Source: a virus
Reading direction: 5' to 3' (one strand)
IMG/VR virus record: IMGVR_UViG_3300044673_000170
Location: 1 to 34,289 of that record
Length of the DNA: 34,289 bases
Shown: piece after piece, positions 1 through 34,289 of the stretch
Layout: each line of letters starts with the position of its first letter
Position numbering within the stretch: the stretch's first letter is position 1
The notes under the pieces: generated by a model
What the model was told of the DNA's origin: nothing
What the model saw: the letters and a program-made list of their open reading frames with translations, nothing else
Databases searched by the model: none
Position numbers and translations under genes: made by a program

Positions 1-536
1 CACCGTCGAGCCCGGTTGCGCTTCGGTGCGTCATCCTCGCGGTCGACCCCGGCAAGAAGGCCGGCGCCGCGATTGTGGTTTCGGGTGGTCCGAAGCTCCA
101 AGTGCATGCATGTGCCGCAGTCACAGCCGGCGATGAGCCCACGATCGTTCAGGCGGCCACATGGCTCGCTAGTGAGCTTGGCCTCTCGCTGATCGTGGTC
201 CGCGAGAAATGGAGCGCCGGAGGACCGCATGCGACGCCGCGGATGATGGCTGGTCTCGGGGCGCGATGGGGGCACTGGGCCGCAGCGCTCAAGGCGGCCG
301 GACATCCGGACCGGCGCATCGTGCAAGTCTATTCGCAGACGTGGAAGGCGAAGGTCCTTCCATATCGGTTCGGCATGACTGGCGAGCAGTTCACGAACTT
401 CGCGCTTGCTCGAGCCAAGAACATCCACGGTGTCGACGCGCCGAGCGGTGACGCCGCCGTATCGCTATGCATCGCCGAGTGGGCCTCGCACGCTGGCGAA
501 GTAGAAGCGCTGCTGCCGAAGCGGAGGAGCGTATGA
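1..536 (+). CDS. RuvC-like (RNase H fold) resolvase, 5' truncated by window
   Basis: The reading frame is open to the left edge, so the true start lies outside the window. A GTG at 75 would be a possible start, but it would remove the best motif. Just upstream, the frame reads ILAVDPGKKAGAA, which is the first acidic Asp with the D-P-G context typical of RuvC/RNase H-fold phage resolvases. A later acidic residue in VREKW and a C-terminal GVDAPSGDAAVSLCIAEW (aspartate-rich helix) fit the remaining metal-binding residues. The family cleaves branched DNA, for example to resolve junctions before packaging. The gene overlaps the next one (RusA-like) by ATGA. Fold assignment is by motif only; a related RNase H-fold nuclease is the alternative. 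Confidence 0.65.
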   Translation, partial: PSSPVALRCVILAVDPGKKAGAAIVVSGGPKLQVHACAAVTAGDEPTIVQAATWLASELGLSLIVVREKWSAGGPHATPRMMAGLGARWGHWAAALKAAGHPDRRIVQVYSQTWKAKVLPYRFGMTGEQFTNFALARAKNIHGVDAPSGDAAVSLCIAEWASHAGEVEALLPKRRSV

Positions 537-889
537 GCCTGATTGCGTCGGCAACGTTCGTGATCGATGGGTCCCCATTCCCAAAGGGGCACGCGTACAG
601 GCCCGACCGTTCCGCTGGATACGAGCGTCATGTGCACGATGAGCTTTGGACTCAAACGCGAGAGAAGCACCTCGGGTGGCCGATGGATGCAGGTAGCTAC
701 GCGGTTCGGCTCGACATCTTCAGCCGCAATCCACTCTTCCCGGACGCGAGAGACATCGCTCGCGCGGTCGTGGACGGCGCGGTCTGGGCGCTTTGGGATG
801 ATGCGATCAAGGTTGAGATTGCTCACGCACAGAACCACCACGATCCGCAACGACCGCGAGTCGAACTACACGTGGAGGCGTTTCGATGA
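533..889 (+). CDS. rusA: RusA-like Holliday junction resolvase
   Basis: A 118-residue protein, the usual RusA size. The signature is the stretch PDARDIARAVVDGAVWALWDDA followed by KVEIAHAQNHHD. The spaced acidic residues (D..D in the helix, then the DD pair) match the RusA metal-binding aspartates, and the beta strand after them matches the family core. The N-terminal FVIDGSPFPKGHAYRP matches the RusA opening strand with a G-x-P-x-PKG-type turn. ATG 533 is preferred because it forms an ATGA overlap with the upstream stop and follows GGAGGAG; an in-frame ATG at 467 would lie inside the upstream gene. RusA homodimers cut four-way junctions. Finding it next to a RuvC-like gene is unusual. Confidence 0.85.
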   Translation: MSLIASATFVIDGSPFPKGHAYRPDRSAGYERHVHDELWTQTREKHLGWPMDAGSYAVRLDIFSRNPLFPDARDIARAVVDGAVWALWDDAIKVEIAHAQNHHDPQRPRVELHVEAFR

Positions 890-1023
890 ACATCGCCCAC
901 CTAGGCCCGATCGACCTCTACTACTGGGACGACTGGCACTTCGGCATCGAGCGGCATCGGTTCTGCACCGTCATTCATGTTGGGCCGCTGGAAGCGCGTT
1001 GGTTCAGCGAGGTCGCGCGATGA
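886..1023 (+). CDS. Small hypothetical protein (45 aa)
   Basis: A short frame starting in an ATGA overlap with the rusA-like gene and ending in an ATGA overlap with the next gene. The product is rich in aromatic residues and His (LYYWDDWHFGIERHRF), followed by TVIHVGPLEARWFSEVAR. I do not recognise a family. Translational coupling on both sides and GC-rich third positions are the evidence that it is real. It may be a small soluble phage accessory protein. Confidence 0.6.
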   Translation: MNIAHLGPIDLYYWDDWHFGIERHRFCTVIHVGPLEARWFSEVAR

Positions 1024-1184
1024 CCAACGAAGCCATCGGCCGAGCCGCATACGAGGCGTACTGCGACCCCGTTCCGGGCGCGTGTACGCCGTGGGACCAG
1101 CTCAGCAAGGACCATCGCGCCGCCTGGATCGCAGCCGCCAAGGCCGCCATCGCGAAGGCGTTCGAGTCCATGGGGGAGCTGTGA
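1020..1184 (+). CDS. Small hypothetical phage protein (54 aa)
   Basis: The start ATG 1020 overlaps the preceding stop. The product reads as one helical domain: MTNEAIGRAAYEAYC near the start, then W-D-Q-L, then HRAAWIAAAKAAIAKAFESM. This pattern (A-x-x-A-Y-x-A-Y ... W-x-x-L ... W-x-x-A-A-x-A) recurs in small phage proteins of unknown function from several hosts. No catalytic residues are evident. It ends in a GTGA overlap with the next gene. Function is unknown. Confidence 0.65.
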   Translation: MTNEAIGRAAYEAYCDPVPGACTPWDQLSKDHRAAWIAAAKAAIAKAFESMGEL

Positions 1185-1381
1185 CCAGGATCGTCGTCGC
1201 TCTCTCGCTCTTCCTCTCCTCCTGCGATCGCTACGTCGGGGCCGTGTTCTGTGTCGACTCCACTGCCGAATGCATCTCGGTATGCGAATCGCGCGCACGT
1301 GACGCGATCGAGCGCACGGAGCGCTGGGAGTGCCACGCCGACCTCACATGCGTGTGCGGGCAAAAGGTCGATCATGACTGA
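1181..1381 (+). CDS. Small Cys-rich putative lipoprotein (66 aa)
   Basis: GTG 1181 overlaps the upstream stop (GTGA). The N-terminus MTRIVVALSLFLSSC looks like a lipoprotein signal: one basic residue, a hydrophobic stretch, then LSSC as the lipobox with Cys15 as the lipidated residue. The mature part has six further Cys (FCVD, ECISVC, ECHAD, TCVCG), spaced so that disulfides or metal binding are possible. I do not recognise a family. A phage-encoded lipoprotein here could act in the envelope, for example in exclusion or masking of receptors, but that is inference. The 3' end overlaps the next gene by eight bases. Confidence 0.6.
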   Translation: MTRIVVALSLFLSSCDRYVGAVFCVDSTAECISVCESRARDAIERTERWECHADLTCVCGQKVDHD

Positions 1382-1556
1382 CCGCACCATCACCATCCGC
1401 GACACGACCTTTCGCCGGAACCGAAAGCGCTACTTCCGCCGCGCCATGGAAGGCACGCGCGTCCGAGTTGTGGATGCGGACGGGAAAGAGCGGCTCTCGT
1501 TCGTTGTGCCGCATGACGAGCTGAAGTGTGATTGTTGCGAGGGGTGCCATGACTGA
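1374..1556 (+). CDS. Small basic hypothetical protein with C-terminal Cys cluster (60 aa)
   Basis: The start ATG 1374 lies eight bases inside the preceding gene. The protein begins MTDRTITIRDTTFRRNRKRYF and continues with VRVVDADGKERLSFVVPHDE, a small beta-rich pattern, then ends KCDCCEGCHD. The C-C-C-H tail could bind a metal. The middle resembles small beta-barrel phage proteins, but I cannot name a family. It overlaps the SLOG-like gene downstream by eight bases, so it is part of the same operon. Confidence 0.6.
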   Translation: MTDRTITIRDTTFRRNRKRYFRRAMEGTRVRVVDADGKERLSFVVPHDELKCDCCEGCHD

Positions 1557-1992
1557 ACGAGTCGCCATCGTCGGCGCCCGCGACTGCTCGCCCGAGACCG
1601 AGGCGCTAGTGCGAACGTATGTGCGCCTACTGCCGCGCGGAACTCAGGTCATTTCTGGCGGAGCAAGCGGTGTCGATTCGGTTGCTGTCGAAGAAGCGCA
1701 TCGCTGCATCGGACTGGAGACGCTGGAGTTCCGTCCACGTCGGACCATCGGTCGATGCTTCGTGATCGAATCGCGCTGGTGTGGTGACGAGGGCGGCATC
1801 TGGGAGGATGGCGGATGGACGACTACCTTCGCGGCCCCGTCGAATGCACGTGATGCTCTTCTCTTCCGGAACACGGTGATCGCGACCCACTGCGATCGGA
1901 TGGTCGCCTTCGTCGCCGGCAGCAAGGGCGGCACCTGGGACGCGGTGAAGCAGGCTGAGCGGTTCAAGCGGCCGTGCGAGGTGATTCGATGA
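1549..1992 (+). CDS. SLOG-superfamily (YspA/DprA-like Rossmann fold) protein
   Basis: A 147-residue protein. The opening strand MTERVAIVGARD is followed by a helix, then QVISGGASGVDSVAVEEA, the glycine-rich G-G-A-x-G-V-D loop that defines the SLOG/DprA nucleotide-binding fold. Later FRNTVIATHCDRMVAFV and GSKGGTWDAVKQAE match the second conserved half, including the SxGT phosphate-binding turn of YspA-type proteins. SLOG proteins bind nucleotides or their derivatives; the standalone phage version has no settled role. ATG 1549 was chosen over an in-frame ATG at 1528 because the recognisable fold begins there. It ends in an ATGA overlap. Confidence 0.8.
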   Translation: MTERVAIVGARDCSPETEALVRTYVRLLPRGTQVISGGASGVDSVAVEEAHRCIGLETLEFRPRRTIGRCFVIESRWCGDEGGIWEDGGWTTTFAAPSNARDALLFRNTVIATHCDRMVAFVAGSKGGTWDAVKQAERFKRPCEVIR

Positions 1993-2177
1993 TGCGGAAG
2001 CCTTGGTGGTTCCGGCACCTGTCGTTGTTCGTCGCCGTGCCAGGCGTCTTCCTGGTTGGCTTCTTCGTCTACCTGGACGACGCGTCGCTTGCCGCCCTGA
2101 CTGCGTTCTCGGTCGGCACACAGCTGAACGAGTGGATGCGCGACCTTCGCGAGAACTGGGAGCGAGAGAACGCATGA
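1989..2177 (+). CDS. Small membrane protein (62 aa)
   Basis: Starts MMRKPWWFRH, then a hydrophobic stretch LSLFVAVPGVFLVGFFVYL long enough to span the membrane, a short DD loop and a second weaker hydrophobic segment ASLAALTAFSVG. A polar tail rich in Glu and Arg follows. The basic N-terminus suggests N-in topology. ATG 1989 is coupled to the upstream stop, and ATG 1992 is the alternative. I do not recognise a family; it is far from the lysis cassette, so a holin role is less likely than an accessory membrane role. Confidence 0.6.
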   Translation: MMRKPWWFRHLSLFVAVPGVFLVGFFVYLDDASLAALTAFSVGTQLNEWMRDLRENWERENA

Positions 2178-2377
2178 CCCACCTCATCGACGTCATCGCC
2201 AAAGCCATAGGCGACGAACCACTCGGCACACTCACGTGCAAGACGTGCGGCGCGGAGTTTCCGGACTCGGAGCACTTCGACTATCCGCATGAGGAGTGTG
2301 CCGGGTGTGCGCTCGGAAGCCTCATGAAGCTCGTCAATGAAGGCGGCTTCTTCGTCAACGGAGAGCGGGTGCGATGA
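2174..2377 (+). CDS. Zinc-ribbon-like small protein (67 aa)
   Basis: Starts at ATG 2174 in an ATGA overlap. After a helical N-terminus (LIDVIAKAIG) it carries TCKTCGAEFPDSEHF and then HEECAGCALG, that is C-x2-C ... C-x2-C, the four-ligand layout of a zinc ribbon. The tail SLMKLVNEGGFFVNGERVR is polar. Such small zinc-binding phage proteins often touch nucleic acid or host polymerase, but no specific partner can be named. It ends in a coupled ATGA with the next gene. Confidence 0.65.
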   Translation: MTHLIDVIAKAIGDEPLGTLTCKTCGAEFPDSEHFDYPHEECAGCALGSLMKLVNEGGFFVNGERVR

Positions 2378-2544
2378 CCATCATCGCCACCCTCCGCACC
2401 CAGCTCATCGCGCTGCAACGATCGGCGCCCGAGCACACGCGTATGCGAACGGTCGAGGACTGCCGACGATGCGATTCGCGACGGGAGTGCAGGCGGGTGT
2501 CGCTGGAGCTGGCGAGTATCGAGAGCGTGGAGTTGAGTCGATGA
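2374..2544 (+). CDS. Small Cys/Arg-rich hypothetical protein (56 aa)
   Basis: Runs between two ATGA overlaps (2374 and 2541). The product is helical with a central DCRRCDSRRECRR, where three Cys lie among seven Arg, followed by an amphipathic helix VSLELASIESVEL. The basic Cys cluster could contact nucleic acid or a metal. No family is recognised. The coupling on both ends and codon pattern support a real gene. Confidence 0.55.
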   Translation: MTIIATLRTQLIALQRSAPEHTRMRTVEDCRRCDSRRECRRVSLELASIESVELSR

Positions 2545-2813
2545 ACGATGCGATCGAAAAGCTGCGAGCGCTTGGGTTCGATGTGCGAATCAACACGTCT
2601 GCGGATGGGCTGTTTATCATCGTCACGGGCCATGGCGTCGAGTCGCTTCCGCTGACGCATGCGCAGGTCGTGATGCTGGCGGATGGTGTTGACGCTGGCC
2701 TGCGGATCGCCGCGAAGAAGGCTCGCGAGCAGTCCGAGGCCACAGAGGCCGATGATTCCGCAGGCACGTGGCTCGACGCGCTTGCGGACGACCTGGAGGC
2801 GATGGCGCGATGA
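2541..2813 (+). CDS. Small hypothetical protein, paralogue of the 31159 gene (90 aa)
   Basis: Coupled start ATG 2541. The N-terminal half follows the pattern AIEKLRALGFDVRIN ... LFIIVTGHG, a helix and two strands, and then GVDAGLRIAAKKAR. The same order (helix with L-x-x-LGY/F, two strands, G-x-R-I/L-AA-K/Q-KAR) appears in the 103-residue protein encoded at 31159-31470 on the far side of the genome. The C-terminal third is acidic. Function is unknown. It overlaps the next gene by ATGA. Confidence 0.6.
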   Translation: MNDAIEKLRALGFDVRINTSADGLFIIVTGHGVESLPLTHAQVVMLADGVDAGLRIAAKKAREQSEATEADDSAGTWLDALADDLEAMAR

Positions 2814-2986
2814 AGACGATCGTGGAGGACGCGGAATTCAGGCGCGCCGTTCGCGAGGAGGCGCTGCGGTTGCTCGACGACTTGGGCAACGCGATGTCTC
2901 GCCGCGGTGACGGGCGCATCGGAAGTCAGGTGCTCGATTTTGTCTGGCGCGAACGGGAGCGGCTGGAAGCGGGGGAGGACGAATGA
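2810..2986 (+). CDS. Small helical hypothetical protein (58 aa)
   Basis: ATG 2810 overlaps the upstream stop. The protein is predicted almost wholly helical: FRRAVREEALRLLDDLGNAMSRR, then IGSQVLDFVWRERERLEAGE. It is rich in Arg and Glu. No motif is recognised. It could be a small adaptor protein. It couples to the next gene through ATGA at 2983. Confidence 0.55.
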   Translation: MKTIVEDAEFRRAVREEALRLLDDLGNAMSRRGDGRIGSQVLDFVWRERERLEAGEDE

Positions 2987-3591
2987 GCGACTTCACGCAG
3001 CGTCACGAACACGAGCTCGCCGACTACTTCGGAAGCGTCCTCCGCGGCCGGATGTTCCCGAGCTCCGGCGGCATGTACGAGCAGCTCGCCGCGGCCGCCG
3101 CATCCGAGTTCCGATCCGTTGCGGTCGATGAGCATGGATGGGCGCTTCCGGTAGTTCCGTGCCGACCGACCCGATCGAGCCCGTCAAGCGAGGCCACGGA
3201 GGCATCCGCGGACGCGCTGGCCGCCGTCCGCGTGGAATCGAGGGTCAGGGCCGCGCTGGCACGACTCGAGCCAGTACACGTCCGCGTGCTCGCCGCGTGG
3301 TACGTCCCGCGCCCTCTCTGGAATCCGCATGGGCTGCACACACTCGCCGAGCTCCGCGCCGTGGTCGCCCTACTGGAAGGCGAAGAGCTGGCCAGGGAGA
3401 CGCTCAGGATGGCTGCGGCCGATGCGCGCACGGTCGAGAGCCGGGCCGCGAAGGCGCTGGTGCGGACGTGGAAGTCGCGTGCCCGTCTCGCGGTGGACCG
3501 GGCGAAGAGCGCGTACGCCGAGGCATCGATGCGGGTGGCGCAGGACGAGCGGGAGGAGCGGGCGATGCGGTTTGCGCGGGGGTTGGGATGA
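2983..3591 (+). CDS. Hypothetical helical protein upstream of the late HTH regulator (202 aa)
   Basis: The protein has a short acidic N-terminus, a Ser/Pro/Ala-rich linker around residues 60-75, and a helical segment RVRAALARLEPVHVRVLAAWY. The last segment resembles the helix-L-x-x-L-x-P pattern at the beginning of sigma-like or Q-like phage regulators. The C-terminal third (ADARTVESRAAKALVRTW onward) is a long basic helix. I cannot name the family. Position before an HTH gene, and then before the packaging genes, is compatible with a late-transcription role, which is inference. The stop overlaps ATG 3588. Confidence 0.55.
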   Translation: MSDFTQRHEHELADYFGSVLRGRMFPSSGGMYEQLAAAAASEFRSVAVDEHGWALPVVPCRPTRSSPSSEATEASADALAAVRVESRVRAALARLEPVHVRVLAAWYVPRPLWNPHGLHTLAELRAVVALLEGEELARETLRMAAADARTVESRAAKALVRTWKSRARLAVDRAKSAYAEASMRVAQDEREERAMRFARGLG

Positions 3592-3803
3592 TCGACCCGT
3601 TCAAGTGGACCCTGAGCCGAGAGCTGGCGCGCATCGCCGAGGCGGAGCTCGGTCCCGTCGCGTTCGATGTTCTGCGACGACACGCGCACGGCGACAGCAT
3701 CGAGGACATTGCTCGATCGTATGGGTACTCCAAGCGTCACACGAAAAGCATCGTGCACATGGCCAAGCAGACGATCCGCGATGTCGCAAGGAGGGTTGCG
3801 TGA
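3588..3803 (+). CDS. HTH protein, LuxR/sigma-region-4 type (71 aa)
   Basis: The protein is short and mostly one domain: L-G-P-V-A-F-D-V-L then HGDSIEDIARSYGYSKRHTKSIVHMAKQTI. This has the spacing of a GerE/sigma-70 region-4 helix-turn-helix (helix, IA-x-x-x-G-x-S turn, recognition helix with x-T-x-x-x-V/I). It therefore probably binds DNA. It is the penultimate gene before a non-coding segment and the terminase genes, so it is a good candidate late-gene regulator. Start ATG 3588 lies in a four-base overlap with the upstream stop. Confidence 0.7.
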   Translation: MIDPFKWTLSRELARIAEAELGPVAFDVLRRHAHGDSIEDIARSYGYSKRHTKSIVHMAKQTIRDVARRVA

Positions 3804-4186
3804 GTCGAGAAAAGGCGGATCCACCCATTCAGTCGAACCAGCGCATCTTGACGCTTGCTGATGCGGCAGCCGAACTGAACATCGTTCGTAAGCACCCAGC
3901 GCTGTGGCTCAAGCGCTACCTGCTTCGATGCGAGAAGCGGACCGGCCAGCACCTACTGATTCGGTCCGGCGAAGGGAAAGAGCGCGCGCGGTATGCCGTC
4001 AACATGGAGACGTTGCGGACCTACTGTCCAGACCTGATGTCGCGAGCGCCGGACATTCGAGCCGCCATGGAGCAGGCCCTCAGGAAGCTCTTCCGGAAGA
4101 TCGAGTCGGTGGAAGAGCGGATTCTTGAGGTCGAGAGTCGACAAAATCAGATAGCGATTCGACTGGCTTCCGGAAATCGAAAATAG
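3800..4186 (+). CDS. Putative DNA-binding protein with HTH N-terminus and coiled coil (128 aa)
   Basis: GTG 3800 overlaps the preceding stop; AGGAGG precedes it at 3789-3794. Residues about 16-40 (RILTLADAAAELNIV) fit the first helices of an excisionase/MerR-type winged HTH. Residues about 85-125 (RAAMEQALRKLFRKIESVEERILEVE) form a heptad-rich helix, probably a coiled coil for oligomerisation. A DNA-binding regulator or a packaging accessory are both possible. It is the last gene before the 430-base non-coding segment. Confidence 0.55.
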   Translation: MSREKADPPIQSNQRILTLADAAAELNIVRKHPALWLKRYLLRCEKRTGQHLLIRSGEGKERARYAVNMETLRTYCPDLMSRAPDIRAAMEQALRKLFRKIESVEERILEVESRQNQIAIRLASGNRK

Positions 4187-4281
4187 GCGCATCATCGCGA
4201 GACTGTTCGGTTTGCAGAAAACGGAAAACGACTCGAAAGGATTCGTAAGTACCGGCGAAACCACTGAAGGTGGTGGGTGGG

Positions 4282-4304
4282 GTCGGGGGCTTCGGCTCCA
4301 CGAC
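4282..4304 (+). other. UUCG-capped hairpin
   Basis: GTCG then GGGGC, loop TTCG, then GCTCC, a bulged A, then CGAC. The inner stem closes with C-G on a UUCG tetraloop, a very stable RNA cap. There is no T-run after it, so it is not a standard terminator. Confidence 0.55.
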
Positions 4305-4368
4305 AGCAACCGCACCGCGAGGAACCCGGACCGGCCAACACCTCCCCGGCCGAACGCTCCGACCTCGC

Positions 4369-4384
4369 AACCTCTACGGCTCGC
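4369..4384 (+). repeat. 16-bp direct repeat, left copy
   Basis: The sequence AACCTCTACGGCTCGC is identical to 4583-4598, 214 bases downstream. An exact 16-mer recurring so close is not expected by chance. It bounds the structured core 4385-4582. Confidence 0.85.
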
Positions 4385-4401
4385 AGCCTGATTCGTCGAA
4401 A

Positions 4402-4420
4402 CCCCAGGTGATGTCTGGGG
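4402..4420 (+). other. Hairpin with CCCCAG/CTGGGG stem
   Basis: A perfect 6-bp stem with loop GTGATGT. It is the first of three hairpins inside the segment bounded by the 16-bp repeats. Confidence 0.5.
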
Positions 4421-4460
4421 CCTATCGGTAGACGCATCGGGCTGGCGACGCCAACCATCG

Positions 4461-4503
4461 CAGCGGAGTTACTCTGCTGGAACCCCGAGGCCACGGCTTC
4501 GGG
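4461..4503 (+). other. Two consecutive 8-bp hairpins
   Basis: Stem 4461-4468 pairs with 4472-4479 around a TTA loop, with one G-T wobble. Four bases later, 4484-4491 pairs with 4496-4503 around loop CACG, again with one wobble. The back-to-back placement and wobble pairs look like an RNA fold, but it could equally be a protein-binding packaging site. Confidence 0.5.
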
Positions 4504-4582
4504 CATCACAACTGCGGGATGCGACCCTGGCCATGAGCCTGGGAGTGCTTCTGCCTCCGCACCGTCAGCAATGCCGATGCGG

Positions 4583-4598
4583 AACCTCTACGGCTCGC
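4583..4598 (+). repeat. 16-bp direct repeat, right copy
   Basis: Identical to 4369-4384. It ends 18 bases before the chosen terS start codon. Possible readings are a terminase binding iteron or a duplicated target at the end of an insertion. Confidence 0.85.
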
Positions 4599-4616
4599 TT
4601 CGGCGGGACCAGCGAC

Positions 4617-5009
4617 ATGGACGGGCTCACCGAGAAGCAGCGCCGATTCGTCGAGGCGTACGTCGGAACCGCTCAGGGCAACGCGACCGTCGCAGCCCGA
4701 ATGGCCGGCTACTCGGGCGACGACGCCACCTTGGCTCCAATTGGCTCGAAGCTGACAAGGAACGACAAGGTTGCGGCTGCCATTGAGGCTGCGCGCTCCC
4801 CCCGAACGAAGCGGGCCATCATCGACCGCGAACGACGGCAGCAACTGCTGTCCGAAATCGCAGAGAAGGGCGACGCGCAGGACCGCGACCGCATCAAGGC
4901 GATTGAGGTGCTCGGCAAGATGCAGGGCGACTTCATCGAGCGGCACGAGGTCAAGCACGAGGGCGCGGCGGTAACGGTCTACCTGCCCAGCAACGGACGC
5001 GATGGGTGA
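4617..5009 (+). CDS. terS: Small terminase subunit
   Basis: A 130-residue protein. From ATG 4617 it reads MDGLTEKQRRFVEAYV, then NATVAARMAGY and a helix-turn-helix, which is the Terminase_2 (TerS) signature: LT-x-KQ-x-x-FV-x-x-Y ... N-x-T-x-A-A-x-x-AGYS. TerS recognises viral DNA and loads the large subunit onto it. The C-terminal part (RDRIKAIEVLGKMQGDF) is the usual oligomerisation or TerL-contact region. An in-frame ATG at 4533 would add 28 residues with no family similarity, so it was not chosen. Neither start has a strong ribosome-binding site. The 3' end overlaps terL by eight bases. Confidence 0.88.
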   Translation: MDGLTEKQRRFVEAYVGTAQGNATVAARMAGYSGDDATLAPIGSKLTRNDKVAAAIEAARSPRTKRAIIDRERRQQLLSEIAEKGDAQDRDRIKAIEVLGKMQGDFIERHEVKHEGAAVTVYLPSNGRDG

Positions 5010-6426
5010 GCAGCTCGAGATTCGGCCGAACCCTGGACCGCAAGAGCAGTTCCTCTCGACCGCCGCCGACATCGCTATCTACGGCGGCGCCGCTGGCTCT
5101 GGCAAGTCGTTCGCCGTCGCCATCGACCCGCTACGTCATGTTCATCGCCGGGGCTTCGGGGCGGTCGTCTTCCGGCGAGAGAGCACGCGCCTCATCGGCT
5201 CCGGCTCGATCTGGGAGGAGGCTTCCGGCATCTACCCACGACTCGGCATCGGGGCGACTTCTCGCGAATCTCCGGTGCTCGACTGGCGGTTCCCGTCGGG
5301 AGCCATCCTCGAGTTCCGGCATCTTCAGCACGAGAAAGACAAGCTCGCGCATAGCGGCAAGCAGTACGCCGCAATCTACTTCGACGAGTTGACCGAGTTC
5401 GAGGAAGGCCAGTTCTGGTTTCTCGTCTCCCGCAACCGCTCGACATGCGGCATTCGTCCGTACGTTCGCGCGACGTGCAACCCAGACCCCGACTCGTTCG
5501 TTCGTCGACTCATCGACTGGTGGATTGATTCGGATGGCTTCCCCATTCCCGAGCGCTCCGGTGTCGTTCGGTGGTTCGTTCGTGATGGCGATGCTCTTGT
5601 GTGGGGCGACTCTCGCGAAGAGCTCGTTGCGCGCTACCCGGACTCCGGGCCCGTCTCGCTGACGTTCATCGCCGCCAGATTGGCCGACAATCCGAAGGGC
5701 GACCCGAACTATCGCTCGAAGCTCATGGCGCTCCCACGCGTCGAGCGGGAGCGGCTACTCGGCGGCAACTGGAACGTTCGTCCCGCGGCCGGCATGTTCT
5801 TCCGCCGCACGTGGTTCGAGCCCATCGATCGGGCCCCCGACGACATCGCTCTGTGGGTGCGAGCGTGGGACCTGGCAGCTACCGAGGAGTCGGCGTCCAA
5901 CGCGAGTCCAGACTGGACACGCGGCATCAAGGTGGGCATCACGAGCCCACGGCATCGACGAGACGAGGCCGGCCAGGTCACGATGTATCGCAAGTTCGTG
6001 TTCGGCGACCTGGTGAGCATCCGAGGCACGCCGGGCGCCGTCGAGAGCCTCTACACCGCGACGGCGCAGCAGGACGGCAAGGGCGTCATCCAGCTGTTCT
6101 GGCAGGACCCAGGCCAGGCCGGCAAGGTTCAGGCGGCATCGATCCGCCAACAGCTGAGAGACTTCGCGGTCGAGTTCGTTGTCGCCACGAAGGACAAGCA
6201 GACCTACGCCGAGCTCTGGAGTCGTCTGGCAGAACCGGATGACGATGAGACGTACGGCGCCGTTCAGGTAGTCCGAGCCGACTGGAACGCGGCCTTGTTT
6301 GCCGAGTGCGACTCGTTCCCCGATGGCGTCCATGACGACATCATCGACGCGGCATCACGAGCCATGCTCAGGCTGAGCGTTCCAGTTCAACGAAAGCCGC
6401 GCGCTCTGCGTGTACGAGGAATCTGA
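5002..6426 (+). CDS. terL: Large terminase subunit (ATPase and nuclease)
   Basis: A 474-residue protein with both terminase halves. The ATPase has Walker A GAAGSGKS at residues 29-36, Walker B AAIYFDEL with D128-E129, and the coupling motif ATCNPD at 157-162. The nuclease half has WVRAWDLAAT with Asp290, and HDDIIDA near residue 445 for the other metal-binding acids. The protein translocates DNA into the prohead and cuts the concatemer. It overlaps terS and is followed directly by the portal gene. Length and motif order are normal for the family. No interrupting intron or frameshift is seen. Confidence 0.95.
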   Translation: MGEQLEIRPNPGPQEQFLSTAADIAIYGGAAGSGKSFAVAIDPLRHVHRRGFGAVVFRRESTRLIGSGSIWEEASGIYPRLGIGATSRESPVLDWRFPSGAILEFRHLQHEKDKLAHSGKQYAAIYFDELTEFEEGQFWFLVSRNRSTCGIRPYVRATCNPDPDSFVRRLIDWWIDSDGFPIPERSGVVRWFVRDGDALVWGDSREELVARYPDSGPVSLTFIAARLADNPKGDPNYRSKLMALPRVERERLLGGNWNVRPAAGMFFRRTWFEPIDRAPDDIALWVRAWDLAATEESASNASPDWTRGIKVGITSPRHRRDEAGQVTMYRKFVFGDLVSIRGTPGAVESLYTATAQQDGKGVIQLFWQDPGQAGKVQAASIRQQLRDFAVEFVVATKDKQTYAELWSRLAEPDDDETYGAVQVVRADWNAALFAECDSFPDGVHDDIIDAASRAMLRLSVPVQRKPRALRVRGI

Positions 6427-8004
6427 ATGTCCGACTCGCTGCGCGACAAGCTCCTGCGCACGCGTGCGGGCTACCTCGAAGAGCAGAAGTACCATCGCTT
6501 CCTGCTCGACAGTTACGCCGGCTCCGGCGGCTTCCGCGGCAGGATCAAGCAGTGCGACCACGAACTCGGCTCGGCCGCTACGTGCTACCCGATCGTTCAC
6601 GACACGTACCTCGACCGCTACCCGCGCGAGGACAGCGAGAAGTTCAATCGGCGCATCGAGGTTGCGACGTACCTCAACTTCGTCGAGGCGCTGACCGACC
6701 TCAAGATCGCGTTCATGCTCGCGAAGCCGTTCTCGGTCGAGAACCTTCCCGACTCGGTTCGTGAGTGGCGCCGAAACGTCGACGGCCAGGGCACGACCCT
6801 CGAGCGCATGCGCCAGCGCGTCACGCTCCGCTCTGCTGTCGTTGGCTGGTGTCCGACCGTGGTCGAGATGCCGGATGTTCCCGAGGGCACCGTGACGGCC
6901 GCGCAGGCTCGTGCGGTTGGCGTTACCGGGCCCAAGCTCGTCCCGCTCTTCCCCGCGAACCTGACCGAATGGGAGAGCGAAGACGCGTCGTTCGTCTGGG
7001 CCAAGGTGAAGACGGACCACGTCACTCGGCCGGACCCGCTTGGCGATGAGCGGCGGTTTTCGCGGGTCACGCTGTGGACCTCCGACTCGTTCGCGGTCTA
7101 CGAGATCCCGAGCGAAGGTAACGGCGAACCCACGCTCACGAAGCAGGGCCAGAACCGACTCGGCCAAGTGCCGATCACGATCTGTCGTCAGAAGGAAGCC
7201 CAAGATTCACACATCATCGGCCTCCCGATGCATGGCCAGGTCGCTCTCGTTTCGCGGCGACTGTTCAACCTCTGTTCCGAGCTCGACGAAAACCTCCGCT
7301 CGCACGCGTTCCCGATCCTCGTTCTCGCCCGTCCCATCAGTCAGGTCACTGGCGACACCGAGGAAGAGGACGACCTCACGATCGGCACCGAGAACGCGCT
7401 CGAGCTCGATCAGACGGCCAGCAGGCAACACTATTTCCTCGCCCCGCCCGCCGACATCGCCGCTTCGTTCGAGACGCGCATCGAGGCCACCATCCGCGAA
7501 ATCTACCGGATGGCCCGCACCGAACACGTGCGCCCGTCCGGAGTCGCTGACGCAACGGGCATCGCTCGACGGTACGCCTTCGCCGCGACGAATGCGGCTA
7601 TCGCTTCTTTCGCTGCCAATGTCGCGATCTGGGAAGAGGATACGTACCGCCTCGTCGCGAAGGCGCTGAACGTGCCCGAGGCGCAGATCGACAAGATCCG
7701 CGTCATCGCCCCCACGGACTTCGACGTGGAAGATCTCGACGCCGAGATCAAGCAGGCCCTCGACGCGCTTACGGCTGAGCTCGGCAACACCGCCGGCAAG
7801 GCGATCAAGATGCGCCTCGTTCAGCAGCTACTTCCGAACGTCGAGGACGACACGCTTGCCACGATCGAGGAAGAGCTCGATCAGCAGGCAGTCGAGAAGG
7901 CTTCGATGGCCGCGTTCGCTCAGGATGGTATCGCCGCAGCAGCAGACGCGCAGGCGAACCAGGTCGCGCAGCAGCAACAGCCTCCCGTTCCGCCGGGGCA
8001 GTGA
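6427..8004 (+). CDS. Portal protein
   Basis: A 525-residue protein directly after terL. The N-terminal third contains YLDRYPREDSEKFNRR and FVEALTDLKIAFML, followed by a beta-rich wing (FVWAKVKTDH, RVTLWTSDSFAVYEI). A long helical stem follows, and the Gln-rich C-terminus (QQQQPPVPPGQ) is typical of portals. The dodecamer would form the DNA channel at the capsid vertex. GAGGA lies nine bases before ATG 6427. The gene order terS-terL-portal-MuF-scaffold-capsid gives the assignment more weight than individual motifs. Confidence 0.85.
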   Translation: MSDSLRDKLLRTRAGYLEEQKYHRFLLDSYAGSGGFRGRIKQCDHELGSAATCYPIVHDTYLDRYPREDSEKFNRRIEVATYLNFVEALTDLKIAFMLAKPFSVENLPDSVREWRRNVDGQGTTLERMRQRVTLRSAVVGWCPTVVEMPDVPEGTVTAAQARAVGVTGPKLVPLFPANLTEWESEDASFVWAKVKTDHVTRPDPLGDERRFSRVTLWTSDSFAVYEIPSEGNGEPTLTKQGQNRLGQVPITICRQKEAQDSHIIGLPMHGQVALVSRRLFNLCSELDENLRSHAFPILVLARPISQVTGDTEEEDDLTIGTENALELDQTASRQHYFLAPPADIAASFETRIEATIREIYRMARTEHVRPSGVADATGIARRYAFAATNAAIASFAANVAIWEEDTYRLVAKALNVPEAQIDKIRVIAPTDFDVEDLDAEIKQALDALTAELGNTAGKAIKMRLVQQLLPNVEDDTLATIEEELDQQAVEKASMAAFAQDGIAAAADAQANQVAQQQQPPVPPGQ

Positions 8005-8007
8005 CGC

Positions 8008-9360
8008 ATGACGAGCCGCCGAGCCGTCAACGAGATCGTCAACCGCGTTCGCGACGAGTCCCGCCGCCAGCTCGTGCGGTACGTCGTGAGCACCGAGGCC
8101 GACCTCGATCGCGCATGGGCTCCGATCCTGGAGCGCCTCAAGATGCGCCTTCGGAACGCGCGACCGGCCCAGGTTCAGATCATCATCGACGAGGCCACGC
8201 GCGAGCTTGGACGCATTGCCGTCGAGCACGTGAGCCGGGCGATCCGGCAGACGTCCGAGATGGGCGCCGTTCGGGCCGAGCAGCAACACGTGGCGCTCAC
8301 GGGTCCGACTGGGCCCATGCATGACCCGAGCGCCGTTCTCATCGCAGCGCGCATCTCGGAGCAGCGTGAGCGATTCTTGGCTGCGGCTCGCATTACGGGC
8401 CAGTTCGCGCCGGATCGGGTTCCGTTGTCGTCCAGGCTCTACCGGAACATGGACGAGGTCGGCCGGTCCGCCGGCCGCGTCGTTCGGTCGAGCATCGAAG
8501 CCCGCGAAGGCATCTTCCAGACCGCGGAACGGTTCATCGCCGAGAACGCGACAGAGATGCGCATCCCCGTGCCTCGGTACGCCGAGGAGATTGCGGCGGC
8601 TGCACGGCGCGCTCTGGAGACCGGAGACCGTCGCGAACTGCTCGACACCATCGACCGCCACGTGCGGCAGATGGAACGCCTCGGAGAGGGCGCGGGACGT
8701 CGCGACGGGCTCACCTCGCTCCGTTCCGCCGTCCGCCAGTTCGTGAACGATGTGCAGCGGGCGACCCCAAGGAACATCGACCGCATCGTTCAGCGGCACA
8801 TCGCCGATCGGGCACAGTTCCAAGCTCGACGCATCGCTCGACACGAGACCGTCGAGGCGCACCGACAGAGCTACATAGCGAGCGTCGAGGAGCAGCCGTA
8901 CACGAAGGGGCTGCGTTGGACACTATCGGGCTCGCATCCGACAGAGGATGTCTGCGACCTGTACGCGAACCAGGCGATCGACGGGATGGGGCCCGGCGGG
9001 TACACGCGGGACGACTACCCCGAGACGCCACACCCGAACTGCCTCTGTGTCCCCACGGCCATCTTGGACGAGAGCCACTTCCGCCGGCAGCTCGCACAGC
9101 AGCGCGGAGAGCCCGAGCCGCCACGTAGCTGGGAAGATCCGCGACGCGAGACGGCCACCGATTGGCTCGCACGACAGCCAGCCGCGGCTCGTCAACGACT
9201 GCTCGGTCCGACGCGCGCACGCATCTTCGACCAGAGCGCCTCCGACCGCTCTCGCGTGATCGACGACCGAGGCAATCCCATCCCGGTCCATCAAGTTCTT
9301 GGAACGGAACCGCGCTCGCAATCGAGCGTGACCGTTCCGCTTCGCCGCACGGGCACATGA
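8008..9360 (+). CDS. Minor head protein, Mu gpF/SPP1 gp7 type
   Basis: A 450-residue protein. The characteristic block lies near residues 275-350: RIARHETVEAHRQSY, then WTLSGSHPTEDVCDLY and, after a glycine-rich turn, PHPNCLC. These match the MuF family core (R-x-E ... S-x-x-H-x-x-x-D-x-C ... HP-x-C-x-C). The long N-terminal part is helical. MuF proteins enter the procapsid with the portal and some are ejected into the host; some carry C-terminal effector domains. Here about 100 residues follow the core with no recognised toxin motif. The 90 bases after it (9361-9450) contain nothing I can identify. Confidence 0.88.
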   Translation: MTSRRAVNEIVNRVRDESRRQLVRYVVSTEADLDRAWAPILERLKMRLRNARPAQVQIIIDEATRELGRIAVEHVSRAIRQTSEMGAVRAEQQHVALTGPTGPMHDPSAVLIAARISEQRERFLAAARITGQFAPDRVPLSSRLYRNMDEVGRSAGRVVRSSIEAREGIFQTAERFIAENATEMRIPVPRYAEEIAAAARRALETGDRRELLDTIDRHVRQMERLGEGAGRRDGLTSLRSAVRQFVNDVQRATPRNIDRIVQRHIADRAQFQARRIARHETVEAHRQSYIASVEEQPYTKGLRWTLSGSHPTEDVCDLYANQAIDGMGPGGYTRDDYPETPHPNCLCVPTAILDESHFRRQLAQQRGEPEPPRSWEDPRRETATDWLARQPAAARQRLLGPTRARIFDQSASDRSRVIDDRGNPIPVHQVLGTEPRSQSSVTVPLRRTGT

Positions 9361-9450
9361 CTTAGACCGCTCCGCAGGACTCGCACGCGGAGACACACGG
9401 GATCTCGCGAGGCTCGGCGACCTGGCGCCGCAAATCCACGGGGTCACCAC

Positions 9451-10137
9451 ATGACTGATACCGCATCGGCGGGCGCAGACGCGTCCGCGAGCGCTGGGAC
9501 CAATGCGTCCGCGGCAGAGACGAAGACGTTCACGCAGGAGCAGGTCAACGCGCTGATCGCCCGAGAGCGCAAGTCGCTCGAGGCGAAGATCAAAGCGGAC
9601 AGCGACACGGCCATCGGAGAGCTCCGTTCCAAGCTGGAACAGCTCGAACTCGAAAAGGCTGACGCGGGCAAGTCGGCAGCCGAGAAGGAAAAGGCAGCCG
9701 CAGCACGCCAGCTCGCAACGTACGAGGCCAAGCTCGCGGAGCTTGCGAAGGCGAAGGACGAAGCATCCAGTCTCGCCGCGCAGCAAGCGCAGGCACTTCG
9801 CGACACGAAGGTCGACTACGCGCTCAACTCGCTTCTCGCGACGCACAAGGTGCTTCCCGAGGCGACGCGGTTCGCCCTCAAGGGATTCCGCGACGACGCG
9901 AAGATCGAATACGACGAGACGGGCGCAATCGCAGCCGTCGACGTTCTCGACAAGCGCTTCACCAAGCTCGATGACGCCGTCGCCGAGTGGATGAAGCAGC
10001 ACGGCGCGCTCTTCACTGCGGCTCCGAGTGGCGGAGCTGGCACGCGCGCATCGAACGGGCTCGGGGGCAAGACGCTCTCGAAGCAGTCGACCGAAGACCT
10101 CATCGCGGCAGCCAACGAAATGCGTGGGCGCCGCTGA
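9451..10137 (+). CDS. Capsid scaffold protein
   Basis: A 228-residue protein, very rich in Ala, Lys and Glu. It has a disordered Ala/Ser/Thr start, then FTQEQVNALIARERK, the usual opening of the GP20/DUF4355 scaffold family. A long coiled coil (about residues 35-125) and a C-terminal helical region ending MRGRR follow. The basic C-terminus is a common capsid-binding tail. It lies directly before the major capsid gene, as scaffolds do. A 7-bp hairpin (10146-10163) follows the stop. Confidence 0.87.
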   Translation: MTDTASAGADASASAGTNASAAETKTFTQEQVNALIARERKSLEAKIKADSDTAIGELRSKLEQLELEKADAGKSAAEKEKAAAARQLATYEAKLAELAKAKDEASSLAAQQAQALRDTKVDYALNSLLATHKVLPEATRFALKGFRDDAKIEYDETGAIAAVDVLDKRFTKLDDAVAEWMKQHGALFTAAPSGGAGTRASNGLGGKTLSKQSTEDLIAAANEMRGRR

Positions 10138-10145
10138 AGTTCCCG

Positions 10146-10163
10146 CACCGCGCTGTCGCGGTG
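10146..10163 (+). promoter_or_regulatory. Intercistronic hairpin between scaffold and capsid genes
   Basis: CACCGCG, loop CTGT, CGCGGTG: a perfect 7-bp stem eight bases after the scaffold stop. No T-run follows, so it is not a typical terminator. It could protect or process the mRNA and set the capsid-to-scaffold ratio, which is inference. The capsid ribosome-binding site (AGGAG, about 10188-10192) lies downstream of it. Confidence 0.45.
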
Positions 10164-10200
10164 ACGGATTCACCACCCGGCAGCAGCAGGAGATACAACC

Positions 10201-11442
10201 ATGGCACTCACGATCGCACAGGCGATGGAGGCGTCGCAGAACCCCTATCAGACGGCGATGTTCCGTCAGATCGCGACCTCCGATTACATGTTCTCGATGA
10301 TCCCGTTCGTCCCCAAGGCGGGCGAGGGATTCTCGTTCGAGCGCGAGGTCAGCAACGGATCGTTCGCGTCGATCGCTCCAGGCGGATCGGTCTCGGAGAG
10401 CACGGGCCGCACCGAGAAGGTCACGGTCAGCAACCGTGAGTTCGCGGCCGACTTCTACATCCCGAACTTCGCCCAGTCACTCATGAGCGATCGCGTCTCG
10501 CAGATCGAACAGCAGACGATGATGAAGCTCAAGGCGGCCGGCCTTGCGCTCTCCGCGAAGATGATCACCGGCTCGTCGATCTCGACGACGTTCACGTCGG
10601 AGGCGTTCCAGTCGGGCGCGTACGTCGACGCGCTCGTGCAGGCGTCGCCGTTCATCCGCGAGCGCAACGGAGCTGGCGAGCTCAAGTACACGCACAGCGG
10701 GACGCTCCTCCAGTTCCGAGCTCCCGGCGACCCGGACTTCGGAACGGCTGTCGCGTGCGCCGCGGACGGCAATTACACGCTCGCGTCGTACGACCCGAGC
10801 AAGTGGATCACCGTCACGCTCGACGTGTCGGACGCGACCGCCGACGCGATCCGCCGCATCGAGTTCACGGCGACCAACGACTTCGATGGTCTCCAGTATC
10901 AGGTGACGAGCGGCCAGACCCGCGACGCATCGAGCAGCGCTGGCGACGCGCTCTCGCTGCCGATCTTGGAAGAGCTCATCGATGCGGTGAAGAATCGCAG
11001 CGGGCAGCTCGCGTTCGTCATGAACTCGAAGCTTCGCCGCAAGTACACGGCCCTCGTCCGTGCGGCCGGTGGCACGCCGCCCGACTTCATCATGGACGGC
11101 CCGCTCGGGAAGTTCACGCTGCCGTCGTTCAACGGGATCCCCATCCTCGTGAACGACAACATCCCGTCGACCGAGACGGGCGCGTCGAGCGGAACCACGC
11201 TCTCCAGCGTCTACCTCGCGAACTTCGGGCCCGGCGACGGCGTCTACATGGCGGCGTTCGGCGGAGGCTCGCAGCAGGTCCAGGCGGACCCGCGCGACAC
11301 CACGGTGCTCGGATTCCAGATCCTGGAGCTCGGGCAGAAGCAGGGCGAGTCGAAGCTCGGCCGACGCCTGCTGTGGTTCGGAGCGATGTGCTGCGGTTCC
11401 GACCTCAGCCTCGCGCGCGCCAAGCGCATCGTCACCGCCTGA
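10201..11442 (+). CDS. Major capsid protein (HK97-type fold)
   Basis: A 413-residue protein with a strong ribosome-binding site (AGGAG before ATG 10201). The N-terminal region and E-loop-like segment (VPKAGEGFSFEREVSNG) lead to the core (SLMSDRVSQIEQQTMMKLKAAG), which is the long spine helix. The A-domain end includes KLRRKYTALVRAAGG ... GKFTLPSFNGIPILVNDNIP ... SVYLANFGPGDGVYMA, the usual HK97-fold capsid signature of an end-of-family receptor-like I-L-V-N-D segment. It forms the shell. Codon use is the most biased in the window, as expected for a highly expressed gene. No cleavage site is evident. Confidence 0.9.
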   Translation: MALTIAQAMEASQNPYQTAMFRQIATSDYMFSMIPFVPKAGEGFSFEREVSNGSFASIAPGGSVSESTGRTEKVTVSNREFAADFYIPNFAQSLMSDRVSQIEQQTMMKLKAAGLALSAKMITGSSISTTFTSEAFQSGAYVDALVQASPFIRERNGAGELKYTHSGTLLQFRAPGDPDFGTAVACAADGNYTLASYDPSKWITVTLDVSDATADAIRRIEFTATNDFDGLQYQVTSGQTRDASSSAGDALSLPILEELIDAVKNRSGQLAFVMNSKLRRKYTALVRAAGGTPPDFIMDGPLGKFTLPSFNGIPILVNDNIPSTETGASSGTTLSSVYLANFGPGDGVYMAAFGGGSQQVQADPRDTTVLGFQILELGQKQGESKLGRRLLWFGAMCCGSDLSLARAKRIVTA

Positions 11443-11456
11443 TTCGGAGCCGACGC

Positions 11457-11960
11457 ATGATCAACCACGACCAATTGCCTCGTGACGGCAACGGCATCGC
11501 GCAGGGCGCATGGCGCATTCTGCACGATGACCCGACCTACCACGGCGCTCTCGGCATCTACGAGATGCGCAACGGTGAGTCCACGTCACCAGCATGCGGT
11601 CGTGCGCTGGTCTGCACGATCGGCGAATACGGATCGCGCCTGTACCTGGAACCGTGGGGCGAGCTGCCGGAGGGATTCGTCCTGCCGGAGCTCGTGTCCG
11701 CGACCGTTCCGGAGTCGGCGCACTCGCACTTCCAGCCCTGCCCGTGGCGCCACGTCGCTCCCGTCGTCGCGAAGGCGATGGAGATTGAGCCCGAGCCGCA
11801 CGATGGCACGGTGGTCACCGCAGAGGCCCGCGACGACCTCGACGCGATGGGCCTCGAAGACCTCCGCGCAATCGCCGCGCTTCACGAAGTCGCCATCGAT
11901 GGCCGATGGCGCGAACCGCGACTCCGGGAGGCGCTCCGAAGCGCCGGGATCAAGGGCTGA
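11457..11960 (+). CDS. HeH/SAP-like domain head protein, Mu gp35-like position (167 aa)
   Basis: ATG 11457 is chosen, since the long frame upstream lies within the capsid gene. The N-terminal two thirds is mixed and unrecognised, with PCPWRHVAPVVAKAM around residue 100. The C-terminal 40 residues, MGLEDLRAIAALHEVAIDGR and then PRLREALRSAG, fit the helix-extended-loop-helix (HeH/SAP-like) pattern seen at the C-terminus of Mu gp35-type proteins that follow the capsid gene. Such domains bind nucleic acid. A role in the head or at the head-tail joint is inferred from position only. Confidence 0.6.
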   Translation: MINHDQLPRDGNGIAQGAWRILHDDPTYHGALGIYEMRNGESTSPACGRALVCTIGEYGSRLYLEPWGELPEGFVLPELVSATVPESAHSHFQPCPWRHVAPVVAKAMEIEPEPHDGTVVTAEARDDLDAMGLEDLRAIAALHEVAIDGRWREPRLREALRSAGIKG

Positions 11961-11963
11961 GCC

Positions 11964-12323
11964 ATGTCTCTCGTTGTTATCGGAAACACCGTGTGGGCCG
12001 ACCGCGACCCGACGCAGTACGACGATCTCGAATCGTTCGGATACGCGAAGGGGACGCAGTGGCGCAACGCGTCGAGCGGCGTGATGTTCCTATGCCTCAA
12101 CGAGACTCCGAACAACGCATCATGGGCCGAGTTCGCGACGGTCATCAAGAACACGTCGACCGATGCGGCGCCGACCGTCGACGACGACGTGACCGCCGGT
12201 TACTCCCGCTTCTCGCGGTGGCACAACACCGACGGCACGAACGGGCTCGACATCTACGAGTGCTCGGACCCAACCGAAGGCGCCGCGGTCTGGACGCTCA
12301 TCTACGAGACGCCCGCTCCCTGA
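11964..12323 (+). CDS. Two-repeat decoration/fibre-like protein (119 aa)
   Basis: The protein consists of two similar halves. Each has D-x5-GY-x-x-G/S-x-x-W-x-N-x-x-x-G-x-x-x-F/Y-x-C and a terminal A-x-W: FGYAKGTQWRNASSGVMFLC in the first and TAGYSRFSRWHNTDGTNGLDIYEC in the second. This motif is common in phage fibre and head-fibre proteins. It is placed just after the capsid genes, so it may decorate the head. It starts four bases after the preceding stop. Assignment to a named family is not possible from sequence alone. Confidence 0.6.
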   Translation: MSLVVIGNTVWADRDPTQYDDLESFGYAKGTQWRNASSGVMFLCLNETPNNASWAEFATVIKNTSTDAAPTVDDDVTAGYSRFSRWHNTDGTNGLDIYECSDPTEGAAVWTLIYETPAP

Positions 12324-12326
12324 GCC

Positions 12327-12818
12327 ATGGCCGGAAACGAGTTCACCATCGACCTTGGCGCGTTCGAGGGCATGCTGTCGCGTGCCGATACGAATGCGCG
12401 CGTGGCGTTCGAGCTTGGTCTCGATGCGATGGTGACCGAGGCGAAGCGACTCGCGCCGAAGAACAAGAGCGTCCTCGCGAACTCTATCAAGCGCGGAGAA
12501 GTCACCGGCAACCTCGGGACGGGCATGGTCGGCGACATGACCGCGAGCGCTCCTGGTGCTGAGGCGCAGGAGTTTGGCTCCGGCCTGCATGGTGAGCGTG
12601 GCGCGAAGTACCCGATCCGACCGAAGAAGGTTCGCGCGCTGAAGATCCCGATTCAGGGTTCGATCGCTGGCGGCGACGCCGGATTTCGGTTCTTCGGTAA
12701 GGTTATGCACCCCGGCGTGCAGGCGCGGCACTACCTGAGCGGCGGCGTCGAAGCGAAGCTCGATGTGCTTACGGCCGAGCTTTCGGCCGCGGTCGGAAAG
12801 TCCGTGGAGTCCAAGTGA
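12327..12818 (+). CDS. HK97 gp10-like head-tail connector/tail completion protein (163 aa)
   Basis: The features seen are AKRLAPKNKSVLANSIKRG near residue 40, then a glycine-rich AEAQEFGSGLHGE, and PIRPKKVRALKIP. This is the typical order of the HK97 gp10 family (A-P-x-x-x-G-x-L-x-x-S-I ... E-x-G-T ... P-x-x-x-x-A-L). Members join the neck to the tail. The C-terminus reads HPGVQARHYL, again as in the family. It starts with ATG 12327, four bases after the previous stop, and its end overlaps the next GTG by four bases. Confidence 0.8.
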   Translation: MAGNEFTIDLGAFEGMLSRADTNARVAFELGLDAMVTEAKRLAPKNKSVLANSIKRGEVTGNLGTGMVGDMTASAPGAEAQEFGSGLHGERGAKYPIRPKKVRALKIPIQGSIAGGDAGFRFFGKVMHPGVQARHYLSGGVEAKLDVLTAELSAAVGKSVESK

Positions 12819-13234
12819 CCATCGACGTCGACAGCGTTCTGACCGACGTCGATCTCAACACGTGGCTCGGCGGTCAGGGCACGGGCGCGACCAACCTGAA
12901 GCCCAAGGCGTGGCCTTCGCTGAAGCCAGCGCGCGACCATGCGCTCGCGGAGACGCTCCGCATCCTCGGCAACGCGCACCCTTCGATCGCCGAAACGGAC
13001 ATCGTCGACACGTCGAAGCTCGAGCACGCAGTGAAGCTCGGCTCTGCGGCGCGTCTGTACGAGCTCGCCATCACGAACGCGGCTGATGCGAGCGTGTTCT
13101 ATGCGATGGAAAAGAAGTACCGGACGCAGTTCGAGGACGAGGTCCGGCGGCTCGCGGACGAGATCAACCGGTGCCGGCTCATCGTCGATCCGAAGCGTCG
13201 CAGCCGTCGCGTTGTGAGCTTCAGTAGGCGCTGA
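12815..13234 (+). CDS. Head-tail connector-like protein, Mu gp36-like position (139 aa)
   Basis: GTG 12815 overlaps the preceding stop. The product is helical (ARDHALAETLRILG, EHAVKLGSAARLYELAIT, KYRTQFEDEVRRLADEINR) and ends in a basic tail KRRSRRVVSFSRR. Gp36/gp6-type connector proteins are helical and of this size, and the position between the gp10-like and terminator-like genes fits. No diagnostic motif was found, so the call rests mainly on position. Confidence 0.6.
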   Translation: MTIDVDSVLTDVDLNTWLGGQGTGATNLKPKAWPSLKPARDHALAETLRILGNAHPSIAETDIVDTSKLEHAVKLGSAARLYELAITNAADASVFYAMEKKYRTQFEDEVRRLADEINRCRLIVDPKRRSRRVVSFSRR

Positions 13235-13855
13235 ATGGAACCGTCGTACGACGAGCAGAGCGACGAGCAGATCGACGCGATTGCGTATCTGCTGGCGGAG
13301 AGCCTTCGAGCCAAGTTCGGGCCCGACATTATCGCCAAGGTCTACACGTGGCCTGTGCGGCTCGACCTGGCGCCGATGATTCAGTTCCCATGCCTCGTGG
13401 TCTATCGCGACTCGGACCGGCAGGAAGTCGCCAGCCAGGACGAGGACGTCGAGACGATGACGGTGCGCGTCGACTACTACGCGCCGAAGACACCTCTCGA
13501 TCGCATCGAGTTGCGATGGCCGGTCCTACGCAACGTCTGGAAGTGGTGCATTGGCATCCTGCGGATGGGCCGCGATCCGGAAGTGGATGATGGCGACCGC
13601 ATCCTTGATGCCGCCGACATCGATGCGCCATCGCTGGCCGTCGGAACCGCTCGCTACCTCATCGCGCCGGCCGACTCGGACTTCGCGATGCCGTGCTTTC
13701 AAGCGTCGGTAACGCTCACGTCTACCAAGCTCTTCGAGGATCTGTTCGAGGATGGCGTCGCCATCTCACGGATCCACACGACAGCGATGAGCGACGGGTC
13801 CGCAGACGCCGATCCCGACGAAGTAGACCGCGCTTTCGACGCGGACATCACCTGA
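13235..13855 (+). CDS. Tail terminator-like protein, Mu gp37-like position (206 aa)
   Basis: The start codon follows the previous stop immediately (TGAATG). After a helix (DAIAYLLAESLRAKFG), FPCLVVYRDS and TVRVDYYAPKTPLDR form beta strands, an alpha-beta order found in tail terminators. The C-terminal part is acidic. In Mu the gene just before the gp38 (DUF2635) gene encodes the terminator, which caps the tail at its head-proximal end. The assignment depends on synteny. Confidence 0.55.
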   Translation: MEPSYDEQSDEQIDAIAYLLAESLRAKFGPDIIAKVYTWPVRLDLAPMIQFPCLVVYRDSDRQEVASQDEDVETMTVRVDYYAPKTPLDRIELRWPVLRNVWKWCIGILRMGRDPEVDDGDRILDAADIDAPSLAVGTARYLIAPADSDFAMPCFQASVTLTSTKLFEDLFEDGVAISRIHTTAMSDGSADADPDEVDRAFDADIT

Positions 13856-13863
13856 GGGCTTCC

Positions 13864-14190
13864 ATGATCGGACAGCGAATGCGCGCGGTTCCGCGCGACG
13901 GCGCACACGTGCGTGACCCGAGGACGAACGAGCAGATCCCGCCGGATGGCAAGGTCGTGCTCGTCGATGTGTTTTGGGCGCGGCGCCTGATCGCTGGCGA
14001 AGTCGATCTCCTTCCGCTCGCAAAGAGCCAGGAGAAGCGGATCGACATTCAAACCGAAGCCGTTCTGCTTCCCGAGGTCTTCGCCGTGAAGGCGGACGCT
14101 GGCGATTCCGCTCCCGCCGATGAGGCAGGCGAGCCCGAGCAACCCATCACCCGCTCGCACCGTCGGCGGAAGGAAAGCGCGAACGACTAG
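13864..14190 (+). CDS. DUF2635-like protein (Mu gp38 type, 108 aa)
   Basis: Begins MIGQRMRAVPRDGAHVRDP, then PPDGKVVLVDVFWARRLIAGEVDL. The pattern M-R-x-x-P-x-x-G-x-x-V-x-D-P ... L-P-x-x-G-x-x-V ... Y/F-W-x-R-R-L-x-x-G-D-V matches DUF2635, a small protein encoded before the sheath in Mu-like phages. The C-terminal half is an acidic linker followed by a basic tail (RSHRRRKESAND), longer than the usual family size. Its role in the tail is not established. The last four bases overlap the end of the antisense HNH gene. Confidence 0.75.
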   Translation: MIGQRMRAVPRDGAHVRDPRTNEQIPPDGKVVLVDVFWARRLIAGEVDLLPLAKSQEKRIDIQTEAVLLPEVFAVKADAGDSAPADEAGEPEQPITRSHRRRKESAND

Positions 14191-14714
14191 GCGACATGCT
14201 TCCATCGTTCGCGACGCAGGATCCTGCAAACAAGAGACTGCGAGATGCCAAACATGGCGGCGATTTGTGACTGGCTAAAGGCGCCGCGTGTATATGCCGA
14301 ATGAATCCAACGAACGTTGTCGTCGTTGAGTTTGGCCTTGCTGTTCCTGGTGCCACGCGAATGACGATCCTTTGCGATCGCGTCACGTCTGTTCGCCTCA
14401 TCGTCACCAAGGAATAGATGGTCTGGGCGAACGCAGGCGGGATTGTCGCACTGATGAAGCACGTGCATTCCCGCCGGAATTGTCCCGTTGGCAATCGTCC
14501 ACGAAAAGCGATGCGTCACCTCACGACGAGATGACCCGTCGCTGTTGGATCCAACAGCGATCCATCCGTAACCAAACCGGTGGCAGCTCCCTGTCCACAC
14601 CCAGCATGGACCAAGTTCTTCACGGACCAATGGACCATCTCGGTTGACCTTCTCCCAGAACCGTTCCTCCGCTGGCCTGGGTTTTGGTCCGCGAGAATGC
14701 GCGCTCTTGTCCAT
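14187..14714 (-). CDS. Free-standing HNH homing endonuclease with C-terminal HTH
   Basis: A 175-residue protein on the strand opposite to its neighbours. The core RFWEKVNRDGPLVREELGPCWVW is followed by HRFSW, then HQCDNPACVRPDHLFLGDDEAN. This is the HNH_3 type, with the H, the C-x3-C pair and the RPDHL segment. The C-terminus SQSQIAAMFGISQSLVCRIL is a helix-turn-helix, probably for DNA recognition. The start is ATG 14714 (AGGAG just upstream); a longer frame to 14807 is less likely. The gene is visibly less GC-rich than the tail genes around it. It is related to the gene at 22608-23168. Confidence 0.88.
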   Translation of the reverse strand: MDKSAHSRGPKPRPAEERFWEKVNRDGPLVREELGPCWVWTGSCHRFGYGWIAVGSNSDGSSRREVTHRFSWTIANGTIPAGMHVLHQCDNPACVRPDHLFLGDDEANRRDAIAKDRHSRGTRNSKAKLNDDNVRWIHSAYTRGAFSQSQIAAMFGISQSLVCRILRRERWKHVA

Positions 14715-14719
14715 TACCT

Positions 14720-14735
14720 GCTCCTGAAATGGAGC
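14720..14735 (-). promoter_or_regulatory. Hairpin covering the HNH ribosome-binding site
   Basis: On the minus strand GCTCC, loop ATTTCA, GGAGC forms a 5-bp stem that places the AGGAG Shine-Dalgarno of the HNH gene in its 3' arm. Such sequestering hairpins hold down translation of phage T4 homing endonucleases. Whether it does so here is inference. Confidence 0.45.
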
Positions 14736-14800
14736 AATTCTAGCAGTCAATCCAGGGCGATGCCCATCGAATCGGCGGGTGTTCCGCCTGGAGGTACAAC

Positions 14801-16249
14801 GTGGCAATCGATTTCGACGAGATCTCTGCGACCAACGAAGTGCCGGCCAGTCTCACGGAAGTCGCGACTTCCGGGCCGACTGGAGCGGCGGCGAAGCGCG
14901 TGCTTCTGTTGGGGCAGCGTCTGAGCACCGGCGCCATTGCAGCCGACACGGTCTTCCGTGTGCTCGGCGAGACCACGGGCGACGCCAAGGCTGGCGCCGG
15001 CTCGTATCTCGCCGAGATGTGCAGAGCGTACAAGCGCATCGACAAGTCGAGCGTCGTTGATGCCATCGGCATCGACAATGGATCGGGTACGGCGGCCACC
15101 GGATCCATTGCCATTGCGTCGGGCACCGCGACCACGGCAGGGTCTCTCGACTTCATGATCGGTGGGCGACGCTACAGTGTCGCGGTTGAGGTTGGTGACG
15201 ACAATGACACCGACTACCTGACGGCACTCAAGGCGGCAATCGATGCGGACACGCGCCGCACCGTGACGACGAGCTCGATCACGTCGAGTACGACGCTTCC
15301 GCTTACGGCTCGGTGCAAGGGCCTCGCGGGGAACTACATCGACATCCGACAGGTCAGCGGCGACATCGGCGGGTTCACCGTCACGATCACCGCGATGTCT
15401 GGTGGCGCCACTTCGCTCACGCTGACCGGCGCTCTCGCTGCGGCTGCGGCGACGCACTACGATACGATCGTCTGCGGCTTCAACGACGACACCGCGCTCG
15501 ACACGATCGACACCGAGATGGCGCGCCGGTTCGCTGGCGGCGTCGAGATGCGCGGCACGGCCTTCGTGGCCACCACGCTCTCGCTCGCAGACTCGCTCAC
15601 GTGGTCCGCGTCGCGCAACAGCAAGCACATGTGCCCGACCGAAGCGGGCGCATCGCCCACGCCGTTCTGGATCTGGGCCGCGCAGGTCGCCGCACGCGAC
15701 ACGCTCGCGTATGCGAACGACCCCGGCCTTCCACGCAAGGGGCTCACGCTTCCCGACTGCATCGCGCCGGACATCGAAGACCGGTTCGAGTTCTCGGAGC
15801 GCAACCAGCTCCTTGCCGCCGGCATGTCGACGTACGACGTGGCGATCGATGGGACGGTCGCGATCGAGCGTCTCGTCACGGCGTACAAGACCGATGCGCA
15901 GGGTCAGGCGGACAAGAAATTCCACGACCTCACGACGATGCGCATCATCCACGACTACTCGGCGCGGTGGAAGGCCAAGACGTCGATCCTGGAAACGTAC
16001 AAGCTCGTCGATGATGACACGCCGCTTCGCCCCGGGATCCGCGCGATCACGCAGTCCGGCGGCAAGGCCATGATGGATACGTTCTACGAGGACTACGCCG
16101 GAACGGGCAATGTCCAGGACGTCACCAACTTCGTGGCGAACTCGCGATGCGAGCGCAACGCCAACGATCGAACGCGGCTCGATTTTTACCATCCGATGCG
16201 AGTCGGAGACATCGTGGTCACGGTTGCCACGCGACTTGAGGTGCAGTGA
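14801..16249 (+). CDS. Contractile tail sheath protein (Mu gpL-like)
   Basis: A 482-residue protein starting at GTG 14801, with GGAGGT five bases before it. Recognisable blocks are SGPTGAAAKRVLLLGQRL near the start, SLDFMIGGRRYSVAVEVGDD and LTARCKGLAGNYIDIR in the middle (the Mu-type inserted domain), then NDDTALDTIDTEM and, at the C-terminus, NDRTRLDFYHPMRVGDIVV. These match the Mu gpL sheath order. The protein polymerises around the tube and contracts at infection. Its start lies 87 bases after the HNH gene's 5' end. Confidence 0.92.
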   Translation: MAIDFDEISATNEVPASLTEVATSGPTGAAAKRVLLLGQRLSTGAIAADTVFRVLGETTGDAKAGAGSYLAEMCRAYKRIDKSSVVDAIGIDNGSGTAATGSIAIASGTATTAGSLDFMIGGRRYSVAVEVGDDNDTDYLTALKAAIDADTRRTVTTSSITSSTTLPLTARCKGLAGNYIDIRQVSGDIGGFTVTITAMSGGATSLTLTGALAAAAATHYDTIVCGFNDDTALDTIDTEMARRFAGGVEMRGTAFVATTLSLADSLTWSASRNSKHMCPTEAGASPTPFWIWAAQVAARDTLAYANDPGLPRKGLTLPDCIAPDIEDRFEFSERNQLLAAGMSTYDVAIDGTVAIERLVTAYKTDAQGQADKKFHDLTTMRIIHDYSARWKAKTSILETYKLVDDDTPLRPGIRAITQSGGKAMMDTFYEDYAGTGNVQDVTNFVANSRCERNANDRTRLDFYHPMRVGDIVVTVATRLEVQ

Positions 16250-16605
16250 TGGCCGAGAGGAAAAGCAACTCCATCGTCGAGTTTCCCGGCAAGGGCCTCA
16301 AGCTCCGCGGAATCGTCGACAGCATCAACCGCGGCGTCAAGAAGCGCACCGCCGTCGCGAACGCAGACGGCTCGGTGGACACCCACGAAGAGCCCGGTAT
16401 GAGCGAGCTGAAGGTGACGCTCTCCATGGTCGCCGACCAGGAAGCGGAAGCGATCGAAGCCATCGTTGGCGAGCCGTGCCTCGTTACGTTCGCGAACAAG
16501 AGCAAGATCAGGTTCGCGTCGATGACGCATACCGAATCGGCCGAGATCACGAAGGAGGGGACCATGCAGGTCACGTTCCAGGGCTCGACCGGAAAGCCGG
16601 GCTGA
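16249..16605 (+). CDS. Tail tube protein (Mu gpM-like, 118 aa)
   Basis: ATG 16249 overlaps the sheath stop by one base (TGATG). The product includes GLKLRGIVDSINRGVKKR, then an acidic and glycine stretch EEPGMSELKVTLSM, the usual switch from variable to conserved part, and a C-terminal beta end TMQVTFQG. Size and position after the sheath fit the tube protein that forms the inner channel. The start ATG is preferred over the GTG three bases earlier. Confidence 0.85.
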   Translation: MAERKSNSIVEFPGKGLKLRGIVDSINRGVKKRTAVANADGSVDTHEEPGMSELKVTLSMVADQEAEAIEAIVGEPCLVTFANKSKIRFASMTHTESAEITKEGTMQVTFQGSTGKPG

Positions 16606-16608
16606 TCG

Positions 16609-17043
16609 ATGCGCGAAGTCCCAAATGACGATCACGTGTCCGAGGCGCCTACCGACCTGAGCAAGGTTCCGGAGGCGCTTCGAGCGCTTTTCGAGACGCT
16701 CATAGAGTCGGATCCGGATGCGGCCAAGCCCGAGATCGAAGCCGCGTCGCGCGTCATGTCGAACAAGGATGGAAGCGTCATCGTTCGGCTTCTCTCGCCT
16801 GTGAAGGTGGGCGACGACGAGCACGACCGTATCCGACTGCGTCCGCTCAAGGCCCGCGACTACTTCGACGGCACGATCGCTGACGACGCTCAAGACTCGT
16901 CCTTTGCGGCTACGCTTCGATTCGCCGCTCGCATCGCGCAGCCAGCGCGAGCAGTCGACGAACTATCGAACCTGGCCGACACGAAGGCAGTCTACTTCGG
17001 CGTGCTGCTAGCGCGGGGAAACTTCTCAAGCCCGAAACCGTGA
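16609..17043 (+). CDS. Tail assembly chaperone, zero-frame product (144 aa)
   Basis: This is the product read without frameshift. It has the conserved core VIVRLLSPVKVGDDEHDRIRLRPLKARDYFD (Phage_TAC, Mu gp41/P2 gpE family). It lies between tube and tape measure, the invariant position for the tail assembly chaperone, which coats the tape measure during assembly. A slippery heptamer at 17016-17022 near its 3' end gives a longer form (see the frameshift entry). Confidence 0.85.
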   Translation: MREVPNDDHVSEAPTDLSKVPEALRALFETLIESDPDAAKPEIEAASRVMSNKDGSVIVRLLSPVKVGDDEHDRIRLRPLKARDYFDGTIADDAQDSSFAATLRFAARIAQPARAVDELSNLADTKAVYFGVLLARGNFSSPKP

Positions 17044-17183
17044 AGAGGCTCGTCGGCATGGTCGGCGAGCACTTCGGATTCGGGCGCAGAGATCTATTCG
17101 ATGCGCCGCTCGCCGAGCTCATGTGGCTCGTCGACTGCATCAACGGTGGCGAACCCGAGCCGGCGCCGGAGACTGACGAATGA
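16609..17183 (+). CDS. Tail assembly chaperone, -1 frameshift product (191 aa)
   Basis: The first 138 codons are those of the zero-frame gene. A -1 slip on GGGAAAC (17016-17022) makes the ribosome continue in the other frame from 17022 to the stop at 17181-17183. This adds 53 residues (LLKPETVKRLVGMVG and a conserved-looking helix LAELMWLVDCINGG). The 47-residue piece downstream (GTG 17040 on) also overlaps the zero-frame stop, but in this family it is normally made as a fusion. The fusion's C-terminal part binds the tape measure in the lambda system. The product ends in ATGA with the tape measure gene. Confidence 0.8.
17016..17022 (+). promoter_or_regulatory. Slippery heptamer for programmed -1 frameshift
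   Basis: G GGA AAC fits X XXY YYZ exactly in the zero frame of the chaperone gene, and the -1 frame then stays open for 53 codons to the tape measure start. An 8-bp stem (17048-17055 with 17063-17070, one wobble) follows 25 bases downstream, farther than a classical stimulator. The same arrangement is known in lambda (G/GT) and other long-tailed phages. Confidence 0.85.
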
Positions 17184-19672
17184 ATGACCGCACAGCCAAC
17201 GTACGGATCAACGTCGTCGGCAACGCGTCGGCCGAGATCACGAAGGTCGAGCAGGCGGTCAAGAAGACCGGCGCCGCAGCGCGCGACGCCAGCGGAAAGT
17301 TCGTCAAGGCGGGCGAGTCGATCAAGAAGATCGACGACGCTGCCAAGAAGGCGAATGGCAGCACAGAGAAGACGGCTGCTGCGTTCGCAAAGGCCGGCGT
17401 CAAGGCGCTTCCGGCTGCTGGCCAGGTCCAGAAGTTCGCCAACTCTGTCAAGGCGATCGACCAAGCGAACACGCGCGCAACCAAGTCGATCAACGACAAG
17501 GTCAAGGCGATCGACAAGGAATCGGCCGCATGGAAGCGCGCCGCCGAAGCGATCACTAAGGTCAACCGCGCGACGAATGGGTTTCGTGGTCAGGGCGGGT
17601 CGAACGGGCGATTCGCGGCTGTGCCAGCCATGCCCGCGGCGCCCCGCATCGGCATCAACGAATGGTTCGGGCGCGCGAATCAGAACCTCAGCAACCGATT
17701 CGGCAATATCCCCGGCCTTGGCTCGCTGACGAGCGTGGGCGGGATCGCGGGGATTGCCGGCGGCGCGATGTTCGCTGTCGCGGCCAGCGCCGCAGCCGCA
17801 GCCGCAGCATTCGGTGCCGCCATGACAGCCGCGGTCGCGCAGGCGAGCGAGCTTGAGTCGGCCATGTCTCGTGTCCGCGCTGCTACGGCAGGCTCGCGCT
17901 CCGAGATGGCTGCTCTCACGCGGCAGGCGGCCGACCTTGGCGCCGCGACGCAGTTCTCCGCGGCCGAGGTTGCAGCGGTCCAAGAGAACTTCGCGAAGGC
18001 CGGTTTCTCGGTCGAGCAGATCACGCGGGCGGCTCCCGCGGCGCTCTCGTTCGCCGCGGCGTCGGGCACGGATACGGGGTTCGCTTCCTCGCTCATCGCG
18101 CAGGCCGTGCGCTCCATGGGCTTCGAGGCGGGCCAGTCGGGTCGCATCTCGGACGTCCTCATGACCGGCGCGCAGGCGTCGAACGTCGACGTCACGGATC
18201 TGAACGAGACACTCAAGTACGCGGCGCCGATCTTCTCGTCGATGGGCCGCGGTCAGGCGATGACGGCGTTCCAGGATCTGACGGCACTCGCCGGCATCCT
18301 TGGCGACCAAGGCATCCGCGGATCGTCGGCCGGCACGTCGTTACGCGCTGCCTTCACGCGACTGAGCGCACCATCCGGTGCCGGCGGACGGTCGCTTCGA
18401 CAGCTCGGGGTCTCTACGACCGACTCCGAAGGCAACATGCGCCGGATGCCGGAGATCCTGGCAGACCTCCGCAACGCGCTCGAAGGCAAGTCGACTGGCG
18501 CGCGACAGCAGGCGCTTACGTCCATCTTCGGGATGAACGCGGCTGGGGCGATGGGCGCCATCATCAACGCTGACCCGGCGCGCTTCTCGGAACTCGTGGC
18601 GCAGCTCGACGCGAGTGGAGGCGCAGCAGAGCGCACCGCGCGCATCATGCAGGACAATCTCACCGGCGACCTCGAACAGCTCGGCGGTGCCTTCGGTGGG
18701 CTCGGGACGAGCATCGGAAACGAACTGCTCCCGGGCGTTCGCTCCTCCGTGCAGGGCATCACGGACTTCGTCGGCGCGATCAACTCGGCACTGGGCGCGT
18801 CGGGCGCTGGAACCACGGCGTTCGGATCGCTCGGCGACGTCATCGGCATGACAACCGACGGCATCATCTCCGGCATGGAGGCCATCGTCCCTCGTATTGC
18901 CGGATTTGCTGAGCTTGTTGGCATACTGGATGAAGGCCAAGGCTCGAAGTTTGCGGCGGACTTCGCTGGAGCAATGGGCGCGGCCCGTGTCGACCGTGCC
19001 GCCACGATGGCGCAGCGACAGCGCGACCAGATCGAGAACGAGTCGAATCGGCGACGCATCGGCCTCGACACGATCAAGAGCCAGGTCGAGGGAGCCCAGG
19101 GCGCAAGCGGTGCGACGTTGAGCGCGGACGTTCGCCGACGCTTCACCGAGCGCGGCCTCGGCGACCTGCTCCAGGATCCGAACACCGCGGCGGCGCTTGC
19201 CGCCATCGAAGGCACGCAGGGTCCGATCTCGGCGCGCGACCGTCGCAGGATGCTCCGGAGCCTATCGGGCACGCTCGACCCGGGCATCGAAGCTGCTCGG
19301 CTCACGAACGACCAGAACCGCGAGCGACAGCTTGGCGCGGTGGGCGCCGCAGAGCTTGAGGCGCAGAATTCGATCCTTGGTGCGACGACGAGATCGACGC
19401 AGGCAGCTCGACGGCGAGCGCGGCGCGTTGGCGACGACATGACCGACGCTGCGGTCGGGTCTCTCCCTGCCGCAGGCGGGCTCGGTGGGCTCATCGGAAG
19501 CCTCTTCTCTGGTGGTGGCCCCTCGAATCGGGCACGCGGCGCAGGCACGGACGGCGACGCCGGAGGCCAGCAACTCGCAGTGCTTCGATCGCTCGATACA
19601 CACCTTCGCGACATCGCAAACAATACTCGCAACACCGGCCAGACCGGCCGCGCTGGCGAGGTCCCGCCCTGA
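17180..19672 (+). CDS. Tail tape measure protein (830 aa)
   Basis: The first 200 residues are rich in Ala, Lys and Asn (SAEITKVEQAVKKTGAAARD) and predicted helical. A hydrophobic Ala-rich stretch follows (GIAGGAMFAVAASAAAAAAAF, near residues 190-215). Then comes the TP901-type core: ELESAMSRVRAATAGS, ADLGAATQFSAAEVA and AGTSLRAAFTRLSAP, with FGMNAAGAMGAII. At 830 residues it would set a tail of roughly 120 nm using the usual about 0.15 nm per residue (inference). It begins in an ATGA overlap with the frameshifted chaperone product. Confidence 0.9.
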   Translation: MNDRTANVRINVVGNASAEITKVEQAVKKTGAAARDASGKFVKAGESIKKIDDAAKKANGSTEKTAAAFAKAGVKALPAAGQVQKFANSVKAIDQANTRATKSINDKVKAIDKESAAWKRAAEAITKVNRATNGFRGQGGSNGRFAAVPAMPAAPRIGINEWFGRANQNLSNRFGNIPGLGSLTSVGGIAGIAGGAMFAVAASAAAAAAAFGAAMTAAVAQASELESAMSRVRAATAGSRSEMAALTRQAADLGAATQFSAAEVAAVQENFAKAGFSVEQITRAAPAALSFAAASGTDTGFASSLIAQAVRSMGFEAGQSGRISDVLMTGAQASNVDVTDLNETLKYAAPIFSSMGRGQAMTAFQDLTALAGILGDQGIRGSSAGTSLRAAFTRLSAPSGAGGRSLRQLGVSTTDSEGNMRRMPEILADLRNALEGKSTGARQQALTSIFGMNAAGAMGAIINADPARFSELVAQLDASGGAAERTARIMQDNLTGDLEQLGGAFGGLGTSIGNELLPGVRSSVQGITDFVGAINSALGASGAGTTAFGSLGDVIGMTTDGIISGMEAIVPRIAGFAELVGILDEGQGSKFAADFAGAMGAARVDRAATMAQRQRDQIENESNRRRIGLDTIKSQVEGAQGASGATLSADVRRRFTERGLGDLLQDPNTAAALAAIEGTQGPISARDRRRMLRSLSGTLDPGIEAARLTNDQNRERQLGAVGAAELEAQNSILGATTRSTQAARRRARRVGDDMTDAAVGSLPAAGGLGGLIGSLFSGGGPSNRARGAGTDGDAGGQQLAVLRSLDTHLRDIANNTRNTGQTGRAGEVPP

Positions 19673-20985
19673 TGCCAGCCTGGCTCGACCAGTACCTATC
19701 CCTCCCTGCGTCCATCGCTGACATCCCGTTCCACGTGGAGTCGGCGAAGACGCAGGTGGGCCGTCGCAGTGCCGTTCAGAAGTTCCCGGGCACCGACTAC
19801 GTTCGCGTCCAGGACCTGGGCGCAGAAGCCGATGTTTTCGACGTCGACGGCTACCTGATCGGCGACGACTACCACGTCAGGCTCAAGCGACTCGAAACGC
19901 TCTTCCGCAATCGCGTCGGCCCGTTTCTGCTCGTGCACCCGTACCGCGGGCGCACGCAGATCAATGTCGAGGGTCAACTCGAGGTCACCGAGGAGCGGCA
20001 GAAGGGCGGCTTTGCACGCTTCCGCTTTCGCGCGATCAAGGACGTCACGGGGCAGGTCCAGCAGTCGAGTGCAAGCCCGACGAGCACGGCCCGCAATGCC
20101 GTCTCAGTGGCGCGCACAGCATCCGTTGCAGCCGCGGCCACGCAGGTCTCGCAGCTCAGCAAGCCAGCCGTCCTCGCGAAGTTCCAGACCCAGCTCACGG
20201 CGCTACAGAGCTCGCTGACGAGTTCCATCGGCTCCGCGCTCGCGTTCGAGTCGACGCTCGCCACGTCGATCGGCTCGTCGCTCTCGTCCATGGCCAGCAC
20301 GGTGGCCGGATTGGCGAGCACTCCAACGGCCGCATTCACCACGCTCGGGTCGGTCGTCCGTGCCGCCGTCGGCGCTGTCATGACGGCCGAGTCGGCGAGC
20401 GAGGAATCGTTCGGCGCGCTCACCGACGGCCAGCGAATCGCGGCCATGCTCGGCATTGCCGGCCTACTGGCCCGGGGCGGCGACGAGAGCGGCCTGGGAG
20501 CCGTCGAGCCAGGCGGGATGGCCTCGGACCCGTCCGACGACCTCACGGCCGTCCAGGCGGCGGACAGGAACGCACAGGCTATCACGCTCGCGGTTCGCTC
20601 CGAAGTGGCTGCCACGGTCTGCGAGACCATCCTTGACACGGCGCCCGAATCGAAGACGCAGGCGAAAGAGGTGCTCGCCGCGATCTCGGCCCTGCTCACC
20701 GGAGCGAGCGATGGCGATCCCGACGCCGTCCTATATGCGGTCGATGCCGAGACGTACGTGGCGCTCTCGGACCTTCGCGCGGCGGCAACCAAGTACCTGA
20801 CCGAGACGGCCATTGGGCTGCCGACGATCGAGACGTACGAGCTTCCCGCCGAGACGTCCGCGTTCGTCATCGCTCAGCGGCTCCTCGGCGACGCATCGCG
20901 ATGGGACGAGATCGTGCAACGCAACGACCTCGACGACCCGCTCTTCGTTCCTGCGGGCACGACGATCGAATACCTGAGCGCCTGA
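19672..20985 (+). CDS. DNA circularisation/baseplate gpN-like protein with LysM-like C-terminus (437 aa)
   Basis: The N-terminal part (residues 10-120) has IPFHVESAKTQVGRR, VQDLGAEADVFDVDGYLIGDD and RGRTQINVEGQLEVTEER, the DNA_circ_N pattern of Mu gpN. A long Ala/Ser/Thr-rich helical region follows. The last 50 residues (TYELPAETSAFVIAQRLLGD, then WDEIVQRNDLDDPLFVPAGT) fit a LysM-like or P2 gpX-like domain, which has L-x-G-D ... W-x-x-I-x-x-x-N ... P-x-G. That domain sits near the spike of contractile tails. It starts in a one-base overlap with the tape measure stop. The name DNA circularisation is historical; a tail/baseplate role is likelier. Confidence 0.82.
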   Translation: MPAWLDQYLSLPASIADIPFHVESAKTQVGRRSAVQKFPGTDYVRVQDLGAEADVFDVDGYLIGDDYHVRLKRLETLFRNRVGPFLLVHPYRGRTQINVEGQLEVTEERQKGGFARFRFRAIKDVTGQVQQSSASPTSTARNAVSVARTASVAAAATQVSQLSKPAVLAKFQTQLTALQSSLTSSIGSALAFESTLATSIGSSLSSMASTVAGLASTPTAAFTTLGSVVRAAVGAVMTAESASEESFGALTDGQRIAAMLGIAGLLARGGDESGLGAVEPGGMASDPSDDLTAVQAADRNAQAITLAVRSEVAATVCETILDTAPESKTQAKEVLAAISALLTGASDGDPDAVLYAVDAETYVALSDLRAAATKYLTETAIGLPTIETYELPAETSAFVIAQRLLGDASRWDEIVQRNDLDDPLFVPAGTTIEYLSA

Positions 20986-20986
20986 G

Positions 20987-22099
20987 ATGCCGACGGGACA
21001 TTCCATTACGCTGCGCCACAACGGGAAGCAGCTCCGCGGCCTATTGCGCGGCGAAGTAACGCTTGGGCTCGAACAGATCGCGCATCCGTTCTCGTTCTCG
21101 TATGCGGAGCGGCTCGCGAACACTGGAACGCCATGGCACTTCGAGGCTGGCGATCTCGTGTCGGTCCACGTCGACGGCGAGATGATCGTTGATGGCTACA
21201 TCGACGTGTCTCGCGGGAAGCGCGCGTGGGACGAGATGTCGTTCGAGGTTCAAGGCCGCGCCGCAACGGCGGACCTCGTGGACTGCACCGCGATGGTCCG
21301 GCCTCGCCAGTTCACGAACGCGACCGTCGTTCAGATCGTATCGAAGATCGTGCAGCCGTTCGGCTTCGCGGTTCGCCTCGGGGCCGGCGCGGTTCCAGGC
21401 GCTCCGTTCCGCAGGTTCACGATCGACAAGAACGACACCTGTTTCAGCGCGATCTCGAAGGCGTGCAAGCAACGCGGGCTGTGGCCTCGCTACATCCCTG
21501 GCGCGACCGTTCTGGAGCTCGCTGCGCTCAACGCGACGCCGCGAACGACGCCGCTCGTGCTCGGCGAGAACGTGCTATCAATGGAGCGCGAGACCAACCA
21601 CACGGAGCGGTTCGGCTCGTACCATTTCAGCGGAACGACGCACGCCACGGACACGCTCTACGGGCCAGCCACGCGCATCAAGGCGCAGGTGTTCGATCCG
21701 GCGATCACGCGGCACCGACCGCTTCGCATCGACGCGCGCAACGGCGATGGTCCATCCGACGTTGGCGTTCGTGCCCGTCTCGAACGCAACCACCGCGCAG
21801 GCAACAGCGAGCGCGTGAAGGCGGTCGTTTCGGGGTGGCGCTACGAGCAGATCGATGGCGACCCGCTTAGCGATCGCTCGACGTCGCGAATGGCGCTGTG
21901 GGAGCCGAACACGATCCATGCCGTCATCGCTCCGGAGCTAGGGCTGAACGGCGTCGAGCTCCTCATCGTCTCCGCCCGCTACGTGTTCGATGCCGAGATG
22001 AAAAGCGGCTTCGTCTGCGAGCTCGAGTTGAAGCGCCGCGAAGCTCTCGACCCGATGGCGGCGTACCCGGTGACGCCGCCGAGGACGCCCTGGACATGA
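20987..22099 (+). CDS. Baseplate hub protein (Mu gpP/gp44-like, 370 aa)
   Basis: Order and content match gp27/gpD-type hubs: an N-terminal beta domain (GEVTLGLEQIAHPFSFSYAER), WHFEAGDLVSVHVDGEMIVDGYID, then FEVQGRAATADLVDC, VQIVSKIVQPFGFAV, and RYIPGATVLELAAL. The pattern V-x-G-R-x-x-T-x-D-L-V-D-C is diagnostic of these hub proteins. It forms the central ring onto which spike and wedges attach. It is encoded one base after the gpN-like gene and overlaps the spike gene by ATGA. Confidence 0.85.
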   Translation: MPTGHSITLRHNGKQLRGLLRGEVTLGLEQIAHPFSFSYAERLANTGTPWHFEAGDLVSVHVDGEMIVDGYIDVSRGKRAWDEMSFEVQGRAATADLVDCTAMVRPRQFTNATVVQIVSKIVQPFGFAVRLGAGAVPGAPFRRFTIDKNDTCFSAISKACKQRGLWPRYIPGATVLELAALNATPRTTPLVLGENVLSMERETNHTERFGSYHFSGTTHATDTLYGPATRIKAQVFDPAITRHRPLRIDARNGDGPSDVGVRARLERNHRAGNSERVKAVVSGWRYEQIDGDPLSDRSTSRMALWEPNTIHAVIAPELGLNGVELLIVSARYVFDAEMKSGFVCELELKRREALDPMAAYPVTPPRTPWT

Positions 22100-22611
22100 G
22101 CGCACGCACGCAACGCTACATCCTCAAGCTCGTGAACGATGCGGGGAAGGTCCAGCTCCTCCAGGTTGAGGGCGAGCTCTTGGAGGACGGTGGACTTCCG
22201 GATGTCCTGGAGTGCGAAGGATTCGCGACGTTCGGATTCTCCGCAAATCCACCGATCGGGTCCGATGTCATCGTCACCGAGACCGACGGCGACTCGGCGC
22301 AGGGCGTCGCGCTCTCGGTACAGAATCGAGATCACCGGCCAAAGGGTTTGGCGACGGGTGATGTCTGCCTGCACGGGTTGAACGGTCTCGTTCAACTGCT
22401 GCTCACTGGCGGGCTGCTCCACCTTGGTTCGCAGAATCCGTCCGACTTCGTGGCGCTAGCCTCCAAGGTGCTGACCGAACTGAATGCGCTTGTGACGTGG
22501 GCGAATACGCACGTGCACACGTCTGCGGCACCCGGGTCGCCAACAACCGCTCCGACGATTCCAAAATCGGCGCCATCGAGCGTCGCGTCCACCGTGGTGA
22601 AATGCGCATGA
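22096..22611 (+). CDS. Baseplate spike/puncturing protein (Mu gp45-like, 171 aa)
   Basis: The N-terminal OB-fold-like part has GKVQLLQVEGELLED and a glycine-rich strand series. The C-terminal part contains WANTHVHTSAAPGSPTTAP, an H-x-H motif followed by the P-x-S/T tail. In Mu gp45 and P2 gpV such H-x-H residues bind iron at the tip of the trimeric needle. This supports a membrane-piercing spike. The gene ends in a four-base overlap with the second HNH gene, so the insertion kept the gp45 stop. Confidence 0.82.
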   Translation: MSARTQRYILKLVNDAGKVQLLQVEGELLEDGGLPDVLECEGFATFGFSANPPIGSDVIVTETDGDSAQGVALSVQNRDHRPKGLATGDVCLHGLNGLVQLLLTGGLLHLGSQNPSDFVALASKVLTELNALVTWANTHVHTSAAPGSPTTAPTIPKSAPSSVASTVVKCA

Positions 22612-23168
22612 AGAAGGGACCCACACCAAAACCCATGGCAGATCGGTTCTGGCCAAAGGTGGATCGCGACGGTCCGATCGTGCGCGAGGAACTTGGGCCT
22701 TGCTGGGTTTGGACGGCGTCCGTTGATGGCCGCGGGTACGGGCAGTTCTGGAATGGAAAGCGGCTCTCTCGAGCACACCGCGTGTCGTGGGAGATCGCAT
22801 ACGGTGAGATCGAGAACGAGATATGCCATCGGTGTGACAATCGTAGATGCGTAAGGCCAGACCATCTTTTCGATGGAACCCAAGCCGACAACATGCGCGA
22901 CATGTATGCGAAGGCTCGGAACTACCATAGGACCAAGCCGCACCTGATCCCCAGGGGGGACAGAAACGGATCCAGGACGCGGCCAGATCGGGTGCCTCGC
23001 GGCGAGACCCACGGTCATGCGCGGATCACGGAAAGCATCGTGCGGCACATCAGGCATACGTATGAACTTGGTGGCACGTCGATGCTCAAGCTCGCGCGGT
23101 CGCTCGGAATTCCGAAACGGACCGTGTTCGACGTGATTCATCGCCGCAGTTGGGCACATGTCGCCTAA
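22608..23168 (+). CDS. Free-standing HNH homing endonuclease with C-terminal HTH
   Basis: A 186-residue protein. RFWPKVDRDGPIVREELGPCWVW, then RVSWEIAYGEI and ICHRCDNRRCVRPDHLFDG repeat the HNH_3 pattern of the antisense gene at 14187-14714. The C-terminal SMLKLARSLGIPKRTVFDVI is a helix-turn-helix. ATG 22608 overlaps the spike stop by four bases (ATGA), and ATG 22602 is an alternative. It sits between the spike and the gp46-like gene, places where related phages have no gene. It is a candidate selfish element for transfer into related phages. Confidence 0.86.
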   Translation: MKKGPTPKPMADRFWPKVDRDGPIVREELGPCWVWTASVDGRGYGQFWNGKRLSRAHRVSWEIAYGEIENEICHRCDNRRCVRPDHLFDGTQADNMRDMYAKARNYHRTKPHLIPRGDRNGSRTRPDRVPRGETHGHARITESIVRHIRHTYELGGTSMLKLARSLGIPKRTVFDVIHRRSWAHVA

Positions 23169-23186
23169 ACGAAGGGTGGTCTATCC

Positions 23187-23624
23187 ATGTGTTCCGCCGC
23201 TCTCCGATGGGTGAACGCTTCCGGTGGTGACATCGTCATCGACGCAAACAGCCGCATCGTCGAAGGCGAGCCGATCATCGCCGAGATGCTCGCCAGCCTC
23301 TACACGGACGCTCCACCGCTCGACGGCGACCCAGTCCCTGAAGGTGTCGAGCGCGACGGCTACTGCGCGACCGCGTTCGACCCGACGGCCATCCGTGGAA
23401 GTCGACTCTGGCTCGTGCCGTACATCCGGCCCGTCTCGCGCGCGATGACCTTTGCGCAGGGGGCGGCCTCGGATGCGCTCGCGCGGATGGTTGGCACTCG
23501 CGTTACCGCCGTCGATGTGACCGCGAGCAATCCGAAGCCGGGCCGAATCGATCTGGCTATTCACGTCACGCTCCTCGACGAAACGCGCAAGACGTTCGCT
23601 CTCGCGATCGACTACGCGATCTGA
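23187..23624 (+). CDS. Baseplate wedge protein (Mu gp46/T4 gp25-like, 145 aa)
   Basis: The stretch GYCATAFDPTAIRGSRLWLV, followed by MTFAQGAASDALARMVGTRV, matches Mu gp46 (G-S-R-L-W-L near the start of a helix, then A-x-x-A-L-x-W/R-M). Family members form the wedge that connects baseplate and sheath. The C-terminal half has RIDLAIHVTLLDE. A ribosome-binding site (AAGGGTGG) precedes ATG 23187. The position between spike and J protein is as in Mu. Confidence 0.85.
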   Translation: MCSAALRWVNASGGDIVIDANSRIVEGEPIIAEMLASLYTDAPPLDGDPVPEGVERDGYCATAFDPTAIRGSRLWLVPYIRPVSRAMTFAQGAASDALARMVGTRVTAVDVTASNPKPGRIDLAIHVTLLDETRKTFALAIDYAI

Positions 23625-23630
23625 GGTTCC

Positions 23631-24695
23631 ATGTCGTTTGCTGCGCCTACGTTCCAGGAAATCCACGCCCGGATCCTGGCGGACATCGACGCCAAGATGG
23701 AGGCCGACGGGTCGACTCGCGGCGTCGTCGAATACGCACTCGCGTTCGCTCAGGCCGGCGCGTGCATGCTCCTGTTCGCTGCCATCGATCGGGCCGCACG
23801 CAACAAGGTGCCGACGACCGCGACCGATGCGGTCAAGCTCCTGTGGGCCACGTTCTTCGGCATCGATCGCAAGCCGGCCACGTACAACACCGGCGAGGCC
23901 GACTTCGACGCGACGGCAGGCTCGACGATTCCGGCGGGCACGACGCTTCGTCTGCGCAACGGCGTGGAGTTCGCGACGGATAGCCTCGCGACCGAGAGCG
24001 GCGGATCGATTCATGTCGCATTCACGGCGACGAACACGGGCCTTGCTGGCCGCAGTTCATCAGGCACCGCGATCTTCCTCGGCTCGCCCGTTGCTGGCGT
24101 CAACAGCGAGGGCGTCGTCGACACCGACGGCATCTCTGGCGGCACCGATATCGAGACGGTGGAGTCGGTCTACGCTCGGCTCCTGACGCGCCTCAGGACG
24201 CCACCCAAGGGCGGCACCGAGGCTGACTTCGAGGCGTGGACGCGCGCGACTGAGGGCGTCGACGTCGACGGCGTTTGGGTGCGCCCGAACGAGCTCGGAC
24301 CGTCGAGCGTGAAGGTGCTTTTCACGACGACCGCGGATGACCCGATTCCAATCGGCGGCGAACCAACCCTCGTCACGGCGTACCTGGAAACGAAAGCCCC
24401 CGTCGACCTGCTCACGGTCCAGGCGATCGCTCCGACGCCGCAGACGCTCGACCCGGACATTCAACTCTCGCCGAACACCGCTGACGTTCGCGCCGCAGTG
24501 ACGGCCGCGATCAAGCAGCTCCTGCGAGACGAAGCGGTGCCAGGTGAAACGCTGCTGCTCTCGCACATCAACGAGGCGATCAGCGGTGCGACGGGCGAGG
24601 TCGACCACGTGCTCGTTTCGCCTGTTGCCGACGTCGTCCCAGGCGACTCGGACACACTGATCGTCATCGGCACGCCATCCTACAGCTCGCTCTGA
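23631..24695 (+). CDS. Baseplate J-like protein (Mu gp47-like, 354 aa)
   Basis: The protein has PTFQEIHARILADIDAKM at the start, the segment GIDRKPATYNTGEADFDATAG, TIPAGTTLRLRNGVEFATD, and later ETVESVYARLLTRLRTPPKGGT with FEAWTRATEGVDVDGVWV. This is the Baseplate_J order (T4 gp6/Mu gp47). It makes the wedge arms of the baseplate. The size is normal. It starts seven bases after the gp46-like stop and is followed by a fibre-like gene rather than directly by the gp48-like gene. Confidence 0.92.
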   Translation: MSFAAPTFQEIHARILADIDAKMEADGSTRGVVEYALAFAQAGACMLLFAAIDRAARNKVPTTATDAVKLLWATFFGIDRKPATYNTGEADFDATAGSTIPAGTTLRLRNGVEFATDSLATESGGSIHVAFTATNTGLAGRSSSGTAIFLGSPVAGVNSEGVVDTDGISGGTDIETVESVYARLLTRLRTPPKGGTEADFEAWTRATEGVDVDGVWVRPNELGPSSVKVLFTTTADDPIPIGGEPTLVTAYLETKAPVDLLTVQAIAPTPQTLDPDIQLSPNTADVRAAVTAAIKQLLRDEAVPGETLLLSHINEAISGATGEVDHVLVSPVADVVPGDSDTLIVIGTPSYSSL

Positions 24696-24701
24696 GGCAT
24701 C

Positions 24702-25583
24702 ATGGCTCATCGTATCGATCACTCGACAGCCCTCGCGGATGCCAACGGAACCGGAAAGGATGGCTTCGGCGAGGAACATCCGACCAAGACCATCGTCACC
24801 GCCGACTGGCTGAACGACACGTGCCAAGAGCAGATTTGCCAGACCATCGAGGGCGACGGCGACACGCTCGTGAAGGGCACGCATACGCAGCTCAACACGG
24901 TGATGCAGCGTCGTGTGAAGGGCCCGAGCGGCGGCACGTCGACAGACAATGCGATCGCGCGATGGGACGGCACCAATGGCCGTCTCGTGCAGAACAGCGC
25001 CGTGACCGTGAGCGATGCCGGATCCGTCGTTGCGACTGCGAACGTCGAGGCCGGCGCATACGTGCTGGCTGTCAACGACGTGCAGATTACCGGGTCAGGC
25101 GAGTTCGTTCACGCGCCAGCCAAGCCGCGCACGCTAGAACTCAGTCACCATTCCTTCAAGATCCCGTCCGGGACGTACACCGTCGCGAACACGGCGTACA
25201 CATTCCAGACGAATAGCATGTACGCGATGCTCGACCTTTCGACGTTCATCCGGTACGGATGCGTCATCACCTCGATCAAAGCGCTGGTGTCTCCTGGCGC
25301 CGCACGTTCCGGATCGAACCGAATGTATCTGTCGCTGGTGAAGCGAACCGGGATGAGCTTCGGTGGCAGCCCTTCCTACGGAAGCTCCTCGGTGCCAGTG
25401 CTGACATACGACGATGGCACAACGACTGGACCTCAGGTCATCACATCTGGAACGATCTCGGAGACGGTCGGGTCGAATAGGTACGTTCTGTTCGTTGGCG
25501 CTGGCAATACCGCCGGCTCCGCCAACGACGGATTCCACGGGGTGGAGATTGCCTTCACCGATCCTGGACCGCGCAACTACTGA
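24702..25583 (+). CDS. Tail fibre-like/receptor-binding protein (293 aa)
   Basis: The N-terminal part (MAHRIDHSTALADANGTGK) is a possible baseplate-attachment end. The central segment ARWDGTNGRLVQNSAVTVSDAG is a pattern common in phage fibres (A-R-W-D-G-T-x-G-R-x-x-Q-N-S-x-V-x-x-S-D-x-G). The rest is beta-rich, with a C-terminal part of Ser, Gly and Thr strands. It lies between the J-like and gp48-like genes, which are adjacent in Mu, so it looks inserted. Its last seven bases overlap the antisense lipoprotein gene. Confidence 0.65.
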   Translation: MAHRIDHSTALADANGTGKDGFGEEHPTKTIVTADWLNDTCQEQICQTIEGDGDTLVKGTHTQLNTVMQRRVKGPSGGTSTDNAIARWDGTNGRLVQNSAVTVSDAGSVVATANVEAGAYVLAVNDVQITGSGEFVHAPAKPRTLELSHHSFKIPSGTYTVANTAYTFQTNSMYAMLDLSTFIRYGCVITSIKALVSPGAARSGSNRMYLSLVKRTGMSFGGSPSYGSSSVPVLTYDDGTTTGPQVITSGTISETVGSNRYVLFVGAGNTAGSANDGFHGVEIAFTDPGPRNY

Positions 25584-25966
25584 CGCTCACACAGAACATG
25601 CGCGGACCAAGGTCCGACGTGAGTCGGCAATTGCTCCCATTCTCCGCCGCCAAGTGTGACGAACGCGGTATGTGAACCGTTGAGCCCGAACACGACGTTG
25701 CCCGTCCAGCATGGGTACGGATTGCAAGCCTGCTCGATCGGCGTCGCCTCTCCAGGATCATCAAAGATCGCGATGTCTGCTCCGGCCGCTTCGCACATCT
25801 TCCACGCATCCTCGAACGTCACCTCGGAATCTCCGAGCATGAAGTAGCGCGGAGCCATGGCCATTCCCGCATCGCCGCTGGACGGATCGGTGCTGGTTGG
25901 CTCCGTAGACGCGTAGCAGCCGGCGGCAGTCAGAAGCAGGGCGACGAATGCGATTCGCATGCGCAT
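25577..25966 (-). CDS. Lipoprotein with C-type-lectin-like domain (129 aa)
   Basis: The start ATG 25966 (ATG 25960 also possible) gives MRMRIAFVALLLTAAGC, with a lipobox LTAAGC, so Cys is probably lipidated. A Thr/Ser/Pro/Asp/Gly linker follows. Then comes a domain with the C-type-lectin layout: FEDAWKMCEAAGADIAIF, GEATPIEQAC, CWTGNVVFGL and a terminal CE (HVLCER), with WSA before it. The gene is antisense to all tail genes around it. It resembles a moron: a lysogenic-conversion type surface lipoprotein expressed independently of the late operon. Ligand is unknown. Confidence 0.7.
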   Translation of the reverse strand: MRMRIAFVALLLTAAGCYASTEPTSTDPSSGDAGMAMAPRYFMLGDSEVTFEDAWKMCEAAGADIAIFDDPGEATPIEQACNPYPCWTGNVVFGLNGSHTAFVTLGGGEWEQLPTHVGPWSAHVLCERQ

Positions 25967-26040
25967 CAACCTGCACATGCGCGCGACGACGTCAACGGCC
26001 GAGTGCGACCGCAGGCGCACTTAGCATCACCATTTGGTTG

Positions 26041-26060
26041 GTGGATCACCCTTGATCCAT
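26041..26060 (+). promoter_or_regulatory. Hairpin before the gp48-like gene
   Basis: TGGATCA, loop CCCT, TGATCCA is a perfect 7-bp stem with an outer G-T pair. It ends directly before the ribosome-binding site AGGG of the next gene. A competing 5-bp stem (26028-26032 with 26039-26043) overlaps it, so two exclusive folds are possible. It may be the boundary of the inserted fibre-lipoprotein segment. Confidence 0.4.
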
Positions 26061-26068
26061 AGGGATTC

Positions 26069-27511
26069 ATGCCCGCACAGAGCACCATCGACCGCGCCCG
26101 CAATGCGCTCCTCGGCCTGCTCCCGCAGCGGCTTTTCCGTCGTGAGCTGGACTCGCCGATCGTCAAGCTCGTATCGGCGCTCGCCGTCGAGTTCGCGCGC
26201 ATCCAGGAGCGCCTCGGCGACCTCCGTGGCGAGGTGCTCCCGAGCCAGACCGAGGAGCTCCTCGACGAGTGGGAGGAGACGCTTGGGCTGACAGCATCGG
26301 GCACCGACGACGATCGTCGAGCCGTGATCGGGGCGAAACTGCTCGACTCGGCCGGGCACGCGAAGCCCGACCTGATCGAGATGGCCACTGCGCTCGGGCA
26401 CGAGCACATTCAGTTCGCGCGCTATCAGCCGTTCTACGCGGGCAGTGGTCGAGCCGGCGATGCTCTGACGAACGATTGGTGGTCGCACGTCGTCCACGTC
26501 AATTTCGTCAGTGTGGACCGAGACGCCGCGCTCGAGTCGCAGTTTGAGCGCGTTCGTCGTGCACACGCGACGTTCGAGTATGACCCGCTCGATCTGAATG
26601 ACTGGCGCGCTCGCGACTGGGTCCACGTCGATCCGGGCACGACCGAGGACCTCTACGGAACGACACGAACGACCCTGCATACGATCGCCGTCGGAAACAG
26701 CGGCAAGATCCTGAGGTCGCCGGACGGCTTCACTTGGACATCAGATCCAACTGGCATCACCGCGAACCTTCGCGGAATCGCCTGGAACGGTCTCGCGTAC
26801 GGCCCGTCGATCTGCTTCGTCGTCGTCGGCGCGGGCGGGAAGATCTACACGGGCACTTCTCCAGGCGGCCCGTGGACGCTACGCACGAGCGGCACCATCG
26901 AGGACCTCACGGGCGCGGCATGGACGGGTTCGCTCTTCGTCGTATTCGGCGCGAACAATACGATCCTGACGTCTCCCGACGGCATCACGTGGACGCCTCG
27001 CAGCGTGAGCGCGGGTGCAACGTTCGGATTCTCTGGTGTTGCATTCGATGGTGTCGGCACCGTCATCGCGGCTGGATACGGGTCGGACGTCGCGATCTCG
27101 ACCAACGGCGGCGTCACATGGAGTGCGAACGCGCACGGGCTCACTGGCACGATCATCGGACTCTGCTGGGACGCGACGAACTCGCAGTTCGTCGGCGTTG
27201 GGTTCGATGGAGGGCCGAATACGCTGATTGCGACAAGCCCGGACGGCATCGTGTGGACGCCTCGGCCGGGTGGCGCCGTCATAGGCTTGCTGACTAGCGT
27301 TGCCGAGGGCGAGGGCGTGCTCGTTGCCGCTGGTTGGGCTGGCGGGCTGCTCTCTTCTGGCGATGCCGGCGTGACGTGGTCTTCGCGCACCGTCCCGACG
27401 GATCAGAACCTGAACAGCGTTGTTTGGATGCCCGCCGCAACGATCGCTCCCCATGACGGCTTCGTAGTCGTGGGGGCATCCGGCGTCGCATTCAGTAGCG
27501 CTCGCACCTGA
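26069..27511 (+). CDS. Mu gp48-like baseplate protein fused to Asp-box beta-propeller (480 aa)
   Basis: Residues 1-180 match gp48/DUF2313: LLGLLPQRLFRRELDS, RGEVLPSQTEELLDEWEETLGL and DDRRAVIGAKLL. From about residue 205 to the end six similar segments recur, each with an Asp-box-like loop S-x-D-G-x-T-W: SPDGFTWT, SPDGITWT, STNGGVTW, SPDGIVWT, SGDAGVTW and a degenerate SPGGPWT. The blades read VGNSGKIL ... VGAGGKIY, as in BNR/Ycf48-type propellers. The result is a baseplate part carrying a receptor-binding or carbohydrate-binding propeller. A sialidase active site is not visible. Confidence 0.78.
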   Translation: MPAQSTIDRARNALLGLLPQRLFRRELDSPIVKLVSALAVEFARIQERLGDLRGEVLPSQTEELLDEWEETLGLTASGTDDDRRAVIGAKLLDSAGHAKPDLIEMATALGHEHIQFARYQPFYAGSGRAGDALTNDWWSHVVHVNFVSVDRDAALESQFERVRRAHATFEYDPLDLNDWRARDWVHVDPGTTEDLYGTTRTTLHTIAVGNSGKILRSPDGFTWTSDPTGITANLRGIAWNGLAYGPSICFVVVGAGGKIYTGTSPGGPWTLRTSGTIEDLTGAAWTGSLFVVFGANNTILTSPDGITWTPRSVSAGATFGFSGVAFDGVGTVIAAGYGSDVAISTNGGVTWSANAHGLTGTIIGLCWDATNSQFVGVGFDGGPNTLIATSPDGIVWTPRPGGAVIGLLTSVAEGEGVLVAAGWAGGLLSSGDAGVTWSSRTVPTDQNLNSVVWMPAATIAPHDGFVVVGASGVAFSSART

Positions 27512-27517
27512 GGTCTC

Positions 27518-27883
27518 ATGGCGAAGCACCGATTCGATATGCACGTGGTGCAGGGCTGCTCGTTCCGTCAGCCGTGGAGAGTCGGTGGCGGAACCGCTGC
27601 GGCTGGCATCACGTCGCCGTACGACCTCACGGATGCGCTCATCGAGTTGCGCGTGGTCGACGCGAGTGGCGGGTCGATGTTCGAGACGACGTCCGAAGGC
27701 TCCATGATTGTCATCGTGGACGCGAGCGATGGCAGTTTCGAGATCGACCTCGACGCGGCGACAACGGCAGCGTTTGAGCCTGGCAACGGTCGCTATTCGC
27801 TCTTCGTGACTCTCGCGGATGGCCAGCGCTTCGTAGGGCAAGGCGCGTTCATCGTCGAAGACTCGGTGGAGGCCGCATCGTGA
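27518..27883 (+). CDS. Small beta-sandwich-like baseplate/fibre protein (121 aa)
   Basis: The protein starts with FDMHVVQGCSFRQPW, then YDLTDALIELRVVD, SFEIDLDAATTAAFEPGNGRYSLFVTL and GQRFVGQGAFIVED. This is the immunoglobulin-like pattern of small proteins encoded before phage fibres (G-x-x-F ... L-T-x-A ... Y-x-L-x-L ... G-x-V). Such proteins often join fibres to the baseplate. The GTG start of the large fibre gene overlaps its stop. Confidence 0.65.
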   Translation: MAKHRFDMHVVQGCSFRQPWRVGGGTAAAGITSPYDLTDALIELRVVDASGGSMFETTSEGSMIVIVDASDGSFEIDLDAATTAAFEPGNGRYSLFVTLADGQRFVGQGAFIVEDSVEAAS

Positions 27884-30378
27884 CTACCGTCTTCGAGGTC
27901 ACCGACACGATCGTGCTGTTCGAGGTCGAGGATGCTGGCGAGACGCGCATCATCGAGGTTGGGCCCGCGCACGTTGCGGTCGTTCCGGACGGCTCGATCA
28001 CGCTCGCGAAGCTCGCGACCGAGGTTACCGATGAACTCGGCGGCGTCACGGTCCACAACGACCTCACCGGGCGCGACGCCTCTGATGCGCACCCAACGAG
28101 CGCGATCACCGGGCTCGACGTGGCGCTCGCAGCGAAGGCCACTCCAGCGGACATCACGACAGCGGTTGCTGCGCACGAAGCCGCAAGCGATCCGCACCCG
28201 GGATACACGACCGCGGCCGAGCTTGCGACGGGACTCGCGACGATCACGACGACAAGCATCGGGGCGGCGACACCTTCGGACGTGTCGAGCGCCATCGCGA
28301 CGCATGCGGCAATCGCGACGGCGCACGGCGACTTCCTGCCTCGCGCGGGCGGCACGATCACTGGCGATGTGACCGTCGCGAGCGGCAAGACGATCGACGG
28401 CCGCGACGTCTCGGCCGACGGCTCCACGCTCGACGCCCATGTTGCGAGCACGAGCAACCCGCATTCGACGACGGCAGCGCAGGTCGGAGCTGACCCGGCA
28501 GGCACGGCCGCGGCTGCCGTTGCCGCGATCCCGTCGGATGGCGCATCCGGAGTCGCGTCCCTCCGCACGCTTGGCACGGGCGCGACGCAGGCGACCGCTG
28601 GCAACGATTCGCGCCTTTCGGACACGCGTACGCCTACCGACGCATCGGTGACGACCGCGAAGCTCTCCGCGGGTGTCGCGACGAAGCCCTACGCGATCGT
28701 CGTCGGCAACAGCGCGAGCGGCGACACGGCGGCGAACTGCGACTACCTCGACAACGGCGACGGGACGCAGCTTGCGGCGGCGATCGCGGCCGCGAATCTC
28801 AGCACGGGCACGCCGCTCACGACGTGCGAGGTGTTCGTTCGTCGTGGCGAGTACACGATCTCGTCTCCGATCTCAGTCGGAACGAACGTCATCGTTCGTG
28901 GCAGCCAGGTCAACACGCGATTCCTGATCTCTGGCGCGAATCGTACCGCATTCACGCTTGGCACCGGCGCTCGGCTTGTCGACTTGCTCATACGTGTGAG
29001 CGCACCGCCGTCGGCCGGCACTGGCGCATCGGTCGTCAACATCAACGGATCCGGCGCTGCGCTGATCCACGTTCGCATCGAAAGCTCTGGCAGCTGGAGC
29101 GCAACGCAACTCGGATACGAATCGCTCCGCGCCGCGTTCGGATGGACAAGCGGAACCAACTACTGGTTCCAGCAGTGCTACGCCAACATGAGCACCGGAC
29201 CCGTCTTCACGGGTACGAACTCGAACCTGTTCACCGGCTTCGACGTCGTCGATACGCAGACCGACGCATCGCCGTCCAGCGCGAGCACCGTCCTCACCGG
29301 ATGCCGCACGAACGGATGCGATGTCGGCATCCGCGCCCGCGGCCCGGTGCAGATTACGGGCGCATACGTCGGCGGCGCTTCGCGCTACGGCATGCGCCTC
29401 ATGGACAACGGCACGACGTGCCATGGACCGAACGTCACCGGCGGCGTCGTACAGATCCTCACCGGCGCGAATCCAGATGCTGTCGGCGTATCGATCGAAA
29501 ACAACGGCGGCGCCGGTGGTGTCGTCGGAACGATCGTTGAGGGAGTATCGATCCGCGCCACCACGACGTCGACGATCGCGAACACGTCGAGCGGCGTGCG
29601 CACCACCGGCACGCTCTCGCGGCCAATCATCAACGGGTGCGCGATCCGGCAGTTCCCGAACAGCATCACCATCGGCTCGGGATGCTCGAACGCGCTGATC
29701 GGTGCCAACGAATACGCCGACTACACGACGCAGATCAGCGACTCCGGAACGAGCACGGCGATCGCGGTCATCACCGGCACAAGTGCGGGCGGGTCGCTCA
29801 CCGGCACGTACCCGAATCCGACGATTGCGGCTGGCGCGGTGGGTGGCACCGAGATCGCGAGCGCGATCAAGGACCCGGCGGCCGGCACCGCGGGACTTCG
29901 CACGCTCGGCACGTCGTCGACCAGCGCGTGCGCCGGCAACGATTCGCGGCTATCCGATTCGCGCACGCCGACGTCGCACGCAAGCACGCACGCCACGGGC
30001 GGAGGCGACGCGATCGCGCAGATCGTCAAACTCCGAACGAACGGCAGCTACAAGGTGACCGTGCAGACCGTCAACGCGTCATCAGCAACGATCGACGCGG
30101 ATGCGGACGACGTCGAGGTCACGTACTCGTCGGGCACATGCACGCTCACGCTGCGCGATTCGACCGATCATCCGATCGGCACCGCGATCGTCATCGCGAA
30201 GGCGAACACAGGCAACAACAGCATCATTGTGGCGCCCGACTCCGGCTCGTCGATCAACGGCGGGTCAGCGAATGCGTCGATGACGTTGCCGGACTCGACG
30301 ACCGCGAGCAGCTCCACGACGACCGATCGCGCGTGGCTGCTCGTGCGCACCAGCTCGACGACGTGGCGGGTGCGCTGA
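27880..30378 (+). CDS. Tail fibre/spike with beta-helix domain (832 aa)
   Basis: GTG 27880 overlaps the preceding stop. Residues 60-200 are a fibre shaft with SDPHPGYTTAAEL and SNPHSTTAAQVG repeats. A motif block with LRTLGTGATQATAGNDSRLS at about residue 228 is repeated at about 672 with LRTLGT and AGNDSRLSDSRTPT. Between them (about 285-600) lies a region of turns and strands like a pectin-lyase-type right-handed beta-helix (VFVRRGEYTISSPISVG, TNVIVRGSQVNTRFLISG). The C-terminus is a short beta domain. It is the main candidate receptor-binding fibre, possibly with depolymerase activity. Confidence 0.8.
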   Translation: MTTVFEVTDTIVLFEVEDAGETRIIEVGPAHVAVVPDGSITLAKLATEVTDELGGVTVHNDLTGRDASDAHPTSAITGLDVALAAKATPADITTAVAAHEAASDPHPGYTTAAELATGLATITTTSIGAATPSDVSSAIATHAAIATAHGDFLPRAGGTITGDVTVASGKTIDGRDVSADGSTLDAHVASTSNPHSTTAAQVGADPAGTAAAAVAAIPSDGASGVASLRTLGTGATQATAGNDSRLSDTRTPTDASVTTAKLSAGVATKPYAIVVGNSASGDTAANCDYLDNGDGTQLAAAIAAANLSTGTPLTTCEVFVRRGEYTISSPISVGTNVIVRGSQVNTRFLISGANRTAFTLGTGARLVDLLIRVSAPPSAGTGASVVNINGSGAALIHVRIESSGSWSATQLGYESLRAAFGWTSGTNYWFQQCYANMSTGPVFTGTNSNLFTGFDVVDTQTDASPSSASTVLTGCRTNGCDVGIRARGPVQITGAYVGGASRYGMRLMDNGTTCHGPNVTGGVVQILTGANPDAVGVSIENNGGAGGVVGTIVEGVSIRATTTSTIANTSSGVRTTGTLSRPIINGCAIRQFPNSITIGSGCSNALIGANEYADYTTQISDSGTSTAIAVITGTSAGGSLTGTYPNPTIAAGAVGGTEIASAIKDPAAGTAGLRTLGTSSTSACAGNDSRLSDSRTPTSHASTHATGGGDAIAQIVKLRTNGSYKVTVQTVNASSATIDADADDVEVTYSSGTCTLTLRDSTDHPIGTAIVIAKANTGNNSIIVAPDSGSSINGGSANASMTLPDSTTASSSTTTDRAWLLVRTSSTTWRVR

Positions 30379-30379
30379 G

Positions 30380-31162
30380 ATGCCCGTCGCATGTCGATTC
30401 CCGGCGGCGTCGGTTGGGTTGCGGCATCTCGAATCGACGATCCGCGCAGCCGCCGCGTCCACGGGCCTGTGGCTTCGCATGGACCTCGTATCGCGCGCAT
30501 CGATCTCGGGCGGCGTCTACTCGTCGATCACGAGCGACGAAGGCCGCGGCCTGTCGTTCACAGCGAGCGGATCGCCGACGCAACGCACGGTCGGGCAGCA
30601 CCTCGTTCCAGACTTCGACGGGACCAACGACGTCTTCACCGGCCCTCTGCTCTCGACCATCCTCGGTTCGCTCGGGCCATACACGATCGAGGTCGTGTTC
30701 CTCGCGGACACACTCCGCGCGTCGACCAACTACGCCGCGAATGGGCTCGTCGCGACGCAGACGTCGAATCGCCTTTGCCTGACGGCGGGATCGGCCGCGT
30801 GCTACGCGGTGAACTTCTGCTCTCCAGGGTTCGATCGCGTCGCGATCCCAGGCGTGTTGAACGGAAGCGGATCGGCTGTCGTGCCGTCGACGGGAACCAT
30901 CTACCGACTGCGCTCGACGTTCGACAACTCGGCTGCGCTCAACGCGAAACTGGGCGCGTCATCGGGCAACTACAACGGCACGACGGGCGCGCACTTCAGT
31001 GGCAACTACGGGTTCGCCATGCTGCTCGGGAACACCGCGTCTGGCTCGTCGTGGCACGACGGCGCGATCTGCGAGGTGTTCGCGATCCCGTCTGTCATCA
31101 GCGCCGCGCTCGCCGATCAACGCGACGAGTGGGTCCGCACCGTGTGGGGGGCATCCGTATGA
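30380..31162 (+). CDS. LamG/concanavalin-like receptor-binding protein (260 aa)
   Basis: The protein has HLVPDFDGTNDVFTGPLLS at about residue 70, then LGPYTIEVVFLADT and GLVATQTSNRLCL, a jelly-roll concanavalin-like pattern in which F-D-G-x-N-D is the typical LamG strand. The last part (GYFAM-type strands, DGAICEVFAIPS) completes the fold. Such domains bind glycans, so this may be a second adhesin at the fibre tip or a separate binding protein. ATG 30380 follows the fibre stop directly. Confidence 0.65.
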   Translation: MPVACRFPAASVGLRHLESTIRAAAASTGLWLRMDLVSRASISGGVYSSITSDEGRGLSFTASGSPTQRTVGQHLVPDFDGTNDVFTGPLLSTILGSLGPYTIEVVFLADTLRASTNYAANGLVATQTSNRLCLTAGSAACYAVNFCSPGFDRVAIPGVLNGSGSAVVPSTGTIYRLRSTFDNSAALNAKLGASSGNYNGTTGAHFSGNYGFAMLLGNTASGSSWHDGAICEVFAIPSVISAALADQRDEWVRTVWGASV

Positions 31163-31470
31163 CAACGCAGCAAGAGCTCGCCGACATCGTCGCGCGATTG
31201 AACACGCTCGGGTACGAGATCGATGCCGCCGGGCAATCGGGCCGATACCGAATCCGAGGCACGGGGTCGTGGTCGGGCACGGACATCGAGCTCGTGTTCG
31301 CGGGCGTGCGCGGGGGCTACAGGCTGGCAGCGCAGAAGGCGCGCGACAACGGGCACGCCGACGTCGCCGCGCTCTACGAGATCGAGAGCAACTGGCCACC
31401 AGCGCCTTCGATTCCGGATCAGGCACAGGCGCCCGGCAACGCCAATGTCAACGCGAAAGCTGGCGCGTAA
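31159..31470 (+). CDS. Small hypothetical protein, paralogue of the 2541 gene (103 aa)
   Basis: ATG 31159 overlaps the previous stop. The core IVARLNTLGYEIDAAG, YRIRGTG, ELVFAGVRGGYRLAAQKAR repeats the pattern of the 90-residue protein at 2541-2813 (helix, L-x-x-L-G-Y/F, strands, G-x-R-L/I-AA-K/Q-KAR). A Pro/Ala-rich tail follows. Function is unknown; a role in a complex present at both early and late times is one idea. It leads into the lysis region. Confidence 0.6.
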   Translation: MTTQQELADIVARLNTLGYEIDAAGQSGRYRIRGTGSWSGTDIELVFAGVRGGYRLAAQKARDNGHADVAALYEIESNWPPAPSIPDQAQAPGNANVNAKAGA

Positions 31471-31958
31471 TGGCTTCGCTTGAGCAAGTCGGTTCGTACA
31501 TCGGCACAGCCGTTGCCGCGCTCGGGCTCGGGCGCGCATGGCAATGGCTCGCGACTCGCGAGAGGCGAATCGGAGCGGAAGCCACGGCAGACGCACGCGT
31601 TGACGTTGCGCGCGAGGACACCGCAAAGCACGCACTCGACGCTCTCGACGGTGCGCATCAGCACGTGTACCGATCAAACGCCGCGCTCGTGGACTGCGAG
31701 AAGCGGACGGCGGCAGCCGAGTCTCGGGCCGCGCGGGCCGAGGAGCGATGTGAGGCGCTCGAAGGTCGGTTCGAGACGCTCGAGCAAGAGCACGGAAAGT
31801 GCCCCGGCATCATCGAAGCGATGAAGGCAACGGTCGACGCGTCGAACAACGCGATCGCGCAGATCGGTCTGGAGATGACCGAACAGACGCGTCGACTGGG
31901 CGACCTGACCGCGCGCCTCGCCAGATACGAATCCACGCCTCCGCCGAGTGCGGAGTGA
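31470..31958 (+). CDS. Membrane-anchored coiled-coil protein, spanin/holin-type candidate (162 aa)
   Basis: Begins MASLEQVGSYIGTAVAALGL, a short hydrophobic segment, then a long heptad-rich helix (RIGAEATADARVDVARED, CEKRTAAAESRAARAEERCEALEGRFETLEQEH). A second helix follows before a Pro-rich end. The layout of one membrane anchor and a long coiled coil is that of inner-membrane spanins (Rz-like), but the family cannot be confirmed. It starts in a one-base overlap with the preceding stop. Confidence 0.5.
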   Translation: MASLEQVGSYIGTAVAALGLGRAWQWLATRERRIGAEATADARVDVAREDTAKHALDALDGAHQHVYRSNAALVDCEKRTAAAESRAARAEERCEALEGRFETLEQEHGKCPGIIEAMKATVDASNNAIAQIGLEMTEQTRRLGDLTARLARYESTPPPSAE

Positions 31959-31973
31959 ACCGAAGGAACAACC

Positions 31974-32162
31974 ATGCTCAGCACCATCAAGGCGTTCATC
32001 ACCTGGCCCATCGCGGCGGTTCTCGTTGTCGGAGCGCTCTGCTTCACCGCGATCTCGCTCTGGGCACCTCCGGGTGTTCGCGAGGTGTTCTACGGCGGCA
32101 ACGGGCTGCTTTGGACCATCGTCGGGATCTTGATGCGATCGCCTCGCGATACGTCCGCCTGA
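31974..32162 (+). CDS. Small two-TM membrane protein, holin candidate (62 aa)
   Basis: FITWPIAAVLVVGALCFTAISLW is a strong first membrane segment. A polar loop and a second hydrophobic stretch GLLWTIVGILM follow, with a polar end. Size and charge suit a small holin, which would release the endolysin at 33263-33886. It is preceded by AAGGAACAACC. The 49 bases after it (32163-32211) hold nothing I can identify. Confidence 0.5.
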   Translation: MLSTIKAFITWPIAAVLVVGALCFTAISLWAPPGVREVFYGGNGLLWTIVGILMRSPRDTSA

Positions 32163-32211
32163 GCGCATTCATCAGCGGACAGAGCTCAAGTCACACACCG
32201 AGAGGTGGGTC

Positions 32212-32388
32212 ATGATCGACAGACTGAGAACGGACTGGGACGGGCTCGTGATCCTCGCAATCCTCTCGGCGCTCGCCGCAGGACTATTCGCGATGGGATA
32301 CGCCGACGCCGGTGGCGTCGTGATCGCGATCATGGCCGGCCAGGTGCTTCCGCCACCGGTGCGATTGCATCGTGCAGGTGACCAATGA
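32212..32388 (+). CDS. Small two-TM membrane protein, holin/antiholin candidate (58 aa)
   Basis: Starts ATG 32212 with GAGAGGTGGG upstream. The product has a first membrane segment GLVILAILSALAAGLFAM and a second GGVVIAIMAG, then a basic tail (RLHRAGDQ). It may work with the 31974 protein as a holin/antiholin pair; that is inference. It ends in an ATGA overlap with the next gene. Confidence 0.5.
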   Translation: MIDRLRTDWDGLVILAILSALAAGLFAMGYADAGGVVIAIMAGQVLPPPVRLHRAGDQ

Positions 32389-32852
32389 ACCGCCCTCACG
32401 CCATCGGCCTCTGGCTGGTCGTGCTCTTCGCCGTCGCCGTGTGCTCGTACTGCTCCGGCGGGTGCGGACCATCGCTCGCGCAGACCCACGCGCGAATCGC
32501 CGAGTCGACGCGCGCGGCGCTGCAAGCCGACTCGCAGGCGCTCTACGGCGCGATCACGAACGAGGCGATCGATTCGTTCCAACGTTCGTGCGACATGAGC
32601 CGGCCGCCCGAAGAGCGCCTCGCCTGCTCCCGTGGTGTCGTCGAGCAGATCGCGGCGAAGTACGCGCGCTGGGAACAGATCCATAATGCAGCGGTCGACG
32701 CATACGAGGCGTACCTGGACGCGATCGTTGCTGCCGCGGAGTCGCAGGACGAATCCGCGTGGCAGCGTGTCCAGTCGCTCGCTGACGCGCTGGCCGGGCA
32801 TATGAGCGCGATCGTGGATGCTGCGCGAGCGGCGGGAGTGCACCATGAGTGA
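32385..32852 (+). CDS. Putative secreted/lipoprotein helical protein (155 aa)
   Basis: N-terminus MNRPHAIGLWLVVLFAVAVC is a signal-like hydrophobic stretch followed by SYCSGGCG, where SGGC is a possible lipobox. The rest is helical (AQTHARIAESTRAALQAD, ARWEQIHNAAVDAYEAYLDAIV). An outer-membrane spanin partner to the coiled-coil protein at 31470 is possible but cannot be shown. It is encoded within the lysis operon, overlapping by ATGA at its start and by eight bases at its end. Confidence 0.5.
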   Translation: MNRPHAIGLWLVVLFAVAVCSYCSGGCGPSLAQTHARIAESTRAALQADSQALYGAITNEAIDSFQRSCDMSRPPEERLACSRGVVEQIAAKYARWEQIHNAAVDAYEAYLDAIVAAAESQDESAWQRVQSLADALAGHMSAIVDAARAAGVHHE

Positions 32853-33084
32853 CCACACCGAAGCCGCCCGCCACGTTCTGGATGGCCTCTCCGTGGGCGC
32901 CTCGCTCATCCCCGGCGGCGCCGGTCCCATCGTGGCAACGCTACTGCGCGCGCTGTCCGCGATGCTCCACAAGCGCAGCCCCGAGGAGGCCCTTCGGCGC
33001 CTCCGAGAGCTGGCGCAGGAGGACGTCCCCCATGTCGACGCGGCCAAGGTCGCCGAAGACGCCATCGCGGCGGTGAAGCCGTGA
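32845..33084 (+). CDS. Small hypothetical protein (79 aa)
   Basis: ATG 32845 is preferred to an upstream 32818 start because it gives an eight-base overlap and the longer form only adds basic residues. There is a helix with a hydrophobic face, LSVGASLIPGGAGPIVATLL, then EEALRRLRELAQED and a C-terminal helix. It could be membrane-associated. No family is recognised. Its stop overlaps GTG 33081. Confidence 0.5.
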   Translation: MSDHTEAARHVLDGLSVGASLIPGGAGPIVATLLRALSAMLHKRSPEEALRRLRELAQEDVPHVDAAKVAEDAIAAVKP

Positions 33085-33266
33085 GCTTGCGCGAGTTCGT
33101 CAACGCGGTGGTGCACGTCGTGCAGTCTCTCGTCCAGCGCAGCCGCGAGATTGATGCATCGGAACTGCACGTTGGTGCGACCGATGCCGAGACGATGCGG
33201 CGCATTGAAGCCGAGCGCGACTACGGTCAGCTTCCGGATGTGCAGGTGCGGAGGCGGGAGCGATGA
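33081..33266 (+). CDS. Small hypothetical protein (61 aa)
   Basis: GTG 33081 overlaps the preceding stop. FVNAVVHVVQSLVQRSREID is a hydrophobic helix with a basic end, and the rest is charged (ETMRRIEAERDYGQLPD). No family is recognised. It ends in an ATGA overlap with the endolysin, so it is in the same transcript. Confidence 0.5.
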   Translation: MSLREFVNAVVHVVQSLVQRSREIDASELHVGATDAETMRRIEAERDYGQLPDVQVRRRER

Positions 33267-33886
33267 GCGTCCTCGATCTCCGCTCCCGCCAGACCCCATC
33301 TGGCCCACCGAAGGCCGGCAAGCTCCACAAGGGCGCGCTCGTCATGCGCGACCCGTCGACGATCGATACGATCTGCCTGCATCAAACGGCGACGCTCCTG
33401 CCGCCTGGCAAGGCGGACCTGCGAGCGGCAAACGGTGACCCGGCGCTCGCGCGTCACCTTCGCGCGCTCCGGGTGCATGCGCACGTGACCGCATTTACCA
33501 CCGGAACCGCGGTCATCGCGTATCCGCTGCGTGCCTATGTGTGGCACGGGAACGGAGCGAACGCATCGAGCATTGGCGTCGAGTGCGAGGCGTCGCTCAC
33601 TGGGCTCGACACGTCCTGCGACGAGAAGGTGGTGGAAGCCGGACGCGCAGCACTCACGTGGCTCTGCGAAAACGGGCCCACCGAGGGCATCCACATCAGC
33701 TACATCGTCGCTCACCGGCAGTCGTCGAAGACGCGTCGTGGCGACCCTGGGCTCGCCCTGTGGCGCGCCGTCGCTCTCGACCATGGCGTGGCCAAGCTCG
33801 GCCTACGGACAACTCCGGAGCGCGTCTGGGGCGACGGTCGACCCATTCCTGTCGAGTGGCAGGCGGATGGCGTCGGGAACTACTAG
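33263..33886 (+). CDS. Endolysin, N-acetylmuramoyl-L-alanine amidase type (207 aa)
   Basis: The order TIDTICLHQTA with His40, HAHVTAFTTGTAVIAYPLR, WHGNGANASSIGVECE and AHRQSSKTRRGDPG with His151 fits the Amidase_2/PGRP fold. The zinc would be held by His40, His151 and, in the place of the usual Cys, Asp161 of DPG. The enzyme would cut the amide bond between MurNAc and L-Ala. It has no signal peptide, so it would need a holin. It is the last gene of the late operon; a hairpin (33895-33909) follows the stop. Confidence 0.82.
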   Translation: MSVLDLRSRQTPSGPPKAGKLHKGALVMRDPSTIDTICLHQTATLLPPGKADLRAANGDPALARHLRALRVHAHVTAFTTGTAVIAYPLRAYVWHGNGANASSIGVECEASLTGLDTSCDEKVVEAGRAALTWLCENGPTEGIHISYIVAHRQSSKTRRGDPGLALWRAVALDHGVAKLGLRTTPERVWGDGRPIPVEWQADGVGNY

Positions 33887-33925
33887 CTGAACCATCCGGC
33901 CATTCCGGACAGTTGCCACCACCCG

Positions 33926-33985
33926 GGACCCGGGCGCGACTCGAACGCGCATCGGCAGTCCGCTCTCCCGTTGAGCTACCGAGCC
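33926..33985 (-). tRNA. tRNA-like element lacking a normal anticodon arm
   Basis: Read 5' to 3' on the minus strand: acceptor GGCTCGG, TA, D arm GCTC-AACGGGA-GAGC, then only GGACTGCCGAT, then T arm GCGCG-TTCGAGT-CGCGC, and acceptor CCGGGTC with two G-T wobbles. The D and T arms are classic. The anticodon arm is 11 bases instead of the normal 17 plus variable region, and no anticodon stem can be formed. No CCA is encoded. An outer 8-bp stem (33916-33923 with 33989-33996) surrounds it. It may be a decayed tRNA or a structured RNA. Confidence 0.5.
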
Positions 33986-34022
33986 CGTGGTGATGGCCAC
34001 GGAATCATAGCACACGCACGTT

Positions 34023-34045
34023 GCCGCCCCTCACCGGGCGGCTTT
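34023..34045 (+). terminator. Rho-independent-type hairpin
   Basis: GCCGCCC, loop CTCACC, GGGCGGC forms a perfect 7-bp GC stem followed by TTTCGTCGTTT. It is the likely end of the late operon. It overlaps the 3' end of the antisense gene at 34031-34282, so it may also serve that transcript. Confidence 0.55.
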
Positions 34046-34282
34046 CGTCGTTTCCGTCGCCTCATTGAGCGTCCGCCGGATCCACGCGCTCACCGACACG
34101 CGCAGTCCCAGACGCCGCGACTCTGCCGCCGCGGCAGCCTCATACGCCTCCAGCTCGGACGGCGACACGCGTAGCTCCAGGCGCTCCGTGAGGGCCTCTG
34201 GTTCGGCGGGCGTGGCCTGGCGCTTACCCCCACGCGCGTGGGGACGGGACGGCTTCACGCGTTGCACTCCACCACGGTCCAC
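34031..34282 (-). CDS. Ribbon-helix-helix-like DNA-binding protein, possibly cut by window
   Basis: The product has a basic N-terminus (RVKPSRPHARGGKRQ) and then ERLELRVSPSELEAYEAAAA and SVSAWIRRTLNEAT. The second part fits a ribbon-helix-helix strand (R-L-E-L-R-V) and helix, with the S-x-S-x-W-I-R-R segment as helix 2. Such proteins repress transcription or act in mobilisation. The chosen GTG 34282 is at the edge, and the frame remains open beyond it, so the start is uncertain; GTG 34267 is an alternative. It is antisense to the late operon. Confidence 0.65.
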   Translation of the reverse strand: MDRGGVQRVKPSRPHARGGKRQATPAEPEALTERLELRVSPSELEAYEAAAAAESRRLGLRVSVSAWIRRTLNEATETTKAAR

Positions 34283-34289
34283 GCGTCCT

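Follow-up and report, generated by a model that had tools for sequence, protein, structure and literature searches.

Structured 5' leaders, among them attenuators and put-type antiterminator RNAs, present clusters of stable hairpins. In the phages SPP1 and SF6, the packaging site pac spans promoters, the ribosome-binding site and the start of the terminase small subunit gene (terS), and contains direct repeats (PMC4737164, PMC6316719). In SPP1, the late promoters, the ribosome-binding site and the start of gene 1 all overlap with pac, and the TerS-bound sequences pacL and pacR flank the cut region pacC (PMC6316719). No sequence identity links the pacL and pacR sites to which SPP1 TerS binds (PMC4856287), and the DNA-binding domain of SF6 TerS does not favor the box repeats, which are not read as specific sites (PMC4737164). 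Lambda likewise carries repeated TerS-binding sequences near terS, the R sequences of cosB (PMC4856287), and in staphylococcal phages a structured RNA, cabRNA, is produced from the terminase region (PMC10686824).

The DNA analyzed here (the window) is a viral record of 34,289 bases, perhaps a fragment, from a contractile-tail phage encoding sheath, tape measure and baseplate. Its terS (4617–5009, + strand) is of the SF6/SPP1 type and matches the SF6 TerS structure 3zqp (phmmer E-value of 3.1e-6; profile E-value of 8.2e-22), and it is followed by the terminase large subunit gene terL (5002–6426, + strand), the portal gene and head morphogenesis genes. Between an upstream ORF (3800–4186) and terS, within otherwise compact phage DNA, lies a 430-nt non-coding segment (4187–4616, + strand) that comes after an HTH/sigma-like ORF. 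A hidden gene in this gap was excluded, since coding scores against the window's own codon usage were negative in all six frames and the ORFs inside it had no match in Pfam or PHROGs. GC content falls to 48% at 4150–4249, an AT-richer stretch with A-runs, and neither a sigma-70 promoter nor a terminator was recognized. The small HTH/sigma-region-4-like ORF near terS (3582–3803) has a weak match to the late activator family phrog_836, and by eye an HTH/sigma-like gene also stands shortly 5' of terS in four relatives (L043, L060, L062 and L161). Elsewhere in the window, two free-standing HNH endonucleases (Pfam HNH_3) at 14187–14807 (− strand) and 22497–23165 (+ strand) both have atypical codon usage and a weak C-terminal HTH match, and one of them sits on the opposite strand just 5' of the tail sheath gene. 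A tRNA-like relic was noticed by eye at 33926–33986 (− strand), with recognizable acceptor, D-arm and T-arm (GUUCGAGUC) and a seemingly truncated anticodon arm; ARAGORN reported no tRNA there, and the Rfam tRNA-Sec score of 17.9 bits is under the cut-off.

The segment contains an exact 16-bp direct repeat, AACCTCTACGGCTCGC, with copies at 4369–4384 and 4583–4598 (both + strand) that are 214 nt apart and leave 198 nt between them, the second copy ending 18 nt ahead of the terS start codon. Allowing one mismatch, the repeat stretches to 19 nt (from 4366 and 4580), and with up to three mismatches the sole further site in the window is at 27592, within a gene. When the 430-nt gap was dinucleotide-shuffled 20,000 times, no shuffle contained a repeated 16-mer, whereas in shuffles of the whole window some 16-mer repeat arose in 68.5%, and one within 300 bp in 3.5%. 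The repeat is striking locally and modest once the whole window is counted. Iterons reaching into terS were looked for, and yielded only short and weak matches. A separate 17-nt near-repeat, CGGACCGGCCARCACCT, occurs at 3938–3954 in the upstream ORF and at 4327–4343 in the gap.

A sequence-only reading had described this repeat, its position before terS, three hairpins between the copies and a UUCG-capped hairpin outside them, all of which we recovered at the same coordinates. The UUCG-capped hairpin lies at 4282–4304, and the three between the repeats, each with eight continuous pairs (G·U counted), lie at 4402–4420, 4461–4479 (UUA loop) and 4484–4503 (CACG loop), all on the + strand. Going beyond that list, a predicted GCGAGG/CCTCGC stem (4317–4368, + strand) abuts the first repeat copy, and a long stem-loop (4378–4452, + strand) encloses the hairpin at 4402–4420; the 5' strand of its helix is GGCUCGC (4378–4384) of the first repeat copy, with a pairing probability of ~1.0 with 4445–4452. 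At least four hairpins of at least 8 bp were attained in the gap by only 1 of 1000 shuffles. The stretch between the hairpin at 4484–4503 and the second repeat copy folds more weakly.

On the 126-nt scale, the strongest fold of the window is the piece starting at 4376 (rank 1 of 1368, + strand), and 4378–4503 has a fold z of −5.2 on the + strand (0 of 1000 shuffles as low) versus −3.2 on the − strand, values that are somewhat overstated because the fold boundaries were picked after the fold was seen. The stronger fold on the + strand points to RNA rather than to symmetric DNA. On the 200-nt scale, the gap region ranks merely 16th and 25th of 341 pieces, which is unexceptional for this window, and a coding stretch at 19701 has a comparable fold score (z of −4.3). 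Pairing with either partner is equally good for both copies of the repeat (−10.6 and −9.7 kcal/mol). GGCUCGC of the second copy can lie opposite GCGGGACC, which is presumed to be the ribosome-binding site of terS, in a possible UUCG-capped hairpin (4592–4610, + strand) that includes the presumed Shine-Dalgarno GGCGGGA (4602–4608); this hairpin is read from the sequence, has an unremarkable z and is no better than shuffles. A longer predicted fold instead pairs the ribosome-binding site with codons of terS. Equal pairing of both copies follows from the duplication of the strand, and suggests without proving that the helices exchange.

The segment was not seen to be conserved in relatives, which covers half of what the sequence-only reading had named as refuting it. 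In the phage collection, nothing related at the DNA level turned up for the window's first 25 kb, the best TerL identity in our searches is ~62%, and blastn of the gap against phages and plasmids returned only short chance matches. Among the nearest relatives by TerS, L161 (63% identity) has no gap, since the HTH-type gene preceding terS overlaps it, L043 (59%) has at most ~100 nt ahead of terS, and L060 (41%; TerL 62%) has a 308-nt gap with nothing in common with the window. By a rough ORF count across 66 relatives, the upstream gene may overlap terS or leave a gap of up to ~1 kb, and the few gaps that hold repeats have unrelated repeat sequences. In two related contigs (L237:2924–2979 and L228:919–972), a 12–14 nt direct repeat, ACAATTATGTAA(GA), 42 nt apart, lies just 5' of terS in an AT-rich gap and resembles tandem promoters or operators.

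Nor was the same core found at other loci. In IMG/VR the 16-mer gave 13 single matches, about the chance number, all lacking a second copy and any further similarity to the gap; of the core 16–18-mers, one drew 16 unrelated matches and two drew none. The other intergenic parts of the window share no element with the segment. No Rfam family scored above its gathering threshold for the segment, and a tRNA or tmRNA identity was sought and not found. A single-sequence covariance model searched against 150 sources found only itself (best non-self E-value of 0.6, chance level), and neither by DNA nor with this model did we find homologues with compensatory stem changes. A covariance match in L011 was discarded because it lies inside coding sequence with the middle deleted. 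On these comparisons, the segment appears to be lineage-specific and without known relative, an orphan among a known kind of region, the non-coding control or packaging sequence that precedes terS.

We tentatively favor the reading that the segment is a lineage-specific structured 5' leader RNA of the terS-terL operon, possibly overlapping the packaging start. Of the roles suggested by the sequence-only reading, a structured RNA gained support from the analysis, as 4378–4503 is the strongest fold at its scale and folds better on the strand presumed to be transcribed, but no homologue turned up in which compensatory changes could be sought. The non-coding head of the packaging operon would be transcribed, perhaps from a promoter within the AT-richer sequence at ~4200–4260, as a structured leader in which the identical GGCUCGC strands of the two repeat copies may swap partners, the first lying in the long helix and the second able to pair with the terS ribosome-binding site. 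Such a swap could adjust the translation of terS or the read-through to the late genes, and the leader may overlap the site where TerS and TerL begin packaging, in the way that SPP1 pac overlaps the promoters and ribosome-binding site of terS. For transcription of the leader, as for protein binding, cleavage and regulation, this account is inferential. Like cabRNA, the segment would be a structured RNA that a phage makes from its terminase region, but cabRNA is transcribed from within the terS and terL genes, whereas the segment is non-coding and 5' of terS; it resembles the structured leaders known elsewhere in its cluster of stable hairpins before the first late gene, and it matches no sequence family in Rfam. 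Against a leader, relatives have terS without one. A more specific form, in which an undescribed terminase-operon leader RNA uses the duplicated 16-nt strand to let two helices exchange, one of which guards the terS ribosome-binding site, and thereby ties terminase synthesis to packaging or to a signal, is in our estimate improbable.

A plausible but rather doubtful alternative, which is compatible with a leader such that both can hold, is a pac- or cos-like DNA site. TerS would use the two 16-bp repeats as its left and right binding sites, bending or looping the 198-bp core, TerL would cut between or beside them, and the folds would be incidental or an aid to bending. The segment lies directly 5' of terS, and the SF6-type TerS together with the SPP1 pac layout makes a packaging role possible; the resemblance may extend to direct repeats and control sequences immediately before and into terS. 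The locus and SPP1/SF6 pac share no sequence, however, and here a candidate site has two copies 214 bp apart together with a strong + strand fold. The repeat itself is weak evidence for the terminase-binding iterons that had been envisaged, with two distant copies only, an SF6 TerS domain indifferent to pac repeats and pacL and pacR that differ in sequence. In L161 and L043, the closest by TerS, the space ahead of terS is essentially too small for such a site, and most relatives with long gaps have no comparable repeat. Compared with lambda cosB, where repeated sequences near terS are bound by TerS, the repeats here are candidates beside an SF6-like TerS, in two far-spaced copies against three, with no cosN known.

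It is also conceivable, and we think unlikely, that the segment is a fast-drifting or relict non-coding stretch without dedicated function, its repeat made by a short duplication or chance and its folds by GC-richness. In its favor, the segment is conserved nowhere among the collections searched, a local 16-mer repeat arises in 3.5% of shuffled windows, and coding regions attain similar fold scores. It sits less well with hairpins and an exact 16-mer in one gap, each rare in shuffles, and with the top-ranked 126-nt fold within compact phage DNA. A small insertion, ~198 bp long and bordered by a 16-bp target duplication, as also proposed from the sequence, is highly improbable: the direct repeat does exactly border the non-coding core and the segment is missing from the nearest relatives, none of which is close enough at the DNA level to show an empty site for the core, but neither inverted repeats at the core ends nor a mobile ORF was seen, no other copy of the core turned up in the window or the collections, the non-coding context runs past the repeats (4187–4368), and 16-bp target duplications are uncommon for known small elements.

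As yet, little is understood of how phages whose small terminases are SF6-like mark their own DNA and set their terminase levels. As the segment is an orphan, its value hinges on relatives or an isolate being found. A compact, well-folded and repeat-bearing segment right before an SF6-like terS is a concrete candidate for both DNA marking and the control of terminase levels.
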